From the NCBI GenBank assembly GCA_040755695.1, contig JBFMAK010000001.1, positions 254,637 to 318,636 of the forward strand: a stretch of 64,000 nt of DNA. Direction: 5' to 3'. This DNA is from Candidatus Diapherotrites archaeon. GTDB taxonomy: Archaea > Iainarchaeota > Iainarchaeia > Iainarchaeales > 1-14-0-10-31-34. A program made the translations under genes and the position numbers. Numbering within the stretch: position 1 is the stretch's first letter; every line of letters starts with the position of its first letter. Below the pieces are notes generated by a model, which did not search any database, was not told the origin of the DNA, and saw nothing but the letters and a program-made list of their open reading frames with translations. Of this stretch, positions 1 through 64,000 are shown piece by piece.

Positions 1-104
1 ATCTTAATCCATTTTCCAGTAATTTTTCTGGGAAAAAACCTCTCAATCTCCTTATTAATCTTTCCAGTATTCTCCTTCAAGTATTCCTCAATACTCTCCT
101 TCAA
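1..104 (-). CDS. isoprenoid synthase-like protein, N-terminal fragment (runs off left edge)
   Basis: Open reading frame entering from the left edge on the minus strand. The chosen start is TTG at 104, preceded by a GGGGG purine run about 7 nt upstream; an in-frame TAA lies six codons further up. The 34 visible residues include KINKEIERFF and ITGKW, which resemble KINKEVEKIM and ASKWMTGKKY in the isoprenoid synthase-like protein at 1644-2510. It is therefore probably a paralog of that gene. The function cannot be confirmed because only the extreme N terminus is inside the window. It is divergent from the KaiC-like gene at 207. Confidence 0.5.
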   Translation of the reverse strand, partial: MKESIEEYLKENTGKINKEIERFFPRKITGKWIK

Positions 105-206
105 TTGATTTCCCCCGCTTTATTACAGCTTATATAGTTTAAAACAAAAGTTTTTAAATTAAAACAGCATTAATAAATAACTGAATTGAGTTTGAAGGTG
201 AATTAA

Positions 207-965
207 TTGATTGAAAGGGTTAAGACTGGAATTGATGGCTTAGATAAGGCATTAAATGGGGGCATTCCTGCACGAAACCTCGTGCTTATTTCAGGGGGAG
301 CAGGAACAGGAAAAAGCACTTTATGCATGCAGTTTCTCTATAACGGAGCAAAAAAGTTCGGGGAGAAAGGACTTTACGTTTCAACAGAACAAAGAGAGCA
401 AGACCTTAGAAAGCAGGCAGAACAGTACGGCTGGAATTTAATGGAATTAGAAGAAAAAGGCCTGCTGAAGATTGTATTCATTGATATAGTGAAGGAAAAT
501 CATTTCCTTGAAAGGCTTAGGGAAGCAATAAAACTCTTCAGGCCTAAAAGACTCATCATTGACTCACTGAGCACGCTTGCAGACTACACCGCAGTAACAG
601 ACTACTCCAAGAAGTCCTGGACTTTCGCTCAAATCCAGTCAGAAATCATTCCCACAGCAGTAACAGAAAACATCATGACAAAAAAAATTCTTGTGGCACT
701 AATATCAGAATTAAAAGAGTTCGACAGCACTGTCCTCCTCACTTCTGAATTGCCTGAAGGCACAAATGATTTAAGCGCTGACAAAATAAGTGAATTTATT
801 ACGGATGGGATAATAGTCCTGTATCATACCAATATTGGGGGGGAAGCTTTCGGCAACATTCAAATAAGAAAAATGAGATACACTTCTCACAGCCACGCAT
901 TATATAACTTATTAATAACCCAGCACGGAATTGAAATTGGTGAAGAAACAACTGTTATGAAATAA
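207..965 (+). CDS. KaiC/Rad55-family RecA-fold ATPase
   Basis: A 252-residue single-domain RecA-superfamily ATPase of the KaiC/GvpD/Rad55 group. Walker A is GGAGTGKST (about residues 29-37) and Walker B is RLIIDSLSTL (about 112-121). The opening MIERVKTGIDGLDKALNGGIP is the typical N-terminal strand of KaiC domains. Members of this family usually act as ATP-dependent switches rather than as DNA recombinases. The TTG start at 207 is supported by GGTGA at 197-201. The V4R-domain gene follows 13 nt later and is probably co-transcribed, suggesting a signalling or sensing pair. The exact role is unknown. Confidence 0.85.
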   Translation: MIERVKTGIDGLDKALNGGIPARNLVLISGGAGTGKSTLCMQFLYNGAKKFGEKGLYVSTEQREQDLRKQAEQYGWNLMELEEKGLLKIVFIDIVKENHFLERLREAIKLFRPKRLIIDSLSTLADYTAVTDYSKKSWTFAQIQSEIIPTAVTENIMTKKILVALISELKEFDSTVLLTSELPEGTNDLSADKISEFITDGIIVLYHTNIGGEAFGNIQIRKMRYTSHSHALYNLLITQHGIEIGEETTVMK

Positions 966-978
966 GGGTGATTTTTGA

Positions 979-1647
979 GTGGTAATGGGTTTATTAGCAA
1001 AATTGCTAATGACAAAACAACTTCGCTTTGAAGATGGAGTTATAAGCCTAAAAGATATTAATCTTACATTATTACCTTCTTTTTTTATAGCAGAACTCAC
1101 AAAATATTATAAAAAAGAAAATAATATGTCAAAATTTTATTTTATCTCATGGTATTGGGGTTATGTTCTTGTAAGAACAGTTAAAGAAAGATTTAAGCTT
1201 GACACCCCAGATCATGTGTATTCTCTTGGAATGGATTTAGGGGAAGCGATGGGGTTAGGTTTGTATAAAACACACGATTATTTTCCAGGGAGGTACACTC
1301 ATTTTGTGATTAAAACTAATCCTATTTTAAAATACTTTAAAAACGAAAAAATAGATGTGCCTATTGATTATTTTGTATCGGGGGCGATGGCAGGAGGGGG
1401 ATGTTTAGTTCATAACAGTGTTTGCCAAAATGTTGAAACCAAGTGTATGCATAAAGGAGATGCTGAATGTGATTTTTTGACTGGAACAGAAAAAGAATTA
1501 AAAGACAGGGGTTTATGGGATACTGCTGTTAAAAGATATGATTTGGATAAATATTATCCTTTGCAGAAAGAGATTTTTAATAATTATAATGAAGCAAATG
1601 AGGTCCAGCTTTTAGATTCAATTATTAATAAAATAGACTCTATTTAG
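979..1647 (+). CDS. V4R-domain protein
   Basis: A 222-residue protein of the V4R (4-vinyl reductase-like) small-ligand-binding family. The C-terminal part (about residues 110-175) carries the characteristic Cys-rich segment, with CLVHNSVC, TKCMHKGDAECDF and glycines placed as in V4R domains. The GTG start at 979 has a GGTGA ribosome-binding site at 967-971. It follows the KaiC-like ATPase by 13 nt, so the two probably form an operon; V4R domains are known as sensory or chaperone-like domains in archaea. The 3' end overlaps the convergent isoprenoid synthase-like gene by 4 nt. Stop codon is TAG. Confidence 0.8.
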   Translation: MVMGLLAKLLMTKQLRFEDGVISLKDINLTLLPSFFIAELTKYYKKENNMSKFYFISWYWGYVLVRTVKERFKLDTPDHVYSLGMDLGEAMGLGLYKTHDYFPGRYTHFVIKTNPILKYFKNEKIDVPIDYFVSGAMAGGGCLVHNSVCQNVETKCMHKGDAECDFLTGTEKELKDRGLWDTAVKRYDLDKYYPLQKEIFNNYNEANEVQLLDSIINKIDSI

Positions 1648-2510
1648 CCTCTAATGCTTTTTAGCAAAGATGAAACTTTTGAATGTTCTTCTTCAATCAT
1701 TTTCTTGAAATTATTTATTGCTTCAATATTCTTTTGTTCATTAATCTTTTTTGATTTTTCTACGTAAAGATCAATAATTTTATTTAAATAATTATGGGCA
1801 TTTCCCTTTTCAATTAATAATATTATTGCTGTTTCAATACCATTTTGCTTATCATGTTCAAGGTCATCAATATCTTTTTTTATGAGGTTTACTGCTCTAA
1901 ATATTCTTGCTATTTTTACTATTTTATTGATATTTTTTTTATTTTCTTTTAAAACTATAAAAGGAATTTGCGCATATATATCCATATCTAAACTTCTGCA
2001 ATCGTATATTTGCATGCAATAGTTAACTATTTTTTCCTCGTTTACTTCTGCTTTGATCATTTGATGGTAGACGCCTTCAAGGACTGCTATGCTGATTATC
2101 TTGTTAAAATAATTTGAAATATTTCTTTTCAATTTATTACTAGATTTTTGTTTATTATAAACAGATAGCGTTCGTATTAATTCGACCAAATATAATGCTT
2201 TAATTTCTTTACTTAAATTTTCATCCAAAATATCATCCAGAATATTAATAGTGACATCAAGAGATATAGAAAGATTTAGGCTATCTTCGGGGTATTGAGG
2301 GAAAGCCTTTTTTACATAAAAAGTTCTCATATATTTCTTGCCAGTCATCCATTTGGAAGCAAGATTTTGGTGGGCAATTCTCATTATTTTTTCTACTTCT
2401 TTATTAATTTTTCCCCCTTTTATTCCAATATCTTTTTTTAAAATACTTTTAATATCCTTCAAGTTATGATTAATAGTTTCTTCATATTTTTTTACAAGGG
2501 TTTCCATCAA
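1644..2510 (-). CDS. polyprenyl/squalene synthase-like isoprenoid synthase (divergent)
   Basis: A 288-residue all-helical protein. Residues about 88-102 contain NILDDILDE, matching the DDxxD metal/diphosphate-binding motif of isoprenyl diphosphate synthases. A second acidic segment, NLIKKDIDDLEHDKQNG, falls at about residues 205-225 where the second Asp-rich motif is expected. Overall similarity appears weak, so substrate and chain length cannot be predicted, and a scaffold or terpene-cyclase-like role is possible. It lies last in a same-strand group with a SemiSWEET-like membrane protein and a geranylgeranyl-reductase-family flavoprotein, which suggests lipid or isoprenoid work. The left-edge fragment at 1-104 looks like a paralog. 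Confidence 0.55.
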   Translation of the reverse strand: MMETLVKKYEETINHNLKDIKSILKKDIGIKGGKINKEVEKIMRIAHQNLASKWMTGKKYMRTFYVKKAFPQYPEDSLNLSISLDVTINILDDILDENLSKEIKALYLVELIRTLSVYNKQKSSNKLKRNISNYFNKIISIAVLEGVYHQMIKAEVNEEKIVNYCMQIYDCRSLDMDIYAQIPFIVLKENKKNINKIVKIARIFRAVNLIKKDIDDLEHDKQNGIETAIILLIEKGNAHNYLNKIIDLYVEKSKKINEQKNIEAINNFKKMIEEEHSKVSSLLKSIRG

Positions 2511-2554
2511 ATCACCTATTAATTAATCCACATAAAAGAATATATTAAGTTGCT

Positions 2555-2806
2555 TTATTTATATTTCATTTTTAAGTATAAAAGAATTACGGAACAGATT
2601 AGGGGGGCTATGTTCATATAAATTATGTAAAAATCCTTTCTTATTATTCTATATAAAATCAAAAATATTGCTTGAAAAAATAAAATTACCAAAAAAGAAA
2701 ATGAAAGATCTCTTGTTTCTTTAATTGTTAAACTTCTGTACACTTGAGGCATTAATCTAACTGAAGTAAGTACTCCAGCTATCACCCCAAATACAGTTTC
2801 TAACAT
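2555..2806 (-). CDS. SemiSWEET / PQ-loop membrane protein
   Basis: An 83-residue protein with three predicted transmembrane helices (about residues 3-20, 35-55 and 60-78). The first helix carries MPQVYRSLTIKETRDLSFSF, the PQ-loop signature shared by SemiSWEET sugar transporters and related repeats. The length fits a single three-helix bundle, which in this family dimerises to form a channel. The next genes on the same strand are a GGR-family oxidoreductase upstream and an isoprenoid synthase-like protein downstream (44 nt gap). The substrate is unknown; the neighbours suggest something other than simple sugar uptake, but this is inference. Confidence 0.75.
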   Translation of the reverse strand: MLETVFGVIAGVLTSVRLMPQVYRSLTIKETRDLSFSFLVILFFQAIFLILYRIIRKDFYIIYMNIAPLICSVILLYLKMKYK

Positions 2807-2867
2807 AAGATAATAGGTCCCTGCTTTAAAATTAATACAATAAGCAGTAATGAGAATATGTTTATAA

Positions 2868-3911
2868 TTAGTGATTAAAAAAAGCTTTAAGCCAGTTCAT
2901 TATACCAAAATTTTTTAGTTTTTTGAATTTTCTTTCCAGCACTTTTGTTAATTCCTTACATTTTTCTCGGTAATCTGATAATGGATCTTCTTCTGAATTA
3001 TTTATTGCTTCCGCTGCAAATTGTCCCGACCGCATAGCAAAACTTATTCCTTCCCCACTCGTAGGAGTAATCAAACCAGCAGCTTCTCCTGCAAGAAAAA
3101 CATTTTTTTTACCTAAACAAATGTCATTTATAGATCGAGGCCTCAAAATAATTGCAGATTTAAGGCTTCCTTTCCCATAAATCCCGTATTTTTCTTTTAA
3201 TTTGTTTTTTAAAATGTTAAACTTATTTTTTGCTTCACTCGGGAAAAGAGCTGAACCTATCAATAACTCGTTATTTTTTGGTATAACCCATGAATAGAAA
3301 TCTGTTATTGAATTGTCATAAATAAATAAAGCATTTTTAGGCATTTTTTTTGATTGAATTGTTTCTTGCATAGCAAGATAATATGGAATGTTTTTTTTGG
3401 ATAATTTTTGCCTTACAGTGGAAATCGCTCCATCACATCCTATAACATACTTTGCTATTACAGATTTTATGGTTCCATTTGACTCCAATATTATGGAAAT
3501 CAAGTTGTTTTTTGTGTATGTAAACTCAATAAGTTTTGCACTTTGCAAAAAACTAATGTTGGGTTTTTTTATATTGCTAAAAAGCCAGTAATCAAATTTT
3601 TTTCTGTCCACGTTTAAAAAATTTTTTTCTTCGTGTTTTTTTGTGTTTTTTTCCCAGTCTAAATAGGTTACACTTAAATATTTCGGTTTAACTGTAAATT
3701 CTTCTGAAATACTGAATGATTTTAAAAATTCTTTTGAGGCAGAAACGAGCATTCCGCCGCAGGGTTTATCTCTTGGGATAGTTCTTGAGTCAACCATTAA
3801 AACACTAAAATTTTTTGATATAGTTTTTGCGAAAACACATCCTGCGGGGCCCGCTCCAACAATTACTATATCGTACCCTATTTTCAAATCAGTAATATTT
3901 ATTTTGTTCAT
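2868..3911 (-). CDS. geranylgeranyl reductase family FAD-dependent oxidoreductase
   Basis: A 347-residue flavoprotein. The N-terminal Rossmann motif is VIVGAGPAGC (about residues 15-24). It is followed by PRDKPCGGML, the PxxPCGG element typical of geranylgeranyl reductases, and a C-terminal FAD motif reads NVFLAGEAAGLITPTSGEGI, with Glu in place of the usual Asp of GDAAG. The family saturates isoprenoid chains of archaeal lipids or related substrates. Start is ATG at 3911. Two co-directional genes follow (SemiSWEET and isoprenoid synthase-like), an arrangement consistent with a lipid-modifying cassette. Confidence 0.85.
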   Translation of the reverse strand: MNKINITDLKIGYDIVIVGAGPAGCVFAKTISKNFSVLMVDSRTIPRDKPCGGMLVSASKEFLKSFSISEEFTVKPKYLSVTYLDWEKNTKKHEEKNFLNVDRKKFDYWLFSNIKKPNISFLQSAKLIEFTYTKNNLISIILESNGTIKSVIAKYVIGCDGAISTVRQKLSKKNIPYYLAMQETIQSKKMPKNALFIYDNSITDFYSWVIPKNNELLIGSALFPSEAKNKFNILKNKLKEKYGIYGKGSLKSAIILRPRSINDICLGKKNVFLAGEAAGLITPTSGEGISFAMRSGQFAAEAINNSEEDPLSDYREKCKELTKVLERKFKKLKNFGIMNWLKAFFNH

Positions 3912-4034
3912 GCATTGTCTCTTTACTTGTTCTATACAAGGAGATAATATTCAAAACTTATTAAAATATTTTTCTGTTGGTTAGTTCATATTTTCCAAGT
4001 AAATTTAACTAAGTTTAACTTTTTAAACCCTTTT

Positions 4035-4883
4035 ATGTATAATTTTTTTATGGGCTCTCTTTCAATCCCTTTTCTTGGGAAGGGGTCTGGCACAAAGGAA
4101 AAGATTATTCTTCTTCTAAGCCAGCAGTGGCCTTTGAACACCAAAAAGATTCATTTTGAGTTGGAGAAGTTTTATTCTTTGAATATCACTTACCAGGCCG
4201 TTCACAAGCTCTTGAAGCAGATGGAAGAAGAAAAGATTGTTGAGAGAGGCGTTGACGGCTACAAGATAACAAAAGACTGGATTCAGAAAACCAAAAAATT
4301 CTCCGAACAACTAGAAGAAATGTACTCAGAGAAAGGAAAGGCGCTTGCAAAAGAATCTGGCGAACCAATTAAATTGAAATTTAATAATTTCTTGGATGCC
4401 GCCAGGTTTATTGTTAATAATTTCTATTTTGATTTTCTTAATCCTCAAAGAAAGCCTTCTTTATGTATCTGGAAACATGTTGCATGTCCAATAGGAGCGA
4501 CTGAGCGGGAGAATGAAAACTTCAGAAAAATATTTTCTTATGCCAAGCATTATGCTGTTACAAATGGGAATACCTTTCTTGATAAGTATTTTGCTAAATA
4601 TTATGAAACCTTAGGCAAAAAAATAAAACTGAGCATAGACTTTAGCATGGAGGAAGACATTTTTATTAATGGGGATTACATTGCTCAAATGTTTTATGAC
4701 AGACGCTTAAGAAAAGAACTTAATGAAGTTTATGACAACACCAAAGAATTCAACGAATTTGATTTAGCAAAACAATTTGAGAGAATAACAAACAAGAATT
4801 ATGTAATACTAATATTTATTTCGAAGAACTCTGAGCTAGCAGATTTTTACAGATGGAAATTCATAAAATATTTTAATAATTAG
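4035..4883 (+). CDS. winged-helix transcriptional regulator (archaeal orphan family)
   Basis: A 282-residue protein with an N-terminal winged helix-turn-helix (about residues 20-85: IHFELEKFYSLNITYQAVHKLLKQ, then VERGVDGYKIT) and a roughly 190-residue C-terminal domain that I do not recognise. The TATA-like TTTTTAAA at 4019-4026 sits about 25-30 nt before the second ATG at 4050 (residue 6), so a leaderless start at 4050 is as likely as 4035. The last part, containing LAKQFERITNK, is echoed at DNA level in a gene remnant at 16931-16990. The gene ends in TAG followed directly by TGG TAA. Confidence 0.6.
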   Translation: MYNFFMGSLSIPFLGKGSGTKEKIILLLSQQWPLNTKKIHFELEKFYSLNITYQAVHKLLKQMEEEKIVERGVDGYKITKDWIQKTKKFSEQLEEMYSEKGKALAKESGEPIKLKFNNFLDAARFIVNNFYFDFLNPQRKPSLCIWKHVACPIGATERENENFRKIFSYAKHYAVTNGNTFLDKYFAKYYETLGKKIKLSIDFSMEEDIFINGDYIAQMFYDRRLRKELNEVYDNTKEFNEFDLAKQFERITNKNYVILIFISKNSELADFYRWKFIKYFNN

Positions 4884-5029
4884 TGGTAAATTCCGACCTC
4901 GAAAACCATGTTTTACCTTTAACATTAAGAAAAAAGAGAATAAAAATATGACGGGAAAAAATGAGTTTGTCGATTAATCCTTTTTAACCTCTTGTTTTAT
5001 ATTTGAGTTTTTTTGTTTTTCATAACAGG

Positions 5030-5491
5030 TCATTGATGTTTGCTTAACCTGCAAAAGTATAATTCTTTTTCCATGAAGCAGTAGTTTGTGTTCTTGAACC
5101 CAAATTTTTCATATATCTTGAAGGCTTTTTCGTTTATGTTTGCCACTAAGGTAAGAACTTTGAATCTTTTTTCTTTTGCTAGCTTTTCCATGAATTGAAG
5201 TGTTTTTAGGCCGTAGCCTTTTCCTTGGTGCTGCGAGTTAATTGCAACCTCTGAAATCCACAGATAGTTTCCTTTAATGAATTTGTATGTTTCAGCAAAC
5301 ACAAAGCCAATTATTTTTCCTTCAAGTTCAATGCAAAAGCAAAGATCAGGATTATTTTCCATTAGTTCTGCTAATCGTTCTTTTGAAGAATCCAAAGTCC
5401 ATTCTTCGCCCTGCTTACGAAACTCTTCAAGCAATATTTTTGCGCATGCAAGCAAATCCTTTTTCGTTGCAGACCTTATATTAAAAGACAA
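5030..5491 (-). CDS. GNAT family N-acetyltransferase
   Basis: A 153-residue GNAT acetyltransferase. The N terminus IRSATKKDL is the usual first strand and helix. The acetyl-CoA-binding motif A is at about residues 80-105: ISEVAINSQHQGKGYGLKTLQ, with Q-x-x-G-x-G/A. The C-terminal AFKIYEKFGFK motif is also typical. The start is TTG at 5491. The substrate cannot be deduced; N-terminal or small-molecule acetylation are both possible. It stands alone between the winged-helix gene and the nucleotidyltransferase cluster. Confidence 0.85.
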   Translation of the reverse strand: MSFNIRSATKKDLLACAKILLEEFRKQGEEWTLDSSKERLAELMENNPDLCFCIELEGKIIGFVFAETYKFIKGNYLWISEVAINSQHQGKGYGLKTLQFMEKLAKEKRFKVLTLVANINEKAFKIYEKFGFKNTNYCFMEKELYFCRLSKHQ

Positions 5492-5565
5492 TTTAAATCA
5501 CTTCCATTCCTTACAATTTTATTTAATGTTATTTTAATGCACGTGATTAAATCCACTATTAGCAT

Positions 5566-6240
5566 TTAATCTACAAACTTTATTCCTTTTTTTTGTTCGA
5601 GAATCACCCTTAAAGATTCTATATAATACCAAAGTGTTTCAAGTCTTTGCTTTTTATTTAACAGTATTTGAAATCCCTTTAAAGAAGGGTGTTTTTTTTC
5701 CAGTTTTTTTGAATATTTTTGCATAATTCTTTTCTTTCCTTCAAGATATTGCAATGATAAAATACTGTACATTACGTCCCTTCTAAGTTTTAATGCCCAA
5801 AAGCGAACTGTTTTTTTGTTTAATATTTCATGACGTATTTTTTGTGCTATCCATACAACACACTCATAGTATCTATTAAGATCAAAATGAACATTTTTTA
5901 GTATGTCTTTTCCATATATGCACAGCCCTTCATTTGCTATAATGTAATATTGAATGATATTGCTTTTTTTGAAATAAAGCATCTTTGATTCATCTTCAAA
6001 AACAATATCCCAATAAATTTTTCTTTTTGTCTTAACATTTTTTATTACTTTGATAATTGATTTTATTGTTTGAATTGGTTTTTTTGAATTTTTTAGAATT
6101 ATAAACAGATCTAAATCACTTTTTTTTGAAAAATTTTTATTTAGTATGCTTCCATAAACATAAACACTGAGTATTCTATTATCTTTTAATTGTGAAAAAA
6201 ATAGTCTGACTTTTTTGAGCTCTTTCAAGCGAAAGTTCAA
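5566..6240 (-). CDS. nucleotidyltransferase-fold protein (MNT-like) with helical C-terminal domain
   Basis: A 224-residue protein whose N-terminal domain (about residues 10-110) is a polymerase-beta-type nucleotidyltransferase: VYVYGSILNKNFSKKSDLDLFIIL carries the GS and DxD catalytic signature. The C-terminal half is helical and Lys-rich, somewhat like HEPN or substrate-binding partners of MNT domains. The start TTG (6240) overlaps the stop TGA of the upstream kinase-like gene, so they are translationally coupled. Substrate unknown. The block from here to 8900 is strongly A+T- and Lys/Ile-rich compared with the core genes, which suggests transfer or relaxed selection. Confidence 0.7.
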   Translation of the reverse strand: MNFRLKELKKVRLFFSQLKDNRILSVYVYGSILNKNFSKKSDLDLFIILKNSKKPIQTIKSIIKVIKNVKTKRKIYWDIVFEDESKMLYFKKSNIIQYYIIANEGLCIYGKDILKNVHFDLNRYYECVVWIAQKIRHEILNKKTVRFWALKLRRDVMYSILSLQYLEGKKRIMQKYSKKLEKKHPSLKGFQILLNKKQRLETLWYYIESLRVILEQKKGIKFVD

Positions 6241-6851
6241 TGTTTTCGCCTCATTTGAATATTTTTTGATTTTGGTGAAGTACCCGGGAGAGCATTAACT
6301 ATTCTTTTGCCCATTGCTTTTTTGAATTGCCTTGTGAACTCTTCAAATAGCTCTCTTTTTGTTAAGCCACTGTTAATAATTCGTCCATCAGCAATTTTTG
6401 CAACTTCTTCCATTCTAAAACGATTTTTTCGAATCATATCTTGGTCTCTGACCCAACCTGTTGCTTTATATTTGTCAACTTTTTGTCGGTTCATTATTCT
6501 AACTATTCTAATATTTTTTGCTGATTCAACGTAAAAAACAAATAAAGGTTCTTTAGGAAAAAGACTTTGTAATGTTTGGATATCTTCAATTTTGTATGTT
6601 CCCTCCACAACTACTGTTCTAAATTTTTGTAATTTTTTTCGAATATACCCTTCTAAAGCTTTTTTGTGTGCGCTCAAACCATATTGTGATTCGATCCTTC
6701 TCAAATATTCTTCAAAAGGCAAAGATTGCTTTCGTGCATTTGCCCGCAAAATATAACCAATTGTTAAAATCCTAGTATTTAACGGTTTCTTAAGGAGTCG
6801 GGCCAAGGTACTTTTTCCTGCGCCGGTATCTCCAGCTAATGCAACTATCAT
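6237..6851 (-). CDS. P-loop nucleotide/small-molecule kinase-like protein
   Basis: A P-loop protein of 204 residues if started at ATG 6851; an alternative TTG at 6902 would overlap the upstream gene. I prefer 6851 because the Walker A motif GDTGAGKST then begins seven residues from the N terminus, as in adenylate- and cytidylate-kinase relatives, and GGAAAT lies about 9 nt upstream. A Walker B-like TVVVEGTY follows at about residue 80. RIVRIMNRQKVD and QDMIRKNRFRMEE look like lid and substrate-binding helices. The specific substrate is unknown. It sits between a HAD-methyltransferase fusion and a nucleotidyltransferase on the same strand. Confidence 0.65.
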   Translation of the reverse strand: MIVALAGDTGAGKSTLARLLKKPLNTRILTIGYILRANARKQSLPFEEYLRRIESQYGLSAHKKALEGYIRKKLQKFRTVVVEGTYKIEDIQTLQSLFPKEPLFVFYVESAKNIRIVRIMNRQKVDKYKATGWVRDQDMIRKNRFRMEEVAKIADGRIINSGLTKRELFEEFTRQFKKAMGKRIVNALPGTSPKSKNIQMRRKH

Positions 6852-6877
6852 ATTAACTATTTCCAATAGTTTTTTAT

Positions 6878-8410
6878 TTAAATTTTCTGGAAAATTGCCC
6901 AATATTGCTTTTTGTTATCTAAACTTTTTATTTTTTCTAAACCAAATGGTTTAATTCTACTAAAACCGTTAGAACCAATTATTTTGCATACTTCCTTAAA
7001 TATTTCATTTAGCAATCTAATTCGCTTGTAATTTTTTCTTTTAATATCAATTGGGGGGGGATAATTTGAAAGTACTAAAAAACCTTTTGTTTTTAGTTTT
7101 TTTGTATAAAATAATATTGCTTTTGCAGTGTCAAAAACTGCTTTTTTTGTTATGAGCGGGTCATTTTTAATCATTTGGACTAATTCTGCTGCCTTTATAT
7201 TTTCTAAAAAATTGAAATATTTTATTTTTTTCATTTTGCAGAATGTATCAAAGAAAAGATCATCGACTCCATGATTGGATACAACGAAATCAACGGGACC
7301 AAAATTTTGGGCAGATTTTTTTGTTGAAAATATTTTATAAGAGAATTTTATTTTCATATGTGAAATAATTTCTTTCAATTTTTTTGAAACATTTTTGTTA
7401 GTATCAATAGAATAATAAATCCCCTTGAATTTACTTAGCCCTAATGCATAAGATATTTTTGGTGATAAACCCGTACAAAATTCAAATACTATTTGGTTTT
7501 GTTTTAAGTAAAGCTGTTTAAAAATTTTTTCCCAAAATCTTGCAATATCCATTGAACGGTAATCTTTTTCGTGGAAAGGAATTGCAAGCTTTCTAAATTC
7601 TTTTTCAAAATCATTTTTATTGTATTTTTTGCGGCTAACTGACCATTGAAATGTAAAATAATCAAAATTAATTGTTGGTTCTTTCTGTTTTTTGAAAACA
7701 ATATTTTTTACTTCTTTTATAGAATTAATCTTATAATCTGGTTTCTCAGTAGCTTTGAAATATTTTCTGGTTTCTTTTAAAACTAATAATGCTGTTTTCA
7801 TTCCTATTTTTTTTGCATATACATCTTCATCCTGCCTATCTCCAACTACAAGAATTTCTTGAGGGTGAATGTTTAGTTTACTTAATATTATTTTAAAAGC
7901 AGTTAAACTTGATTTTTCTTCTCCAAGTTCTGAGGAAACAATAACCTTTTCAAAAAATTGACTTAGCTTCAGTTTTCTTAATCGTTTGAGGATTATTGGT
8001 TTGTAACCGTTTGAAACTAAAAAAAGTTTTATTTTTTGTTTTTTAATATAACGCAAAGTGGAATATGCGCCCGCTTTTAGTCTTAGATATTTTAAAAATG
8101 TTTTATAATATTTGTTAGAACAACTAATTATTGTTTTCATTTGCCTTGAATTAGGATTTTTACCATATAAATGATAAAAAAGAAGTTTTGTGTAGAATGG
8201 AGGCTTATATTTTTCAACATAATATTTTTTTTGATAGTCTAAATCCGTTTTTTTTTGGGCTTCTAAAAAATAATGCCATTCTAAAGATAAGTCGTTCTTC
8301 TTAAAACAATTAAAAGTTAGTTTTTCAGCTTGAATTCTTTTAATTGTCTTACTGCTTTCAACTAATGTATCACCAAAATCAAAAATAATTGCTTTTATCA
8401 TTAATTTCAC
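6878..8410 (-). CDS. HAD hydrolase fused to a methyltransferase-like domain
   Basis: A 510-residue two-domain protein. Residues about 5-235 are a HAD phosphatase: motif I IIFDFGDT (DxDxT variant with Gly at the fourth position), motif II FLVSNGY, and motif IV VVGDRQDEDVYA. Residues about 245-510 look like a Rossmann-type methyltransferase: VFEFCTGLSPKISYALG resembles a SAM-binding loop and VDFVVSNHGVDD the catalytic segment, but the glycine-rich motif is weak. The GTG start at 8410 fits the first beta strand. The gene runs 18 nt after the truncated aldehyde dehydrogenase and 26 nt before the kinase ATG, so these probably formed one operon. The fusion is unfamiliar to me. Confidence 0.6.
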   Translation of the reverse strand: MKLMIKAIIFDFGDTLVESSKTIKRIQAEKLTFNCFKKNDLSLEWHYFLEAQKKTDLDYQKKYYVEKYKPPFYTKLLFYHLYGKNPNSRQMKTIISCSNKYYKTFLKYLRLKAGAYSTLRYIKKQKIKLFLVSNGYKPIILKRLRKLKLSQFFEKVIVSSELGEEKSSLTAFKIILSKLNIHPQEILVVGDRQDEDVYAKKIGMKTALLVLKETRKYFKATEKPDYKINSIKEVKNIVFKKQKEPTINFDYFTFQWSVSRKKYNKNDFEKEFRKLAIPFHEKDYRSMDIARFWEKIFKQLYLKQNQIVFEFCTGLSPKISYALGLSKFKGIYYSIDTNKNVSKKLKEIISHMKIKFSYKIFSTKKSAQNFGPVDFVVSNHGVDDLFFDTFCKMKKIKYFNFLENIKAAELVQMIKNDPLITKKAVFDTAKAILFYTKKLKTKGFLVLSNYPPPIDIKRKNYKRIRLLNEIFKEVCKIIGSNGFSRIKPFGLEKIKSLDNKKQYWAIFQKI

Positions 8411-8428
8411 TAAGCGATTTTCAAAACT

Positions 8429-8911
8429 CTAATTATTTATTGAAATATGTTTTGGATTAGTGAACTCAAGAATTGATTCAGAAGTATAGAGTCTTCCAAT
8501 ACCTGATTTTTTGTTTCCGCCCCACGGAAAACCAATTTTTGTTGACCCAAAAGAATTTATGTTTATTGAACCAAAAGACAGTTTATCTGCTATTTTTTGT
8601 GCTTTATTGATGTTTCTTGTCCAAATTGAGGCATTTAATCCATATTCTGAATTTGTCAGTTCTCGCACTAATTTATTAACTGAGCTGAACTTTTTCAATA
8701 AAATGACTGGCCCAAAAATCGGTTCTGTCAACCCTATTTTTTTCTCCTTTAAATTTTCAATTATTGTAGGCTCGAAATAATATCCCTTTCTGTGCAAACG
8801 TTTTTTCCCATAAATTATTTTGTTTCCATTTTTAACAAGATTTCGCAGTTGCCATTGAATGCTTTTTAACTGAAATTTTCTTGCTATTGGGCCCAATTTT
8901 AATGTCCACCA
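8429..8911 (-). pseudogene. succinate-semialdehyde-type aldehyde dehydrogenase, C-terminal remnant
   Basis: Only the last 155 or so residues of an aldehyde dehydrogenase remain: LGPIARKFQLKSI, EPIFGPV, SEYGLNASIWT, INSFGSTK and FPWGGNKKSGIGR match the C-terminal third of YneI/GabD-type enzymes. The NAD-binding domain and catalytic Cys are missing. The frame stays open upstream into 8911, right up to the structured left end of the IS200-type element (8913), so the insertion or an associated deletion removed the 5' part. No 5' half is found beyond the element. The stop is TAG. Confidence 0.8.
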
Positions 8912-8912
8912 A

Positions 8913-8971
8913 GTGTCGCAAGAAATCTGCGTTAGCGGACCGCACTTTTAGTGCGGGGTGAATTGCGACAC
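8913..8971. repeat. left-end hairpin 1 of IS200-type element
   Basis: Outer 9-bp stem GTGTCGCAA (8913-8921) pairs with TTGCGACAC (8963-8971). An inner hairpin CCGCAC-TTTTA-GTGCGG lies at 8940-8956. Perfect pairing in both stems. Confidence 0.8.
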
Positions 8972-9002
8972 AAAACTTTTTCTTTTACTCTCATTATTTC
9001 TT

Positions 9003-9048
9003 CTATCGAGCGCAGTGCCCTAACGGGCACTCTTTGATGGCTCGATAG
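9003..9048. repeat. left-end hairpin 2 of IS200-type element
   Basis: Outer stem CTATCGAG (9003-9010) pairs with CTCGATAG (9041-9048). Inner hairpin GTGCCC-TAAC-GGGCAC at 9015-9030. It lies just upstream of the GTG start of tnpA at 9060 and could also limit its translation, as known for IS200 leaders. Confidence 0.75.
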
Positions 9049-9059
9049 GAGAACTTTTT

Positions 9060-9491
9060 GTGAATCGCGATGTTTTGAATAGCTATCCGCACGCAAAAGC
9101 GCAGTGCGTTTACCACTTGCAGTGGTGCACTAAATACAGATACAATATGTTAAGGAAGGACAAGTATAAAAAAATGTATGAAGAAATCTTGAAAGAAATA
9201 GCCAAAAGGCATGAAATGCTGATTTTGAGTTTGGCAATCCAACCAGAACACACGCATATTGTTGTAAGCACTAGGCCTTGCATTTCCCAGTCAAAAGCAT
9301 TACAGTTACTGAAAGGCGGTTCAAGTTATGAGTTGTTCAGAAGACAGCCTTTGTTCAGGTTAAGGTATCCTAAAGGGCATTTCTGGAGCCCAGGAAAGTT
9401 TGCTAGAACAGTTGGGAACGTTGACTTGGAAACAACAATAGATTACGTTGAAAAGCAAGCAAATCAAACAATGCTTTCAAACTTCCTCTAA
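9060..9491 (+). CDS. tnpA: IS200-like Y1 transposase TnpA
   Basis: A 143-residue HUH/Y1 transposase. The opening VYHLQWCTKYRYNML is the family signature. The metal-binding HUH motif is HTH within QPEHTHIVVS (about residues 61-70), and the nucleophilic Tyr is in TIDYVEKQ (about residue 128). The length is normal and the frame is intact, so the enzyme may be active. The start is GTG at 9060. It differs in sequence from the second TnpA at 17379, so the window holds two distinct IS200-type families. Confidence 0.92.
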   Translation: MNRDVLNSYPHAKAQCVYHLQWCTKYRYNMLRKDKYKKMYEEILKEIAKRHEMLILSLAIQPEHTHIVVSTRPCISQSKALQLLKGGSSYELFRRQPLFRLRYPKGHFWSPGKFARTVGNVDLETTIDYVEKQANQTMLSNFL

Positions 9492-9500
9492 TCGCAGAAA

Positions 9501-9555
9501 CTCCGAGTCGCCCGCAGGCGACCTCGCCCCGCAAGGGCGAGCCTTTAGGTCGGAG
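9501..9555. repeat. right-end three-way-junction structure of IS200-type element
   Basis: Outer stem CTCCGA (9501-9506) pairs with TCGGAG (9550-9555). Between them are two perfect hairpins: GTCGCC-CGCA-GGCGAC (9507-9522) and CTCGCCC-CGCAA-GGGCGAG (9523-9541). Together they form a three-way junction. Its GC content is far above the surroundings. Confidence 0.8.
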
Positions 9556-9578
9556 AGAATGTCATTTACTTTAAATAT

Positions 9579-10451
9579 ATGCTTCCAAAAATAGTAAATT
9601 TTATGATCACGGGCAAATGTAACAATAACTGCGCTTATTGCTATGCCATTGTTGAAGGCAGTGATCTAAATTTTCGAGAATTAAAAAAAGCATTCTCTAT
9701 TCTTAAAAATAAAGGAGTTAAAGAGGTTATATTGTGCGGCTGGGAACCAACTTTAAGACCGGATTTCAAAAAGATCGTGCGAGAATTAAAAAAGTAGGGG
9801 TTTAAGATAATTCTAGATACTGATGGAGATTTCTTTTTTAAAAACAGAAAAATAGTAACTGAAAATATTTTTATCTTGAGTTTTCCTTTAGATTTTCCAG
9901 ATAGAAGTTATAGAAATAAAAAGAACTTTGAAAATATTTTGCGGGCCCTTAATTTCTATAAGCCTGTTAAAAAGAGACCTATAATTTGTATTGGAACAGT
10001 AGTGACAAGAGATAATTTTAATAAATTGCAGGAAATTGGCAGATTACTTGAAAATTATCCAATTGATGTGTGGAAACTGTACCAATTTACACCGACTGGA
10101 GGTAATGCGAAAAAGAACCGAGGAAAACTAGAAATTACAAAAACCCTTTTCAATCAGGCTACCAAGAACCTGAAGTGCCTTTTTTCTAATCATTTTAAAG
10201 TCATAATATCCCCAGCACGAGAGAGAAGCAAAGCATATTTTTTGATAAAACCGGACGGAGTTGTTTTCACACCAATAAAAGAAAATAATTCTTTTGGCGA
10301 AATCAAAATTGGCAACATATTTGATAAAGATATTGAAGAAAAATGGAGTAAGGCAAAGGTGTCAGGCAATTATTTGAAAAAGATTGAATGCTTTAATCAA
10401 CAATTCTTTAAATCCAAGAATCAAAACTCAAAAAACACATTAAACTATTAA
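9579..10451 (+). pseudogene. radical SAM protein interrupted by an in-frame TAG
   Basis: One continuous frame of about 290 codons broken by a single TAG at 9795-9797. The first part (ATG 9579) has the radical SAM motif CNNNCAYC and the downstream GWEPTLRPDF, where GGEP would be usual. After the TAG the frame continues with GFKIILDTDGDFF, then SFPLDFPDRS, IGTVVTRDNF and VWKLYQFTPTGG, all expected of the same barrel. The C-terminal part lacks a clear SPASM Cys cluster. A nonsense mutation (for example from AAG or CAG) is the simplest reading. It lies immediately beside an IS200-type element in a decaying block. The original substrate is unknown. Confidence 0.8.
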
Positions 10452-10455
10452 ACAC

Positions 10456-11670
10456 TCAATTCTTCCTCTTGGTTGCTTTTTCTATTCTGTCCATTGCTTC
10501 TTCTATTAGAGAGTATTTTGTGGCGTAGCTCATTCTGATGAATCCTTCTCCTTGGCAGCCGAATTCTGTTCCTGGGACAGTTAAGACAGAGGCTTTCTTA
10601 AGCAGGAATTCAGAGAACTGCTTTGAATTCATTTCCTTGAAATTGAAGCTGGGGAAGGCATAGAATGCGCCTTCAGGCCTGACTTTCACGTGCAGGCAGT
10701 GAATATCATTAATTCTTTTTAGTATTAGCTTTCTTCTCCTGTCGTACTCTCTTCTCATCTCAATTGCGTTCTTCAGGCTGCCTTGGAGTGCTGCCTCTGC
10801 TGCCTTCTGGCTTACTGTCGGAGCGCAAATGCTTGAATACAAGTGCAAGTGAACAATGTTTTTGGTGAACCATTCAGGCCCAATAAGGTATCCAATTCTG
10901 AAGCCTGCCATTGCATAAGTCTTAGAGAAAGAGAAGAGTGAAACAACATTGTCCTGCATTCCGTTCAATGAAGCAATTGAAATGTGCTTGGCTTTATTGT
11001 AAACCAGGAACTCGTATGCTTCATCGCTCAAAATCATTAATTCGTTCTCTACTGCAATGTCTGCTATTTCCTCTAATAATTTCTTTTTGTACACTGTTCC
11101 AATGGGGTTGCTTGGAGTGTTGAGTATTATGCCTCTTGTCTTTAATGTTATTTTCTGCTTTAATTCGTCAGGATTCAATTGAAAGCCGTCTTCTTCCCTC
11201 AAAAAATAGCTTAAGGCTTCTGCGTCCATCAAGTCTGCAATGTTAATGTAGTTCATGAAGCCTGGGTTCGGAATGAATAATTCTTCCCCCGGGTCTAAGA
11301 CTTCCATTGCGCTCAAGAGCAGGCCTTCAGTCGAACCGCAGGTCACAACAACATTTTCAGGGCTGCAGTAAATTTTATTTTGCTTCCTTGCCTTCCTTGC
11401 AATTAATTCCCTTAATTCTTTTCTCCCAATTGGAGGAGAATAATGCGTGAAGCCATTGTCAAGGCATTTTTTGGTGAATTCAATTACGTGCTTCGGGGTG
11501 TCAAAGTCTGGCTCTCCAGGCCCCAGAGAAATTATTTTCTTGTCTTCTTCTGCCATCTGGATTATTTTTGCCATCCCTGAAGCAGGCAGGTAAACAGAGC
11601 GCTCAGAGCAGATCTTTTCAATTAGCTCGTGCTTGTACTTTGAAAGAACTATTTTTTTCTTTTTTTTCAT
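10456..11670 (-). CDS. class I aminotransferase (AspC/AAT-I family)
   Basis: A 404-residue fold-type I PLP aminotransferase. LGPGEPDFDTP (about residues 48-58) and THYSPPIGRKELRE are conserved N-terminal elements. NTPSNPIGT contains the cofactor-contacting Asn, SDEAYE the conserved Asp and Tyr, and SFSKTYAMAGFRIGY the Schiff-base Lys. The C-terminal IRMSYAT supplies the carboxylate-binding Arg. It transfers amino groups between an amino acid and a 2-oxo acid. Its ATG overlaps the stop of the acyl-CoA synthetase beta gene (ATGA), so the two are coupled. Together they fit energy-yielding amino-acid catabolism, in which 2-oxo acids become acyl-CoA and then acid plus ATP. Confidence 0.92.
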   Translation of the reverse strand: MKKKKKIVLSKYKHELIEKICSERSVYLPASGMAKIIQMAEEDKKIISLGPGEPDFDTPKHVIEFTKKCLDNGFTHYSPPIGRKELRELIARKARKQNKIYCSPENVVVTCGSTEGLLLSAMEVLDPGEELFIPNPGFMNYINIADLMDAEALSYFLREEDGFQLNPDELKQKITLKTRGIILNTPSNPIGTVYKKKLLEEIADIAVENELMILSDEAYEFLVYNKAKHISIASLNGMQDNVVSLFSFSKTYAMAGFRIGYLIGPEWFTKNIVHLHLYSSICAPTVSQKAAEAALQGSLKNAIEMRREYDRRRKLILKRINDIHCLHVKVRPEGAFYAFPSFNFKEMNSKQFSEFLLKKASVLTVPGTEFGCQGEGFIRMSYATKYSLIEEAMDRIEKATKRKN

Positions 11671-12332
11671 CTTACAACCCTTGCGTCTACAGCTATTACT
11701 TCTTTCTCGTTTGCAATTACAGGGTTTAAGTCCAATTCCTTTAATTTCTCGCGCATCATTAAAGTGTTAACCTTCAAGAGCATTGCCTCTAATTTCTTGA
11801 AATTTATTGAATGCTCCCCTCTAATCCCCTTCAGCAAGGGAAAGCCCTTGATTTCTGAAATCATTACCCTTGCTTCCCTCCTGTCAATAGGGCATATCCT
11901 CAAAGAAAAGTCTTTCATTACCTCAACAAAAATGCCCCCTAAACCGAAAATAATTGTTGGCCCGAATTGTTCGTCAAGCTTTCCCCCAATTATGAGTTGT
12001 TTTCCTTCAAGGAATTTTTGAATATAGATTCCTTCAATTCTCGCGCGAGGAGCATGCTTGTGCGCGTTCTTCAGCATTAAATAAAAATTTTTTACTGCCT
12101 CGTGCTCTGACTTGATGTTTACTTGAACGCCCCCAATATCGCTTTTATGGGATATTGCCTCTGAAACAATCTTCATTGCAATTGGAAAGCCCAGCTTCCT
12201 GCACGCTGAAAGAAGCTCCTCTTCATTCTTCGCTAATTTCCCGAAAGCGAACTCTATCCTGTATTTTTTGAGCATTTTGGCTGAACTAAGCAAGTTCATA
12301 TTTTCCATCCAGCTATAATTTAGAAACAACAT
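11667..12332 (-). CDS. acdB: ADP-forming acyl-CoA synthetase beta subunit (ATP-grasp)
   Basis: A protein of up to 221 residues of the ATP-grasp_5 family, the beta subunit of ADP-forming acetyl/acyl-CoA synthetase. AMKIVSEAISHKSDIGGVQV (about residues 52-72) includes the phosphohistidine-interacting region, and FGPTIIFGLGGIFVEVMKDFSLRICPI is the diagnostic nucleotide-binding loop. The enzyme makes ATP from acyl-CoA, ADP and phosphate. No alpha subunit is in this window. The start is uncertain: ATG at 12332, 12308 or 12299. The last has GGATGG just upstream and fits the family N terminus (LLSSAKMLKKYRI) best. Coupled to the downstream aminotransferase. Confidence 0.85.
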   Translation of the reverse strand: MLFLNYSWMENMNLLSSAKMLKKYRIEFAFGKLAKNEEELLSACRKLGFPIAMKIVSEAISHKSDIGGVQVNIKSEHEAVKNFYLMLKNAHKHAPRARIEGIYIQKFLEGKQLIIGGKLDEQFGPTIIFGLGGIFVEVMKDFSLRICPIDRREARVMISEIKGFPLLKGIRGEHSINFKKLEAMLLKVNTLMMREKLKELDLNPVIANEKEVIAVDARVVR

Positions 12333-12386
12333 TTATTAAATTTTTTCGTGCCCTAATCTCTAATTACACTATTCTAGGTTCTTTAA

Positions 12387-13649
12387 ATGAAACTCAAGAT
12401 ATTGGGCGCAGGAAGAGAGGTTGGAAGAAGCTCCTTCCTCCTCGACTTCGGAGAAAAAATTCTTTTGGACAGGGGAGTGAAGTTCCATCAAAAAGAAATC
12501 CATTACCCTATGCCAGTGCACACAAACATTAAGGCAGCAATAATAAGCCACGCGCATATGGACCATTCTGGAGACCTGCCTGAATTCTTCATTAAATCCA
12601 GCGCCATAACCTTCATGACCCAGGCAACATTTGATTTAAGCGAAATACTCTGGAGGGACACAATAAAGATCTCAAAAATCGAGGGAGCACAATTAAGGTA
12701 TTCCTCTGATGAAATAAAAAAAACTGAAAGGTTCACTTTCCCTATTCCTTACAGGAAAAAAATTAATGTCTCAGACCATTGCTCCATGGAATTCTTTGAC
12801 GCAGGCCACATCCTTGGAAGCGCAATAACAAAATTATGGATTAAAAATAAAAGCCTTGTGTACACTGGAGACTTCAAGATAGATGAAACCCGCCTATTCA
12901 AGGGCGCTGACACAAGAATAGGGAAAACCAATTATTTGATAATTGAAAGCACTTATGGGAACAGGGAGCATCCAAGAAGGAGAAAAACAGAAAAGCAATT
13001 CATTGAAAGCGTGCAAGACACATTAGATAATGGAGGATTCGCTTTAGTGCCCGCCTTTGCTGTTGGAAGAAGCCAGGAAATAATTGACATTTTATACGAA
13101 TACAAGATTGAGGCCCCAATATACTATGACGGAATGGGCCAGAAGGCTGCAATGGTTTCATTAAAGCACAAGGAATTATTGAAGGACCCAAAATTTTTAG
13201 CTAAAGCACTGAATTCAGCGAAATGGGTTAAGGGAGGCAACAGGAACAAAATCATAAAAAAGCCCTGCATTATAGTTACCAGCGCTGGAATGCTTGAAGG
13301 CGGGCCAATAATATGGTACTTGAAGCACTTGTACAATGACCCGAAAACAAAAATCTTCCTTACAGGATACCAGGTAGAGCACACAAACGGAAGAAGGCTT
13401 CTGGACAGAAAAGAAATAGTATTGGATGGAGAAAAGGTAAAGGTTGCCTGCCAAGTGGAAAAATATGATTTCTCTGCTCATGCATCGCAGGGAGAGCTCC
13501 TTGAATTAGTGAGGAAACTGGAACCTGAAGTGGTTGTGTGCGTTCACGGCGACCCTGAAGTAATGGACGTATTCCAGGAAGAATTGAGTGCCCTAGGATT
13601 CAAGAGCACTGCACCCAAAAACGGCGAAGAATTAACATTAAAGGAATGA
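12387..13649 (+). CDS. beta-CASP metallo-beta-lactamase ribonuclease (aCPSF-type)
   Basis: A 420-residue MBL/beta-CASP nuclease without N-terminal KH domains. The metal-binding motif is SHAHMDHSGD (about residues 54-63). GHILGSA is motif 3, VYTGDFK carries the motif 4 Asp, and beta-CASP motifs A to C are visible as LIIESTYGNREHP, FALVPAFAVGRSQE and KYDFSAHASQGELLELV. This fits the archaeal aCPSF2 or RNase J-like group, which processes or degrades RNA. ATG at 12387 matches the first strand MKLKILGAG. The 3' end overlaps the next gene by 4 nt, opening a three-gene operon ending in NMD3. Confidence 0.93.
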   Translation: MKLKILGAGREVGRSSFLLDFGEKILLDRGVKFHQKEIHYPMPVHTNIKAAIISHAHMDHSGDLPEFFIKSSAITFMTQATFDLSEILWRDTIKISKIEGAQLRYSSDEIKKTERFTFPIPYRKKINVSDHCSMEFFDAGHILGSAITKLWIKNKSLVYTGDFKIDETRLFKGADTRIGKTNYLIIESTYGNREHPRRRKTEKQFIESVQDTLDNGGFALVPAFAVGRSQEIIDILYEYKIEAPIYYDGMGQKAAMVSLKHKELLKDPKFLAKALNSAKWVKGGNRNKIIKKPCIIVTSAGMLEGGPIIWYLKHLYNDPKTKIFLTGYQVEHTNGRRLLDRKEIVLDGEKVKVACQVEKYDFSAHASQGELLELVRKLEPEVVVCVHGDPEVMDVFQEELSALGFKSTAPKNGEELTLKE

Positions 13650-14482
13650 GAATGCCAAGAGTAATTCAAACCTTAAAGCATGCTTTAATTGCACTCAAAA
13701 GCAATCCAGTCCTTTTTATCCCAAAAATATTTCTTGCGCTGTTATGGAGCTTTTTCCTCCTTGAAGTAATAAAACTATTCATTGAACTCCAGAAAATTAA
13801 TTTGCAAATTCAAGCTTATGGGGCAGGCGAATTGAATGCCTTTATTGCAAAAACCTTTTTCCTCCTAGGAATTGCAATTGCATTGTTTGTTGTGGATACA
13901 ATTGTAAATGCAACCTATCCTTTAATGCTCAAGGCATTCTACGAGAAAAAAAAGCCTTCTTTTTGGCATTCGCTTTCCCGCGTTCTAAAGAATTCCCCTT
14001 CAATTGTATTTCCAGTAATTGCTGCATTCCTGCTTTCAATTGCAGTAATAATGCCTTTTGTCCTGCTCTTCGTGCAGTCTTTTGCCTCAAACAATTCTTT
14101 GGGCCAAATAGTTTTTGCAGTCCTGCTTCTTGCAATGGTTTTCATTGTGTCAATTGCAACCTTTTTCATTTACCCTATTGCGGTCCTGGAAAAGAAAGGC
14201 TTTTCCTCCATTCTGCAAAGCGTCCGCTCTGCAAGAAAGAACCTTAAGCCTGTGTCAGTTGGAGTTCTGATAACCTATGCTTTGAGCGTAAGCACAGCTT
14301 TTCTTGGCGTGGCTGCTGGCTCTTCAAGTTTGGCTGGAAGCCTTTTAAGCATTTCAAGCATCATAATATTTTTCGGCCTAAGAATAGTTACTGTTGTGAC
14401 CTCAACCTACAGCATTATACTGAACCCGGCAATATATTTTGAGTACGAGAAAAAAATGAAACTGAAAGGTGAATTGAATTGA
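13646..14482 (+). CDS. multi-pass membrane protein of unknown function
   Basis: A 278-residue protein with about six hydrophobic segments (near residues 22-45, 68-90, 125-150, 152-178, 205-230 and 238-262). The pattern and the soluble N-terminal helix resemble archaeal glycerophosphodiester-phosphodiesterase-type membrane domains or DUF7847-like proteins. I cannot assign a function. It overlaps the beta-CASP RNase gene (ATGA) and its own TGA overlaps the TTG start of the NMD3-like gene, so all three are probably translated together. Confidence 0.7.
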   Translation: MRMPRVIQTLKHALIALKSNPVLFIPKIFLALLWSFFLLEVIKLFIELQKINLQIQAYGAGELNAFIAKTFFLLGIAIALFVVDTIVNATYPLMLKAFYEKKKPSFWHSLSRVLKNSPSIVFPVIAAFLLSIAVIMPFVLLFVQSFASNNSLGQIVFAVLLLAMVFIVSIATFFIYPIAVLEKKGFSSILQSVRSARKNLKPVSVGVLITYALSVSTAFLGVAAGSSSLAGSLLSISSIIIFFGLRIVTVVTSTYSIILNPAIYFEYEKKMKLKGELN

Positions 14483-15177
14483 AGGAATTCTGCCCCAAGT
14501 GCGGTTCAAAGCAAAAGCCTTTCATTAAAGGCTTCTGCATGAAATGCTTCCTTGAATCAAAAGAATTAATTGAATTGCCAAAAGAACTTGCTTTAGAGAA
14601 ATGCCCTCACTGCAGTAAATTCAAGCTAAGGAATGCTTGGGTTGAAGAATTATGGCCTTCAATAGAAGAAACAGTCAAAAGCAAAGTGAAAGCGCTTGAA
14701 GGAAAAATTGTTTCAATAGAGGTTTCATTAAAGGAAGAAAGAGAAGAAAAAATTACTGCATTGGCGAAAATAAAAATGCTTGCAGAAGGAAACCCAGTGC
14801 AGTTATTGAAGGAAGTTCCAATAAAGTTATCCAAGGTTTTATGCGATCCCTGCATGAAGCTGTCCTCAGAATACCATGAATCAGTAATCCAAATAAGGTT
14901 TGAAAGAGAGAAAGAAGGAGAGTGGCTTTCAATCCTGGAGAAAATGCACGAGAAACTTGAGCCCTTAAGCAGAAAGGACTCACTTGCAAAAATAACCAAA
15001 ATAGAAAAAGAAAGGAAAGGATATGATTTATGGATTGGCTCAAAGAGGGCAGGAAAGATTTTGGCTGAAGACTTGGCAAGAAAATTCAATTCAAAGGTAA
15101 CCTACTCTTACACCACAATAGGGGTGAAGGACTCAGGCAAGCAGAAAAAGAGATACACGTTCTGCGTGAGAATATAG
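14479..15177 (+). CDS. NMD3-related ribosome-associated zinc-finger protein
   Basis: A 232-residue archaeal homolog of the N-terminal part of eukaryotic NMD3, which acts in large-subunit export. It has a four-Cys zinc site FCPKCGSK...GFCMKCFLE (about residues 4-24) and further Cys pairs KCPHC and LCDPC. The C-terminal YDLWIGSKRAGKILAEDLARKF is the conserved OB/SH3-like core. Archaeal NMD3 is presumed to act in ribosome assembly or quality control. The TTG start at 14479 overlaps the upstream TGA and is preceded by GGTGA at 14468-14472. Stop is TAG. Confidence 0.9.
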   Translation: MKEFCPKCGSKQKPFIKGFCMKCFLESKELIELPKELALEKCPHCSKFKLRNAWVEELWPSIEETVKSKVKALEGKIVSIEVSLKEEREEKITALAKIKMLAEGNPVQLLKEVPIKLSKVLCDPCMKLSSEYHESVIQIRFEREKEGEWLSILEKMHEKLEPLSRKDSLAKITKIEKERKGYDLWIGSKRAGKILAEDLARKFNSKVTYSYTTIGVKDSGKQKKRYTFCVRI

Positions 15178-15203
15178 AATTAAAGCAATTCAATTAATTA
15201 GAA

Positions 15204-15917
15204 TTATAATTCAAACTTCTTCAGTTTGTCCTCAATTTCCTTTACAGGCATTGAAGAAACAAGCAATGGAATCTTCTCTGATTCGGCGATCTTTATTGCT
15301 ATAGGGTCAACGTTCTTTGAAATCCCGTGCAGTACAACAATTGAAGGCCTCATGTCGGTAGAGAACCTTCCAATCTTGACTGCAATCATTGGCGATCTTC
15401 CATTTTCTACCTGCTGGAAGATTAAAGCCCTTTCAGGGGTCTTCCCGTACAATAGCATGTATTCGTGCACTGGCACATCCAGTATTACCTTCAGTGAATC
15501 AATTATGGTATAACCGTAAATCTGGGTTTCCTTGAGCTTGTGAGGGTTTGCTACAACTTGGCCCCCAATCTTTTCCGCAAAGTCAATTCCTTTCACTGCT
15601 GCAGTGAATTCATGCACTCCAAACACTTCCTGTGAAGGAATAAAGTCTTTCTCTAACTGCTTTCTTATCTTGCCCCCTCTCTTTTCGTCCAATTCAATCA
15701 ATGAGCTGACAAGCCTGTTTACTACACCAATTCCAGGGCTCTTCCTTCTCCCTCCCTCGTAATCAGAAATAGTTGAAGAAGAAACCTTGAGGTATTCAGC
15801 CAGTTCAGTTTGGCTTATGCCGAATATTTCCCTCCATTTCTTCATTGAGCCCCCAGGGTTCTTTGAAAGGGTAATCTCCCCTGCCATTGCAACATTCAAT
15901 TTCTCCATTAAAAACAA
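15204..15917 (-). CDS. Xre-type helix-turn-helix transcriptional regulator (COG1709-like)
   Basis: A 237-residue archaeal regulator. Residues about 25-80 are an Xre/Cro HTH: KKWREIFGISQTELAEYLKV followed by SSSTISDYEGGRRKSP. The C-terminal domain (about 115-237) contains VHEYMLLYGKTPERALIFQQVENGRSP, which matches the conserved archaeal COG1709 family, probably a ligand-sensing domain. Targets are unknown. It converges on the NMD3 operon, with a 26-nt gap between stops. An ATG at 15905 (MEKLNVAMAGE) is an alternative start. Confidence 0.85.
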   Translation of the reverse strand: MFLMEKLNVAMAGEITLSKNPGGSMKKWREIFGISQTELAEYLKVSSSTISDYEGGRRKSPGIGVVNRLVSSLIELDEKRGGKIRKQLEKDFIPSQEVFGVHEFTAAVKGIDFAEKIGGQVVANPHKLKETQIYGYTIIDSLKVILDVPVHEYMLLYGKTPERALIFQQVENGRSPMIAVKIGRFSTDMRPSIVVLHGISKNVDPIAIKIAESEKIPLLVSSMPVKEIEDKLKKFEL

Positions 15918-16025
15918 TTTCCCCTTAACAGAAAAAAATAATTAAGAAAAAAGCATTAAAAAACCTTACGTCAATCGCCCTTTTTTCAATTCGTTGATTC
16001 TCAAACAAATTTCAATTTTCCTTCT

Positions 16026-16050
16026 TTTCCTTTAACGGGCCCGGCGGGAT
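16026..16050. repeat. attL-like copy of the tRNA-Arg 3' end
   Basis: A 25-bp stretch repeats 16708-16732, the 3' acceptor/T-stem end of tRNA-Arg(CCT), with one mismatch. The shared core is TTTCCTTTAACGGGCCCGG, then C or T, then GGGAT. A further tRNA-like TGAACCCA follows at 16068-16075 after an 18-nt interruption. The two copies are 682 bp apart in direct orientation, as expected for attachment sites of an element integrated at a tRNA 3' end. The Doc-like gene lies between them. Confidence 0.65.
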
Positions 16051-16186
16051 ATGCTAAATTGGTATAATGAACCCATTTTTTCCCTCTAAATTTTTAAGGT
16101 TTTTTTAATTCACTTTTTTATTGTTTTGGTTTTTTTTGAGATTTTTGTTGGTAGGTATTATTAATTTTTTTGTGCATATTTTTTGT

Positions 16187-16579
16187 ATGATTGAGTATCC
16201 TTCTGTTGAAAAGATCATTGAGTTTAATTTGTTGTCTTTGAGTGTAATAAAAGTGAAAAAAGCAGATTCTTCAAGAGTTTTGAGCAGGCAGAAGATAGTG
16301 GCTGTTATTGATTCTTGTAAAAAAATTAAGGGGGATATTTTTGATAAGGCTGTTGTTCTGCTTAAGGGTCTGGTTCAGGCGCATGCTTTTGCAAGTGGTA
16401 ACAGGAGAACTGCTTTTCTTGCAATGAAATATTTTTTGGTTATAAACAATCACAAGTTAGGAGTTGAGGATAAGGCCGAGAATGCCAGAGTCATTTTTGG
16501 GATCAGGGAAAAGTATTATTCTGATGAAGAAATTAAGGAGTGGGTTAAGCATGGCAAAATCAAGGAATTCAAAAGATAG
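16187..16579 (+). CDS. Doc/Fic-family protein (putative toxin)
   Basis: A 130-residue protein if started at ATG 16187 (MIEYPSVEKIIEFN); the longer frame from 16121 adds an unlikely hydrophobic leader. VQAHAFASGNRRTAFLAMKYFL (about residues 64-85) is the Fic/Doc active-site motif H-x-F-x-x-G-N-x-R. The Asp/Glu usually placed before GN is Ser here, and the second position after GN is Arg. Doc proteins modify translation factors, typically by phosphorylation or AMP transfer. The gene lies inside a tRNA-bounded mini-island and overlaps a small downstream ORF by 29 nt. Ends in TAG. Confidence 0.75.
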   Translation: MIEYPSVEKIIEFNLLSLSVIKVKKADSSRVLSRQKIVAVIDSCKKIKGDIFDKAVVLLKGLVQAHAFASGNRRTAFLAMKYFLVINNHKLGVEDKAENARVIFGIREKYYSDEEIKEWVKHGKIKEFKR

Positions 16580-16673
16580 TTTGCGTTATAAAATTGTTTC
16601 CGAGGAATTGGAAGCATTCAACAAGCTTGTTAAAGGTCATGAAAAAATCTTAGAGGCAATTGGCAAATTATAA
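16551..16673 (+). CDS. 40-residue protein overlapping the Doc gene, candidate antitoxin
   Basis: Begins at ATG 16551 within the 3' end of the Doc-like gene, in another frame, and encodes a 40-residue charged, helix-prone peptide containing SLRYKIVSEELEAFNKLVKG. The overlap with a Doc-family gene and the small size suggest a partner or antitoxin, though the usual Phd antitoxin precedes Doc. No DNA-binding motif is obvious. The function is inference only. Confidence 0.45.
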   Translation: MAKSRNSKDSLRYKIVSEELEAFNKLVKGHEKILEAIGKL

Positions 16674-16717
16674 GGTATTTCAGGGAGCACAATTTTAGTT
16701 TTCTTTCTTTCCTTTAA

Positions 16718-16836
16718 CGGGCCCGGTGGGATTTGAACCCACGACCTACGCCTTGCTTCCGCCTCTTTTTCTTTTTAGAAAAAAGAAAAAGGGGCAGTAG
16801 GAGTGCGTTGCCCTATCCAGGCTAGGCTACGGGCCC
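16718..16836 (-). tRNA. tRNA-Arg (CCT) with a 44-nt intron
   Basis: Acceptor stem GGGCCCG/CGGGCCC, D-stem GCCT/GGGC and T-arm GTGGG-TTCAAAT-CCCAC are all perfect or wobble-paired. The anticodon loop after splicing is CTCCTAA, giving anticodon CCT (Arg). The mature length is 75 nt with discriminator G; CCA is not encoded. The intron is at the canonical 37/38 position. The anticodon stem has A31 against G39 unpaired. The 3' end is copied at 16026-16050, so this gene is the likely target of an integrated mini-island. Confidence 0.9.
16754..16797 (-). other. tRNA-Arg intron (bulge-helix-bulge type)
   Basis: A 44-nt intron after position 37. It folds into a long hairpin: CTTTTTCTTTTT pairs perfectly with AAAAAGAAAAAG around a TCT loop, and TGCC pairs with GGCG below. 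A relaxed bulge-helix-bulge can be drawn with exon CTCC against intron GAAG (one C-A mismatch) and 3-nt bulges TAC and CAA. This needs the archaeal splicing endonuclease. Confidence 0.75.
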
Positions 16837-17265
16837 TTTACTCCTTTAATAAAATCTTGAAAGAAAAAGAAGAAAAAAGGGAAGGGAAAAAGGGTTTCAG
16901 CAATCTTTTTATACAGGTTATGTTTCTATTTTTAGCAAAACAGTTTGAGAGAATAACAGGTAAAAGAATATGTAATGCTAATTTTTTTCTATAAAATTGA
17001 CTTTTTTTGGCTCTATTTACTGTTCGTTTTAACTTTTTCAGGATAATCTTTTCGGAAAACAACTTTTTACACCCTCTTTAATTTTTACTTAATCTTTTTA
17101 TGTAAGAAGATAAATATATTAAACCCAAAGGAATTCCAACGCCCTCATTCTTTAAGAGGTATTTCACTACGGGTTTAACCAACAATAATTTTATTTTCAA
17201 GTTTAAAACCTAAAAAAACCTTAATAAAAAAATATATCAACAAAATAATTTAAAGCTTGTGAATT
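16837..17265. other. gene-free stretch with a remnant of a winged-helix gene
   Basis: No intact gene is seen in these 429 bp. Positions 16931-16990 resemble the 3' part of the winged-helix gene at 4763-4820: the shared TTTAGCAAAACA and TTTGAGAGAATAACA blocks and a following ATGTAAT-CTAAT block align with one small gap, about four in five positions identical. In the matching frame this reads FLAKQFERITGK against DLAKQFERITNK. The rest is A+T-rich sequence without a feature I can name. It ends at the left hairpin of the second IS200/IS605-type element. Confidence 0.55.
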
Positions 17266-17848
17266 CCACTGCTTTTAAGCAGTGGTGAAGTCTGATTCTT
17301 TTTTTCTTTTGTTTGTGGTTATTGTTCCTCTTGTCGGTGCACGTTGTTTTTCGCGCGCCGGCAGGAGGAAGTTTACATATGAACGATTTACCTACTTATA
17401 GTTCTAGCATAGGTAAGTTAAAGGTTCATGTTGGAATCAAGGCAAAGTACTGTCATAAGATTTTTTCTGATGAGAATGTGAGAAATCGTTGTGCTGACAT
17501 TTTCAGTGAAGTTTTTAGGGAGAAGGATATTTGTGTTGATTCTTTGGGTTTTAATGATGACCATTGTCACATGGTTTTTGATTTGGGGTCGAGGTATGCT
17601 TTGTGGCAGGTGATGAAGGCTTTGAAGGGTAGGAGCAGTAGAGTGTTAATGCAGGAGTTTCCTTTTTTGAGAAAGAAATATTTTTGGGGTGGCCACCTCT
17701 GGAATCCCAGTTATTACCTTGACGGAGTTGGAAAAGACGAAAATAAAATGAATAATTATGTGAACAATCAAAAGTACGGAAAACCAAAACAAGAGAACAA
17801 CAAGCAGACAAGGCTCACTCAGTTCATGCCACCGACTTCAGTCGGTGG
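17266..17848 (+). mobile_element. IS200/IS605-type element with symmetrical terminal hairpins
   Basis: Left hairpin CCACTGCTT-TT-AAGCAGTGG (17266-17285) and right hairpin CCACCGACT-TC-AGTCGGTGG (17829-17848) each have a perfect 9-bp stem. The tnpA gene lies between them, and the right hairpin overlaps its last codons. No tnpB is linked. True element ends extend some bases beyond the hairpins and cannot be set by eye. Confidence 0.8.
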
Positions 17849-17855
17849 TAATTGA
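17379..17855 (+). CDS. tnpA: IS200/IS605-family Y1 transposase TnpA
   Basis: A 158-residue Y1 transposase if started at ATG 17379, which has a strong AGGAGGA ribosome-binding site at 17363-17369. The longer frame from 17313 is unlikely. The HUH motif is HCH in DDHCHMVFD (about residues 60-68). The catalytic Tyr is in NNYVNNQKYG (about residue 127). KYFWGGHLWNPSYY is the conserved strand before the Tyr helix. The frame is intact. The last residues (PPTSVGGN) are encoded by the right-end hairpin itself. Confidence 0.92.
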   Translation: MNDLPTYSSSIGKLKVHVGIKAKYCHKIFSDENVRNRCADIFSEVFREKDICVDSLGFNDDHCHMVFDLGSRYALWQVMKALKGRSSRVLMQEFPFLRKKYFWGGHLWNPSYYLDGVGKDENKMNNYVNNQKYGKPKQENNKQTRLTQFMPPTSVGGN

Positions 17856-17943
17856 CATTTCAAACTCTTGTAAAAAAATTATTTGCTTAATAAACTTTAG
17901 GTTGAATTTCAATCAACTAAAAAGTTGATTATTAATTGACTCC

Positions 17944-18108
17944 ATGACAAAAAGTTTTACTGCAATCAAAAAAATTGAGGACGTAAACCTTGACAGAATC
18001 TTCAGCGAATTGTTTGAAAAAAATACAGTGATTCCAGTAACAGTAAGTATGAATCCAATTCTATCAAAACAATTAAACGAGAGAATAATAGGATACTTTA
18101 AGAAATAA
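17944..18108 (+). CDS. small ORF, 54 residues, unknown
   Basis: ATG 17944 to TAA 18108 encodes a 54-residue protein with segments FTAIKKIEDVNLDRIFSEL and LSKQLNERIIGYF. The amino-acid composition looks protein-like, and it fills an otherwise empty 300-bp gap between the IS element and the proline iminopeptidase-like gene. LSKQLNERI loosely resembles LAKQFERI of the winged-helix gene at 4035, but this may be chance. No function is assigned. Confidence 0.4.
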   Translation: MTKSFTAIKKIEDVNLDRIFSELFEKNTVIPVTVSMNPILSKQLNERIIGYFKK

Positions 18109-18155
18109 CCTTAAATTCCATCCTCTTTTAAAGATTATGGAATTAAATTTTTTGA

Positions 18156-19097
18156 ATGAAAGCAGGGAAACAAATGACTGCAAAGAATCTTCCATACAGA
18201 AAAGGATATGTTAAGGTTAGCGACGGGCATAGACTTTATTTTGAACTTTTAGGCAACCCTTGTGGTAGACCTGTTTTGTTTTTGCACGGCGGTCCTGGAG
18301 CAGGCTTTAGTAAAAAGGACAGAAAATTTTTTAACAAAAAAAAGTTAAAAGTTATATTCTTTGATCAGAGGGGAGCGGGAAAAAGCAAACCGTTCGCAAG
18401 CTTAAAAGGTAATACGACTTTCAAGTTGGTTGAGGATATAAAAAAGCTTCTCACCTATTTGAATATAGATAAAGTTTTTTTGTTTGGTGGTAGCTGGGGT
18501 TCAACCCTTGCTCTTCTTTTTGCTATAAAATACCCTGAAAAGGTTACAGGAATGCTTTTGAGGGGAATTTTTCTGGCATCATCTAAAGACATAAATTATA
18601 TTTTTAATGGGCCAGTAAAAGATATCTTCCCAGAGGCAAGAGAAAGGTTTTTGGACTTGGTTCCAAAAAAATATAAAAAAAATTATGTAAAATATTATTT
18701 TAATCAAATGAAATCACCTGTCCATAAAATTAGAGAAAAATTTGCTTTTGAATGGACTTATTATGAGAATTCAATACTTCAATTAAAAACTACTAATACA
18801 AAGATTAAAAGAAAACTTCGTAGATGGAATTACAGGGCTTGTGCGCTCGTAGAAGCATATTATACATTGAACAACTTTTTCTTAAAAGAAAATTACATAC
18901 TTAAAAATGTTAACAGAATTTCGCACATTAAAACCGTAATAATTCATGGAAGATATGACATGGTTTGCTCTCCTTTGAGTGCTTACCTGTTGCATAAAAA
19001 AATCAAAAACAGCAAACTTTACTTTGTAACTGCCGGACATTACAGTGGTGAAAAAGAAATAAAATCAAAGATAATTTCAGAAATGAAAAAAGTATAG
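18156..19097 (+). CDS. pip: proline iminopeptidase-like alpha/beta hydrolase
   Basis: A 313-residue S33-family hydrolase. The oxyanion-hole motif is FLHGGPGAGF (about residues 42-51), FFDQRGAGKS is the conserved second strand, and GGSWGS holds the nucleophile Ser (about residue 111). GRYDMVCS supplies the Asp and TAGHYSG the His near the C terminus. Family enzymes release N-terminal proline from peptides. It sits alone, downstream of an IS element and a small ORF. ATG at 18174 (MTAKNLPYRKG) is an alternative start. Stop is TAG. Confidence 0.88.
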   Translation: MKAGKQMTAKNLPYRKGYVKVSDGHRLYFELLGNPCGRPVLFLHGGPGAGFSKKDRKFFNKKKLKVIFFDQRGAGKSKPFASLKGNTTFKLVEDIKKLLTYLNIDKVFLFGGSWGSTLALLFAIKYPEKVTGMLLRGIFLASSKDINYIFNGPVKDIFPEARERFLDLVPKKYKKNYVKYYFNQMKSPVHKIREKFAFEWTYYENSILQLKTTNTKIKRKLRRWNYRACALVEAYYTLNNFFLKENYILKNVNRISHIKTVIIHGRYDMVCSPLSAYLLHKKIKNSKLYFVTAGHYSGEKEIKSKIISEMKKV

Positions 19098-19213
19098 TTG
19101 ACTTATTTATAGGAGTTGATACTGTATTGTTAATTAAAACACAAAATTGACTTTATATTGCAAGTTATATTGATTTGATGCAATTAATAAAAAAATGCTG
19201 TTTTTATGTTCCT

Positions 19214-19771
19214 TTAAATTAGAATTGAAAGAATGAATCCTGCGGCAAGGGGTATTGTAATATTGTCATCTATTGGAATGAATTCTGCGAGCATCCCAAT
19301 TATTGCTGTGCTCAATGCAATCCACGGTGCGAACAGTATCTGCAGGTAAAAGAATGAAATTACAACCCCTGCTGCTGTCCCCTCTAATGTTCTATTGTTG
19401 TACAGTTTGAATTTTCCAATGCTTTTTCCAACGATTGTTGCAATGCTGTCGCCGAAAACCAATACCAGTAATGCGCCCATTAAAACCAGAAAATTAGAGT
19501 AAAAAATTAATGACGCAAGAAGAATGCCCCCAAAAAACATTATTGCGCCTCTTCCAGGCAGCTTTTTTTCTTCTTCCCTGCCCACAGCTTTAATTATTTT
19601 GTGCAGGAAGCTTTTCTCGTCTCTTTTTGCGTGGAATGAAAGCCCTAAGCCTAACACCACAATGCCTGCACTCAAAAAAAGAAAGTTCACTGCCCCAATG
19701 AAGCCTAACACCAATATCATTACGCAGCCAAAGAAATAGTGAACGAACTGCCTTCTCAATTCCTTCCTCAT
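19214..19771 (-). CDS. polyprenol/dolichol kinase or phosphatidate cytidylyltransferase-like membrane protein
   Basis: A 185-residue integral membrane protein with five or six helices. LVFGDSIATIVGKSIGKFKL (about residues 104-123) followed by NNRTLEGTAAG is the signature of the VTE5/SEC59/dolichol-kinase group, related to CDP-diglyceride synthases. Such enzymes phosphorylate prenols or diacylglycerol using CTP, or activate phosphatidate. In an archaeon a polyprenol-phosphate or lipid-precursor role is plausible. The upstream region (19828-19930) holds the dockerin-derived repeat. Confidence 0.8.
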   Translation of the reverse strand: MRKELRRQFVHYFFGCVMILVLGFIGAVNFLFLSAGIVVLGLGLSFHAKRDEKSFLHKIIKAVGREEEKKLPGRGAIMFFGGILLASLIFYSNFLVLMGALLVLVFGDSIATIVGKSIGKFKLYNNRTLEGTAAGVVISFFYLQILFAPWIALSTAIIGMLAEFIPIDDNITIPLAAGFILSILI

Positions 19772-19827
19772 TTAATTCAGTCCAATTCTTTTTAGCATAA
19801 TAAGAAGAAAGGAAAAAAAGAAAAAAG

Positions 19828-19922
19828 GAAGGGGGAAATTGCCTTAATAGCCGCAGTTTGGTGCTGTTCCGCCCTTGAACAGGTAGTTCACAAGGTATAT
19901 TACGTCTGTTACTGTTGCTTTC
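19828..19922 (-). repeat. dockerin C-terminal remnant, direct repeat copy 1
   Basis: Near-identical to 21370-21464, the 3' end of the dockerin gene: 52 bp are identical from GAAGGGGG to CGCCCTTGAA, then about 30 bp with two mismatches before divergence. On the minus strand it encodes ATVTDVIYLVNYLFKGG...NCGY and a stop. It directly abuts the stop codon of the ATPase gene at 19931. The two copies therefore flank that gene. Confidence 0.85.
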
Positions 19923-19930
19923 CGCCATTT

Positions 19931-21286
19931 TTATGTTTTCATTATGTCTCTTAAGTCAAATATTTTGCAGTTATCTATTTCCTTTATTTCTGCTTTTTTT
20001 GCTATTATAATAAATTGCCTTTCATAATTGCCATGCAAATTTATTTGCTCTGCCTTTCTTTTGATTTTGTATAAAATTTCTTGTGCTTCTTTTTTTATTA
20101 TTTTTTTCCATTTTACTTCCCCGCATAATATTTTACTTTTTAGTCTGTCAATTCCTACAATATCAATTTCTTCTTTTTTGTTCCACCACCTGCCAAAAAT
20201 AAAGTTATTGAACGGCTTTTGCTTTTTTATCCATTCAAGGGCAATCTCCTCAAATGCTTTTCCAACAAAAGCGTTTAATTCAGGGTTTATTTTTTCTTCA
20301 ATCAGTTTTTTCTGTCTTCCTTGCTCAATGTATTCATTGTTTTCAAATATGAATTTGAACCAGAATTTAAAATAATTATCTTTCAGTACGTAAACACCCC
20401 TTCTTGATTTTTCTGGCTTGAAATCGGTGATGGGCACTCTCCTCTCAATTAAATGAAGTTTCTGAAGCACGCTGGCATACTTGGTTATTTTTGCTTTGTC
20501 TATTCCTGTGTCATTCATTATTTCCCCTATTTTAGTGTTCCCTTTTGCAATAGATTTTATTATTGAATAATAAGTGCTTGGTTCATTGAGTTCCTGCTGT
20601 ATGACGTACTGTACATCCTGATACAAAAACTTGTTTTTGTTTAATACTTTCTCCAGTAAGTTTTCAGTCAATTTTTTGTTTTGGTCAAATTCCAACAAAT
20701 ATGCTGGAGTGCCCCCTAAGACGGCATAATTAATGGTCTTTTCCTCCGGTGAAGCTTTTGGAAAAAAACTGGAGGCGTCCTCAAATTTTAGCGGTTCTAG
20801 CTGTATTTGTTCAGTTCTTCTACCATAAATAGGGGACTTGTAACCTAACAGTGACTCCATCATTCTTATTGAGGAACCACATAATACAATAAAAGATGGT
20901 TTTTTGCTGAAATTCTTGTCCCAGTGCTCTTGCAGAATTGAAGGCACTGCCTTATTTGATTCTACGAGAAAAGGAAACTCATCAAATAGTACGGGCGCCT
21001 GCTTTTCTGCCAGATAAATAAACAGAGAGTCATAGTTCTGGAAAGGATTTGATTTAAGGAAAACGTCATGGAAAAATGCTGATGCTTCTTCACTCATTTT
21101 TTTGAGCTGTTCTTTCTCAGATTCCTGCCTTGCCACAAGATATAATGCCTTGTGCCTTCTTGCAAACTCGTTCAGCAAAGCTGTTTTTCCAACCCTCCTC
21201 CTACCATAAAGAACTACAAGTTTTGGGGTTCCTTCATTATACAGCTTTTCAAGCAACCTTACTTCATCAACCCTGTCAATAAACAA
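19931..21286 (-). CDS. archaeal ATPase with C-terminal DUF234 (PD-(D/E)xK-like) domain
   Basis: A 451-residue member of the archaeal ATPase_2 family. N-terminal P-loop GRRRVGKTALL (about residues 28-38), Walker B-like PVLFDEFPF (about 97-105), and a sensor region VLCGSSIRMME. A winged helix covers about residues 235-290. The C terminus is DUF234: KKEEIDIVGIDRLKSKILCGEVKW contains E, D and E-x-K spaced as in restriction-type nucleases. Family proteins are common in archaea but their role is largely unknown. The TTG start at 21286 overlaps a triple AGTATACT motif. The gene sits between two dockerin-derived direct repeats. A paralog lies at 53402. Confidence 0.85.
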   Translation of the reverse strand: MFIDRVDEVRLLEKLYNEGTPKLVVLYGRRRVGKTALLNEFARRHKALYLVARQESEKEQLKKMSEEASAFFHDVFLKSNPFQNYDSLFIYLAEKQAPVLFDEFPFLVESNKAVPSILQEHWDKNFSKKPSFIVLCGSSIRMMESLLGYKSPIYGRRTEQIQLEPLKFEDASSFFPKASPEEKTINYAVLGGTPAYLLEFDQNKKLTENLLEKVLNKNKFLYQDVQYVIQQELNEPSTYYSIIKSIAKGNTKIGEIMNDTGIDKAKITKYASVLQKLHLIERRVPITDFKPEKSRRGVYVLKDNYFKFWFKFIFENNEYIEQGRQKKLIEEKINPELNAFVGKAFEEIALEWIKKQKPFNNFIFGRWWNKKEEIDIVGIDRLKSKILCGEVKWKKIIKKEAQEILYKIKRKAEQINLHGNYERQFIIIAKKAEIKEIDNCKIFDLRDIMKT

Positions 21287-21320
21287 GTATACTCACAAGT
21301 ATACTATTCTAAAGTATACT
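21285..21320. promoter_or_regulatory. three AAGTATACT repeats at the ATPase gene start (operator-like)
   Basis: AAGTATACT occurs at 21285-21293, 21297-21305 and 21312-21320; the core AGTATACT is its own reverse complement. The array covers the TTG start and the 30 bp upstream, next to a TATA-like ATTTAAAC (21321-21328). This placement suits an autoregulatory site. Confidence 0.6.
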
Positions 21321-21369
21321 ATTTAAACGTATGCTTTAAAAATAACAAAATTATAAAAATAAAAAAAAA

Positions 21370-21464
21370 GAAGGGGGAAATTGCCTTAATAGCCGCAGTT
21401 TGGTGCTGTTCCGCCCTTGAATAGATAGTTCACAAGGTATATTACGTCTGTTACGTTCACTTTC
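21370..21464 (-). repeat. dockerin C-terminal coding region, direct repeat copy 2
   Basis: The 3' end of the dockerin gene, matching 19828-19922 at a spacing of 1542 bp. This copy is part of an intact gene, whereas copy 1 is only a fragment. Confidence 0.85.
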
Positions 21465-22279
21465 CCGTCATTGTTTACGTCTGCTGCATCCATGTCTGCC
21501 GGTGCAGGCCCGCCTTTGAACAGGTAGTTTACCAAGTATATTACGTCTGATACAGTTACTTTTCCGTCATCCAATTTAGCGTCTCCGCACACGCTTCTCA
21601 CCTGAATTTGTGCAGTATCTTCATCGAATCCTGTATAGTTGTCTGTTGCCTTAAAGGTGAAATCATATGGCAGTACTGTATTTGCATCAAGCCCTGGAGT
21701 CCAAGTGAATGTTCCTGTTCCATTACCATTGTCTGTTAGATTACCTAAAGTGTTTGGATTAACGCTCAATGCAATGTCGTCGTCATGGCATTCACTATAA
21801 TCCAAGTCCTGCGCCGTAATACTCACTGTCGCAGTGCTTCCCTTCAACACTTCCTGATACGTTGGTGCAACGGAAATCGTTGGAAGGCGGTTGACGTTGT
21901 TTACTGTTAGGGTATGGTCGCTAAATCCAGAGTAATTTGGTCCATCCCATAAATGAATTCTGAAATTATATTGTCTGGCTTGACAAAAATTAGGAGTCCA
22001 ATTTAAATAAACTCTATATTCATTTCCAAACCATCTGGCATAAAAATTCATATCAGATAATACGTCTCCTTCAACAGTAAAACTACAATTTGGAGGATTA
22101 GTGCAAGGATCTATGCTTGTTAGTGGATTATTAAAATTTTTGTTTTCATCCGTATTATCTTGCAATTTTTCAATTAATGACTTTTCATTGAATATGTAAT
22201 TATTGTTAACTGCCATTACCAGTGAAATAATTATTATAAAACTTATTGTTGTTAAAAGAAATCCTTTTACGAAGTTCAT
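21386..22279 (-). CDS. secreted cadherin/Ig-like protein with type I dockerin domain
   Basis: A 297-residue protein with an N-terminal hydrophobic signal or anchor (about residues 5-24: GFLLTTISFIIIISLVMAV). Residues about 125-225 form a cadherin-like beta domain (TISVAPTYQEVLKG..., GTGTFTWTPG, FKATDNYTGFDEDTAQIQV). A pair of dockerin repeats ends it (about 235-295): DGKVTVSDVIYLVNYLFKGG and DVNNDGKVNVTDVIYLVNYL, with the Ca-binding DVNNDGKV loop. Dockerins bind cohesins; no cohesin is visible here. Its 3' end is duplicated at 19828, beyond the ATPase gene. Confidence 0.88.
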   Translation of the reverse strand: MNFVKGFLLTTISFIIIISLVMAVNNNYIFNEKSLIEKLQDNTDENKNFNNPLTSIDPCTNPPNCSFTVEGDVLSDMNFYARWFGNEYRVYLNWTPNFCQARQYNFRIHLWDGPNYSGFSDHTLTVNNVNRLPTISVAPTYQEVLKGSTATVSITAQDLDYSECHDDDIALSVNPNTLGNLTDNGNGTGTFTWTPGLDANTVLPYDFTFKATDNYTGFDEDTAQIQVRSVCGDAKLDDGKVTVSDVIYLVNYLFKGGPAPADMDAADVNNDGKVNVTDVIYLVNYLFKGGTAPNCGY

Positions 22280-22367
22280 TGTTTTTTACCCCCTTTCAGT
22301 AGCAAAATTGCTACATAAATTTATGAATGTAAAGCAATTTAAATGTTTTTGTTTTGGAACTCTAAAA

Positions 22368-24410
22368 CTATTGCCTTTGTTTACTTCTTAGCACCACAAC
22401 TGAAACAGCAATTAATACTACCACAATAGTCCAATAATTTGCTTCAGGGGCAGTTGCTTGAGCTTGAGAAACATAAAAATAGCGAGTCATAGTATTGTTT
22501 ACAGGCTTTGCATCCAGAACATAGTTTCCTGTTCCATCATCAAAATAGGCAGTTGCAACAACACGATAGTTTTGCTTTGCATCTAAATTAGAAGTATTAA
22601 AATCATTGAAAACAAAATCTACGGCGTTTCCTGCGGCTACATTATTGATAAATTTTGAGTGGGGGCCGGTCTTTTTTACATTATTTTCATCATATATTTC
22701 AAGGGTTACTTTTATGTTATGTTTGTTTGAATCCAAATTCTGTACATTCGCTGTGAAGTTCACTAGCTGGCCTTTCTGGACGCTTTCTGGTGTTATCGTG
22801 AAGGAGTTCATGCGGAGGACTTCGTTGTAGTTGATGTCAATGTATACGTTATATCCTGGCTGGTCTTCGAAGATTCGCCCGAAATCTGCTGTTTTGTCAG
22901 TGAAAATAATTATTCTAAGACTGCCTTTTCCGGCTTTATTGCACATGTACTGTGCTGTGAGGCTCCATTCATTATTGTCTTGATTTTTTGTAATGAAGTC
23001 AGAACCAATCCTAGTGCATTGAGGATCACTAAAACCTGCAACCCCATAAATTTTTGAATAAGCATAGGTTAATGAAACCATTTCGCGGGCATAATTTTTT
23101 ATTGTTCCAGTAATTGTAAGTGGCTCCCCAATGAAACTATATAAATTGTATTTTGGAAAATAAAAATCGATTCTCGGAACATAAAATTTTGCAGTGTATT
23201 TTTTATTCCCATAAGGGCTTGAAACATTGAAATTTATGTCATATGAACCAGTTTCACACCCAATCATTTCGATTGCGCTGTCATAAATTCCTATCTTACT
23301 ACCTAACCTGTAATAAAAATTATCAAAGGCTCCAACGCATTCATTACCGCAGAAGGCCATAAAAGGCGCTACTGAACCACAATCAGCTGTATAACCCCAA
23401 GAAGTATTTATATTTGTTGTTGGGCTGTCCCTAGACGGATTTAAAGCAAAAACCTCTGTTTTAACAGTCGTAGTGTTCCCTGAAATACAATTACCTCCGT
23501 TATCCTCCCAACAATTACCGTAATATGGCCCAAAGCCATTCACATCAATATTTTGGTCACTATTCCCTACAATTTGAACTATCCCTGTTGCGGTCCTACT
23601 GTTCCCGCTTTTGTCATACACTCTTGCTTTAACAATTTTTGAGCCAGTGCTTTTGCAATAAATTCGTAAAACAAAATTGACATCATTTGCAGATGGAACT
23701 GGCGAAGGAGATCTGCTTGTTTCAATGCAATCGCTGTCAATTAACCAAACAGGGAGCTGCGTGCTGCCATCAAATCCTGCCAGAGAAGAAGCATTGGCAT
23801 TAATATCAATTGTTTGGTTTGGGATGCCCCACCAGGTCTTAAAATCAATTGTTGGCCCAACAGGATCTATAAATGATACTAGAGTTGAAATTGATTGGCT
23901 TGCTTTCTGCTGCCCGCAAAGCCCAACACCTGCAGCAGACCCTATACCCACAACAGAATACGTTATATTACCTGAAACAGAAGCATTTATGGTATGAGAT
24001 ACATTAATGTCTACAATACAATTATAGTCAGGAATTTCTGGGTGGTCAGGTCTGCCAGGATTACAGATAGGTTCTCCCTGTTTGTAAATAATGTTAGTGA
24101 TAGGGTAACCTGAAGGCAGAGCCTCTAAATAACACTCCTGCAAAAGTTTAGGGTAATTGTCTCTGAACTCTTTAGGAATTTTTTCGTTACCTAAATCATT
24201 AAAAGTCATTGCGTCATCCCACCAATTATAGCTGGCTCTAATTGTAACTTTCATTGAATTAGTTGTATTCTTCGTAAAGGTTGGCGTGCCTCCAGTGTCA
24301 TTAAATACGCCGTCTGGGTTTGCATTAATGTCCTGAACTGCAAAATTGTATGCCTGGGCTCCGCTCAAAGCGAAGATTAGTATGACTGCTAAAGCAAGAA
24401 ACTTCTTCAT
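22368..24410 (-). CDS. large secreted membrane-anchored surface protein
   Basis: A 680-residue protein with a clear signal peptide (MKKFLALAVILIFALSGAQA) and a C-terminal transmembrane helix followed by a basic tail (TIVVVLIAVSVVVLRSKQRQ). The ectodomain is Asn/Thr-rich with many paired Cys residues and an Ig-like or CARDB-like region near residues 550-650 (VQKGQLVNFTANVQNLDSN). It is probably a cell-surface protein, likely glycosylated. It is co-directional with the dockerin gene, separated by 88 nt. I do not recognise the full family. Confidence 0.75.
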   Translation of the reverse strand: MKKFLALAVILIFALSGAQAYNFAVQDINANPDGVFNDTGGTPTFTKNTTNSMKVTIRASYNWWDDAMTFNDLGNEKIPKEFRDNYPKLLQECYLEALPSGYPITNIIYKQGEPICNPGRPDHPEIPDYNCIVDINVSHTINASVSGNITYSVVGIGSAAGVGLCGQQKASQSISTLVSFIDPVGPTIDFKTWWGIPNQTIDINANASSLAGFDGSTQLPVWLIDSDCIETSRSPSPVPSANDVNFVLRIYCKSTGSKIVKARVYDKSGNSRTATGIVQIVGNSDQNIDVNGFGPYYGNCWEDNGGNCISGNTTTVKTEVFALNPSRDSPTTNINTSWGYTADCGSVAPFMAFCGNECVGAFDNFYYRLGSKIGIYDSAIEMIGCETGSYDINFNVSSPYGNKKYTAKFYVPRIDFYFPKYNLYSFIGEPLTITGTIKNYAREMVSLTYAYSKIYGVAGFSDPQCTRIGSDFITKNQDNNEWSLTAQYMCNKAGKGSLRIIIFTDKTADFGRIFEDQPGYNVYIDINYNEVLRMNSFTITPESVQKGQLVNFTANVQNLDSNKHNIKVTLEIYDENNVKKTGPHSKFINNVAAGNAVDFVFNDFNTSNLDAKQNYRVVATAYFDDGTGNYVLDAKPVNNTMTRYFYVSQAQATAPEANYWTIVVVLIAVSVVVLRSKQRQ

Positions 24411-24478
24411 TTTTCAGGACCTTTTGGCGTTTGATTGTATTAATTATAGTGCAAGGGCATTTAACTTTTTCGCTGCCC

Positions 24479-24548
24479 CTTTTCTCTTTTAAAAAAAGAG
24501 AAAAGATTTCAAAGCTCTGCTTTGAAAATTTTCAAGCAAAGCTTGAAA
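24479..24548. repeat. three consecutive perfect hairpins
   Basis: CTTTTCTCTTTT-AAA-AAAAGAGAAAAG (24479-24505, 12-bp stem), TTTCAAAGC-TCT-GCTTTGAAA (24507-24527, 9-bp) and TTTCAAGC-AAA-GCTTGAAA (24530-24548, 8-bp). They lie in the divergent space between the surface-protein gene and the RHH gene. They may be transcript structures, a small foldback element or both. Confidence 0.7.
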
Positions 24549-24596
24549 TGTGGTAAGTTGCCCCAAAAGAGAAAAAAACAGAAGAGCTTTTAAATA

Positions 24597-24621
24597 TTGC
24601 ATTGCATTACATTGTATTGCA
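24597..24621. promoter_or_regulatory. five-copy pentamer repeat over the RHH gene start (operator-like)
   Basis: Five adjoining pentamers of consensus TTGCA (third copy TTACA, fourth TTGTA) run from a TATA-like TTTAAATA (24588-24595) to the ATG at 24621. TATA-to-ATG spacing implies a leaderless transcript, so the repeats would overlie the transcription start, as expected of an RHH autoregulatory site. Confidence 0.6.
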
Positions 24622-24923
24622 TGGAGAATATTTGCTTGAGATTGGGTTCTGCGCTTTCAAGGCAGATTGAAAAGGACATGAAGGAATTCAAGTACAGCAC
24701 CAAAACAGAATTCATCAGAGAAGCAATCAGGAGCAAGCTCAGCTCGTTGGATGAAGAAAGAAAGAAGAAGAGAGCTTGGGAAGCGCTGTTTGCAGCTAGA
24801 GGCGCACTCAAAGGTAAAAGCAGGTTCAAGACAGATGAAGAGTTTTACAATTGGAGGCATGGAGAGGGAAGCAAAGAAATGATGGAATATTATGAGAAAA
24901 AGTTTGGCCTTAATCAAAAATGA
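24621..24923 (+). CDS. ribbon-helix-helix protein (VapB/CopG-like)
   Basis: A 100-residue protein from ATG 24621 (MENICLRLG); the ATG eight codons further upstream lies inside the pentamer repeat and is less likely. The RHH fold is visible as NICLRLGSALSRQIEKDM, then STKTEFIREAIRSKL (about residues 3-45). The C-terminal tail is charged and contains FKTDEEFYNWRHGEGS. Such proteins act as DNA-binding antitoxins. The 3' end overlaps the convergent PIN-domain gene by 14 nt rather than preceding it. Confidence 0.8.
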   Translation: MENICLRLGSALSRQIEKDMKEFKYSTKTEFIREAIRSKLSSLDEERKKKRAWEALFAARGALKGKSRFKTDEEFYNWRHGEGSKEMMEYYEKKFGLNQK

Positions 24924-25326
24924 CTTCTTCTGGCTTTTTTGATTCAACTATATCTGAGAGTTCTTCGAACTGTTTGTCTCTCGTAATCATTAAAGCTTTA
25001 TTGTCTCTTGCAATAACTGCATGAAAAACATCATTGAATGGCAGGTCTCTTTTTTCTGCAATTTGTTTTGCTTCAATGGTTTGCTTTGTTGTTGCAGGAG
25101 CTTCAATAAGAATGTCCTTGAAATAAGAAAACATTTCTTCTACAAATTCTTTTGGAAAGAGCCTTAATTCAAACAGGACAGGCTCAGCATAAATTATTTT
25201 GCAATTATGCTTTATGCAGTTATTAAGAAACTGGAAAGCAAACTCCCCCAACGGCCTTATGCCGTCCATTCTGTCCTCAAGGTAGTCCCTCTAGATCGAG
25301 GTGTCCAAGTAAAACCTTTTTTTCAT
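24910..25326 (-). pseudogene. vapC: PIN-domain (VapC-like) gene with an in-frame TAG
   Basis: One frame from ATG 25326 to 24910 (139 codons) broken by TAG at 25291-25293. It begins MKKRFYLDTSI, stop, RDYLEDRMDG; the stop falls where VapC proteins often have Trp, so TGG to TAG is likely. The remainder has the PIN features FYLD (first Asp), KIIYAEPVLFELRLF and DLPFNDVFHAVIARDNKALMITRDKQF with acidic residues of the active site. It lies 5 nt after the frameshifted HTH-type gene and converges on the RHH gene. Reinitiation at ATG 25269 would yield a protein lacking the first catalytic Asp. Confidence 0.8.
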
Positions 25327-25331
25327 AAGAA

Positions 25332-25722
25332 TTATTTTTTTATTAGGGAGAAGACAGAGTCAACAGGATTCAAGGCCTTGTACTTGAGGTTTATTCTTTC
25401 AATCATTTTTTCTTCTATGAGGTCTTCAAGTATTTTCTTGAGTTTGCTTTCCTCTATTTCTGTGAGCTCAATTAATTCGTCCAGAAAGAGTTCCTCGAAC
25501 TTGAGGAGAGAGCACAATACTTTCGCGTGGCTTTCAGAGAATTTCGTTCCCAAATCCTCTTTTGAGGCTTTCAGGCAGGCTGCCTGCATTAAACTCATCA
25601 ATTGAATTGAACTCCAAGAGAACTGTTTTGAGGGAGCGCGCCCTTTTTTTCTGAAGCAAGGACGCGCTCAGGGCTAGGCTCTCAAAAAACCAACTCTCTG
25701 GAAATAATTCTTTTCCCTGCAA
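25332..25722 (-). pseudogene. HTH-type regulator with a one-base frameshift
   Basis: Two overlapping frames look like one gene. The TTG-started first part (25722) reads LFPESWFFESLALSASLLQ; the second part continues in the +1 frame as RAPSKQFSWSSIQLMSLMQAACLK and then the helical SESHAKVLCSLLKFEELFLDEL with KLKKILEDLIEEKMIE, a winged-helix-like segment. They join at a run of seven A (25644-25650 on the plus strand as T). The span is 130 codons plus one base, exactly what a single-base insertion gives. Upstream lies a 20-bp tandem repeat. The VapC-like gene follows by 5 nt. Confidence 0.55.
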
Positions 25723-25728
25723 TTAATA

Positions 25729-25768
25729 GGGTTAAAGTTTAATTTAGTGGGTTAAAGTTTAATTTAGT
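25729..25768. repeat. 20-bp perfect tandem repeat upstream of the frameshifted regulator
   Basis: The unit beginning GGGTTAAAG and ending TTTAGT occurs at 25729-25748 and 25749-25768 without mismatch; a partial AAAGTTTAATTT follows at 25778-25789. It sits immediately upstream (minus-strand sense) of the regulator start at 25722, as an operator or promoter array would. Confidence 0.7.
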
Positions 25769-25865
25769 TCAACTGAAAAGTTTAATTTTTGCTTTTTCCC
25801 CCTTTTTTGCCTTTTAATGCAATAAAATTATTAATTTCTTAAGGCATTATTTTGTGGTGTAATAA

Positions 25866-27035
25866 ATGCCTTTGCAGCACGTGCACAAGCAGAACATCAT
25901 TGACTCAAACAAGGAATTAAAGGAAGTATACCTTAATCTCATGGTTTCCTTTTTTGCTGTGTCAATGATTGACTTGTTCATTCCAGTGTACCTTCTCCAA
26001 TTAGGCTACAGCTTATTTGATGCAGCATTATTCTGGCTTGTATTCTTGCTGTTCATTGCTTTCACTTATCCTTTCAGCGCAAAGCTTTCTGAGAGAATTG
26101 GGGTAAAGCACACAATTCTATTGAGCGCTCCATTGCTCATAATATTTTATCTTTCAATGTATTCTTTGAGCTTCAATTATTTTCCTGTGCTCTTGCTTGC
26201 AGTCCTTTTGGGAATAACTAAAGGAATTTACTGGATGCCCTTAGAGATAGATTTCATTGCCAACTGCCATAAGAGGGTGAAGGGAAGGGAAGTAGGCTAC
26301 AGCCAGGTTTTCCCAAGGCATGGAAGAATTTTAGGGTCAATAATTGGGGCTGTAGTATTGGTTTCTTTTGGCTTCCAGTCATTGTTCCTGTTTGTTGTCG
26401 TAATTCTTATTGCTTCAATTATTCCCTTGTTCACCTCAAAGGATTTCCCTCCGAAAACTAGGGATCACTGGGATTACGCCTTCTCCGGGAGTTCACTGAA
26501 ATATTTTTTTGGCGCAGCAGTAGAAGGAACATATGATGTGTTTGAGAGTTTTTTATGGCCTTTATTCATCTTTTTTTCCTTCGGAGGCCTTGTGGCAGGA
26601 AAAAGCATTTACTCCATAGGCTTTGCTTCCTCAATCCTTGTAATTGCGACAATTGTTTTTGCTTTCATTGCAGGAAAGAAGACAGACCAAGGAAAAGGAA
26701 GGCAGATGCTATTGATTGGGGCAGCAGTAGGTTTTTTTTCTGCTTTGGCTGCAGTTTTCGCTTCAAGTGAAGCCGCAATCTTATTGATTTCTTTCCTGGT
26801 TGGAATTGGAATTGTAATGAGGAGCGTTCCATTCACTGAATACATGTTTTCCCTGATAAGAAGGCAGAGCATTGAAGGAGGCCTTATAGTGAGAGAGGCA
26901 GGCCTCACTTTAGGCAGGATTATTTCCTTTTCAGCCTTCTTTCTGCTTGGCTTTGCTTTCCCTCAGGCATTCACTGCAGTATTCATTATAACAGCGATTG
27001 CAAGCGCCTACTTTCTGGTCGTAAAATTAGAATGA
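25866..27035 (+). CDS. major facilitator superfamily transporter
   Basis: A 389-residue protein with about 11-12 transmembrane helices. The conserved MFS loop 2-3 motif is present in altered form (SAKLSERIGVKHTILLSAPL, about residues 75-94), with GKKTDQGKGRQMLLIG as its second-half counterpart at about 268-283. The substrate cannot be deduced. It is a single-gene unit whose stop lies directly next to the stop of the convergent gene at 27036. Confidence 0.85.
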   Translation: MPLQHVHKQNIIDSNKELKEVYLNLMVSFFAVSMIDLFIPVYLLQLGYSLFDAALFWLVFLLFIAFTYPFSAKLSERIGVKHTILLSAPLLIIFYLSMYSLSFNYFPVLLLAVLLGITKGIYWMPLEIDFIANCHKRVKGREVGYSQVFPRHGRILGSIIGAVVLVSFGFQSLFLFVVVILIASIIPLFTSKDFPPKTRDHWDYAFSGSSLKYFFGAAVEGTYDVFESFLWPLFIFFSFGGLVAGKSIYSIGFASSILVIATIVFAFIAGKKTDQGKGRQMLLIGAAVGFFSALAAVFASSEAAILLISFLVGIGIVMRSVPFTEYMFSLIRRQSIEGGLIVREAGLTLGRIISFSAFFLLGFAFPQAFTAVFIITAIASAYFLVVKLE

Positions 27036-27572
27036 TCATTTCTCCCACTCTTCCAGAATTTTTTTCATTGAATTCCAAATAATACCCCTTTCTTTTATTT
27101 GATGCGGTGAAACTAACTTCCAAAACTTTTCAAGCAATTTTCTGTATTTCTGCCATAACTCAATGTCCCTTTTGCTTCCATATCCCAAAATAAAATTTTT
27201 TTCTGCTTCAAGCCCAAGTTTATGTCCTTTTTCCATAGAAAACTTTCGTGCAGGAGTATTTTTTGCATATTCCAATTCTGCTGCTTCATGGTGTGCAGCT
27301 GCCTCTCGGAGTATTTTCGGCTTGATTCTTTCGCTTATCAAAACTTTTCCGTTAGCAGAAATTGTTCCATCGACAATTCCCAAATAACCATTGTTTTCAC
27401 ACAAATAATATTTTATGCCGTTTCTTGTTTTGAGTTCTTGTTTGATTTTGTATTGGCTTTCAGGCAGCCTCTTTCTCGCTGTTGCAATTAATCTCTTAAT
27501 TCTTTTTTCTCTTAACTTTCTTTTTTTTCTTATTATAAACCTTCTTCTTTTTTGTGCAGGCATTAAATTCAC
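27036..27572 (-). CDS. unknown basic protein downstream of the sigma-like factor
   Basis: A 178-residue protein with a strongly basic N terminus (KRRRFIIRKKRKLREKRIKR) and a central domain with IKYYLCENNGYLGIVDGTIS and ILREAAAHHEAAELEYAK. The HHEAAE sequence recalls a metal-binding HExxE-type helix, but this is not enough to call a protease. Its GTG start overlaps the TGA of the sigma-70-like gene; ATG at 27563 is an alternative. The coupling suggests a partner of the sigma-like factor, such as an anti-sigma or accessory protein, which is inference. Confidence 0.6.
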   Translation of the reverse strand: MNLMPAQKRRRFIIRKKRKLREKRIKRLIATARKRLPESQYKIKQELKTRNGIKYYLCENNGYLGIVDGTISANGKVLISERIKPKILREAAAHHEAAELEYAKNTPARKFSMEKGHKLGLEAEKNFILGYGSKRDIELWQKYRKLLEKFWKLVSPHQIKERGIIWNSMKKILEEWEK

Positions 27573-28252
27573 CTTATTAATCCGTTTTCTTTAATGTATT
27601 TTCTTACCTGCTTTAAAATTCTTGCTGTCCTCCACCTTACTGTCACTTCGCTGATGCCAAATCTTTCGCCTATCTCTTTTGGTTTAAGAAATGGTTTGCC
27701 TTCAATTCCAAAACGGCAGAATACAATGTCTTGATGTTTTGGGGCCATCCTCTTTATTATTCTGATAACCTTATTGTAGATTTCCTTGATTTCGTATTTT
27801 TCTTCTGGTGTTAGAACTTTGATTTTGAATTCAAGTGAATTGTCTATTTTTCCTTTTCTTGACTTCAATCTATCGCCGAGCACAATAATCTCTTCTAATG
27901 ACACCTCTTTTTTTGCTATGCTTTTTTTCTTTCTCATGTAATCAATCATTTCATTTAATGCTACCCTGTACAAAAAAGTGCTTGGATTTGCTTTTATTTT
28001 CGGGTTATACTGGGGCAGGGTTCTATGAAGTTTAATTAGAGACCTTTGCACTAAATCTTTTTTTTCTTCTGCTGTTGGATTGAATTTGACTGCAATTGAC
28101 TCAAAATAACTCTTGGCTTTTTTAACTAAATGATCAAATGCTTTAGGATCCCTTTTTGCTTTTTCCATGAGCTCTCTTGTAATAAAAAGTTTTTCTCTTG
28201 CTCTTTTTTCTCTGGGCAGAATAATTCTTTTAGGCTTCCTTTTCAGCTGCAT
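27569..28252 (-). CDS. bacterial-type sigma-70 family factor (ECF-like)
   Basis: A 227-residue protein with sigma region 2 at about residues 38-112 (FDHLVKKAKSYFESIAVKF, EEKKDLVQRSLIKLHRTLPQY, STFLYRVALNEMIDYMRKKKS) and region 4 at about 160-222 (IIKRMAPKHQDIVFCRFG, LKPKEIGERFGISEVTVRWRTARILKQVRKYI), the latter a clear sigma-type HTH. Archaea normally initiate with TBP/TFB; bacterial-like sigma factors have been reported from a few uncultivated archaea. The gene lies 10 nt after fibrillarin in the C/D-box RNP operon. It might instead be a sigma-derived DNA-binding protein with another role. Confidence 0.75.
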   Translation of the reverse strand: MQLKRKPKRIILPREKRAREKLFITRELMEKAKRDPKAFDHLVKKAKSYFESIAVKFNPTAEEKKDLVQRSLIKLHRTLPQYNPKIKANPSTFLYRVALNEMIDYMRKKKSIAKKEVSLEEIIVLGDRLKSRKGKIDNSLEFKIKVLTPEEKYEIKEIYNKVIRIIKRMAPKHQDIVFCRFGIEGKPFLKPKEIGERFGISEVTVRWRTARILKQVRKYIKENGLIR

Positions 28253-28262
28253 TAAATTTCAC

Positions 28263-28940
28263 CTACAATTTCTCGCAGTATACCATCAAGTGGGAGGAAT
28301 GGAACGGCTCGAGTGGAATGCTTTGAATTATTTTGAATTCTTCTCTTAGCTTTCTGGTTTCCTGCTCGAAGACCTTTTTTTCGCTTAATTGCTGGGAGAT
28401 GCTTTTGGCTTTGATTGCAATTAACCCTTTTGCTTTCTTTTTCAGGAAAAGCCTTGCATTCTTAAGAAAGATTTCGGCCTGGTTCTTCTGCGCTATGTCC
28501 TGGTACAATAAATCGAATTTTATTTCCTTTAATTCTCCTGCATAGCTTTCGGGTTTTGCTGCGTCTGCAAGGACTGGCAGGATGTTGGGCCTTGATTCGC
28601 TTAATTCAATTAGTTTAGGCATTGCTCTTGCGCTGATGTCGACTCCAGCAATAATTCCTCTTTCGCCTATTACATCAGAGATATGGGATGCAGTTGTTCC
28701 TTCTGCAATCCCCAAGTACAATACATTGCTTTTTTCTTTAAGAGGAAGTTCTTTGAGGCCGTTGTTTATTGCTGCAGCAAGCTTTGACCTGAAAGGATTC
28801 CAGATCCTGCACTCTATTCCTTCAATTTCAATTAATTCTTCCCCGTAAACCTTCTTTTTTGGAGTCAAATTTTTGGTCAGAATTTTCTTGTTGGAAGAGT
28901 AAACGCCTTTAAACTTTTCAATTAATTTTTCTTTGCCCAT
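28263..28940 (-). CDS. flpA: fibrillarin-like rRNA/tRNA 2'-O-methyltransferase
   Basis: A 225-residue fibrillarin. YGEELIEIEGIECRIWNPFRSKLAAAI (about residues 32-58) is the conserved N-terminal region. The SAM site includes VLYLGIAEGTTASHISDVIG (about 73-92) and GVDISARAM, and the active-site segment reads DLLYQDIAQKNQAEIF. In C/D-box RNPs fibrillarin carries out guided 2'-O-methylation, with Nop5 and L7Ae. nop5 lies upstream in the same operon, separated by two small genes rather than directly adjacent. Confidence 0.95.
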   Translation of the reverse strand: MGKEKLIEKFKGVYSSNKKILTKNLTPKKKVYGEELIEIEGIECRIWNPFRSKLAAAINNGLKELPLKEKSNVLYLGIAEGTTASHISDVIGERGIIAGVDISARAMPKLIELSESRPNILPVLADAAKPESYAGELKEIKFDLLYQDIAQKNQAEIFLKNARLFLKKKAKGLIAIKAKSISQQLSEKKVFEQETRKLREEFKIIQSIPLEPFHSSHLMVYCEKL

Positions 28941-28961
28941 TTTTTTTCACTTGACCTGGAT

Positions 28962-29105
28962 TTAGTGCAGTTTTCTGACGAGATAAAATGTTTTCTGCCT
29001 TTTCCCGCCGATTTTTCTTTTTTTTATTTCTTCAATCTCGAATCCAATTTTTTTTGCTGCTTTTGCCCGGTTTTTGTGGGGCGTAATAATTCTGGGGCAC
29101 TCCAT
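28962..29105 (-). CDS. small basic protein of 47 residues in the nop5-flpA operon
   Basis: ATG 29105 to TAA 28962, too short for routine gene calling. The start has a good ribosome-binding site (GGGAG, 6 nt away). The 47 residues include MECPRIITPHKNRAKAAKK and KTFYLVRKLH, strongly basic and consistent with RNA binding. It lies 16 nt after the upstream gene and 21 nt before flpA, so it fits the operon spacing. Family not recognised. Confidence 0.6.
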   Translation of the reverse strand: MECPRIITPHKNRAKAAKKIGFEIEEIKKRKIGGKRQKTFYLVRKLH

Positions 29106-29121
29106 TTTTCTCCCGTTTTTT

Positions 29122-29457
29122 TTAGCATTCCGCCCTCATTTTGGGCTCTAACAATTTTATTGCCTCATGCGATAAACCTAAACCCCTGTAATTTTTTTCT
29201 ATGTTTCCTACCTTTATTATGTTCTCCCTAAAGGAAAAAAAGCCCACTGGCTCTAAAGTGTGCCTTCTCACAATGCTTAGCTCTCTTTCGTCCAAGTAAA
29301 ATAAAAAAACCTTTCCATCAGAGTCAATAAAGCTTGCAATGAATTTGCCTAAGCTTTCATGATTTTTCTTTCCTTCCAGTTCAATTTCATAAGGTCTTAC
29401 ATGTTTCAATTCCCTTGCTTTTTTTTTGTAGTCCCTGTACTTTTTAATTATGCTCAT
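29122..29457 (-). CDS. short GNAT-like protein in the nop5-flpA operon
   Basis: A 111-residue protein. HTLEPVGFFSFRENIIKVGNIEKNYRGLGLSHEAIKLLEP has the strand-loop-helix layout of GNAT motif A (here NYRGLGLS in place of the usual Q/RxxGxG/A), but the C-terminal acetyltransferase part is missing, so it may be a truncated or minimal GNAT. The basic N terminus KKYRDYKKKARELKH could contact RNA. It lies between nop5 and the 47-residue gene. Confidence 0.5.
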   Translation of the reverse strand: MSIIKKYRDYKKKARELKHVRPYEIELEGKKNHESLGKFIASFIDSDGKVFLFYLDERELSIVRRHTLEPVGFFSFRENIIKVGNIEKNYRGLGLSHEAIKLLEPKMRAEC

Positions 29458-29500
29458 ACACTAAAATTAGCTGTTAACTGAATTAAAATAATTTGCTTTT

Positions 29501-30244
29501 TTAGGCTTTTTTTGAGAAAAAGTCTTTTTTGGCTGCAATTGAGAGCTTTCCTGAAAGCTTTCTTGCAATTTTTCCTTTCAGTTCTTTTTTTGCTTCCCTT
29601 ACAGAAGGGTGAGCGAATATGAGGCCGTACTTTGGGGGTTTTGCCTTCTGCTTCAAGTGCCTGAATAATGCCTTTTCTGCTCCAAGCAGTTGAATGGTTG
29701 AAGAAGGCATTAAAGCTAATTGTTTTAGTGAACCTGCCTTTGCCAAAAGCCTTGCTGCAATTATTGGAGTGGCAAGCCCAGAGAAATTGGGTGAAAGCTC
29801 TTTCATGAGCTTCTCAATGTACTTGGCTATTTCTTCTCGCTCTTTCTTTAATTCCAGTGCGTTCTGCGCAAGCAATTGAATCTGCCTTAAGTCTTCTTTT
29901 TCTAATTCTGCTCCCATTGAATTCCTTGCCTTTGCCTCTATTTCTTTTGCCTTAATTTCGTTTTTGTATAATTCCATTACTTTTTTTTGGGTGAAATTTT
30001 TTCTTTCCCCTAAAGCAATCAATTTAAGGAAAGCCTCATTGTCCTGCACCATCCTGTTCAATTCAGGGAAGTGCACTCCAAACCATTCCCTTGCCTGCTC
30101 TGCAAACAGATTAAAGGCGTTATCCAGGTCCTCAAGGAGATTAACTGCCTTTATTGCATGGTAGTCTCGCCCAGTGAATGCCTCTGCAACCCTCTTCTTT
30201 GCCTTGGCTATAAGCCTTTTCCTGAGCTCTTCGCTTTTCTGCAT
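29501..30244 (-). CDS. nop5: Nop5/Nop56-related C/D-box RNP core protein
   Basis: A 247-residue short Nop5. The N-terminal part is reduced compared with the usual 370-400 residues of archaeal Nop5. The Nop domain is intact: LSPNFSGLATPIIAARLLAKAGSLKQLALMPSSTIQLLGAEKALFRHLK (about residues 148-196), then PPKYGLIFAHPSVREA. The coiled-coil is at about 90-140. It lacks most of the fibrillarin-binding N-terminal domain, a common economy in small archaeal genomes. First gene of an operon leading to flpA and the sigma-like factor; divergent from glyS. Confidence 0.92.
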   Translation of the reverse strand: MQKSEELRKRLIAKAKKRVAEAFTGRDYHAIKAVNLLEDLDNAFNLFAEQAREWFGVHFPELNRMVQDNEAFLKLIALGERKNFTQKKVMELYKNEIKAKEIEAKARNSMGAELEKEDLRQIQLLAQNALELKKEREEIAKYIEKLMKELSPNFSGLATPIIAARLLAKAGSLKQLALMPSSTIQLLGAEKALFRHLKQKAKPPKYGLIFAHPSVREAKKELKGKIARKLSGKLSIAAKKDFFSKKA

Positions 30245-30325
30245 AAAAAAACCTGAATTAAATTAAATAAAGCATTTGTTTAATTATTATTTAATAATTA
30301 GTATTGAATTAAATTTATTAAACTG

Positions 30326-31831
30326 ATGAAAATGCAGAACAATTACGAAAAAATAATTGACTTGGCCTTGAGGAGGTCAGTATTCTTTCCTTCAGCCGAA
30401 ATCTACGGGACAGCATTTTCTGGATTTTATGATTACGGTCCTGTGGGAGAAGCAATAAAAAGGAAAATAATTGATGCCTGGAGGAAAAAATTAGTTCAAA
30501 GGGAAGGATTCCTGGAAGTAGACGGAGCGCAGATTCTTCCTGAAAAAGTGTTTGACGCTTCAGGCCACCTGAAAAATTTCAATGACCCTTTAGTTCAATG
30601 CACTAAATGCCATTCGCTTTACAGGGCAGACAATCTTCTCTCAGACCACTTGAATGTTAATTTCCCTGAGTCAATGCCTGCAGAGCACTTTGACGAACTA
30701 ATAAAGAAAAACAAACCGAAATGCCCTAAATGCAAGGGAGAATTAGGTGGAGTGAAGAGATTCAACATGATGCTTAAAGTGCAGGTAGGCGCAACAGGAA
30801 AACAGAAAGGCTTTCTAAGGCCGGAAACCTGCCAGAACATCTTCCTTGACTATGACAGGCTTTCAAAGACAATGCGATTAAACCTTCCTTTTGGGATTGC
30901 ACAGGCAGGAAAAAGCTTCAGGAATGAAATCGCGCCAAGAAACATGCTTTTGAGGGAGAGGGAAATCAATCAAATGGAGATAGAAGTATTCTTCAACCCC
31001 AAAAAAATAAATGAAATCAAAAAATTCCATGAACTTGAAAGCAAGAAATTGAATATACAGAAGCTCAAGGAAGAGAAACCAAAAGAAGTTTCAGCAAAAG
31101 AATTAGTGGAAAAAAACATTGTGTCAGGAAAGCTCATTGCATATTATCTTGCGAGAGTGCAGGAATTATACGAATTTTACGGCGTGCCAAAAGAGAAGAT
31201 GAAGTTCAGGCAGTTAGGAGAAGAAGAAAAGGCCTTCTATGCAAAAGAGGCATGGGACTTTGAAATTCTGACCTCGCTTGGATGGATTGAACTTATAGCC
31301 TGCAATTATCGTTCTGATTATGATCTTAAAGGCCACGCAAAAGAAAGCAGCAGGAACCTGAAAACAAAAGAAGATGGGGAAGAATTCTATCCTAATGTAT
31401 TCGAGCTCTCGGCAGGAATAGACAGGACCTTGTACGCCCTATTGGAATTGGCATTACGCGAAGAAACAAAGAAAGGTGAAGCGCGCTTATACTTGGATTT
31501 AAAGCCTTCCATTGCGCCTTACATTGCAGGAATCCTTCCTTTGGTGAACAAGGACGGATTAGACGAAAAAGCAGAGAAATTGTTTGAAGAACTGAAATCT
31601 TACAATTTGGATTTATTCTATGATGATTCTGGTTCAATTGGAAGAAGGTATGCAAGAATAGACGAAATTGGAGTGCCTTTTGCGATTACAATAGATTATG
31701 ATTCAATGAAAGATGACACAGTAACTTTGAGAGAGAGGAATTCAACGCAGCAGAAAAGAATTGCAGTAAAAGAACTGCCTGAGCTTTTATGGAAGCTTGA
31801 AATAGGCAAAAAGGAATTCAAGGACCTCTGA
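30326..31831 (+). CDS. glyS: glycyl-tRNA synthetase
   Basis: A 501-residue class II alpha2-type GlyRS. The N-terminal RRSVFFPSAEIYGTAFSGFYDYGPVG (about residues 13-38) is the catalytic-domain signature, and two Cys pairs (CTKCHSLY and CPKCKGEL) form a zinc site. Motif 2 is around FRNEIAPR (about 197-204), with RETCQ-like RPETCQNIF before it. The anticodon-binding domain covers about 390-501. It is somewhat shorter than the roughly 570 residues of many archaeal enzymes. The divergent region before it has several TTTAAT or TTAAAT TATA candidates. Confidence 0.96.
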   Translation: MKMQNNYEKIIDLALRRSVFFPSAEIYGTAFSGFYDYGPVGEAIKRKIIDAWRKKLVQREGFLEVDGAQILPEKVFDASGHLKNFNDPLVQCTKCHSLYRADNLLSDHLNVNFPESMPAEHFDELIKKNKPKCPKCKGELGGVKRFNMMLKVQVGATGKQKGFLRPETCQNIFLDYDRLSKTMRLNLPFGIAQAGKSFRNEIAPRNMLLREREINQMEIEVFFNPKKINEIKKFHELESKKLNIQKLKEEKPKEVSAKELVEKNIVSGKLIAYYLARVQELYEFYGVPKEKMKFRQLGEEEKAFYAKEAWDFEILTSLGWIELIACNYRSDYDLKGHAKESSRNLKTKEDGEEFYPNVFELSAGIDRTLYALLELALREETKKGEARLYLDLKPSIAPYIAGILPLVNKDGLDEKAEKLFEELKSYNLDLFYDDSGSIGRRYARIDEIGVPFAITIDYDSMKDDTVTLRERNSTQQKRIAVKELPELLWKLEIGKKEFKDL

Positions 31832-31874
31832 ATTCGCTAATTTTTTATTCTGTTTCCAACACAATTTTTTTTAT

Positions 31875-31946
31875 GCCCTGGTAGCTCAATGGCAGAGCAA
31901 ATGTTTCGTAAACATTAGGCTGAGAGTTCGAGTCTCTCCCAGGGCT
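31875..31946 (+). tRNA. tRNA-Thr (CGT)
   Basis: 72-nt cloverleaf: acceptor GCCCTGG/CCAGGGC with discriminator T, anticodon stem ATGTT/AACAT, loop TTCGTAA giving anticodon CGT, and T-arm GAGAG-TTCGAGT-CTCTC. CCA is not encoded; the gene is followed directly by T-rich sequence that could end transcription. Confidence 0.95.
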
Positions 31947-32007
31947 TTTTCTTAAGGCAATTGTTTTAAAACTGAATCATGCCTTAAAATTAATTGGTTT
32001 GATTGAA

Positions 32008-32439
32008 ATGCCTGCAGCGCAGAAGAAAGAGGAAGAAACGGATTTCATGCTTTTCTCGGTTTTAGTCATAGCGCTCATAATTGTACTTGGCGCACTAATA
32101 ATCTTCAATGCCTCAAAGGCAAAGCCTGAGACATTCTCTCAAGTGTACTTTGATCCAGAGAAACTGCCTGAAAAAGTGAAAGCAGGAGAGCAGCTGCCTG
32201 TAAACTTTTTCATTGACAACAGGGAAGGCGCAAGGACTGAGTACTCATGGAAGATTAAGGCTGAAAACGAAATTAAGGCGCAAGGAAAAATTTCAGTTGA
32301 AGTAGGCCAAGTAAAGGAATTAAACGAAAAAATTTCTTTCCAAAATTCTTACGCCGAAAAGCAGAAGATTCTGGTTGAAGTATTAAAAGCCGGAGCAAAA
32401 GAGGCTTACACCATCTGGTTTTTTGTGAAAGTAGAATAA
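32008..32439 (+). CDS. membrane-anchored protein with a single beta-sandwich domain
   Basis: A 143-residue protein from ATG 32008 (MPAAQKKEEE); a TTG at 31999 would add three residues. One transmembrane helix at about residues 16-36 (FSVLVIALIIVLGALIIF) is followed by an external domain of about 100 residues with a beta-sandwich pattern (LPVNFFIDNREGARTEYSWKIKAE...). This resembles DUF1616-like extracellular domains of archaeal surface proteins. It follows tRNA-Thr. Role unknown. Confidence 0.65.
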   Translation: MPAAQKKEEETDFMLFSVLVIALIIVLGALIIFNASKAKPETFSQVYFDPEKLPEKVKAGEQLPVNFFIDNREGARTEYSWKIKAENEIKAQGKISVEVGQVKELNEKISFQNSYAEKQKILVEVLKAGAKEAYTIWFFVKVE

Positions 32440-32447
32440 AGCAGTTT

Positions 32448-32843
32448 TTATGGCCTTGGCCTGCCAAAAGGTTTTCCAAAACGCGCCCAGTATTTTTCTT
32501 CTACCTTAGCTTTTTTTTGTTTTATATTTGTAGATTTATAAAGAGTTTTATATATTTTCCTGCGTTTCTTTCTGGTTTCAGGAGTCTTCACAGAAATGCG
32601 CCCTCTTTTTTTGTTTGATTTCAGGTTCACGCTGTAATTGAATTCCATTTTCTCTTCAGGGCTCAAACCTTGAGTTATTTTTGCTCTTTCTTCTTTTAAT
32701 CTCTTTCTTACATTCGAATAATCCGTTCTCAATTCTTGTTTTTTCTTAAGGTCTTTTTCTTTATTGTGTTTTATGAGCAAAAGCCAGTTCTTAAAAACTT
32801 CTTCAGAATAAGCTTCTGCTAATTTTTCTAATTCGGGGCCCAT
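32448..32843 (-). CDS. unknown highly basic protein
   Basis: A 131-residue charged, helix-rich protein with clusters of Lys/Arg (TPETRKKRRKIYKTLYKS, GKPFGRPRP). No known domain is visible. The composition suggests nucleic-acid binding. It converges on the membrane-anchored gene (8-nt gap) and follows the coiled-coil gene at 32874 by 30 nt on the same strand. Confidence 0.5.
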   Translation of the reverse strand: MGPELEKLAEAYSEEVFKNWLLLIKHNKEKDLKKKQELRTDYSNVRKRLKEERAKITQGLSPEEKMEFNYSVNLKSNKKRGRISVKTPETRKKRRKIYKTLYKSTNIKQKKAKVEEKYWARFGKPFGRPRP

Positions 32844-32873
32844 AAAATAGAATTAGAATTGAACTTGTTTTTA

Positions 32874-33974
32874 TTACTTCTTGTTTTTGTGTGCTTTGAG
32901 TTCTTTAATCTTTAATTCTTTCTCCATTTCCTGTATTTTTTTCTCTTTCTCGTGGGCTATGACCTTGAAGTTTTCGAGGAGGGAGTGCTTTTCTTTGAGT
33001 TCTTCCTCCAGCTTCTTTAATTTCTTTTCCACTTCCCTTGAAGCTTCCTGTTTTGCTAGAACCTTTGATTCATTCAAGTGCAATAATTCTTTTGAGTATG
33101 CTCCTCTGAGCTTTAGGGTGTCGTGCTCTATTTCCATGATTATTTTTTTGGTGTAATCCCTTTCTTTTTTGAGCAATACAACCAAGTCAAGGCTCTTGTT
33201 CATGAAATTATAGGCAAGGTCTTCAATCAACTGGTTCTTCTGCCTTAAAGAATTATAGCCTTCATTCAATTGGTCAATTTTCTTCCTGAATTCCGTGAAA
33301 TCCTTCACAAGGAGGGCGTTCTCTGCCTCCATCCTGCGCGCCATCTCGTTCAATTCCTCCTCCAATTCAAATGAATCCTTCTCAGAGAGCTTTGCAGAAA
33401 AAGACACATTCCTTAAAGACTCATATTTCTCTTTTAATTCCTGGATTTCATTTTCCTTCTGCCTTAAAAGCGCAAGCAGATTCTTTGCAGTGCTCTTTTC
33501 TTCTGTTGGAATTATTGCCTCCCTTCTAGTAAAGAGATGAAGCCTTTCAATTGCAAACCTTGTCTTTAAGAGCAGGCGAAGAATTTTCTCGCTTAATGCA
33601 GAGTAAAGCTCTGGCACCTCAATTTTTTCTTTTAAGTCCAGTACATCCTTTTTTGAGTGAATTTTTTCTTCTTCAAAGGCCAGATTCCTTCTGAGAAAAT
33701 TCAAGGTCTTCTCATACTCATTGACTAAAGGCTCTAAATTTGGTGAATCAATGCCTGGATCGCTTTCAAGGCCTTCCTTTATTGCCTTGATTGAATCCTT
33801 TATTCCTTCAATTCCGTCAATTGAATTGTTTAATGCGTGAACTAGAGAGTGCCTGTTGAACTGCTTCCATTCATTTGAAGTAACAGTCTCGTGCAATAAG
33901 TTTGTCTTGTGCAGGAGCTCTTCAACCAATTTTTCTACCATTTTGTTCGCCTTTATACTTATAACACCACTCAA
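32874..33974 (-). CDS. long coiled-coil protein
   Basis: A 366-residue soluble protein with a globular helical N-terminal region (about residues 1-150) and an extended coiled coil from about 160 to 366 (NEIQELKEKYESLRN, ELEEELNEMARRMEAEN, KKLKKLEEELKEKHSLLENF). There is no ATPase motif, so it is not an SMC or Rad50. A structural or scaffolding role is possible. ATG at 33938 (MVEKLVEELL) is an alternative start. Confidence 0.65.
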   Translation of the reverse strand: MSGVISIKANKMVEKLVEELLHKTNLLHETVTSNEWKQFNRHSLVHALNNSIDGIEGIKDSIKAIKEGLESDPGIDSPNLEPLVNEYEKTLNFLRRNLAFEEEKIHSKKDVLDLKEKIEVPELYSALSEKILRLLLKTRFAIERLHLFTRREAIIPTEEKSTAKNLLALLRQKENEIQELKEKYESLRNVSFSAKLSEKDSFELEEELNEMARRMEAENALLVKDFTEFRKKIDQLNEGYNSLRQKNQLIEDLAYNFMNKSLDLVVLLKKERDYTKKIIMEIEHDTLKLRGAYSKELLHLNESKVLAKQEASREVEKKLKKLEEELKEKHSLLENFKVIAHEKEKKIQEMEKELKIKELKAHKNKK

Positions 33975-34014
33975 ATTTATATTTTTGTATGCTGTACTTG
34001 TATTTGCAGTAAAC

Positions 34015-35310
34015 TACCGCCTAACAAGTTAGGTGGCTTTCCATAAGAGTTGAAACATTATGCACGGCATCGTTGGTTTCAAAACCATCATTGGAACGCA
34101 GAAGTGCGTTTACAGGCACTCGTCTGCTGGTAAACTGGAAAAAAACAGTTTGGTCAGAACAATGCTTTTCCCGCACCAACAGGGATTTGATAGTAATTGC
34201 AAGGCTTGCTTTCCTGTCACTATTGACAACCTGCCCACATTTGCATTTGAACAGGGCATAGTTGCTGGAATGCCCTTTAGCCAAAGCACCGCAATGGCTA
34301 CACCACTTGCTTGTGTGATAGGCATCAACAACATTAAAGGCAATCTGCTTGTCAAAGCATCTGCTTTCAAGCAATTGCTTAAAAGAATAGAATGGGATAC
34401 GCATAACCTCTTTGTTAAAGCGTTTTCCTTTTGGAGAAAAGCGTTTAAGGTTTTCAATCGCAATACCAGCATTATATTGCAGAGCCATTTCAGTTATTTG
34501 TTTGACAACTTCACCAAGCCTGTTTTTGACAAAGTTGTGTTCCCTTATTTTAAGTTTTTCAAGAGACTGCTTTGCTTTATGGCTTCTTTTGTCAGCAAGC
34601 GACTGCAACCGTTCCTTTCTTTCAAATATCTTTTTTCGCTTAACCCAAAGGTCTTTGCCAAAGTAAGTTTGTTTCATAACCTTTCCGCCGAGGGAAAGGA
34701 CAGAAACGGCAAAGCACTTGCTGTTGATGTCTACCCCAAGAACATTTTTGCTTTGAGGAAGTTCAGTTTCCTCTTTAGAAAGATAAGCAACAACTTGACC
34801 GTTTCCAACAAGCCCATAAGTCTTGCACAGCTAACCGCTTTCAACAAGAGAACAATATCTCTGAAAACACCTATTCCGCTTGATTGGAACAGCCAACACC
34901 TTCTTTGGATACATCCTGAACTCAACAAAGAAGTTGGCTTTGGTTTCAAAGACCTTGCAGTTTCTTGGAGCGTTGAATTTGACAGTAATCTGTCTGATGG
35001 CGGTTGCCTTGCTTCTGGCAACATTTCTTTCAATATCACAGATAACTTGAGAACCAAAAGAGGTTTTTTTCTTGCTGGCTGAATATGTTGCGCGATGCAA
35101 GTCCATCAAGTGTTTTGATTTTCTTTGTTTGAGCAAATCATTTGCGAGTTCAATAGCCTCTCGGCTAAACTCTTTCAAGGCATTTTGTTTTGTTTTCGTT
35201 GCAGTTGTTTGCAACAATATTGCCCGTTGCATTGTTCCGACCTATATATTCAGCAACAGAAAAGCATTTAAAAGGAGGGAGTTGTAATTCTTTCACCCTA
35301 TAAGTAGGGG
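34015..35310 (-). mobile_element. tnpB-only IS605/IS607-type element
   Basis: Contains tnpB without tnpA. Right-end hairpin CCGCCTAAC-AA-GTTAGGTGG (34017-34036, one G-T pair) overlaps the tnpB stop, the usual place for the guide-RNA (omega RNA) scaffold end. A left-end hairpin CCCTA-TAAG-TAGGG lies at 35296-35309. Mobility would need a TnpA in trans. Confidence 0.75.
34021..35232 (-). pseudogene. tnpB: TnpB nuclease gene with an in-frame TAG
   Basis: One frame of 404 codons (ATG 35232 to TAG 34021) with a single internal TAG at 34831-34833, between FQRYCSLVESG and LCKTYGLVGNG. The RuvC residues remain: Asp in VLGVDINSK, Glu in GIAIENLKRF, and Asp in NSDRKASLAI. A zinc finger CSHCG...CKCG precedes the last. 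The N-terminal segment carries the HTH/WED-like part. TnpB is an RNA-guided nuclease of the IS605 family. Because the stop splits the wedge region from RuvC, the gene is probably inactive unless the codon is read through. The final stop is also TAG. Confidence 0.85.
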
Positions 35311-35329
35311 GCTCCTTACAACAACGATT

Positions 35330-36319
35330 ATGAAGATTTCAGCAGAAAACGGGATAGTATTGGAGAAGTTGCTCTGCATTGACCCAAGCAATTCCAGGGA
35401 AGCAGGCAAAAATGTATTTATAACTCACGCTCATTCAGACCATGCCAGAATTAACGGACACAATAATTACTTCATGTCAAAGGAAACCCACTCTCTCCTG
35501 AAGACAAGAAAAATCAATTCAAGCAGGATAAAGGAATTGGAGCAGAAAAAGAAAGAGGCCTTAGATAATGCAAAGATTTCACTGCATCATTCAGGCCACA
35601 TTCTGGGCAGCAGCCAGGTGATGATTGAAGCAGAAAAGAATTATGTTGTTACCTCAGACTTCAAACTGCAGGACTCACTGTTATTCAAGGGAGCGGAAAT
35701 ACTGCCTTCGGATGTCCTGATAATTGAGAGCACTTTCGGATTGCCTGAATATGTTTTCCCTGAAAGGGAAGCAGTGTACAGGGAAATTACAAGGTGGACG
35801 AAAGAAAGGATTCACAAAAAAAATTTTGTTGTGTTGGGGGGATACAGCATTGGGAAAGCGCAGGAGCTGACAAGAATAGTGAATGAGTTTCTGGGTGAAG
35901 TGCCTTTAGTGCACGAGACAGTATTCAATTCAAACAAGGTTTACGAAGAGAACGGGGTGAAACTAGGGCCTTACCTGAAATTGGACCACAATTTAAAGGA
36001 ATCAAATGTCCTTATAATGCCACCGCAATTGATTTCAAGGGATTTAGTGCACGCCCTCTCAATTTCAATTGGAAGAAAGGCTGAGGCAGCAATTGCTACA
36101 GGATGGAATTACTCTTTCAACGGCTTCAAGAGCTTTCCCTTGAGTGATCATTCAGACTTCAACCAATTAATGCAGTATGTAAAAGAAAGCAATCCCAAAA
36201 ATGTTTTTACAGTGCACGGCTTTGCAGAAGAATTCGCCCACTCAGTTAAAAGAAAGCTTGGAATAAACGCAAGGCCTTTAAGCGAGAGCGCTCAATGCAC
36301 TTTAGGGGAATTTGATTAA
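35330..36319 (+). CDS. short MBL-fold RNA-processing exonuclease-like protein
   Basis: A 329-residue metallo-beta-lactamase protein of the archaeal YSH1-related group (predicted mRNA 3'-end processing exonucleases). ITHAHSDHARI (about residues 31-41) is the HxHxDH motif, HHSGHILGSSQV the motif 3 His, and VTSDFKL the motif 4 Asp. VFTVHGFAEEFA near the end matches the beta-CASP C-terminal motif. It is shorter than the beta-CASP enzyme at 12387 (420 residues), with a reduced cap. It is a single gene just after the tnpB element. Confidence 0.85.
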   Translation: MKISAENGIVLEKLLCIDPSNSREAGKNVFITHAHSDHARINGHNNYFMSKETHSLLKTRKINSSRIKELEQKKKEALDNAKISLHHSGHILGSSQVMIEAEKNYVVTSDFKLQDSLLFKGAEILPSDVLIIESTFGLPEYVFPEREAVYREITRWTKERIHKKNFVVLGGYSIGKAQELTRIVNEFLGEVPLVHETVFNSNKVYEENGVKLGPYLKLDHNLKESNVLIMPPQLISRDLVHALSISIGRKAEAAIATGWNYSFNGFKSFPLSDHSDFNQLMQYVKESNPKNVFTVHGFAEEFAHSVKRKLGINARPLSESAQCTLGEFD

Positions 36320-36356
36320 AAAATTTATTCATTAAATATTTTTTTGGGGGCAAAAA

Positions 36357-36710
36357 TTGAATAAAACAAAAACAATTGCGCTCGCGTTGCTTGTTTTGGC
36401 AATAACAGTGCTTTTCAGTTGCACCTCTGTGACAGTTGATAGAGGAGATACTAAACCAACCACGGAAAAAATAAAAGACGCATGCATTTCTCTCTGCAAT
36501 GTGGAAAAAGCAAAAGGCACAGACTTGAGCAATGGACCCTGTTTAGGAAATCCTTTAAGTGGATTCCCTGATTTCGTGTGCGATGTAGCGCACGACCCAA
36601 GGACTGCAGTAGATAACCTGCCTGAAAACCAGTGCTCTGCCTTCAGGGAAGGAAAAGCAAAGCACTTCGTGGAAGTAGACGAAAGCTGCAAGGTAATAAA
36701 CGAATACTGA
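36357..36710 (+). CDS. small putative lipoprotein
   Basis: A 117-residue protein from TTG 36357. The N terminus (MNKTKTIALALLVLAITVLFSC) looks like a signal peptide with a Cys at the expected lipobox position (LFSC). The mature part has six further Cys residues (for example ACISLC, GPCLG, DFVCDV), suggesting disulfides. It follows the MBL gene by 37 nt. Function not recognised. Confidence 0.6.
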   Translation: MNKTKTIALALLVLAITVLFSCTSVTVDRGDTKPTTEKIKDACISLCNVEKAKGTDLSNGPCLGNPLSGFPDFVCDVAHDPRTAVDNLPENQCSAFREGKAKHFVEVDESCKVINEY

Positions 36711-36783
36711 AATCGTAAGGCAATTAACGAAGGCAAAACAATAAAAAACAAGCATAGTAATAATTGAGTAGAGAGTTGGTAGA

Positions 36784-37200
36784 GTGCGCAGAATTTATTT
36801 GGATTCAAACGTATTTATTTCTTTCATAAACAAAGAAATTGGCAGAAATGTTAGGGGCTTGTTTGTTGAAGTGAAATTATTTCTTGAAAAAGTAAAGGAG
36901 AAAGAGGGTGTTTTAGTTTTATCTGAATGGTTCTTTAGGGAAGCAGAGCGATATTGTTATTTGACTAAAGACGAAATCTTGAGGTATTTCAGGAAAAATA
37001 GAATAAAAACAGAAGTAATAGAAGAAAAAGAGACGCTTTCTTTGAAGGGGTTTAGAGGCAGAGGAATACATTACGCTGATTTACTCCATGCTGCAACTGC
37101 AATAAAATATAAGTGTGATTGCATTGTAACCTTCAATGTTAATGATTTTGAAAAAATAAAAGACAAAATAGAAATTTTTGAACCATTAGAGTTTACTTAA
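36784..37200 (+). CDS. vapC: PIN-domain ribonuclease (VapC-like)
   Basis: A 138-residue PIN protein. RRIYLDSNVFISF (first Asp at about residue 7), a Glu-containing SEWFFREAER in the middle, and HYADLLHAATAIKYKCDCIVTFNVNDFEKI (Asp residues of the metal site) are in the usual order. Such enzymes cut RNA. The GTG start at 36784 is followed immediately by the first strand. Its 3' end overlaps the convergent RHH gene by 8 nt. The frame is intact, unlike the VapC-like gene at 24910. Confidence 0.88.
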   Translation: MRRIYLDSNVFISFINKEIGRNVRGLFVEVKLFLEKVKEKEGVLVLSEWFFREAERYCYLTKDEILRYFRKNRIKTEVIEEKETLSLKGFRGRGIHYADLLHAATAIKYKCDCIVTFNVNDFEKIKDKIEIFEPLEFT

Positions 37201-37477
37201 TGCCTTTTTCTTTCATGAATTCTCTGGCAAATTTGTCTCTTTCCTTTTGCGTAGGCAGGCCCCCCTTGTAGCCCCTCTGCCTTGCTTTTGCGGCAAGCCT
37301 TTCAGCTCCTTCCCTGATCTTCTTCAAGTCTTCATTTAATTCCATTCCTGTAGAAAGATTCTTTCTAATTGCATCCTTGAGGAACTCGCTCCTAGAAGAA
37401 TAAAGCTTTGAATGGTCAATAAACTCATCGATTGTCTTTGCGAGGGCTTCATCAACAGCAACAGACAGCATCTTCAT
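37193..37477 (-). CDS. ribbon-helix-helix protein (CopG/VapB-like)
   Basis: A 94-residue protein. The RHH fold is at about residues 1-45: MLSVAVDEALAKTIDEFID, then SRSEFLKDAIRKNL. A charged C-terminal region (LAAKARQRGYKGGLPTQKERDKF) could wrap a toxin. It is encoded tail-to-tail with the PIN gene at 36784, the same unusual layout as at 24621/24910. Upstream of its start there is an 11-bp tandem repeat, a likely self-control site. Confidence 0.85.
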   Translation of the reverse strand: MKMLSVAVDEALAKTIDEFIDHSKLYSSRSEFLKDAIRKNLSTGMELNEDLKKIREGAERLAAKARQRGYKGGLPTQKERDKFAREFMKEKGIK

Positions 37478-37489
37478 GAAAAAAACCTC

Positions 37490-37511
37490 TTAATAATATA
37501 TTAATAATATG
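37490..37511. promoter_or_regulatory. 11-bp tandem repeat upstream of the RHH gene
   Basis: TTAATAATAT followed by A or G occurs twice in a row (37490-37500 and 37501-37511) in the 36-bp divergent space between the RHH gene and the DNA glycosylase gene. It contains TATA-like sequence for both directions and could serve as an operator. Confidence 0.55.
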
Positions 37512-37513
37512 TT

Positions 37514-38188
37514 ATGAAAAGGGATTTAAATGTTTTGCCTGCAATTTTAGCTATGAAGCCTATTTTTCTGTACAAAAAGCTTTATTCTTCTTTTGGGCTT
37601 CAAGGATGGTGGCCTGCTGAAAGGACTTTTGAGGTGTGCGTTGGGGCAATTCTCACTCAGAACACTTCTTGGGGCAATGTGGAGAAAGCTCTGAATAACC
37701 TGAAAAAAGAAAAGAGACTGGACGCAAAGAAAATTTCTGCAATGAAGAATAAAGAATTGGCTGAACTTATAAGGCCTGCTGGCTACTACAATCAAAAGGC
37801 TTCTTACCTGAAAGAATTCTGTTTGTATTTAAAGAAGTACAATTTCAATTTAAACAAATTTTTTTCAAAGAAAATTCCAGAGCTGAGAAAAGAATTGCTT
37901 TCAATTAAAGGAATTGGTCCAGAAACAGCGGACTCAATGATTTTGTATGCAGCAGAAAAGCCTGTTTTTGTAGTAGACGCTTACACTAAAAGAATAATTA
38001 ACCGGCTGTATAACAGAAAATACGATGATTATAATAAACTGCAAGAATTCTTTCACGAGAACCTGCCAGAAGACGCAGGGCTCTTCAATGAATTTCACGC
38101 CCTTCTTGTAAGATTGGGTAAGGATTACTGCAGAAAGAAAAAGCCTTTGTGCAGGGAATGCCCTCTAAGAAAGGAGTGCAGTTTTTAA
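37514..38188 (+). CDS. endonuclease III-related HhH-GPD DNA glycosylase (COG2231-like)
   Basis: A 224-residue base-excision glycosylase. FGLQGWWPAERTFEVCVGAILTQNTSW (about residues 26-53) is conserved in the COG2231 group. The HhH motif is SIKGIGPETADSM (about 133-145), and VDAYTKRI supplies the catalytic Asp. The Cys pattern C-x6-C-x2-C-x5-C at the end (CRKKKPLCRECPLRKEC) binds a 4Fe-4S cluster. Glu stands where endonuclease III has its lyase Lys, so it is probably a monofunctional glycosylase. ATG at 37553 is an alternative start. Confidence 0.9.
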   Translation: MKRDLNVLPAILAMKPIFLYKKLYSSFGLQGWWPAERTFEVCVGAILTQNTSWGNVEKALNNLKKEKRLDAKKISAMKNKELAELIRPAGYYNQKASYLKEFCLYLKKYNFNLNKFFSKKIPELRKELLSIKGIGPETADSMILYAAEKPVFVVDAYTKRIINRLYNRKYDDYNKLQEFFHENLPEDAGLFNEFHALLVRLGKDYCRKKKPLCRECPLRKECSF

Positions 38189-38229
38189 TTACTTTATATT
38201 TTTATTCTATAATTAATCGGGTTTTGTTT

Positions 38230-39540
38230 ATGGAGAGAATCAATGCTTCTGAAGCATCCAAAATGAAGGGAAAGAATGTAGTTATAGGGGGCTGGATTCA
38301 GGAGTCAAGGGATTTGGGGGGATTGAAGTTCCTTCTTTTGAGGGACTGGACTGGAACAATACAGGTTACTGCATTCAAGAAGACAACAGAAAAAAAATTG
38401 TTTGACTTAATAAGCCAATACACAAAAGAGTCTGTTATTGAAGTGCAGGGCAAAGTGCAGGAATCAAAGCAGGCCCCAAACGGAATTGAAGTAATACCAG
38501 AAAGAATTGAATTGATTGCAAAGGCTGAAATGCCTACTCCTATTGACTTGAGCGGGAAGATTGACTCAGACCTTTCAGTGAGGCTGGACTGGAGGTCAAT
38601 AGACTTGAGGATGCCAAAGAATTTGGCCGTAATCAAAATTGAGGCTTCACTCGTAAAAGGAATGCAGGAATGGCTTAACGAAAACAAGTTCCTTCAAATA
38701 TTTACCCCCTGCCTTATGGGCTCAAGCTCTGAGTCAGGGGCAGAAGTGTTTGAAGTAAAATACTACAACAAAAAAGCCTTCTTGAGGCAGGACCCTCAAC
38801 TGCACAGGCAGTTGGCAATTGCAGCAGGAATTGAGAAATTGTATGATTTAGGGCCTAGCTGGAGGGCTGAACTCTCTTTTACTGCAAAGCACTTGTGCGA
38901 GCACAGGGCCGTAGCAGTAGAGCAGGCATTCATCAAAGACGAATTGGATACAGAGAGAACTCAGGAACAGGTGGTTATTGCAGGAATAAAGAAAGTGAAA
39001 GACAAATGCAAAAAGGAATTGGAGTTATTGGGCATTGAAATTAAATTGCCTAAAGTGCCTTTCCCTGAATTGAGGTTTCCTGAAATTTATTCAATTTTAG
39101 AAAAGAAAGGAAAGAAACTGAAGAGGGGCTCTGACCTGGACGCAGAAGCAGAAAAAATATTGTGGGATTACGTGAAAGAAAAGTTTGGAGCAGAGTTTTA
39201 TTTCTTTAACAGGTTCCCTTTTGAGGCAAAGCCTTTCTATGTAATGAGGGTGGATGAAGACAATGAATGGGCGAGGAGTGTAGACCTGAACTTCAAGGGA
39301 ATGGAGTTGAGTTCAGGCGGCCAGAGAGAGCACAGGCACCAAAAAATAATGGAACAAATCAAATTGAAGGGAATGAATGAAAGGAGCTTAGAATGGTTCA
39401 CTAAATTCTTCAAGTACGGCGTTCCAGGCCACGGAGGCTTTGCAGTAGGCATTGAAAGGCTCACAAAACAATTGCTGGACTTGGAGAACATCAGGGAAGC
39501 AACCTTATTCCCAAGAGACCCGGAAAGGCTGCTGCCCTAA
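38230..39540 (+). CDS. aspS: aspartyl-tRNA synthetase (archaeal type)
   Basis: A 436-residue class II AspRS from ATG 38230. The OB-fold anticodon-binding domain covers about residues 1-105 (VVIGGWIQESRDLGGLKFLLLRDWTGTIQV). FTPCLMGSSSESGAEVFEV, FLRQDPQLHRQLAI and LGPSWRAE are conserved catalytic-domain elements, and motif 3 is GGFAVGIERLTKQLL (about 402-416). Whether it is discriminating cannot be said by eye, but AsnRS is encoded two genes downstream, which lessens the need for tRNA-dependent Asn formation. It follows the glycosylase by 41 nt. Confidence 0.96.
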   Translation: MERINASEASKMKGKNVVIGGWIQESRDLGGLKFLLLRDWTGTIQVTAFKKTTEKKLFDLISQYTKESVIEVQGKVQESKQAPNGIEVIPERIELIAKAEMPTPIDLSGKIDSDLSVRLDWRSIDLRMPKNLAVIKIEASLVKGMQEWLNENKFLQIFTPCLMGSSSESGAEVFEVKYYNKKAFLRQDPQLHRQLAIAAGIEKLYDLGPSWRAELSFTAKHLCEHRAVAVEQAFIKDELDTERTQEQVVIAGIKKVKDKCKKELELLGIEIKLPKVPFPELRFPEIYSILEKKGKKLKRGSDLDAEAEKILWDYVKEKFGAEFYFFNRFPFEAKPFYVMRVDEDNEWARSVDLNFKGMELSSGGQREHRHQKIMEQIKLKGMNERSLEWFTKFFKYGVPGHGGFAVGIERLTKQLLDLENIREATLFPRDPERLLP

Positions 39541-39581
39541 AATTAAAATTAAATTTTTTGCTTGAAGGTGAAATTATTGAA

Positions 39582-40424
39582 TTGATTGTTTTAGGCTCTG
39601 GGGGGGCAGTGGCTTTTCCAAGGCCTTGCTGTTCGTGCAGCAAATGTAAGGAAGCCAGAAAAAAGGGAATTCCTTATGCAAGAACAGGCCCTTCTTTGTT
39701 CTTGAAGGATGAAAGCGTATTGTTTGATACCCCTGAAGAAATTACACTTCAATTGAACAGAGAAAAAATCAAAGAAGTGAAAAGGGTTTTTTACACTCAC
39801 TGGCATCCTGATCATACGCAGGGAATGAGATTATATGAACACCTAAATTTCAATGATTTTAATGAGAAAGGATTGCTTGCCCACAAGAAGAAGCCAGTGC
39901 AGGTTTATGTTCCGGAAGACGTAGTTGAGGACATAAGAAAATATTCTCCAAGCTTTTTCTATTTTCAAAAGAAAGAGTGGATGAAAATCAATCCAATAAA
40001 AGACAGAAAGCCAGTAAAATTTGGTTCAATTAAGATAACACCATTAAATTTGAAGAGAGATGACAGGACGAGATACGCTTACTTAATTGAAGAAAAAGAC
40101 AAAAAGGTTGTTTATGCCCCCTGCAGCATTTATAAAATGAAAATTGACTCATCCTATAAAAACTTGAATTTGCTTTTCATTGAGACAGGCTGGTTTGGAG
40201 ACACAAAAAAATTGAGGGCTACAAGGAAAGGCTCTTTCCCAGACCACATAAGCTTTGAGGAAGACATTGAATTAATAAAAAAATTAAAGCCGAAAAAAAC
40301 AATTCTGACACACATTGAAGGCTGCAATCATACAACTTACGATAAAGTAAAAAAAGCAATCAAGCCATTTATTAAAGAGAACAAAATTGAAGTGGCATGT
40401 GATGGAATGAAATTAAAAATTTAA
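39582..40424 (+). CDS. MBL-fold metal-dependent hydrolase (PhnP-like)
   Basis: About 280 residues. LGSGGAVAFPRPCCSCSKCKEARKKG begins the protein, with a CxxC zinc-type site as in PhnP-related phosphodiesterases. The metal motif is THWHPDH (about residues 74-80), and further His residues lie in PDHISFEED and LTHIEGCNH. I place the start at TTG 39582 (after GGTGA at 39567-39571), giving IVLGSGG as the first strand; the frame is open to TTG 39558. Likely a cyclic-nucleotide or phosphodiester hydrolase. It lies between AspRS and AsnRS genes with short gaps. Confidence 0.85.
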   Translation: MIVLGSGGAVAFPRPCCSCSKCKEARKKGIPYARTGPSLFLKDESVLFDTPEEITLQLNREKIKEVKRVFYTHWHPDHTQGMRLYEHLNFNDFNEKGLLAHKKKPVQVYVPEDVVEDIRKYSPSFFYFQKKEWMKINPIKDRKPVKFGSIKITPLNLKRDDRTRYAYLIEEKDKKVVYAPCSIYKMKIDSSYKNLNLLFIETGWFGDTKKLRATRKGSFPDHISFEEDIELIKKLKPKKTILTHIEGCNHTTYDKVKKAIKPFIKENKIEVACDGMKLKI

Positions 40425-40433
40425 GGGAAAAAA

Positions 40434-41735
40434 ATGGACCAAGAAAAATTCGTTTCAGTGCAGAAGGCCTTTGGGTTAGGGGAAGGGGAAGTCCAGTTGA
40501 GGGGCTGGATTAAGAGGAAGAGGGAGATATCAGACACAATATTTGTTTTATTGAGGGACTCAACAAACGAAATCCAGTGCGTTATAGAGAAAGGCAAAAT
40601 GAGTGCAGAACAGTGGAATTCAATTAAAAAGGCAGGAATTGAGAGTTCAATTGAATTGAAAGGCCTTTTGAGCGAGGACAAGAGGGCTCCAAACGGATTT
40701 GAATTGAAGGTTCAAGAACTGAGTGTTGTGGGATTAAGCGAAAGCTTCCCCATCTCAAAAGACTTGAGCGAGGAATTCTTGTTGGATGTAAGGCACTTAT
40801 GGTTGCGCTCAACAAAAATGACTGCAATCAATAAAATTAGGTCAACAGTGCTTTATGCAGTGCGCGATTATTACAGGAAGATAGGCTGGTTTGAGACAAG
40901 CCCTGCAATTATTACGCCTAATGCCTGCGAGGGAGGAACAACACTGTTTGAGTTCAGCTATTTCGGGGAGAAAAAGTTTCTTTCTCAGAGCGCGCAAATG
41001 TACCAGGAGGTATTAATTTTTTCCTTGGAGAATGTATGGGGTTTAACTCCAAGCTTCAGGGCAGAGAAATCAAAGACTGCAAGGCACTTGACTGAGTACT
41101 GGCATTTAGAGGGAGAGGCAGCATGGAAGAAGATGGAGGACATGATGAAGGTAATAGAGGGGATGGTTGAATTCGTCTGCGAGGCAGTAGCAAGGGAGAA
41201 CAAAAAGGAATTGGAATTGCTTGGAAGAAAGCCAGAGGAATTGAATGCTGTAAGAGCCCCTTTTGCGAGGATAAGCTATGACGAGGCTTTGGCTGTCCTT
41301 TCTTCAAAATACAAGAAGAAGATGAGGTGGGGCTCAGACCTTTCAATTAAAGAAGAAAAACTTTTAGGCCAGGATGAAAGGATTCCGTTCTTCATTTACG
41401 GTTATCCCACTGCAATAAAGGCTTTCTATGTAAAGGAAGTGCCTGAAGACCCAAAGAAATGCTTTTCTTTTGACTTGATTGCGCCTGAAGGCTTTGGGGA
41501 AATATGCACTGGAGGCCAGAGGGAAGACGTAATAGAGAACATGGTTAAGAAATTAAAGAAAGATAAAATTCCCCTCAAAAATTATGAATGGTATCTGGAC
41601 CTGAGAAGATATGGCTCTGTGCCTCACTCAGGCTTCGGCTTAGGCATTGAAAGGCTTTTAAAATGGATTTGCAGGCAGGAATCCATAAAGGACGTAATCC
41701 CTTTCCCGCGCACTATAAACAGAAGCTATCCTTAA
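40434..41735 (+). CDS. asnS: asparaginyl-tRNA synthetase
   Basis: A 433-residue class II synthetase. The OB domain is at about residues 1-105 (VQLRGWIKRKREISDTIFVLLRDSTNEIQCVI). In the catalytic domain, TPNACEGGTTLFEFSYFGEKKFLSQSAQMYQE is specific for AsnRS (AspRS has RQDPQLH at the corresponding site). FRAEKSKTARHLTEYWHLEGE is motif 2, and GFGLGIERLLKWIC (about 405-418) motif 3. It starts 9 nt after the MBL gene and tRNA-Asn follows, linking enzyme and substrate genes. Confidence 0.96.
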   Translation: MDQEKFVSVQKAFGLGEGEVQLRGWIKRKREISDTIFVLLRDSTNEIQCVIEKGKMSAEQWNSIKKAGIESSIELKGLLSEDKRAPNGFELKVQELSVVGLSESFPISKDLSEEFLLDVRHLWLRSTKMTAINKIRSTVLYAVRDYYRKIGWFETSPAIITPNACEGGTTLFEFSYFGEKKFLSQSAQMYQEVLIFSLENVWGLTPSFRAEKSKTARHLTEYWHLEGEAAWKKMEDMMKVIEGMVEFVCEAVARENKKELELLGRKPEELNAVRAPFARISYDEALAVLSSKYKKKMRWGSDLSIKEEKLLGQDERIPFFIYGYPTAIKAFYVKEVPEDPKKCFSFDLIAPEGFGEICTGGQREDVIENMVKKLKKDKIPLKNYEWYLDLRRYGSVPHSGFGLGIERLLKWICRQESIKDVIPFPRTINRSYP

Positions 41736-41871
41736 ATTCTTTTTCTTTCACTTGATTATTATATGCGCCAATACATTGTTTTTTTGGCTGACAAGAAACT
41801 TTTTTTCGGATTTAACTTGAATTGAGTAGCCCGCAGAATTTTCTATTTTCTTTAATTAAAAAACTTTTTTT

Positions 41872-41946
41872 AGGCGGGTAGTCTAATTGGCATAGGATCT
41901 CGGGCTGTTGACCCGAAGGATGAGAGTTCGAGCCTCTCCCCGCCAG
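41872..41946 (+). tRNA. tRNA-Asn (GTT)
   Basis: 75-nt cloverleaf: D-stem GTCT/GGAT, anticodon stem TCGGG/CCCGA with loop CTGTTGA (anticodon GTT), and T-arm GAGAG-TTCGAGC-CTCTC. The acceptor stem pairs six bases (GGCGGG/CCCGCC). The outermost pair would be A1 against A72, a mismatch, followed by discriminator G73. It lies 136 nt after asnS. Confidence 0.92.
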
Positions 41947-41953
41947 TTCTTCC

Positions 41954-42550
41954 CTAAATTTTCCTGTAGTATCTTCTTACAGCTTCATCTATGAGCATTT
42001 GCGCGTGAGCCTTTATTTTATAATGTTCTTCTATGCTGATTTCTTGTTCTGTTGCCATATTTTTTTTTGTGTAATACTCATAAAGCAATAAAATTAGCGC
42101 ATGCAATTCTTTTGGGTCAAGTTTCTCGCAGACATCCCTGAGCCTTTCAGGAAGCCTTTCAAGCGGGTGAAGTTGTTCGTCCTGAAGGGCTTCAATGTTT
42201 TCGGCTAATTCCTCGTAATCTTTTGCTTCAACCTCGAATTCGCCTCTCTTTTGTTTAATTACGATTTTGGCCTTTTCCTTTAATTTTTTTATTCTGTCTA
42301 ATGCTTCATCTGCCTCTCTTTCTCTTTCTTTTTCTTTTGACTGCGCCCTGAAAAATTTTTCTCTTTGTCTCATGAGTTCTGCCTGCTCTGGCGTCAGATG
42401 CATTCTTTCTTCAGGTTTTGCCCTGAATTCAATTCTCCTTCCAGCCGTATTCCTATTTGTTTGGTGCCATGCTGGAATTCTCCTGGTTGCAGGAATTCCC
42501 CTTTGAATTATTGAAGGCCTTTTTTTTGGCGGGGCATGAACTGCAGGCAT
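41954..42550 (-). CDS. unknown helical protein
   Basis: A 198-residue protein with a Pro/Arg-rich, probably unstructured N terminus (MPAVHAPPKKRPSI), a charged coiled-coil-like centre (EKEREREADEALDRIKKLKEKAK) and a helical C-terminal domain (LPERLRDVCEKLDPKELHALILLLYEYY). No family is recognised. It ends 7 nt from the convergent tRNA-Asn gene. Confidence 0.55.
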   Translation of the reverse strand: MPAVHAPPKKRPSIIQRGIPATRRIPAWHQTNRNTAGRRIEFRAKPEERMHLTPEQAELMRQREKFFRAQSKEKEREREADEALDRIKKLKEKAKIVIKQKRGEFEVEAKDYEELAENIEALQDEQLHPLERLPERLRDVCEKLDPKELHALILLLYEYYTKKNMATEQEISIEEHYKIKAHAQMLIDEAVRRYYRKI

Positions 42551-42642
42551 AATTTATTGAGGGAGCTCTGATTTTTTAATTGTAATTGATTTTTGCCTGA
42601 TTAAAGCAAAAATTTTAATTCACTAAAGTCTTTAATTAATGC

Positions 42643-44223
42643 ATGATTGAAGAATTGGGCGAAAAGGTCTATTTGCACAAGAAAGCGCTTTCTGTAATAT
42701 GTATTGCACTGCTTTCCTTCCTTCTTTTCTTCTCTCCTCATTTTTTTTATCCCCTGCCTTTCCATTCAGAGGAATACGATCATGTAAGGCTTGCGCGTTC
42801 TCTTGAAGGAAAAGACAGCACTAAAATTCAATTGGGAAACAATTGGGAGATTGGATTCAGTGTATTCCTGCGCTCTCTGGACGAATTGAGCGGGCGAAGG
42901 TTATTGGGGGAATCAATTTTTCTTCCTGCAGTCATTGCATTCCTTTTAGGCTTGAGTGCGTTCATTTTCATGAGGTTCCTGTTTAATAGCGAATTGATTG
43001 CATTCCTTTCTGCAGTTATTGTCTTGGCCCTTAAAAGCGATGTAACTTTAATGGGGTTGAATTTCATGGCGCCTACTGCTCTAGGCCTTATGCTGACTGC
43101 AGTCCTGTTGTATTTTTTTGTGCGTTCAACTGAGAGCAGGAAGTTCTTCTTCCTCTTGCTGCCATTGTTTGCTTTCACTGCATTAGTGCACCCTGCCTTT
43201 ATAACATTGTTCATTGTTTCTGCTGTATTGTATTTTATTTTTGACCCTAAGTACTTCAAGAGGAACCAGCTCAAGATAATGATTGCATTGCTGATAATTT
43301 TTCTTATAATTCCTTTCTTTTCCTCGCGGCTGGGGGAACAGTACTGGGTGAAGCCTTTGGATTATTCCATTGACTCAATCAAGGCATTTTATTTCAATGC
43401 ATTGAATGCATTGACCTTTGAGTCGATTTACTGGTTCAAGCCGAGCCTTAATTTCATTGATTTCTTGGGCCTTCCATTGCTTGCCTTGGGGGCATTAGGA
43501 TTGTCTGCAGTGATAATTTCTTTTGCAGCAAGGTTTCTTGGAAGAAAGCAGGCCTTATTGGAGTTCAGGAGAGAGCAATTAATCCTTGTTTTGTATGCTT
43601 TCGTATGCCTTGCCTTTTATTCTTACTATCAATTGAAAGGAAAAATTTTTCTTGCGCCTTACGAGAGAATGTTTTTGATTGCATCCCTTCTCTTGCTGTT
43701 TTTTTCTGCCACAGGCATTTGCCTTGTCTTCTCTGCCCTAAAAAAATTGGTGTATTACATTGACATCAATTTTTTTGCGCGGAGGGTTTTCTTCCTGTTT
43801 ATTTCTCTCGTCGTGCTTGCCGTAATTCTTTCCGCCCTGCTCTCTTCCTCAGAGCACTTGCAGGAGAGCCTGTACCAGAACATTAAATTGGATGGCATTT
43901 CAGGCATTGAATGGCTTAAGAATAATTCTTCACCTAATGATTCAATTGTCGCCAGCCCCTGGAATTCACTTCCAATAAATTTTTTTGCTGAAAGAAATAT
44001 TTTTTCTACCCCGCAGACAAGGGCTGGCCAGGGCAGCGCTTACGGCATAAAGGAATTCTTTGAGGCAGAGTGCGAGGATAAGGCAGTTCAGATGAAGCAG
44101 GAATTCAATTCAAGGATTGTGTTTGTGGATAAGGCAGAAAAGGGCTTGAATTGCACTCCATTCGAAAAAATGTATGAAGAGGACAATTACAGCATTTATT
44201 TTATAAGGGGCTTCAGTAATTAA
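42643..44223 (+). CDS. GT-C-fold-like multi-pass membrane glycosyltransferase (putative)
   Basis: A 526-residue membrane protein with 11-13 hydrophobic helices. FHSEEYDHVRLARSLEGKDS (about residues 40-59), in the first external loop, has the paired acidic residues typical of GT-C enzymes such as dolichyl-phosphate-dependent mannosyl- and oligosaccharyltransferases. The external C-terminal segment (GISGIEWLKNNSSPNDSIVASPWNSLPINFFAERN) also fits this superfamily. It may glycosylate surface proteins such as those encoded in the convergent operon at 44228. The two stops are only 4 nt apart. Confidence 0.65.
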   Translation: MIEELGEKVYLHKKALSVICIALLSFLLFFSPHFFYPLPFHSEEYDHVRLARSLEGKDSTKIQLGNNWEIGFSVFLRSLDELSGRRLLGESIFLPAVIAFLLGLSAFIFMRFLFNSELIAFLSAVIVLALKSDVTLMGLNFMAPTALGLMLTAVLLYFFVRSTESRKFFFLLLPLFAFTALVHPAFITLFIVSAVLYFIFDPKYFKRNQLKIMIALLIIFLIIPFFSSRLGEQYWVKPLDYSIDSIKAFYFNALNALTFESIYWFKPSLNFIDFLGLPLLALGALGLSAVIISFAARFLGRKQALLEFRREQLILVLYAFVCLAFYSYYQLKGKIFLAPYERMFLIASLLLLFFSATGICLVFSALKKLVYYIDINFFARRVFFLFISLVVLAVILSALLSSSEHLQESLYQNIKLDGISGIEWLKNNSSPNDSIVASPWNSLPINFFAERNIFSTPQTRAGQGSAYGIKEFFEAECEDKAVQMKQEFNSRIVFVDKAEKGLNCTPFEKMYEEDNYSIYFIRGFSN

Positions 44224-44227
44224 AAAA

Positions 44228-46645
44228 TTAGATTTTGAGCTTGAATGTCTCTTTTCCTTCTTGCCCTCTTAATTTTTTCTTTTTTTCTTTTACGTAAAAG
44301 GAGATTAGCAGCAGGAATATTATTTCAATCACAATCAATGCAACAAAATAGGAGAGGTCTTTCATTACGTAAATGTATAGTGGAATAAAAAAGAATATTA
44401 AAGCCAGGCATAATGCTATTAGGGAGCTCCTCTCTTTTTTTCCTGTTGTTCTTTCAACCATTTCCCTTGTTTTTATGTATGACAGGAATGCAACGCCCAG
44501 GGCCATGAGTATTACAACTGGAATTAAAGGCATTTCTTTTTCTGCTTTTTCCCCGAAAAGCATTTTCAGCATTTGAATTTCTTCGCCTTCCCCTAATAAA
44601 ATTGTACTAAAAGAAGATGTAATTATTATTCCATTGTTTGAGGTTCTTATTTCATATAAACCTTGTTCTGAAGGCTTTATTTTTATCAGGCCCTCGCTGT
44701 CTGTAAGGAATTTCTCTATTTTTTTTGAGGGCGTAATGACTTCAACTTGAGCATTCCCTTGCGCTCCAAGGAAGGGATGTGAGAGCTCAATTATCTGCTC
44801 TTGGCCAACTGAAATTTCTTTTTTCATTGAATTAAGGTTCATGGTCCCCTTTATTTCTTCCAGGTTTATGCTTGTTTTCTTTTCTGCTTTCTGTTCAAGG
44901 CCTTGGGAAAGCCTTTTGTCGTCTTTTTTGGGGTAGAAGGAAATCTTTATTTTGGCTGAATTGTTTGCCAGGTTTTTTTCCTGTATTGTTCCAGTGCAGT
45001 TTGCCTTGAATTCTATTTCATATTCTGAGTCCTTCATTTCTAGGGCTAGGGGGTCAAAGAGTATGCCTGAATCTTCTTTTCCATAGAGGCTCATGAGGTT
45101 TCCTTTGAAGAAGAGCCTCGACTGGTAGTATAATGGAAGTTCTTTGTATTGGTTGTCTGCAATAAAAGAATAAGAGTTAAATGAACCGTACTTCTCCAAA
45201 AAATCAAGGTAGTTTGCTGTCTCTTTTATTTCTGTCTTCAAGTTTTCATTGAAGCCGAAGTAGAGTTTTGCTGAATAATAGTTCTGGCCTGTTATGACCG
45301 CGCATAAATCTGCTTCCTTGAATACTTCGTTATAAGTTGAATCTTTTGCAGGTATTGCCCTTACCTTTATTGGGGCAATGAAGTATCCGGGCTTTGGGCT
45401 GGCTGAAAGGAAGAAGGTGTTTTCTGAAGGGCTTTCAGGCTCAATTACAGGCGCGATTATCTGGTTTTTCTCCAGCAGTATTTGCTGGACTGGCTCAATT
45501 ATGAAATCAGGGTATAAGCCTCTCACAATTACCTTTGCTTCTGCCTTGTTGTCGTTTTCGTTTGATTCATTTAAGTCATTTAATGCGTCTGCAAAGGCAG
45601 TAAATTTTACTTCCCCTGAGTAATTGAGGGCACTTAAATTAAAGCTTTCTTCTATTTCTGCTCCTGCGTCAATTTTTTCTGTTATGTCTCTTGACTCAAT
45701 CAAGCTTTCATCATCAAATAAATAGAGTTTGAATGGCTCCCCTGAAAAAATGGTGCCTGAATTCTTTATTTTTACTTTTAATGGAACTGTTTCTTCATAG
45801 TTGTAGTTTTCTTTTTCCAGTTCAATTTCTGTTTCAAGGTTCGGCTTTGAATAAATTGAAGGGTTGGGCTTAAGGTCAATGCCTTTTGTTGCTGTATTGT
45901 TGTTTTCGAATAATTCTTCTATTGTGTTGTTTTCGTCAACCCAAATAAGCAGAGAATATTTTCCTGGCTCAAGGTTCACTGCATTGAAGTCAAAGCTTAT
46001 TTTCTTTTCTTGTCCTGGATCAAGTATATCGATTTTTCCTTCAAAGATTTTCCTTTTAATTTCAGCTGAAACAAGATAAGCTGAAAGGAGTATGTTTTCT
46101 GCGTCAGTCAGCCCTGCATTTGACACATTAAAATCTACTTTTACGTTGTCTCCGATCATTGGTTCTTCGGGCTGGGTTTTTACTGAGTCTTGGGGGATTA
46201 GCAGGTCAGGCTTTTTTGATATCACTTGAATTAAAGAGCTTTTTGTTACATAATCAATTATATTGTCTGAACTGTCAATCATTGCAATTTTTGTTTTGTA
46301 GGTGCCGTCTGTTGCCTGCGACTCAATTCCACAGGAGTCTGTTATTATTGTGCTCACTGTTATTCTCTTGCAGATTTTTCCTCCATAGGTGTATTCTTCT
46401 ACCCAGTCATTCAAGTAAACCTTTTTTGTGCAAACCGAATTCTGGTAATTCATGTCAGAGTAAATATCTATGATGTAGCCTTTCGGGCAGTAGGTTGAGT
46501 AATCAAAAGAAATTGTCACAGGGTCGCCTGGAGAAATAACTTCTTCCTCCGGGCCTGAAATTGTTACGGCTGCAGAAGAATAATTAATTATAATCAAAAA
46601 TAAAAATAAGATGGCCGGAACCAAAAAAATTTTTTTCTCTTTCAT
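44228..46645 (-). CDS. CARDB-repeat surface protein with multi-helix C-terminal anchor
   Basis: An 805-residue protein. Signal peptide at about residues 5-25, then Ig-like and CARDB-type domains: DNVKVDFNVSNAGLTDAENI and KYSLLIWVDENNTIEELFENNN (about 150-240), and a second set with LNESNENDNKAEAKV (about 340-370). Two or three more beta domains follow. The C terminus has three transmembrane helices (about 700-785) and a short Lys-rich cytoplasmic tail. It is the last of four ATGA-coupled genes starting with a KaiC-family ATPase. Role unknown, probably cell-surface or appendage related. Confidence 0.75.
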   Translation of the reverse strand: MKEKKIFLVPAILFLFLIIINYSSAAVTISGPEEEVISPGDPVTISFDYSTYCPKGYIIDIYSDMNYQNSVCTKKVYLNDWVEEYTYGGKICKRITVSTIITDSCGIESQATDGTYKTKIAMIDSSDNIIDYVTKSSLIQVISKKPDLLIPQDSVKTQPEEPMIGDNVKVDFNVSNAGLTDAENILLSAYLVSAEIKRKIFEGKIDILDPGQEKKISFDFNAVNLEPGKYSLLIWVDENNTIEELFENNNTATKGIDLKPNPSIYSKPNLETEIELEKENYNYEETVPLKVKIKNSGTIFSGEPFKLYLFDDESLIESRDITEKIDAGAEIEESFNLSALNYSGEVKFTAFADALNDLNESNENDNKAEAKVIVRGLYPDFIIEPVQQILLEKNQIIAPVIEPESPSENTFFLSASPKPGYFIAPIKVRAIPAKDSTYNEVFKEADLCAVITGQNYYSAKLYFGFNENLKTEIKETANYLDFLEKYGSFNSYSFIADNQYKELPLYYQSRLFFKGNLMSLYGKEDSGILFDPLALEMKDSEYEIEFKANCTGTIQEKNLANNSAKIKISFYPKKDDKRLSQGLEQKAEKKTSINLEEIKGTMNLNSMKKEISVGQEQIIELSHPFLGAQGNAQVEVITPSKKIEKFLTDSEGLIKIKPSEQGLYEIRTSNNGIIITSSFSTILLGEGEEIQMLKMLFGEKAEKEMPLIPVVILMALGVAFLSYIKTREMVERTTGKKERSSLIALCLALIFFFIPLYIYVMKDLSYFVALIVIEIIFLLLISFYVKEKKKKLRGQEGKETFKLKI

Positions 46646-47898
46646 GCGATCTCCTGCTTTTTTGCCAGGTCCTGAAGTCTTTCTTCGATCTGGTCTAATT
46701 CCAACTCATAGTTTTCTGATTGCTGGTAGAATATCTGTCTTGAAATCAACTGCTTGTTGAAGTAATCGTCCTGCAATTTCTTCTTCAATTCAACCAATTT
46801 CCTTTTCCTTCTCTGCAGCCTTATTTTATCAATGAAAATTCTTGCCTCTTTCACTGAAAGATAGGAAATGTATATTATGAATAGGGCTGGGAATATAAAA
46901 AATATAGCGTTCTGCTGCAGTATAAAGTACCAGTATCCCAGTGGATTCAAGTTTAAGGTAGTTTTCCCTTTGTTGCCGAACTGGTCTCCTGCCCTGATTT
47001 CTATTGTCAAGAGTTCGTTCTTTAGATTGTAGGAGGCAATTTCAGCCCAGTAAAAGCCTTTTGTTTTGTTTAAGTCAATGTCCTGTTCTTTTCCATAAGA
47101 AAACTTCACTGTCGCATTCTTTGGGCTTGAGCCGTCAGGGTAGACTGCATCAAGTTCAATTCTTATTGGGCTGCCGTAAATGAAATCGTTTCCAATAGGC
47201 TTTCTTATTTCAAGGTCTATTGCCGCGGGCTCTATATTGATTGGAAGGGATTGTTCGCCCCCGTGGAATTTGTCCGAGACAAGTGCCTGTGCAATAACTG
47301 TTATTTCTGCTTGGCCTGTCAGGGCATCAGGCTTAATATAATAATTTAGGTCTCTGAGGGAATAAATTCCATTTCCTACAAAGGAAAGCCTGTTCTTTCT
47401 GCCTTCAAGGTCCCAGTAATAGGCTTCAGCATTGCTTACAGGAATTCCTGCGTCTGTTATTTCAACTGAAATATTAAGGGAGGAAGTCCTTATGTATGTA
47501 GTTGAGGAAGGACTCAAGAATTTTATTTTAAGGAACTGGCAGTAATTCTTTCCTGGTTCAGGGGAAGAACTAACATAAATTTTTTTTGTTTCTGTGGTAT
47601 TAGCATCCCTTACAGTCAAAAGCCATTCTCCTTCAGGATCAAGGCATGAGATATTGTAGGTGAAGGAATAGAATTCTTTTATTCCAGGGCCTGCCTTAAG
47701 GCTTCTTATCTCTTTGTTTCCTTTTGTGCCTGTAATGTTTAATTCCGCAAATTCTACTGCCTGCCCTTCAATTTTTATTTGGTCGCCTTTGAAGTATGTT
47801 TTATTGTCTGTCTGGATCGTGAGGGAATTAATTCCGGGAATTATAAAAGTAATAAATAAAAGGAATAAAGCAAGTGCAAAAAATTTTTCTGCCTTCAT
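46642..47898 (-). CDS. surface protein with Ig-like ectodomain and cytoplasmic coiled-coil tail (shorter paralog)
   Basis: A 418-residue protein. N-terminal signal (ALALFLLFITFIIPG), three to four Ig-like domains, one transmembrane helix at about residues 328-350 (FILQQNAIFFIFPALFIIYIS), and a cytoplasmic helical tail: RRKRKLVELKKKLQDDYFNKQLISRQIFYQQSENYELELDQIEERL. The tail motif L-x-x-K/D-x-YFNK-x-x-[IL]-S-x-x-x-[FY]Y recurs in the 660-residue neighbour, so the two are paralogs. Start and stop overlap both neighbours by 4 nt. Confidence 0.75.
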   Translation of the reverse strand: MKAEKFFALALFLLFITFIIPGINSLTIQTDNKTYFKGDQIKIEGQAVEFAELNITGTKGNKEIRSLKAGPGIKEFYSFTYNISCLDPEGEWLLTVRDANTTETKKIYVSSSPEPGKNYCQFLKIKFLSPSSTTYIRTSSLNISVEITDAGIPVSNAEAYYWDLEGRKNRLSFVGNGIYSLRDLNYYIKPDALTGQAEITVIAQALVSDKFHGGEQSLPINIEPAAIDLEIRKPIGNDFIYGSPIRIELDAVYPDGSSPKNATVKFSYGKEQDIDLNKTKGFYWAEIASYNLKNELLTIEIRAGDQFGNKGKTTLNLNPLGYWYFILQQNAIFFIFPALFIIYISYLSVKEARIFIDKIRLQRRKRKLVELKKKLQDDYFNKQLISRQIFYQQSENYELELDQIEERLQDLAKKQEIA

Positions 47899-49877
47899 TC
47901 TTTCTTCTCCTTTGCCTTCTTTTTTACTGTGAACAGGCCCTCAAATTCTTCTTCTCCTTTCTCTGGCATTCCTTTTCTTTCTTTTTTCTTTTTTTCAACC
48001 TTAAAGATTGGAGGTAAGGGTTCCTCTCGTGTAATTTCTTCTACTGTTTCCGGGGCCTCTCTTCCTTCTTCTTTTTTGCCTTTGAATGCAGTGATTGCTG
48101 CCTCTATCTCCCTTATCTCTGATGTGTATTGGTTGAGTAAGGCATAATATTCTTCAGTGCTTAAAGCGCCCTTATTGAAGTATTTGTCTTGCAGTTCAAG
48201 CCTTAATTTGTTTAATTCATCCCTTCTTTTCTCTAAAGAGCTGAGTCTTGTAAGCCTGTGCCTCACAATAAAAGCAATTGCTATAGCAAAGATGACCCCG
48301 AAAACCAGTGCATATAAAATCAGGGGATTTGTCCTGAAGAAATAATCCAAGCCGTATTCTCCGCTTACCTGGACATAAAGTTTTTCTTCTTCTGAGTTGC
48401 CGAACTGGTCTTCTGCCTTGACCTGCACTTCAATCCTGTTGTTTTTCACCATGTTTGTGTCTGCGTTGACTGAGAAATAATAATAGCCTTCCTCCCTTTC
48501 TGATGTTTCAATGTTTTTGTCGTTTGCAGTTACAATAAGGTTTGCTCCTGTCAAAGGCTTTGAGCCCCCGTATGTTATTCTGAGCTTGAAGTTTATTGTT
48601 TCCCCTAAAGCAAAAATTGTTTTTGTGGGCTCAATCTTGTCAATAATAATTGGTGCGTTAATTACATTTATCTGCACGGCCTTTGAGCCTGCGAAAGTGA
48701 AATAATTTATGTCCTTGTGCGCCAGGAATTCAATTGACTGCTGTCCTAATTCAAAATCAATTGGGACAACAAAGCTGAGGAGATACTGCCCTGAGCCTTT
48801 TTCTTCCAGCCTTTCAGTTTGATTGTTTGAGAAGAGGGCTTTCACTTCAGCCCCTTTTACAGGCTCTCCTTCCCTGGATACATTCACAAGAATTTTTATT
48901 TCATCCCCTCTTGATGCAATAAAGCTTGAAACAGAAATTATGTTCATGTCAAGCGAAGGCGTAATTGCTTCTTTTGAAACATAAACAGTTTTCTGGAATA
49001 ATCCCTCGTTGCCGTAATAGTCTTTTCCTGAGGCCTGGATAAGCCATTCGCCTTCAGGTTGATTGAGACTTGTGTGCTCAGAGAAGGAAAAAAAGCCGTT
49101 TTCATCTGAATTGCTTTTGTCTTCTAAAACAAGGTTATTTTTTGCAATAAGGCTCAGGCTCATTATTGTTTTTATTGGGGCGCCCCTTTTTTTGAGGGTG
49201 CCTGAAATTTTGATCAGGTCTCCCAATAAATAAAAATTTTTGTCCGCTGAAGCATCCATTTCAAGCACAGGGCTTATATTTAAATCGAAGTTCTTTGTGG
49301 TGCTTGCCCCAAGCATTTCAGCGTAAAGGATTGAAGCATAAACGCCTTTTGCAGCGCTTGCAGGAACTGCAAAAGAAAAAGCATAAATTGCATCGTTTGC
49401 CTTGCTGTCTGAGTGGTTGCCGTCATCATAGAGGGTGAAGTCCCCAAGGGCAGTCCTTGCAACCACATTTGCCTTGGAAGTCAATGCGCCGTCAGCCTTT
49501 ACTTTTGCCTTGAAGGTCAATTGGTCTCCGTACATGAAGGAATCACTGCTTACAGGAGAGATTAATTCAACTGAAATCTCTTTTGGAGGGCAGTCAGAGG
49601 CGCAGTTGGAATAGTTTTCCCCTGACTCGCAGATGTGGTTGCCGCAGCAGAAATAGGTTATTGTGGGCCTGCATAATCCTGTGGCGCAGGAGTAGACCTC
49701 GCATGCAGAGCCTGGGACAGAGCCTTTGCATTCACCGCAGTCTGCAGGGCAGGTGCATTTGTCTTCGCCTGAATCGCAGACTCCATTGGTGTTGCAGGCT
49801 GCATGGGCATAATTAAACAAAAGCACAAAAGAAATTAATACAATTAAAATCAAGCAAATTTTAGGAAAAGAATTCAT
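47895..49877 (-). CDS. large surface protein with Cys-rich head, Ig-like repeats and coiled-coil tail
   Basis: A 660-residue protein. After a signal peptide come two Cys-rich modules (GVCDSGEDKCTCPADCGEC and HICESGENYSNCASDCPP, about residues 32-93), seen in many archaeal secreted proteins. Four or so Ig-like domains follow, for example FTLYDDGNHSDSKANDAIYAF. A transmembrane helix at about 527-550 (LILYALVFGVIFAIAIAFIV) precedes a cytoplasmic coiled coil with LRLELQDKYFNKGALSTEEYYALLNQYTSEIREIEAAI, then a charged tail. It is paralogous in the tail to the 418-residue protein. Confidence 0.78.
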   Translation of the reverse strand: MNSFPKICLILIVLISFVLLFNYAHAACNTNGVCDSGEDKCTCPADCGECKGSVPGSACEVYSCATGLCRPTITYFCCGNHICESGENYSNCASDCPPKEISVELISPVSSDSFMYGDQLTFKAKVKADGALTSKANVVARTALGDFTLYDDGNHSDSKANDAIYAFSFAVPASAAKGVYASILYAEMLGASTTKNFDLNISPVLEMDASADKNFYLLGDLIKISGTLKKRGAPIKTIMSLSLIAKNNLVLEDKSNSDENGFFSFSEHTSLNQPEGEWLIQASGKDYYGNEGLFQKTVYVSKEAITPSLDMNIISVSSFIASRGDEIKILVNVSREGEPVKGAEVKALFSNNQTERLEEKGSGQYLLSFVVPIDFELGQQSIEFLAHKDINYFTFAGSKAVQINVINAPIIIDKIEPTKTIFALGETINFKLRITYGGSKPLTGANLIVTANDKNIETSEREEGYYYFSVNADTNMVKNNRIEVQVKAEDQFGNSEEEKLYVQVSGEYGLDYFFRTNPLILYALVFGVIFAIAIAFIVRHRLTRLSSLEKRRDELNKLRLELQDKYFNKGALSTEEYYALLNQYTSEIREIEAAITAFKGKKEEGREAPETVEEITREEPLPPIFKVEKKKKERKGMPEKGEEEFEGLFTVKKKAKEKKE

Positions 49878-50749
49878 TTCCTTACACCTATTTCCTCTAA
49901 TGCAGTTTTGCTTGCATCATATTCTATTGCAATCCCTTTTGGCGTAATATTGTAAGGTACTAGAGTTTTGACATGATTAGAGCACCTGAGCTTTAAGATT
50001 TCAAGCATTCTCTTCCTTGTCATTCCAACCTTTACATTGTAAAGAACAATTACGCCGTCTGCAAGAAATTCCTCTATTCCAGTCCTACTGTAAATTCCAG
50101 GGTCCTGCTCTGTTTCAGAGATAATGAAATTGATTGAGTCATACTGGTTCAAGGAATCAAACATGTGCTTTATGTAGTAACGGTAATTCTCAGTATTTCC
50201 CATGAATGCAACGCTCAACGCAGAAAGGCTGTCAACCACAATCTTGTCTGGAACAAAAGGAAGCTCCAATTGCTCTACCTGAATGAGCAATGCGCGCCTC
50301 TGCTTTACAAGAGAGGCTTCAACGCTCCTGGCAATCTTGAAAGGGTTGATTCTAAGTATTGCCAGCCTGTCTAATTTCTCAAACTTCTCTAGGTCCCAGC
50401 CGAAATTAACGCGCATATGCCTCTTAATCTTTTCATCTGACTCCTCGAACAGGATGTACACTGCCTTCTCCCCTGCCAAAAGGCCATTATAAATGGACTG
50501 CATTGCAAAAGTGCTTTTTCCTGTCCCGCAGCCCCCTGAAAGCAGGAAATTAGTGCCTTTTTCTACTCCTCCCTTCTCAATCAATTTATCAAAATCACTC
50601 ACCCTGACTGGGACAAAAGGAACATCATAAGTAGGCCTTCTTGCAGCCCTTTCCTCAAGAAGCTCTTCTGCCTCGCCTCCAAAGACTTCTTCCTCTTTTT
50701 CTCTTTCCTCAGGTATTCCTCCAACCCCAAACTTAATCCCAAAAGGCAT
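49874..50749 (-). CDS. KaiC-family ATPase heading a surface-protein operon
   Basis: A 291-residue RecA-fold ATPase. An acidic N-terminal extension (about residues 1-42) precedes the KaiC domain. Walker A is GGCGTGKST (about 72-80), Walker B DKIVVDSLSAL (about 168-178), and LFEESDE holds paired Glu residues as in KaiC/FlaH. NFIISETEQDPG and FLADGVIVLYN match KaiC-family strands. FlaH in archaella is a related soluble ATPase that works with membrane partners. The gene is ATGA-coupled to the first of three membrane proteins, so it probably acts on their cytoplasmic tails. No other archaellum genes are visible. Confidence 0.82.
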   Translation of the reverse strand: MPFGIKFGVGGIPEEREKEEEVFGGEAEELLEERAARRPTYDVPFVPVRVSDFDKLIEKGGVEKGTNFLLSGGCGTGKSTFAMQSIYNGLLAGEKAVYILFEESDEKIKRHMRVNFGWDLEKFEKLDRLAILRINPFKIARSVEASLVKQRRALLIQVEQLELPFVPDKIVVDSLSALSVAFMGNTENYRYYIKHMFDSLNQYDSINFIISETEQDPGIYSRTGIEEFLADGVIVLYNVKVGMTRKRMLEILKLRCSNHVKTLVPYNITPKGIAIEYDASKTALEEIGVRK

Positions 50750-50762
50750 GCCTAAATTAGGC
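50750..50762. promoter_or_regulatory. perfect palindrome between TATA box and ATG of the KaiC operon
   Basis: GCCTAAATTAGGC is a 6-bp dyad with one central base, ending directly at the ATG (50749). A TATA-like TTTAAATA (minus strand; 50772-50779) lies 23-30 nt before the ATG, so a transcript would be leaderless and the palindrome would cover the start site. This is a good position for a repressor. Confidence 0.5.
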
Positions 50763-50921
50763 CTTAACTCCTATTTAAACCTTTCCAGTCAGAATACAAA
50801 AAATATATAAAAAATATATAATGGAGCACGGCAAAGCAAAATGTGGTTATGTATACAAATTGGTTTAAATTCTAATTAATTTAAATTATTATTCTATTTA
50901 ATTTTTTTGAAGGCCTTTTAA

Positions 50922-52076
50922 TTGGAGCGAATTAAAGCCCACGGAAAGGAGGTAATCCTTGTAGGCACTGCGCACATCTCAAGGCAGAGCATTGAATTAG
51001 TGGAAAAAACAATTGAGGAAGAGAAGCCTGAAGTAGTGGGAATTGAATTGTGCGGGACAAGGCTCACCCAACTGCGCTCTGGAAGGAGATGGAGCGAGAC
51101 AAACATCGGCCAAATAATCAAAGAAGGAAAAACCTACTTGTTCCTTGTAAATTTAATGCTTTCAAACCTCCAAAAACAGTTGGGCAAAAAGATGGGTGTA
51201 AGACCGGGAGCAGAAATGTTTGCTGCATACAAGATCGCCCAAAAACAAGGAATTCCAATTGCATTGCTGGACAGGGACATCCAGGTTACAATGCGCAGGA
51301 CCTTCGCCCTTGTTGGCCTCAAAGAGAAAATAAAGCTTTTGCTCTCCATTATTGCAGGCTTCTTCTCTGAAAAAAAGGAAGTCACAGCAGAGCTCATAGA
51401 AAAATTAAAAACAAAAGACATGATGACTGAATTAATGGAGGAATTCATGCGCACTGCCCCTACACTAAAGAAAGTCCTTGTGGACGAAAGGGATGCCTTC
51501 ATTGCAAACAAGATTCTTTCACTTAAAGAAAAAAAGATTTTGGCAGTAGTCGGGGCAGGCCATGTTAACGGAATAAAGCAATTGCTGCTCTCAGGGAAAA
51601 AAATAGATGAAGGGAAATTAATTGAAGTGCCCAAGAAAAAGTCTTTGGTAATGCCTTTGCTTAAGTGGGGTATACCTGCAGTATTTGTAATTTTATTCGG
51701 CTACGCCTTCTTTTTGAGGGGGGCTTCGCTTACAATTGAATTGTTTGCTTGGTGGTTCCTGATTACTGGAGCATTAAGCGCTTTAGGCGCACTTCTTGCG
51801 AGAGCCCATCCACTCTCAATTGCAACAGCATTCCTTGCAGCGCCTTTTACAACCCTTCATCCTGCTCTGGCTACAGGCTGGTTTGCTGGAGCAGTGGAAT
51901 TAAAGGTGTGCAACCCAAAAGTAAAAGACTTCGAGGAATTAAAAGAACTTCAGTCCTTGGGCGACTTGTACAAGAACCAGGTAACGAGAATTCTGCTGGT
52001 CACAGCCCTGACAAATATTGGGGCAACAATAGGGGTAGTAATTGCCCTGCCCTACATTTTCTCTCTCTTGGGATAA
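50922..52076 (+). CDS. TraB/PrgY-family membrane protein
   Basis: A 384-residue protein. The TraB domain occupies about residues 1-235: VILVGTAHISRQSIELV, PEVVGIELCGTRL and ILAVVGAGHVNGIKQLL carry the conserved Gly, His and Glu positions of this Tiki-like putative metalloprotease fold. The C-terminal half has four or so transmembrane helices (about 250-384). Bacterial PrgY/TraB reduces pheromone peptide output; the archaeal function is unknown. The start is TTG at 50922. Divergent from the KaiC operon. Confidence 0.88.
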   Translation: MERIKAHGKEVILVGTAHISRQSIELVEKTIEEEKPEVVGIELCGTRLTQLRSGRRWSETNIGQIIKEGKTYLFLVNLMLSNLQKQLGKKMGVRPGAEMFAAYKIAQKQGIPIALLDRDIQVTMRRTFALVGLKEKIKLLLSIIAGFFSEKKEVTAELIEKLKTKDMMTELMEEFMRTAPTLKKVLVDERDAFIANKILSLKEKKILAVVGAGHVNGIKQLLLSGKKIDEGKLIEVPKKKSLVMPLLKWGIPAVFVILFGYAFFLRGASLTIELFAWWFLITGALSALGALLARAHPLSIATAFLAAPFTTLHPALATGWFAGAVELKVCNPKVKDFEELKELQSLGDLYKNQVTRILLVTALTNIGATIGVVIALPYIFSLLG

Positions 52077-52084
52077 TTAGAATT

Positions 52085-52414
52085 TTATTCAACTTTTGTT
52101 CCAGCCTTTACTTTCCCGTCCACTGTCACAATGGAAATATTGTTGCCGTCCACTGCTGCAAGAAGCATTCCTTCTGAAGTGATCCCATCAAATTTTCTTG
52201 GTTCAAGGTTATTAACTACAACAATGTTTTTGCCTATTAATTCTTCTTTTTGATAAATTCCTTTTATTCCAGCCACCAAAGTTTTTTGAGTGCCCCCCAC
52301 ATCTACTGTTAGCTTGAATTGCCTGTCTTTTCTAGGGATGTCCTCAACACCCAAAATTTTTGCAGTCCTTAAATCCAGTTTCTTGAATTCATTAAAAGTA
52401 ATTTTTTCGCTCAC
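52085..52414 (-). CDS. stand-alone tRNA-binding (EMAP/MetRS C-terminal) domain protein
   Basis: A 109-residue OB-fold protein. ITFNEFKKLDLRTAKILGVEDIPRKDRQFKLTVDVGG is the typical start of CsaA/MetRS-C/Arc1p domains, and KNIVVVNNLEPRKFDGITSEGMLLAA is their signature. It may be a free-standing domain that helps methionyl-tRNA synthetase or binds tRNA generally. Its start overlaps the upstream wHTH gene stop by 4 nt. An operon with the wHTH and PHP genes is likely. Confidence 0.88.
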   Translation of the reverse strand: MSEKITFNEFKKLDLRTAKILGVEDIPRKDRQFKLTVDVGGTQKTLVAGIKGIYQKEELIGKNIVVVNNLEPRKFDGITSEGMLLAAVDGNNISIVTVDGKVKAGTKVE

Positions 52415-52653
52415 CTTTTCTGCCCCCTTTTAATTTTCTTTCTCTTTTTTGCAGTATTAAGTTTCTTCACATTAATTTTTACCGTGGAAGAATTAAAAGA
52501 GATTACTGCGGCCCGCTCCAGAAACCTCAAAGCCTTTTTTATCTTAATCCTCTTCAACCCAGTCTTCTTCTTAATTTTCCCGAATTCTACCTTCCTCCCG
52601 TTCTGCAGTTCAGCCAAGACCCTAAGGCAGTCGAGCAACTTCATTTTTTTCAC
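52411..52653 (-). CDS. small winged-helix-like protein
   Basis: An 80-residue basic protein. KMKLLDCLRVLAELQNGRKVEFGKIKKKTGLKRIKIKKALRFLERAAVI looks like a winged-helix core (three helices and a wing), followed by a Lys-rich tail (KKLNTAKKRKKIKRGQKR). It could be DNA- or RNA-binding. It abuts the PHP gene (stop 52654, start 52653) and overlaps the tRNA-binding gene by 4 nt. Confidence 0.6.
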   Translation of the reverse strand: MKKMKLLDCLRVLAELQNGRKVEFGKIKKKTGLKRIKIKKALRFLERAAVISFNSSTVKINVKKLNTAKKRKKIKRGQKR

Positions 52654-53322
52654 TCACTCAGGTTTTATGATATTGTATTTCCTTACTCTGGTTTTAAGGT
52701 GGACAGCAAAAGAAGACTTCCTCCCGGAAATTCTTGTATGGTCTTTCCTTATAAGCCTTCTTGCGTCCTCAATTGAATCTGCTTTCACTTCAGTGAACGC
52801 ATTCCCTATCTCTTCAGGGAAATGGGCGTCGCTTCCTGCAATTTTGGGAAGAGAATTCTTTTCAGCAAACCTTTCTGCTTTTTCATTGAATGAATTGAAA
52901 TAACACCTTGAATTGAATGCTTCTATTGCGTCAACTTTTTTTGCCTTCACTGCCTCATTCAATTTCTTGAAGTTGTTCCTGAAGACATCAAAAGGGTGAG
53001 GCACTACAACAATTCCGCCTTGGGCCCTAATTTCTTCTATTGCCTCCATATAATTTTTTTTCTTTATTTTTTCAGTCAAAAATAATCCCATCAATTCCCC
53101 AACAAACTTTTTTCCTTCATAAACCTTTAATTCTTCCCCTTGAATCACTTTCACTCCGGCTTTTCTTCCAAGGGCATTCAATTCCTTCCATGCCTTTACT
53201 GAATCATGGTCTGTTACTGCAATCCCATCCAGTTTTTTTTCGAGTGCTTTCTCAATTATTGTTTTAGGCAGGTTTCCAGCATCCTTCGAGTAAAACGAGT
53301 GTACGTGCAAGTCTAGTTTCAT
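52654..53322 (-). CDS. PHP-domain phosphoesterase
   Basis: A 222-residue PHP protein. MKLDLHVHSFYSKDAG (HxH, first metal site), GIAVTDHDSVKAW (DHD), VVVPHPFDVFRN and IAGSDAHFPEEIGNAFT carry the His/Asp set of the metal-dependent phosphoesterase family. Substrates in this family include histidinol phosphate and nucleotides; this short stand-alone type resembles 3',5'-nucleoside bisphosphate phosphatases. First gene of a three-gene minus-strand unit. Confidence 0.9.
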   Translation of the reverse strand: MKLDLHVHSFYSKDAGNLPKTIIEKALEKKLDGIAVTDHDSVKAWKELNALGRKAGVKVIQGEELKVYEGKKFVGELMGLFLTEKIKKKNYMEAIEEIRAQGGIVVVPHPFDVFRNNFKKLNEAVKAKKVDAIEAFNSRCYFNSFNEKAERFAEKNSLPKIAGSDAHFPEEIGNAFTEVKADSIEDARRLIRKDHTRISGRKSSFAVHLKTRVRKYNIIKPE

Positions 53323-53364
53323 GAAATGACCTCGCTGAAATTATTTTCGAGCAATATGTTTTTA

Positions 53365-53402
53365 AATGATTATATTTATAATCATTATAAAAATAATCAT
53401 TA
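53365..53402. promoter_or_regulatory. inverted repeat plus extra half-site over the second ATPase gene start
   Basis: AATGATTATA-TT-TATAATCATT (53365-53386) is a perfect 10-bp inverted repeat. A further half-site TAATCATTA (53394-53402) runs into the ATG at 53402. The placement parallels the AGTATACT array at the related ATPase gene (21285-21320). Confidence 0.6.
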
Positions 53403-54832
53403 TGGTATATATGAAGTTTTACGACCGCGAACAAGAATTAAGGGAAATGAAGCTGCTTAAAAAAAAGCAGCCTTCAATGTTAGTTATAACTGGGAGAAGG
53501 CGTGTCGGTAAAACAGAAATAATAAAAAGATTTTTAGCAAAAGAAAAAGGCATTTATTTTTTTGTAGATAACCAAAAATCAGAAAAAATGCTTTTAAGAG
53601 AATACAGCAAACAGCTTTTAGAATACTTTAATCTAAAAGAATACATTTCTATAGATTCATGGGAAAAGTTTTTGGAGCTTATTTTTGATTTAGCAAAAAA
53701 GAAAGACACAACAATCGCTTTTGACGAATTCCAAAGGTTTCTTCAAATAAATCCTTCTTTTATAAACCAGCTTCAAAAGTATTGGGATGTGCATAGAAAT
53801 AAAATAAAATTATTTTTGGTTTTGAGTGGTTCAAGTATTGGAATGATGAGAAAAATATTTATTGAGCAAAAAGCGCCTTTATTTAAGAGGGCTCAAAACA
53901 TATTGTTTGTTGAAATATTTGATTTCAAGACAATATACAGTATTCTAAATGATTTAGGGGTCACTAGTTTTAAAACAAAATTAGAGATTTATTCGTTTTT
54001 TGGGGGGGTCATATATTATTATACTTTATTAGATTATTATAATGTAAAAAACACTGATGATTTACTGGAAAAACTTATTTTAAGAAAAAATGCTCCACTA
54101 AAAAATGAGGTTAGAGATATTGTAATTGAATCTTTTGGAAAAGAGCATAAAACATATTATTCTATTTTGACCGCTGTAGCTTTAGGGAAAACAACAAAAA
54201 AAGAGATATGCGATTTTGTTGACGTAAAAGAAACTTCTTTGTCCCATTATCTTTACGACTTAATGAATATACTTAATGTAGTGAATTATGATGTGCCGGT
54301 AACGGAAGAAAAACCTTGGAGGTCAAAGAAAGGGCATTATTTCTTAAAAGACAATTTCTTTAAGTTCTGGTTTAAATTCATTTTCAGAAACATGAGCTAC
54401 TATGAAATAGGAAATTATGATTATATTCTTGAAAAAATAAAAATTGAATTGAATTCATTTGTAGGAAAAAATTTTGAGGAAGTATGTAAAGAGTTTTTGG
54501 TTGAATTGAACAAACAAAAGAAACTTCCTTTTGTATTTTCAAAGATAGGGAACTGGCTTGACAGAAAAGGCAATGAAATAGATTTGGTGGCGTTGAGTGA
54601 TAGGCATGAAATATTGTTTGCTGAATGCAAGTGGCAGGACAAGAAGGTTGGTTTAAAAGAATTGTTCAGATTAAAAGAAAAGGCAAAGCAGGTTCAATGG
54701 CACGGTAAGTATAGAAAAGAATATTTTGCATTGTTCAGTAAGGCGGGGTTCGAGAGAAACTGCTTGAGTTACTGTAAAAAAAATAAGGTAATGGCTTTTG
54801 ACCTTAAACACTTAAACAAGGTTTTCTCTTAA
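53402..54832 (+). CDS. archaeal ATPase with C-terminal DUF234 (PD-(D/E)xK-like) domain
   Basis: A 476-residue paralog of the ATPase at 19931. ATG 53402 (MVYMKFYDREQEL) is preferred; ATG 53411 is also possible. The longer frame from 53366 reads through the operator-like repeat and is unlikely. P-loop GRRRVGKTEII, Walker B-like TIAFDEFQRF, sensor VLSGSSIGMM, a winged helix around residues 245-300, and DUF234 with GNEIDLVALSDRHEILFAECKW, where the acidic and Lys residues match a restriction-type nuclease core. Codon use is more A+T-rich than the neighbouring core genes. The 3' end overlaps the convergent S26 peptidase gene by 4 nt. Confidence 0.85.
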   Translation: MVYMKFYDREQELREMKLLKKKQPSMLVITGRRRVGKTEIIKRFLAKEKGIYFFVDNQKSEKMLLREYSKQLLEYFNLKEYISIDSWEKFLELIFDLAKKKDTTIAFDEFQRFLQINPSFINQLQKYWDVHRNKIKLFLVLSGSSIGMMRKIFIEQKAPLFKRAQNILFVEIFDFKTIYSILNDLGVTSFKTKLEIYSFFGGVIYYYTLLDYYNVKNTDDLLEKLILRKNAPLKNEVRDIVIESFGKEHKTYYSILTAVALGKTTKKEICDFVDVKETSLSHYLYDLMNILNVVNYDVPVTEEKPWRSKKGHYFLKDNFFKFWFKFIFRNMSYYEIGNYDYILEKIKIELNSFVGKNFEEVCKEFLVELNKQKKLPFVFSKIGNWLDRKGNEIDLVALSDRHEILFAECKWQDKKVGLKELFRLKEKAKQVQWHGKYRKEYFALFSKAGFERNCLSYCKKNKVMAFDLKHLNKVFS

Positions 54833-55323
54833 TGTAGTGGTACTAAAAGAGCTGGGTTTGTTATTCTAATCAGCGCTGGCCTGAAAAGCCTCTGCCATAA
54901 GCCCTTTTTATCACAAAAAATTTTTTTTGTTGAAAGCCTCTTGTAAAAGAAAGTGAATAATGTTCCTTGAATTAAGGAAAATAGTGCAATCAATTTGTTC
55001 AATTGCTTTAAAGGAAATTCTTTCATTTTTCTTCCATTCAACTCGACAATTTTTCCCACAACCTTTTTCGCTTCAACTGGCCCGTCAAAGAACAAATGGT
55101 TGTCGCCTTTTGTAATAAGATAAAAATTGATGCCATTATTTCTTCTTCCCAGAAATCTGTGGGCAATAAGTTTTCCTCTTTGCCTGAAAACAATAATGTC
55201 ACCAAATTCTGGTTTACTTGAATTAAAATATATCTTTGTTGCAGTGAAGGTTTTTGCTGTTGGTGCCATGCTGTTCCCAGTTACAACAAAAGAATTCTTT
55301 CCAGAAAAATATTTTTCTTTCAT
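54829..55323 (-). CDS. S26-family signal peptidase-like protein
   Basis: A 164-residue protein. VTGNSMAPTAKTF (Ser nucleophile at about residue 18), GDIIVFRQRGKLIAHRFLGR and LITKGDNHLFFDGPV match S26/S24-type peptidases; His in place of Lys as the general base (AHRF) is the archaeal/ER style. A C-terminal hydrophobic segment may anchor it. It lies 4 nt after the lipoprotein gene and close to a RiPP-like locus, where small S26-type peptidases are often found as possible leader-removing enzymes. A housekeeping signal peptidase role cannot be excluded. Confidence 0.8.
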   Translation of the reverse strand: MKEKYFSGKNSFVVTGNSMAPTAKTFTATKIYFNSSKPEFGDIIVFRQRGKLIAHRFLGRRNNGINFYLITKGDNHLFFDGPVEAKKVVGKIVELNGRKMKEFPLKQLNKLIALFSLIQGTLFTFFYKRLSTKKIFCDKKGLWQRLFRPALIRITNPALLVPLH

Positions 55324-55327
55324 CTGA

Positions 55328-56338
55328 TCACTTGATTGACGGGATTTCAGAGTAATAATTTAAGTCAAATTCTTTTTTTTCTATACTCACTAAATTTAGA
55401 CTATATACCGGATCCCCTGTTTTTAAAACAATATAAGGTTCCTTTGAGCTGATTAAGATTTCACCTACACGAACATTTTCTTTGTAGATATCAACTTTAA
55501 GACATTTAATACCCTTATAATCACAATTATTGTCTTGAATTTCAATATAATTAAAACCGTAATAATTAGGAGAAGAAAAAGTCTTGCTTTCCAAGAAATT
55601 TTTTAAATTAAATTTGTCTTCAACCCTGTTTAAAACATAAAAATAGAAAGGCAACAAAAAATATGCTCTTTCATTTAAAAATGGATCAATGTTATAGTTT
55701 GTTTCTTTGCTATGCTTCATTTCTTTTGTAAGTATCCCGCGGCCATGAAAAGAGTTATCCTGCTTGTTTATTTCAAATGTATCAAGGGCAATTACAGTTT
55801 CAGTTTCTTCATCCTTGTCCGTCAGAAACCATTTCGGAAATTTTCCTACAATTATTCCATTCCACCAAGAATCATTTTCGTCAGTGATATAAATATTGTA
55901 ATAAACCTTTGCTTTCACCGGCTCATTCCAAAAAATTTCATAATTTAACATAACGCCTTTGCTGAAGTCTATTTTTCGCTCAAAAACAAATTGCTTGCTG
56001 GAATAGAAAGACTCCAAGGAATTTGACGGCGTTAACTTTATTGAAATTTTTCCGCTCGTTATATCGCATTTAAAGCTTATTGTATTCAAACCTTTATTCA
56101 AATCAAAATAATTAAAGCAAAGCAGGGAATCACTGGAATCGAAAATCTCAATTCTTGTTTTTTTTGCTTCACCATTGGAAAACAATGAAACAGCAAGTTC
56201 TAGAATTCCAAAACCTTGCTCAGCATTAACAGAAATCTCTTTTACTTCGAGAAAAATATTTTCTTTGGTCTTTGGCTTATCTTCTATGCAGCCTGCTAAA
56301 AAAAACAGCACTAAAACCAACAAAAAGTACTTTTTCAT
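55328..56338 (-). CDS. putative lipoprotein next to a RiPP-like locus
   Basis: A 336-residue protein. MKKYFLLVLVLFFLAGC is a signal peptide with a lipobox-type Cys at residue 17. The mature part is all-beta in appearance with no motif that I know (for example VKEISVNAEQGFGILELAVSLFSNG resembles a CARDB-like strand pattern). A TATA-like TTATTTAAATATAT at about 56363-56376 suits a short leader. It is divergent from the peptide gene at 56452 and 4 nt before the S26 peptidase gene. It might protect against or bind a secreted product, but this is inference. Confidence 0.65.
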   Translation of the reverse strand: MKKYFLLVLVLFFLAGCIEDKPKTKENIFLEVKEISVNAEQGFGILELAVSLFSNGEAKKTRIEIFDSSDSLLCFNYFDLNKGLNTISFKCDITSGKISIKLTPSNSLESFYSSKQFVFERKIDFSKGVMLNYEIFWNEPVKAKVYYNIYITDENDSWWNGIIVGKFPKWFLTDKDEETETVIALDTFEINKQDNSFHGRGILTKEMKHSKETNYNIDPFLNERAYFLLPFYFYVLNRVEDKFNLKNFLESKTFSSPNYYGFNYIEIQDNNCDYKGIKCLKVDIYKENVRVGEILISSKEPYIVLKTGDPVYSLNLVSIEKKEFDLNYYSEIPSIK

Positions 56339-56451
56339 TTCATACCATTAATACTTATTCTCTTATTTAAATATATACAGCTCTTTAGACCTCAAAGATA
56401 GATTGCGGGGTAGAACATTATTTTAAAAAACTTCTGGGTATTCTATTAACT

Positions 56452-56541
56452 ATGAAGAAAAAAAAGTATAAAAAGCCTTCAATAAAAAAATTAAGTATTA
56501 AGGCTGCTAGAGGGGCTACCGGAATTGCTACTAATGTATGA
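56452..56541 (+). CDS. 29-residue putative RiPP precursor peptide
   Basis: ATG 56452 to TGA 56541, not found by length-limited gene calling. The first half is Lys-rich and contains YKKPSI, a match to YxxPx[IL], the leader motif bound by PqqD-like B1 proteins in lasso-peptide systems. The second half reads KLSIKAARG then ATGIATNV, a small-residue segment suited to a core peptide. A TATA-like TTTTAAAAAA lies about 25-30 nt upstream. The gene is 21 nt before a radical SAM gene on the same strand, with pqqD, an HprK-like gene and a nucleotidyltransferase gene nearby. Confidence 0.65.
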   Translation: MKKKKYKKPSIKKLSIKAARGATGIATNV

Positions 56542-56562
56542 CCACTAAATTAATGCCTGGTT

Positions 56563-57522
56563 TTGAACTTGCCTTATAAAAACAAAATAACTTCTATTAG
56601 TATCCTATACACACACAAATGCCCTATTTATTGTGATCACTGTTGTGGTAATTTTTCTCCTAAAAGAAAAGAAAAATTGACCCCCAAAAAAGTCTTGGAT
56701 TATTTCAACGATATCTCTTCAATAAAAGTCAAAAAAATATGTTTCACCGGCGGGGAACCCTTCCTTTTTTTTGATGAATTAATTAATTTGATTTCAAAAG
56801 GAAAAAGAATGGGGTTTAAAATTTCAGTTATTTCAAACGGCTTTTGGGCAGTGAATGAAAAAGAAACAAGAAAGATAATGAGGCTTCTGTCAAAAAATGG
56901 TTTAGCTGCCATTAAAATCAGTGCCGATGAATTCCACCAAAAGTTTATTCCTATAGACAATATTTTGAACATTTTAAAAATAAGCAATAAGCAAATACCA
57001 TTAAAAACAATCATTTCGTTCACCAAAACTAAAGACCTAAACCACTTAAATTTACTACACTTTTTTAAAAAATTCAGGAAACTCCGCCTTCTTGTTCAGC
57101 CGGTTATCCCTGTTGGCAGGGCAAAAAACAAAATTAAAAAAGAAAAAGTGCTTTATAGAAAGATTGACCCCAAAGCAAAATGCCCTATGCCTGATCTTCC
57201 AACAATTGATGCTTATAAACAAGTTTATGTATGCTGTAATGGAATACTTGCAGGAAGAAATTCAATTTTTCATATAGGAGATACATCTAAAGAAGAACTA
57301 AAAGATATTCTCCTTAAATTCAAAGAAAACAGATTAATACATTTCTTAAAAACAGAAGGACCTTTTATACTTGTAAAAGAATTAGAAAAAAATAAATTAA
57401 GAAAAAGAAGGGAAATAAAGACAAAAAAATATGTGGGGGTATGCGATTACTGCATGAAACACCTTGCAACATACAGAAAAAACGACATAGAGAAGGCTTT
57501 GGAAAAAATCTACTTAAAATAA
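56563..57522 (+). CDS. radical SAM enzyme beside the precursor peptide
   Basis: A 319-residue radical SAM protein from TTG 56563. The cluster motif is CPIYCDHC (about residues 19-26), followed by FTGGEPF and VISNGFWA. The C-terminal region has further Cys residues (KCPMP, VYVCCNG and GVCDYCMKH, about 215-305), suggesting SPASM or twitch-type auxiliary Fe-S binding. Such enzymes often make cross-links or epimerise residues in RiPPs. It follows the 29-residue peptide gene by 21 nt and overlaps the 3' end of the convergent pqqD gene by 13 nt. Confidence 0.85.
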   Translation: MNLPYKNKITSISILYTHKCPIYCDHCCGNFSPKRKEKLTPKKVLDYFNDISSIKVKKICFTGGEPFLFFDELINLISKGKRMGFKISVISNGFWAVNEKETRKIMRLLSKNGLAAIKISADEFHQKFIPIDNILNILKISNKQIPLKTIISFTKTKDLNHLNLLHFFKKFRKLRLLVQPVIPVGRAKNKIKKEKVLYRKIDPKAKCPMPDLPTIDAYKQVYVCCNGILAGRNSIFHIGDTSKEELKDILLKFKENRLIHFLKTEGPFILVKELEKNKLRKRREIKTKKYVGVCDYCMKHLATYRKNDIEKALEKIYLK

Positions 57523-57782
57523 ATTAATTTTAGGTCTTTAAGTTTTTTAATGCAATCAAAAAGATCCTTCTTTGCTTGCCCATCTTTTAGCTTATATTTG
57601 TTTTTTGTAGCTTGCGAGATTTCTTTGAAAGAACTTTTTCCATTAATTTTTTTCCAGATAAACGATGCAGTAGAATTCAGCCTGAAAAAAAAATATTTTT
57701 CAGGTTCAAAGACTAATACCTCCCCTTCAATTTCTTTCCATTCAACATCTTTACATTTATATGCAATTTTTTTGGCATTCAT
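57510..57782 (-). CDS. PqqD-family peptide-binding (RRE) protein
   Basis: A 90-residue PqqD-like protein. VLVFEPEKYFFFRLNSTASFIWKKINGKSSFKEI (about residues 24-57) is the typical strand and winged-helix pattern in which N-x-T/S-A-x-x-I/V-W marks PqqD domains. These proteins present the leader peptide to RiPP enzymes. It is the last gene of a minus-strand operon that starts at 63645, 38 nt after the HprK-like gene. Confidence 0.85.
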   Translation of the reverse strand: MNAKKIAYKCKDVEWKEIEGEVLVFEPEKYFFFRLNSTASFIWKKINGKSSFKEISQATKNKYKLKDGQAKKDLFDCIKKLKDLKLIYFK

Positions 57783-57820
57783 TTTTCCACCAAAGCCTTA
57801 ATCATTTAATTCAGAAATCT

Positions 57821-58705
57821 TTATAACACTTTCCTTATTTTCACCCAAACCTTTTTCTCAGGCAAGAATTCAAGGTTGAAGCATTTGCTTCTTTTTACTA
57901 CGCCCATTGCAAAATCAAATGCCTGAAAAAAGGAAGGATCTTTTTTCATGTAAAGAAAATTTAAAGCAAAATTGCTATTAATTAATTTAAAGATTGAGTT
58001 AATAGGGTTTAATTTGTACAAAAAATTTTTCCTAGCTTTTTTGATAAAGAAAAGAGCTTTCAAAGGAAGCCCTTTTTTTGAACCTTTGAATTCACCAAAA
58101 AAAGGAAAAGAAAAAACAAAAATTTTTCTTCCCGCCACTTTTAACACATTCATATCATCACTAAATGTTCGATCTTCACTTAATAGTTTCATTATAGTGG
58201 TTTTTCCTTCTCCTGAAGGCCCTAAAAAAACCAATGCCTTGTTATTTTTGTTCACAGCTGAGGAGTGAAGCATTAAGGCTTTTTTCTTTAAAAAAAACAA
58301 CGAATAACAAATCATTAAACTTATTTTAAAGGCATTGATAAACTTGCTTTTATAATTAGGTAAATTCACCTCTATTGTTGCATAACTCCTCCTTAAGTTA
58401 ATTTTGCATTTCCATATCTTTGAAAAACCTTTTTTATTAAAAATAAAAACTCCTTTTTCTTTTGAATTCTTCATACTTACTGGGAGGGTTAATGGGGCCA
58501 CATTTTTTTTATTTAAAGTGATTTTTTTTTTGTTGCTTTTAACTAAAAAATTTATTGTAAACTCTTCTTTTTTATTTGAAATAAATTCGCTGTAATCTTT
58601 CTCTAGCAAATCAATTATTTCCATCCTATTAGAGGTTATTAATGTTGTTGTCCCAGCCAGACTTATTTTTGTCTTAAAATTTTCTTGAAAAAAATCATTT
58701 TCCAT
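57821..58705 (-). CDS. HprK-like P-loop protein
   Basis: A 294-residue protein from ATG 58705 (MENDFF), with AGGAG about 9 nt upstream; the longer frame overlaps the previous gene. ALMLHSSAVNKNNKALVFLGPSGEGKTTIMKLLSEDR (about residues 145-181) matches the HPr-kinase-type domain (H-x-S-x-V, then G-x-S-G-x-G-K-T/S). Homologs in lasso-peptide clusters phosphorylate the precursor; others have no proven role. It lies 4 nt after the B12-type radical SAM gene and 38 nt before pqqD. Confidence 0.82.
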   Translation of the reverse strand: MENDFFQENFKTKISLAGTTTLITSNRMEIIDLLEKDYSEFISNKKEEFTINFLVKSNKKKITLNKKNVAPLTLPVSMKNSKEKGVFIFNKKGFSKIWKCKINLRRSYATIEVNLPNYKSKFINAFKISLMICYSLFFLKKKALMLHSSAVNKNNKALVFLGPSGEGKTTIMKLLSEDRTFSDDMNVLKVAGRKIFVFSFPFFGEFKGSKKGLPLKALFFIKKARKNFLYKLNPINSIFKLINSNFALNFLYMKKDPSFFQAFDFAMGVVKRSKCFNLEFLPEKKVWVKIRKVL

Positions 58706-58709
58706 TAAT

Positions 58710-60089
58710 TCAACTCCTAATCTTTTTTTGTTCAAAATAATTCCGGGCAACACGCTTTAATAAATACATTTTTTCAGCAAAACCTTTGTGAGGGTAATAA
58801 TAAAATGAAGGGAATATTAAAGGAAACTTTTTTATTAATGATATTATTTCTTTCTTAGTTGAAGCAGATAAATTAAATATGACTTGGTTACTTATGTCAG
58901 AAACAATGCCTTCATCAAACTTTATTGAATGTCTGTATTTATGATAGAGGGCTGAATTTGCTAGAGGACTACATAAATGAAGCTGTGTTCTAATTCTTTT
59001 GCCATATAATCCGTTGTAGAGGGTTCTCAAAAACATCGTTTTCCTGAAATCAGCAATTGATTCAAAGGGGAAGCCCCAAACAAATGAGACCAAAGTATCA
59101 TCAAAATATTTCATTGATTTGTCAATCACTTTTTCAGCTAATTCAATGGTGAAAGGCTTATTGATGCGTTTAAGCACATTATTTGAAGCGGATTCTATGC
59201 CATAATAAATTCTTTTAAAATCACTTCCTGATAATTCTTCCATTAATCTTTTGTCCATGCAGTTCACTGACGCTGAACACCCAAAATTAGCATCTATTTT
59301 TTGTTTTCTTATTTCTCTGCATAAGGCAATAACCCTTTTCTTGTTCAGAGCGAAATTATCGTCAACCATCCTTATCAACTGCGGCTTATATTCTGAAACC
59401 ACAAAATTTATTTCATTAACTACCCTCTCGATGCTTCTAAATGTTACTTTATTATTACACTGTGGGTTTATGCCGCAAAAAACGCATTTAAATATGCATC
59501 CGCGTGAGCTTGAAATATGGAATGTATTATAATTACTTAAATCAATTGAATTATTTATTGGAGACGGAAATTCATCCAAATTTATTGTTCTTTCTCTTGT
59601 AAAATTTGAAATAACTCTGCCATTGCTTCCGTAAGTTATTCCTTTAACTTTTCTAAGAGAATTTTTTTGTTTTATGGCATTCATTAATTCAACTATTGTT
59701 TTTTCTCCTTCGCCTCTCACAATTACCCCAATTTGAGGAAAATTCCTCATTACCTCTTCCTCAATACCATTTATTGCTGGCCCCCCAACTATAATCGTTT
59801 TTTCAGGGAATTTTTCTTTTAATTTTTTTATTCCGATTAATGCAAAAGGCAAAAATTCAACAGAAAAACTTAACCCCACAATGTCTGCAGAATTTTTTAG
59901 AAACTTAACTAAATTTTGTGGGTCATACTGGTTTTTGTAGGAGTTAAATTGATAATCTTTAAAATCAACTGAAAAGCCGGCTTTTTCAAGACTGCTTATA
60001 ATATACAACACTCCAACAGGAGTGTAGGCAATCTTTTTTGAGTTCTCTAGATATTTAACCCTCAAATTTACAAGTGTTATGTCAGCCAT
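58710..60089 (-). CDS. B12-binding-domain radical SAM enzyme
   Basis: A 459-residue class B-type radical SAM protein. The N-terminal domain (about residues 15-145: TPVGVLYIISSLEKAGF, IVGLSFSVEF, IIVGGPAINGIEEE, IVRGEGE) has the B12-binding fold, without a clear DxHxxG motif. The radical SAM core starts at CIFKCVFC (about 200-207) and carries MVDDNFALNKKRV and YYGIESASNNVL. Family members methylate or otherwise change unactivated carbons. It lies between a nucleotidyltransferase and the HprK-like gene. ATG at 60089. Confidence 0.86.
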   Translation of the reverse strand: MADITLVNLRVKYLENSKKIAYTPVGVLYIISSLEKAGFSVDFKDYQFNSYKNQYDPQNLVKFLKNSADIVGLSFSVEFLPFALIGIKKLKEKFPEKTIIVGGPAINGIEEEVMRNFPQIGVIVRGEGEKTIVELMNAIKQKNSLRKVKGITYGSNGRVISNFTRERTINLDEFPSPINNSIDLSNYNTFHISSSRGCIFKCVFCGINPQCNNKVTFRSIERVVNEINFVVSEYKPQLIRMVDDNFALNKKRVIALCREIRKQKIDANFGCSASVNCMDKRLMEELSGSDFKRIYYGIESASNNVLKRINKPFTIELAEKVIDKSMKYFDDTLVSFVWGFPFESIADFRKTMFLRTLYNGLYGKRIRTQLHLCSPLANSALYHKYRHSIKFDEGIVSDISNQVIFNLSASTKKEIISLIKKFPLIFPSFYYYPHKGFAEKMYLLKRVARNYFEQKKIRS

Positions 60090-60118
60090 TTTTTACTACC
60101 TAAAATTAACATTGATTT

Positions 60119-61183
60119 TTAATCAAGCAAAAAACCTTTAATGAATGGAATTAATTTTAATTTGTCTTTTAATCCTTTAGTCCAATAAAACCTAAAATAT
60201 AAGTACCTTAATCTAAATAAAACCTTATCTTTCCAAAAGTATTCGCTCTTGAGTATTCTGTTTTCATTAAAATTTTTTAAAAATAAGAGTGTTTCTTTTT
60301 TTGAATTTCTCTTTAACTTATTCATTGTTTTTTTTGGGATTTGCATTTCAAACAATTTTTGAGCTAAAAATAGTGAATGATAAAGTATTTCGCACACATT
60401 AAATTCAATTGCTCTCTCAACAAATTTATTCCAATCTATTTTAAATTTTTCAATTATTTTTTTCATTCTTAATAGATTTGGTATTGCCACTTGGAACGCA
60501 TGGGAGTAAATTAAATGTAAAGAAAAATAAATTAATTGGTCTTCAGGACAAAAGGTTCTCAGAAAATTGTTCCCTTTTATTGGCTTTGAGTCTTTCCGCA
60601 TCTTATTTATATCTAAATTAAAGGAATTTATGGGAAACAAGAGGTGCTGGTGCAACTCAAAATCTACAGTGAATGAACCAATTTCTTTTAAGAAAGGAGT
60701 GTGAATGCTATAACTCTTAAAAAATTTGTAAAAAATGGTTTCCTTCCCAACATAGTCCATTTTCTTTAATTCATATTCAATTAATGGAAAATCTTCTTTT
60801 CCCGCAAACAAATCAATGTCAGCTTCAGCCAGAAAATCATCTTCAAAAACTTCTTTTAATGCCCACCCCTTCAAAAGAATTACTTGAATTTTTTTCTCTT
60901 TTAATCTTTCAGCCAATTTTTTTAGCTCCCTTTTCAACAACATATTTTGGGATACAGAAAAAGAAAATAATTCTTCTAACTCTTTCATCTCTTTTCCTTT
61001 GTAACCCAATTTTTTCAAATTCAAGTAAATAGGATTAAAAACTAAATGATATTTGCTCATCCCAACAACTTCTTTCATGTTTATTCCCTGTTTAAGCAGG
61101 CTTTGAGCTTTAGCCAATCCTTTTTTTCCCAAAGGATAATCTGCACATAACAAAAGCAGTTTCTGTTCATTTGAAGGGCCCAT
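60119..61183 (-). CDS. nucleotidyltransferase (PF14907-like, RiPP/lasso-associated)
   Basis: A 354-residue protein. VILLKGWALKEVFEDDFLAEADIDLFAG (about residues 100-127) has the LKG-x-AL...DIDL pattern of the uncharacterised nucleotidyltransferase family often encoded beside lasso-peptide and HprK-like genes. The remaining part is helical (for example QLIYFSLHLIYSHAFQVAIPNLLRM). Known biochemistry of the family is sparse. It starts 3 nt after the methyltransferase gene and ends 29 nt before the B12-type radical SAM gene, in a continuous operon. Confidence 0.8.
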   Translation of the reverse strand: MGPSNEQKLLLLCADYPLGKKGLAKAQSLLKQGINMKEVVGMSKYHLVFNPIYLNLKKLGYKGKEMKELEELFSFSVSQNMLLKRELKKLAERLKEKKIQVILLKGWALKEVFEDDFLAEADIDLFAGKEDFPLIEYELKKMDYVGKETIFYKFFKSYSIHTPFLKEIGSFTVDFELHQHLLFPINSFNLDINKMRKDSKPIKGNNFLRTFCPEDQLIYFSLHLIYSHAFQVAIPNLLRMKKIIEKFKIDWNKFVERAIEFNVCEILYHSLFLAQKLFEMQIPKKTMNKLKRNSKKETLLFLKNFNENRILKSEYFWKDKVLFRLRYLYFRFYWTKGLKDKLKLIPFIKGFLLD

Positions 61184-61186
61184 TTC

Positions 61187-61921
61187 TTATTCCTCAATTT
61201 TTTTTGCCACGCAAAATAATGATAAACCTAAAGGCAATCTGATTTTCTTTGAAATCTTTGACTCAAAAGAAAGAATACTTAACAAAAGCCTGTTCACTGT
61301 TGGATGGAGCTTCATTAAATCGGACTCTCTGTCTTTAGAGAGGTTTTTGATCAACCTGAAGATTGTTATTAACGGAAAAAGCAAAGAATTCCAGTAAACT
61401 ATTTTTTCTATTGCAAAGCCTTCCTTAATAATTTTTTCTTTTAATTCCTTTTTTGTGTATCTGTGCCTTATGTGAACTGCTTTGTCGTGAGCACTGTAAA
61501 GTAAATTAAAGGCAGGTTCATTGATTATTATTATGCCCTTTTTTTTGAGCACTCTGTTGAATTCTTTTAATGCTTTTAAATCGCTTTCAACCCATTTATG
61601 ACATAAAACATCAAGTGAAAGAACAGCATCAAAAGAATTATTTTTGAAAGGAAGTTTCTCTATAGGGGCATTAACTAAATTCCTCAAGCCTCTTTTCCTG
61701 CAATATAAAAGGGCTCTCATTGAAAGGTCAAGACCCATTACTTTTACTGTCGCACTTAATTCTTTTGCCAGAATTCCTGTCCCGCAACCTGCATCTAAAA
61801 TCATTAAATTCTTTTTTCCAGAAAAATCTTTAATTCTTTCATGCACTAGTTTTCTGAGAAAAGAATTCCAGAAAAATTCTTCCTCCAATTCAAACAGTTT
61901 CTTGTATTCAAATTTTTCCAT
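61187..61921 (-). CDS. class I SAM-dependent methyltransferase (UbiE-like)
   Basis: A 244-residue methyltransferase. NLMILDAGCGTGILAKELS (about residues 37-55) is motif I. VMGLDLSMRALLYCRKRG and FDAVLSLDVLCHKW are motifs II and III/IV. Methyl-11 type, substrate unknown: lipid, sugar or peptide are all possible. It lies 3 nt after the glycosyltransferase gene and 3 nt before the nucleotidyltransferase gene. Confidence 0.88.
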   Translation of the reverse strand: MEKFEYKKLFELEEEFFWNSFLRKLVHERIKDFSGKKNLMILDAGCGTGILAKELSATVKVMGLDLSMRALLYCRKRGLRNLVNAPIEKLPFKNNSFDAVLSLDVLCHKWVESDLKALKEFNRVLKKKGIIIINEPAFNLLYSAHDKAVHIRHRYTKKELKEKIIKEGFAIEKIVYWNSLLFPLITIFRLIKNLSKDRESDLMKLHPTVNRLLLSILSFESKISKKIRLPLGLSLFCVAKKIEE

Positions 61922-61924
61922 TTA

Positions 61925-62644
61925 TTATTCCTTTCCAAATTTTTTCTTGAAACTAAAAATGTAAGGAACCATTTTAATTTCTCTCATTAAGCTAAAAGAG
62001 CTTTTTCTTTGCTCATGCCACACTACAGGCAATTCAATAATTTTCATTCCTTTCTTCTGTGCCCTAATCAAGAGTTCTGCGTCCCAGAACCAGCCTCTTG
62101 ATAGAGAGGCATCATAGCCTAATTCTTTCACTAATTCAATTAATTTTTTTCTTTTAAATGCCTTTATCCCGCAGTTATGGTCTCTTATTTTTGAATTGAA
62201 ATAAAACTGAATGAATTTGTTGTAAAGGAGGCTCATGAGGCGCCTGGAAATCCTCCTTTTTATTCTACTGCCTTTCACATACCTGCTTCCAAGGGCAATG
62301 TCTTCTCCTTTCCTTATTTCTTCAACCAGTTCAGGGATGGCACTCAAGCTTTGAATTGAATCAAGGTCCAGAAATACAACTATGTTGCCTTTTGCCTGCA
62401 GGAATGATTGCGCAAGATTTTCTCTTCTTGTGGGCCCTTTTTCAAATTCAATTAATTTAATTGCTTTTTTGTTTTTCGCGAATTCCTTTATTATTTTCCT
62501 TGAATTATCCTTTGAGTTATCATCAACTACAATCAATTCAAATGACCTAAAACCCTTATTCAGGAAATCATACATCTTGTGCAGGTTCTGCTTAACAGAA
62601 CTTTCTCCGTTGTACACAGGCACAAAAAAAGACACTTCAGCCAT
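61925..62644 (-). CDS. family 2 glycosyltransferase (dolichol-phosphate-sugar synthase-like)
   Basis: A 239-residue GT2 enzyme from ATG 62644 (MAEVSFFVPVYNG), 14 nt after the upstream stop with a TGAGGTTA ribosome-binding-like site; the longer frame overlaps the radical SAM gene. ELIVVDDNSKDNS is the DXD-preceding motif, VVFLDLDS the metal-binding DxD, and GYDASLSRGWFWDAELLIRAQ the acceptor-side region. Similar to dolichol-phosphate mannose/glucose synthases without a membrane tail. Encoded in the same operon as the RiPP-like genes. Confidence 0.88.
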   Translation of the reverse strand: MAEVSFFVPVYNGESSVKQNLHKMYDFLNKGFRSFELIVVDDNSKDNSRKIIKEFAKNKKAIKLIEFEKGPTRRENLAQSFLQAKGNIVVFLDLDSIQSLSAIPELVEEIRKGEDIALGSRYVKGSRIKRRISRRLMSLLYNKFIQFYFNSKIRDHNCGIKAFKRKKLIELVKELGYDASLSRGWFWDAELLIRAQKKGMKIIELPVVWHEQRKSSFSLMREIKMVPYIFSFKKKFGKE

Positions 62645-62658
62645 TTTTTTTCTTAACC

Positions 62659-63645
62659 TCAAAAATTCTTGCCAGCCAAATTCATTAAAGCTCCAAGATT
62701 CATTGAGCCAATGAAATTGTATTCCATGCAGTTTGCGCTTAGGCAGGAACCGCAATTTAAGCCAGATAACTTTTCAAATGCTTTTTCAAATCCATTTTCA
62801 AAAAAGTTTAGTGCATTAAATTTTTCCATTGAATTAAAGCACGGAAAAATGTCTTCGTTGGAGTCAATGTGACAGAACTGCCTTCCAGCAAGGCATTTTA
62901 TAGCCTTTGACGAATCAGGCCAGTACAGTAAATGCTTCAGGTACTGCATTGAATTTGCAACCTTTTTTCTTTCAATCTTTGCTTCAATCAATTTTTTTAC
63001 TACATTCTTGTATTCTTTTTCTGATGGTCGGATTTTTTCTGTTTTGCCTGAAAGCCTTGGGTTGTGGTGTAATGGCTGGAATGAAGCCCAGAAATTCAGT
63101 TCTTGGGCTTTTTCAAGAATGAAATCAATTTCATTCAAATTATATTTTGTGAGCGTTGTTACAGTCCATACCTTAATTCCGTTTTCCCTTGCTTTTTTTA
63201 TTGCACCCACCACTTTTTCATAGCATTTAATTCCTCTTTGCATGTCATGGATTTTCTTGCTTCCATCAAGACTCAATACAAGCAAATTCAAATTCTTCAA
63301 CTCATCAATTCTTTTCTCTGCAAGAATTCCATTTGACCCCAGAGTAGTGAAAATTCCTTTCTTGCGCGCAAAATCAATTATTTCTCCAATGTCTTTTCTC
63401 AGCAAGGGCTCGCCCCCAGTAAATCCAATCCTTTTTGTTCCTTTTTTTGAGAGGACTTCAATTACTTCAAGCACTTGCCCTGTACTCAAATCCTTGATTT
63501 TTCTTTCTGGAATATTGCAGTAAATGCATTTGGAATTGCACTTGTTTGTAATTGAAAAGCCTGCATTCAATGGAATTCTGGCCCCAAACAAATTGCATTT
63601 AATTATGCCGCCAAACAAACTTACGCCTTGAACAAACCCCATCAA
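62659..63645 (-). CDS. radical SAM/SPASM-like enzyme, first gene of the operon
   Basis: A 328-residue protein. The cluster motif is CNSKCIYC (about residues 36-43), followed by FTGGEPLLR and VLSLDG. The C-terminal part has auxiliary Cys residues: KCLAGRQFCHIDSNEDIFPCFN, then LNCGSCLSANC, a SPASM-like set. Such proteins modify peptides or, in archaea, act in lipid or cofactor pathways. It is the first gene of a seven-gene unit running to pqqD at 57510. An alternative Met start is at 63642. Confidence 0.87.
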   Translation of the reverse strand: MMGFVQGVSLFGGIIKCNLFGARIPLNAGFSITNKCNSKCIYCNIPERKIKDLSTGQVLEVIEVLSKKGTKRIGFTGGEPLLRKDIGEIIDFARKKGIFTTLGSNGILAEKRIDELKNLNLLVLSLDGSKKIHDMQRGIKCYEKVVGAIKKARENGIKVWTVTTLTKYNLNEIDFILEKAQELNFWASFQPLHHNPRLSGKTEKIRPSEKEYKNVVKKLIEAKIERKKVANSMQYLKHLLYWPDSSKAIKCLAGRQFCHIDSNEDIFPCFNSMEKFNALNFFENGFEKAFEKLSGLNCGSCLSANCMEYNFIGSMNLGALMNLAGKNF

Positions 63646-63702
63646 ACCAACTTTTAATGCATCAATTAAATAATTTAGCTAACATTAGAATAAATAGGTT
63701 AT

Positions 63703-64000
63703 ATGCTGGAAAAAGTGCCTAGATTCCAGTTATACTGGAACAAAAAAATCTTTCTTGCAGGACTAAAGACAATTCTTTCAGGTAAAACAATTGAAGGCCC
63801 TAAAATAAAAGAATTCGAGGGAAAATTTTCTCGCTATATTGGAGCAAAATATGCTGTAAGCATTCCTTCAGGAAAGATGGCGTTATATCTTTCAATTAAA
63901 GCCTTAAAATTAGAGAGAGGCTCAGAGATAATTGTGCCCGCATTCACAGTGCCCGAAGTTGTTTCAATGGTTTTGTGCGCTGGGCTAAAGCCTGTTTTTA
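63703..64000 (+). CDS. DegT/DnrJ/EryC1-family aminotransferase, N-terminal fragment
   Basis: ATG 63703 runs off the right edge. The 99 visible residues include LSGKTIEGPKIKEFEGKFSRYIGAKYAV and IPSGKMALYLSIKALKL, then EIIVPAFTVPEV, the N-terminal pattern of PLP-dependent sugar aminotransferases (DegT/DnrJ/EryC1/StrS). Such enzymes make aminosugars for surface glycans or natural products. The gene is divergent from the radical SAM/SPASM gene at 63645 across a 57-bp spacer. The PLP Lys lies outside the window. Confidence 0.85.
   Translation, partial: MLEKVPRFQLYWNKKIFLAGLKTILSGKTIEGPKIKEFEGKFSRYIGAKYAVSIPSGKMALYLSIKALKLERGSEIIVPAFTVPEVVSMVLCAGLKPVF

Follow-up and report, generated by a model that had tools for sequence, protein, structure and literature searches.

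Lasso peptide leaders carry the motif YxxPxL, and in paeninodin and pseudomycoidin the PqqD/B1 protein is accompanied by an HprK-like kinase and a nucleotidyltransferase. In the epipeptide pathway of B. subtilis (yydFGHIJ, or epeXEPAB), the gene for a small precursor adjoins that of an EpeE/YydG-type radical SAM enzyme, and the role of Cys223 of EpeE as the H-donor has been described (PMC5682303, PMC8326336). The His-Lys-Asp-Asp catalytic motif of the lasso kinases and the roles of the kinase and the nucleotidyltransferase (NTP) protein, PsmK and PsmN in pseudomycoidin, have likewise been described (PMC9266682). RiPP clusters predicted by antiSMASH have been reported across DPANN archaea (PMC12144867), and no matured RiPP from a small-genome DPANN archaeon was found in the literature searched; the statement of the earlier note that RiPP pathways are scarcely described in small-genome archaea thus holds for products but not for predicted clusters.

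The window analysed here is a stretch of 64,000 nucleotides from a tiny, uncultivated Candidatus Diapherotrites archaeon (GenBank assembly GCA_040755695.1). Every gene named in the earlier note is present in it (Table 1), and the minus-strand run from 63645 down to 57510 comprises, in this order, a radical SAM enzyme, a GT2 glycosyltransferase, a methyltransferase, the PF14907 protein, a B12-type radical SAM enzyme, the HprK-like protein and PqqD.

Table 1. Genes of the locus, with positions in the window.
Feature	Positions	Strand	Remarks
S24/S26 signal-peptidase-like protein, candidate leader protease	54829-55323	-	Match to the archaeal signal peptidase model (1.5e-11) narrowly misses the cut-off
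Lipoprotein, conserved lipobox (G-C)	55328-56338	-	
Precursor peptide gene, 29 aa, MKKKKYKKPSIKKLSIKAARGATGIATNV	56452-56541	+	Directly upstream of radical SAM gene 56563-57522
EpeE/YydG-like radical SAM enzyme, CxxxCxxC, TTG start	56563-57522	+	
PqqD-like leader-binding protein (RRE), 90 aa	57510-57782	-	PF05402 E 1.5e-10
HprK-like kinase	57821-58753	-	HprK_rel_A 8.9e-8, ScmC 1.3e-5, both weak and below cut-off
B12-binding radical SAM enzyme, limited to the window genome	58710-60089	-	Absent from G003, G004, G005
PF14907 (NTP_transf_5) nucleotidyltransferase, invariant D-I-D	60119-61183	-	E 3.6e-30
Class I SAM methyltransferase, window only; possibly accessory or unrelated	61187-61921	-	Not at relatives' loci
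GT2 glycosyltransferase, window only; possibly accessory or glycan-related	61925-62755	-	Not at relatives' loci
Radical SAM enzyme, nearest PTO1314 family, window only; possibly accessory or glycan-related	62659-63645	-	Not at relatives' loci

Two relatives of the same family (Diapherotrites) share the peptide, the lipoprotein, the EpeE/YydG-like radical SAM enzyme, PqqD, the HprK-like protein and the PF14907 protein, and the S26 peptidase was identified in one of the two. The full cassette occurs in only three genomes, over which the linkage is kept, with proteins about 27-48% identical. Peptide, neighbouring radical SAM enzyme and the whole operon had been taken for one coherent maturation set; the relatives' loci do support a RiPP cassette, but with a smaller conserved core, the first radical SAM gene of the operon and those for GT2, the methyltransferase and the B12 radical SAM enzyme being missing from them. 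These four may be accessory or glycan-related, and for the B12-binding enzyme an extra tailoring step in the window genome, C-methylation or similar, is possible.

The window precursor consists of a leader with the pattern Y-x-K-P-x-I-x-x-[LI]-x-I-K followed by a short core rich in Ala, Gly, Thr and Ile. Homologous ORFs (L005:7104-7208 and L006:4231-4332) lie on the minus strand in both relatives and on the plus strand in the window, the linkage being retained despite rearrangement, and the conserved small ORF that the earlier note had required beside orthologous radical SAM and pqqD genes is present in two related genomes. The precursors of all three genomes open with Y-[KE]-K-P-x-I-x-x-[LI]-x-I-K (starting Y-K-K-P-S-I, Y-E-K-P-K-I and Y-K-K-P-L-I), beyond which the sequences diverge, the cores varying greatly in length and sequence within precursors of 29-34 residues; a short precursor with a conserved leader, a variable core and adjoining modifying enzymes, as expected of a RiPP, is therefore present. 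The ORF is very short and lies within an AT-rich intergenic region, a setting that would suit an ORF arisen by chance, or else a small peptide of regulatory function, with no RiPP involved. This reading is strongly disfavoured, to the point of being scarcely credible: a short ORF with the matching leader occupies the same intergenic position in two relatives, the common 12-residue leader scores 125 whereas none of 300 dinucleotide shuffles scored above 60, and the leader codons differ synonymously between the genomes (TAT/TAC, CCT/CCA, ATA/ATT). None of the three precursors has an NCBIfam match even at E 10, and no YydF/EpeX-like precursor is found among them. A whole-genome motif search (G000) returned no further Y-x-K-P peptide; it also missed the peptide of the window itself, because the last codon of the pattern excluded the TTA leucine, so its outcome does not speak for the absence of such peptides.

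Among solved structures, EpeE (PDB 8ai1-8ai6) is by far the best match of the radical SAM enzyme encoded beside the peptide (E 1.8e-32). The match of this enzyme to the YydG equivalog TIGR04078 (E 2.5e-42) reaches 145.4 bits, under the curated cut-off of 300, and orthologues in G003 and G004 are 36% identical. An invariant Cys-Cys at 224-225 aligns with the Cys-Cys of EpeE in the region of the H-donor Cys223, with numbering inferred from a 25-residue offset; Cys 207, 294 and 297 are also invariant, and, judging from the alignment, the position of EpeE Asp210 is not conserved. The lack of Cys in all three precursors makes thioether classes unlikely and, together with the lack of aromatic residues in two of the three cores, disfavours cyclophane chemistry as well. 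Epimerisation of aliphatic residues is our best guess. A RiPP cassette in which the resemblance to EpeE is one of fold only, and the enzyme forms C-C or C-N crosslinks or oxidizes C-alpha instead of producing D-residues, would suit a TIGR04078 score of half the cut-off, the divergent Asp210 position and the great differences between the relatives' cores; with the catalytic Cys-Cys kept, EpeE far ahead of any other solved match, and cores that offer no Cys and scarcely an aromatic residue for crosslinking, we consider it unlikely. The EpeE-like genes of other archaea (G113, G302, G340 and G353) have no HprK, NTP or PqqD gene in the stretches read, and no PqqD or HprK is annotated near the Halocatena, Klebsiella and Lactococcus plasmid relatives of the enzyme.

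The pqqD gene, which has no second PF05402 match beside it anywhere in the genome, supplies the leader-binding RRE or its equivalent; the orthologue in L006 is 48% identical, and both copies score above the cut-off, the copy in G003 being partly masked in the data. In the HprK-like protein, H163, the P-loop K184 and D200 are invariant, whereas the first Asp of the His-Lys-Asp-Asp motif is Glu in the relatives. Its AlphaFold model, built from a two-row alignment, is of low confidence (mean pLDDT 33), and searching PDB sequences with the HprK profile turned up nothing beyond P-loop noise. Orthologues of the PF14907 protein occur in L005, L006 and L095. Glycosyltransferases adjoin the NTP gene in relatives, a GT4 together with a membrane protein in three of them and some kilobases off in the window genome, and in four other archaea (G059, G165, G280 and G057) HprK-like genes without PqqD stand among glycosyltransferases, as would be expected if peptide and radical SAM enzyme formed a small RiPP unit while HprK, PqqD and NTP served a distinct neighbouring system for glycans or polysaccharides. 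We hold this division to be improbable: PqqD belongs to a leader-binding family and the peptide bears a Y-x-K-P-x-I leader, the linkage persists over three diverged genomes, and in the relatives both PqqD and HprK accompany a precursor ORF and so are not confined to glycan genes. None of the PqqD loci of other archaea that were checked for an equivalent gene set contains HprK.

Further evidence against that division comes from plasmid pNP243 of Butyrivibrio fibrisolvens, where homologous HprK (E 1.1e-12), PqqD (9e-4) and S26 (2.5e-5) genes surround a peptide, MKKAYVKPELKAS..., with the motif Y-x-K-P-x-L, just as the archaeal cassette has a Y-x-K-P precursor. The plasmid differs in its Cys-rich core and split ABC transporter, and no radical SAM or PF14907 protein was found in the stretch. 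This independent pairing of HprK, PqqD and S26 with such a peptide also speaks for the RiPP reading of the archaeal cassette.

The S26-like protein conserves G-x-S-M-x-P, G-D-I and H-R, and the copy of one relative passes PF00717. The lipoprotein is fast-evolving and adjoins the peptide in both relatives; its AlphaFold model is of low confidence (mean pLDDT 60), and a role as immunity, anchor or target protein is a candidate one.

A small peptide carrying chemical modifications is very probably the product of the gene set in all three genomes. What the sequences show directly is the gene content, a leader that is conserved while the core varies, the homologies and the catalytic residues; from these we infer the chemistry, order of steps, export and function as follows. 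The ribosome would produce a precursor of 29-34 residues, whose leader PqqD would bind via Y-x-K-P-x-[IL], presenting the core. The EpeE-like enzyme would then abstract the C-alpha hydrogen from aliphatic core residues, a conserved enzyme cysteine returning hydrogen to give D-residues; the HprK-like kinase would phosphorylate Ser or Thr of the core, probably close to its C-terminal end, for the PF14907 protein to attach a sugar or nucleotide to the phosphate, in the manner of PsmK and PsmN of pseudomycoidin. The S26-like protease would finally remove the leader, the lipoprotein may confer immunity or anchor the product, and methylation by the B12 radical SAM enzyme is a possible further step in the window genome. 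To a RiPP cassette acting by these epimerase, kinase, NTP and S26 steps we assign a probability of about 0.68. Counted against it are the restriction to three genomes, the shortness of the precursors, the TIGR04078 score, the Asp210 position, the low-confidence HprK and lipoprotein models, a cassette without an exporter, the glycosyltransferases by the NTP gene and a window core that lacks Ser and has its Thr residues away from the very C-terminus. More tentatively, the product might represent a new DPANN RiPP class, a linear peptide with D-amino acids from an EpeE-like epimerase and a phosphate or phospho-sugar from a kinase and nucleotidyltransferase of the lasso type, one PqqD serving both and C-methylation by a B12 radical SAM enzyme added in the window organism. 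If epimerisation is demonstrated, this would be an archaeal case of D-residue formation by a radical SAM enzyme, and one may speculate that the product is used in contacts of small-genome archaea with neighbouring cells.

Among the known systems, SynChlorMet (Scm, NCBIfam) also brings together HprK-like (ScmC), PqqD (ScmD) and radical SAM proteins and gives the best or near-best weak matches; it was rejected, with ScmC at 24.7 of 125, ScmD at 26.7 of 100 and ScmE at 30.5 of 400 bits, far below the curated cut-offs. The sactipeptide, ranthipeptide and lanthipeptide classes were rejected on the Cys-less cores. Proteusins of the polytheonamide type resemble the cassette in having cores rich in Ala, Ser, Thr, Val and Ile together with a radical SAM epimerase, and the B12 radical SAM enzyme of the window is a further likeness; they were rejected, since the putative epimerase here is of the EpeE and not the PoyD type and the short precursors have no family match and no long leader of the nitrile-hydratase or Nif11 type. 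A lasso pathway was likewise rejected. As the earlier note had observed, its lasso-forming enzymes are absent: the B2 transglutaminase-like protease (PF13471) has no match in the genome, and the asparagine-synthetase-like cyclase (PF00733) is missing from the locus, its only match (C1:61660-62370) lying about 250 kb from the cassette. The cassette shares with paeninodin and pseudomycoidin PqqD/B1, the HprK-like kinase, the nucleotidyltransferase and a leader close to the lasso motif, Ile replacing Leu, and has a radical SAM enzyme instead of the lasso-forming enzymes. With the epipeptide pathway it shares the EpeE/YydG-type enzyme beside a small precursor and the conserved H-donor cysteine region; it differs in being archaeal, in lacking a YydF-like precursor, a YydH-type protease and an ABC transporter, and in adding PqqD, kinase and nucleotidyltransferase. 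Small as it is (six or seven genes, with precursors identified in three genomes), the cassette separates lasso tailoring proteins from lasso formation and so offers a direct test of whether the kinase and PF14907 proteins are general RiPP tailoring enzymes. In it a relative of a bacterial-type peptide epimerase stands beside three proteins otherwise familiar from lasso peptides, a kinase, a nucleotidyltransferase and a leader-binding protein, while the enzymes that form the lasso are missing.

Every gene of the RiPP pathway that the earlier note had proposed was present where it had been placed, and a search of related genomes for the same gene set and an accompanying small ORF recovered a peptide ORF with a shared leader. 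Among 75 genomes of the order, orthologues of the radical SAM enzyme (E<=1e-15) were confined to the genome itself (1.30 Mb, 42 contigs, 99.85% complete) and two same-family genomes, the closest cassette-bearing relatives, which are also named Candidatus Diapherotrites. In the loci of these relatives (L005 and L006) the lipoprotein, radical SAM, PqqD, HprK-like and nucleotidyltransferase genes are all kept with unchanged order and strands, and the S26-like gene is additionally kept in L006. The gap between the lipoprotein and radical SAM genes holds a minus-strand short ORF in each, MNYEKPKIKVLNIKIANAAASISTKIVASSSTST and MEYKKPLIRKINIKSVGASLNFTVTQSAGIVQT respectively; the location of the peptide is the same as in the window, but the strand is opposite. 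When aligned, all three peptides share Y, K, P, I, I and K in the leader and diverge elsewhere, and a 12-residue segment common to the three gaps scored 125 (BLOSUM62 sum of pairs), the highest score from 300 dinucleotide shuffles being 60. In a fourth family member (G005) the cassette is truncated, since an HprK fragment and the nucleotidyltransferase stand at a contig end.

Positions of the features discussed (unqualified coordinates are those of the window)
Feature	Location	Strand	Details
Precursor short ORF	56452-56541	+	MKKKKYKKPSIKKLSIKAARGATGIATNV
Radical SAM gene	56563-57522	+	TTG start; begins 21 bases past the short ORF
Lipoprotein and S26-like genes		-	Opposite side of the peptide gene from the operon
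Operon	63645 to 57510	-	Radical SAM, GT2, methyltransferase, PF14907 nucleotidyltransferase, B12 radical SAM, HprK-like, PqqD; neighbours overlap or stand slightly apart
GT4-type and membrane protein pairs	L102:5917-8714; L005:10549-14951; L006:7812-10638; L095:1392-4170		
PqqD-radical SAM fusion and relative of the B12 radical SAM enzyme (G050, same order)	L063:5906-9633		Fusion of 454 aa
Small ORF and EpeE-like gene (G113, another archaeon)	L120:3627-5738		114-aa ORF, charged leader-like part and strongly hydrophobic tail (NRLAVVFVTAIAVAVVAVKVKVYV)
Peptide locus (G176, another archaeon)	L049:2672-6544		MVIIMNKKKIWETPTIEEIDLTLYCCTPTDDEK close to radical SAM, PqqD and S26-like genes
Tandem small ORFs (G220, another archaeon)	L070:5103-9283		Four ORFs whose starts carry Y-x-P-P-x-[ML]-L and whose tails are hydrophobic, then two radical SAM genes and one PqqD gene
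Paralogous small ORF pair (G097, another archaeon)	L077:4540-6318		MEYVTPELRPPVPMCMGD..., ...MEYVAPEVQPPVPMCMGD...; adjoins a 473-aa radical SAM/PqqD-type protein
Radical SAM locus (G019, same order)	L056:4302-12529		Multiple radical SAM genes and PqqD-like ORFs; no precursor peptide identified
pNP243 cluster	L112:4587-6610		57-aa Cys-rich peptide, Y-x-K-P-x-L leader

The top NCBIfam model for the radical SAM enzyme beside the peptide was the YydG epimerase (2.5e-42), and a profile of the three sequences matched the solved EpeE/YydG structures 8ai1-8ai6 at 1.8e-32, matches to other radical SAM proteins being about 25 orders of magnitude weaker. An invariant Cys-Cys (window residues 224-225) aligned with that of EpeE, the second cysteine of which is assigned as Cys223 because the structure chain has 344 residues and YydG 319. 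Cys223 is the proposed H-atom donor (PMC5682303, PMC8326336). Cys 207, 294 and 297 are likewise invariant and could be ligands of an auxiliary cluster. No conserved counterpart of EpeE Asp210, the position of which was deduced by comparing the chain of 8ai6 with that of 8ai1, was found in the archaeal alignment. In another archaeon, G113, an EpeE-like gene (TIGR04078, 5.7e-24) lies immediately 3' of a small ORF, with an apparent ABC-type ATPase and a membrane protein at the same locus; together these could form an epipeptide-like or proteusin-like cluster in an archaeon.

PF14907 was matched at 3.6e-30 in the window and 2.5e-31 in L006, PqqD exceeded its cut-off in both, and the S26-like protein of L006 passed that of PF00717. 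Lasso kinases require a His-Lys-Asp-Asp set, and in pseudomycoidin the C-terminal Ser is phosphorylated by the kinase and a hexose is added by a nucleotidyltransferase-like protein (PMC9266682). The HprK-like proteins retain His163, the P-loop Lys184 and Asp200, with the first Asp replaced by Glu in the relatives.

Gene content, a conserved leader with a variable core, homology and catalytic residues are established directly, and a pathway can be proposed in which PqqD would bind the precursor leader and the radical SAM enzyme would epimerize aliphatic core residues, as suggested by precursors that all lack Cys and by two of three cores without an aromatic residue. Ser/Thr would then be phosphorylated and a sugar or nucleotide transferred, the leader would be removed by S26-type cleavage and the lipoprotein may also take part. 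No exporter gene was found within the cassette.

This core of the proposed gene set recurred, and its remaining members may be accessory: the B12 radical SAM protein had no match in the three other family members at E<=1e-40, and GT2, methyltransferase and third radical SAM genes were absent from the relatives' loci. In the window genome the latter three may have a glycan role, since they border on a stretch that carries a second B12 radical SAM gene together with GT2 and GT4-like genes. Four further archaeal genomes (G059, G165, G280 and G057) carry HprK-like genes without PqqD amid glycosyltransferase genes. All four family members have a GT4-type glycosyltransferase gene and a multi-pass membrane protein gene close to the one for the nucleotidyltransferase; the copies of the membrane protein that were scanned gave no Pfam match. 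In G050, the second gene past the PqqD-radical SAM fusion encodes one of the order's nearest relatives of the window B12 radical SAM enzyme.

The cassette is not a lasso pathway: PF13471 had no match anywhere in the genome and PF00733 is not part of the cassette, from which its only match is separated by about 250 kb of the same contig. Strict assignment as an epipeptide was rejected (YydG model score of 145 bits, below the cut-off of 300), as were SynChlorMet identity on NCBIfam results and proteusin identity, the precursors having no family match. Predicted RiPP clusters have already been reported broadly in DPANN, with few products known (PMC12144867); a literature search found no published description of this gene combination.

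A bacterial plasmid lends independent support: the sole plasmid record matching the HprK-like protein (E 3e-4) was Butyrivibrio fibrisolvens pNP243, which carries an apparently unnamed RiPP cluster in the order HprK-like, 57-residue ORF MKKAYVKPELKASMNGTLEGVYACP..., PqqD and S24/S26 peptidase, with a split ABC transporter upstream. Profiles of the archaeal proteins matched its HprK (1.1e-12), S26 (2.5e-5) and PqqD (9e-4), and the archaeal and plasmid HprK proteins share the catalytic His and Lys as well as one Asp. Neither radical SAM nor lasso enzymes were found in the pNP243 stretch examined. Whereas the archaeal cassette includes a radical SAM enzyme, the plasmid cluster thus associates homologous HprK, PqqD and S26 proteins with a Y-x-K-P-x-[IL] peptide in a second domain of life without one.
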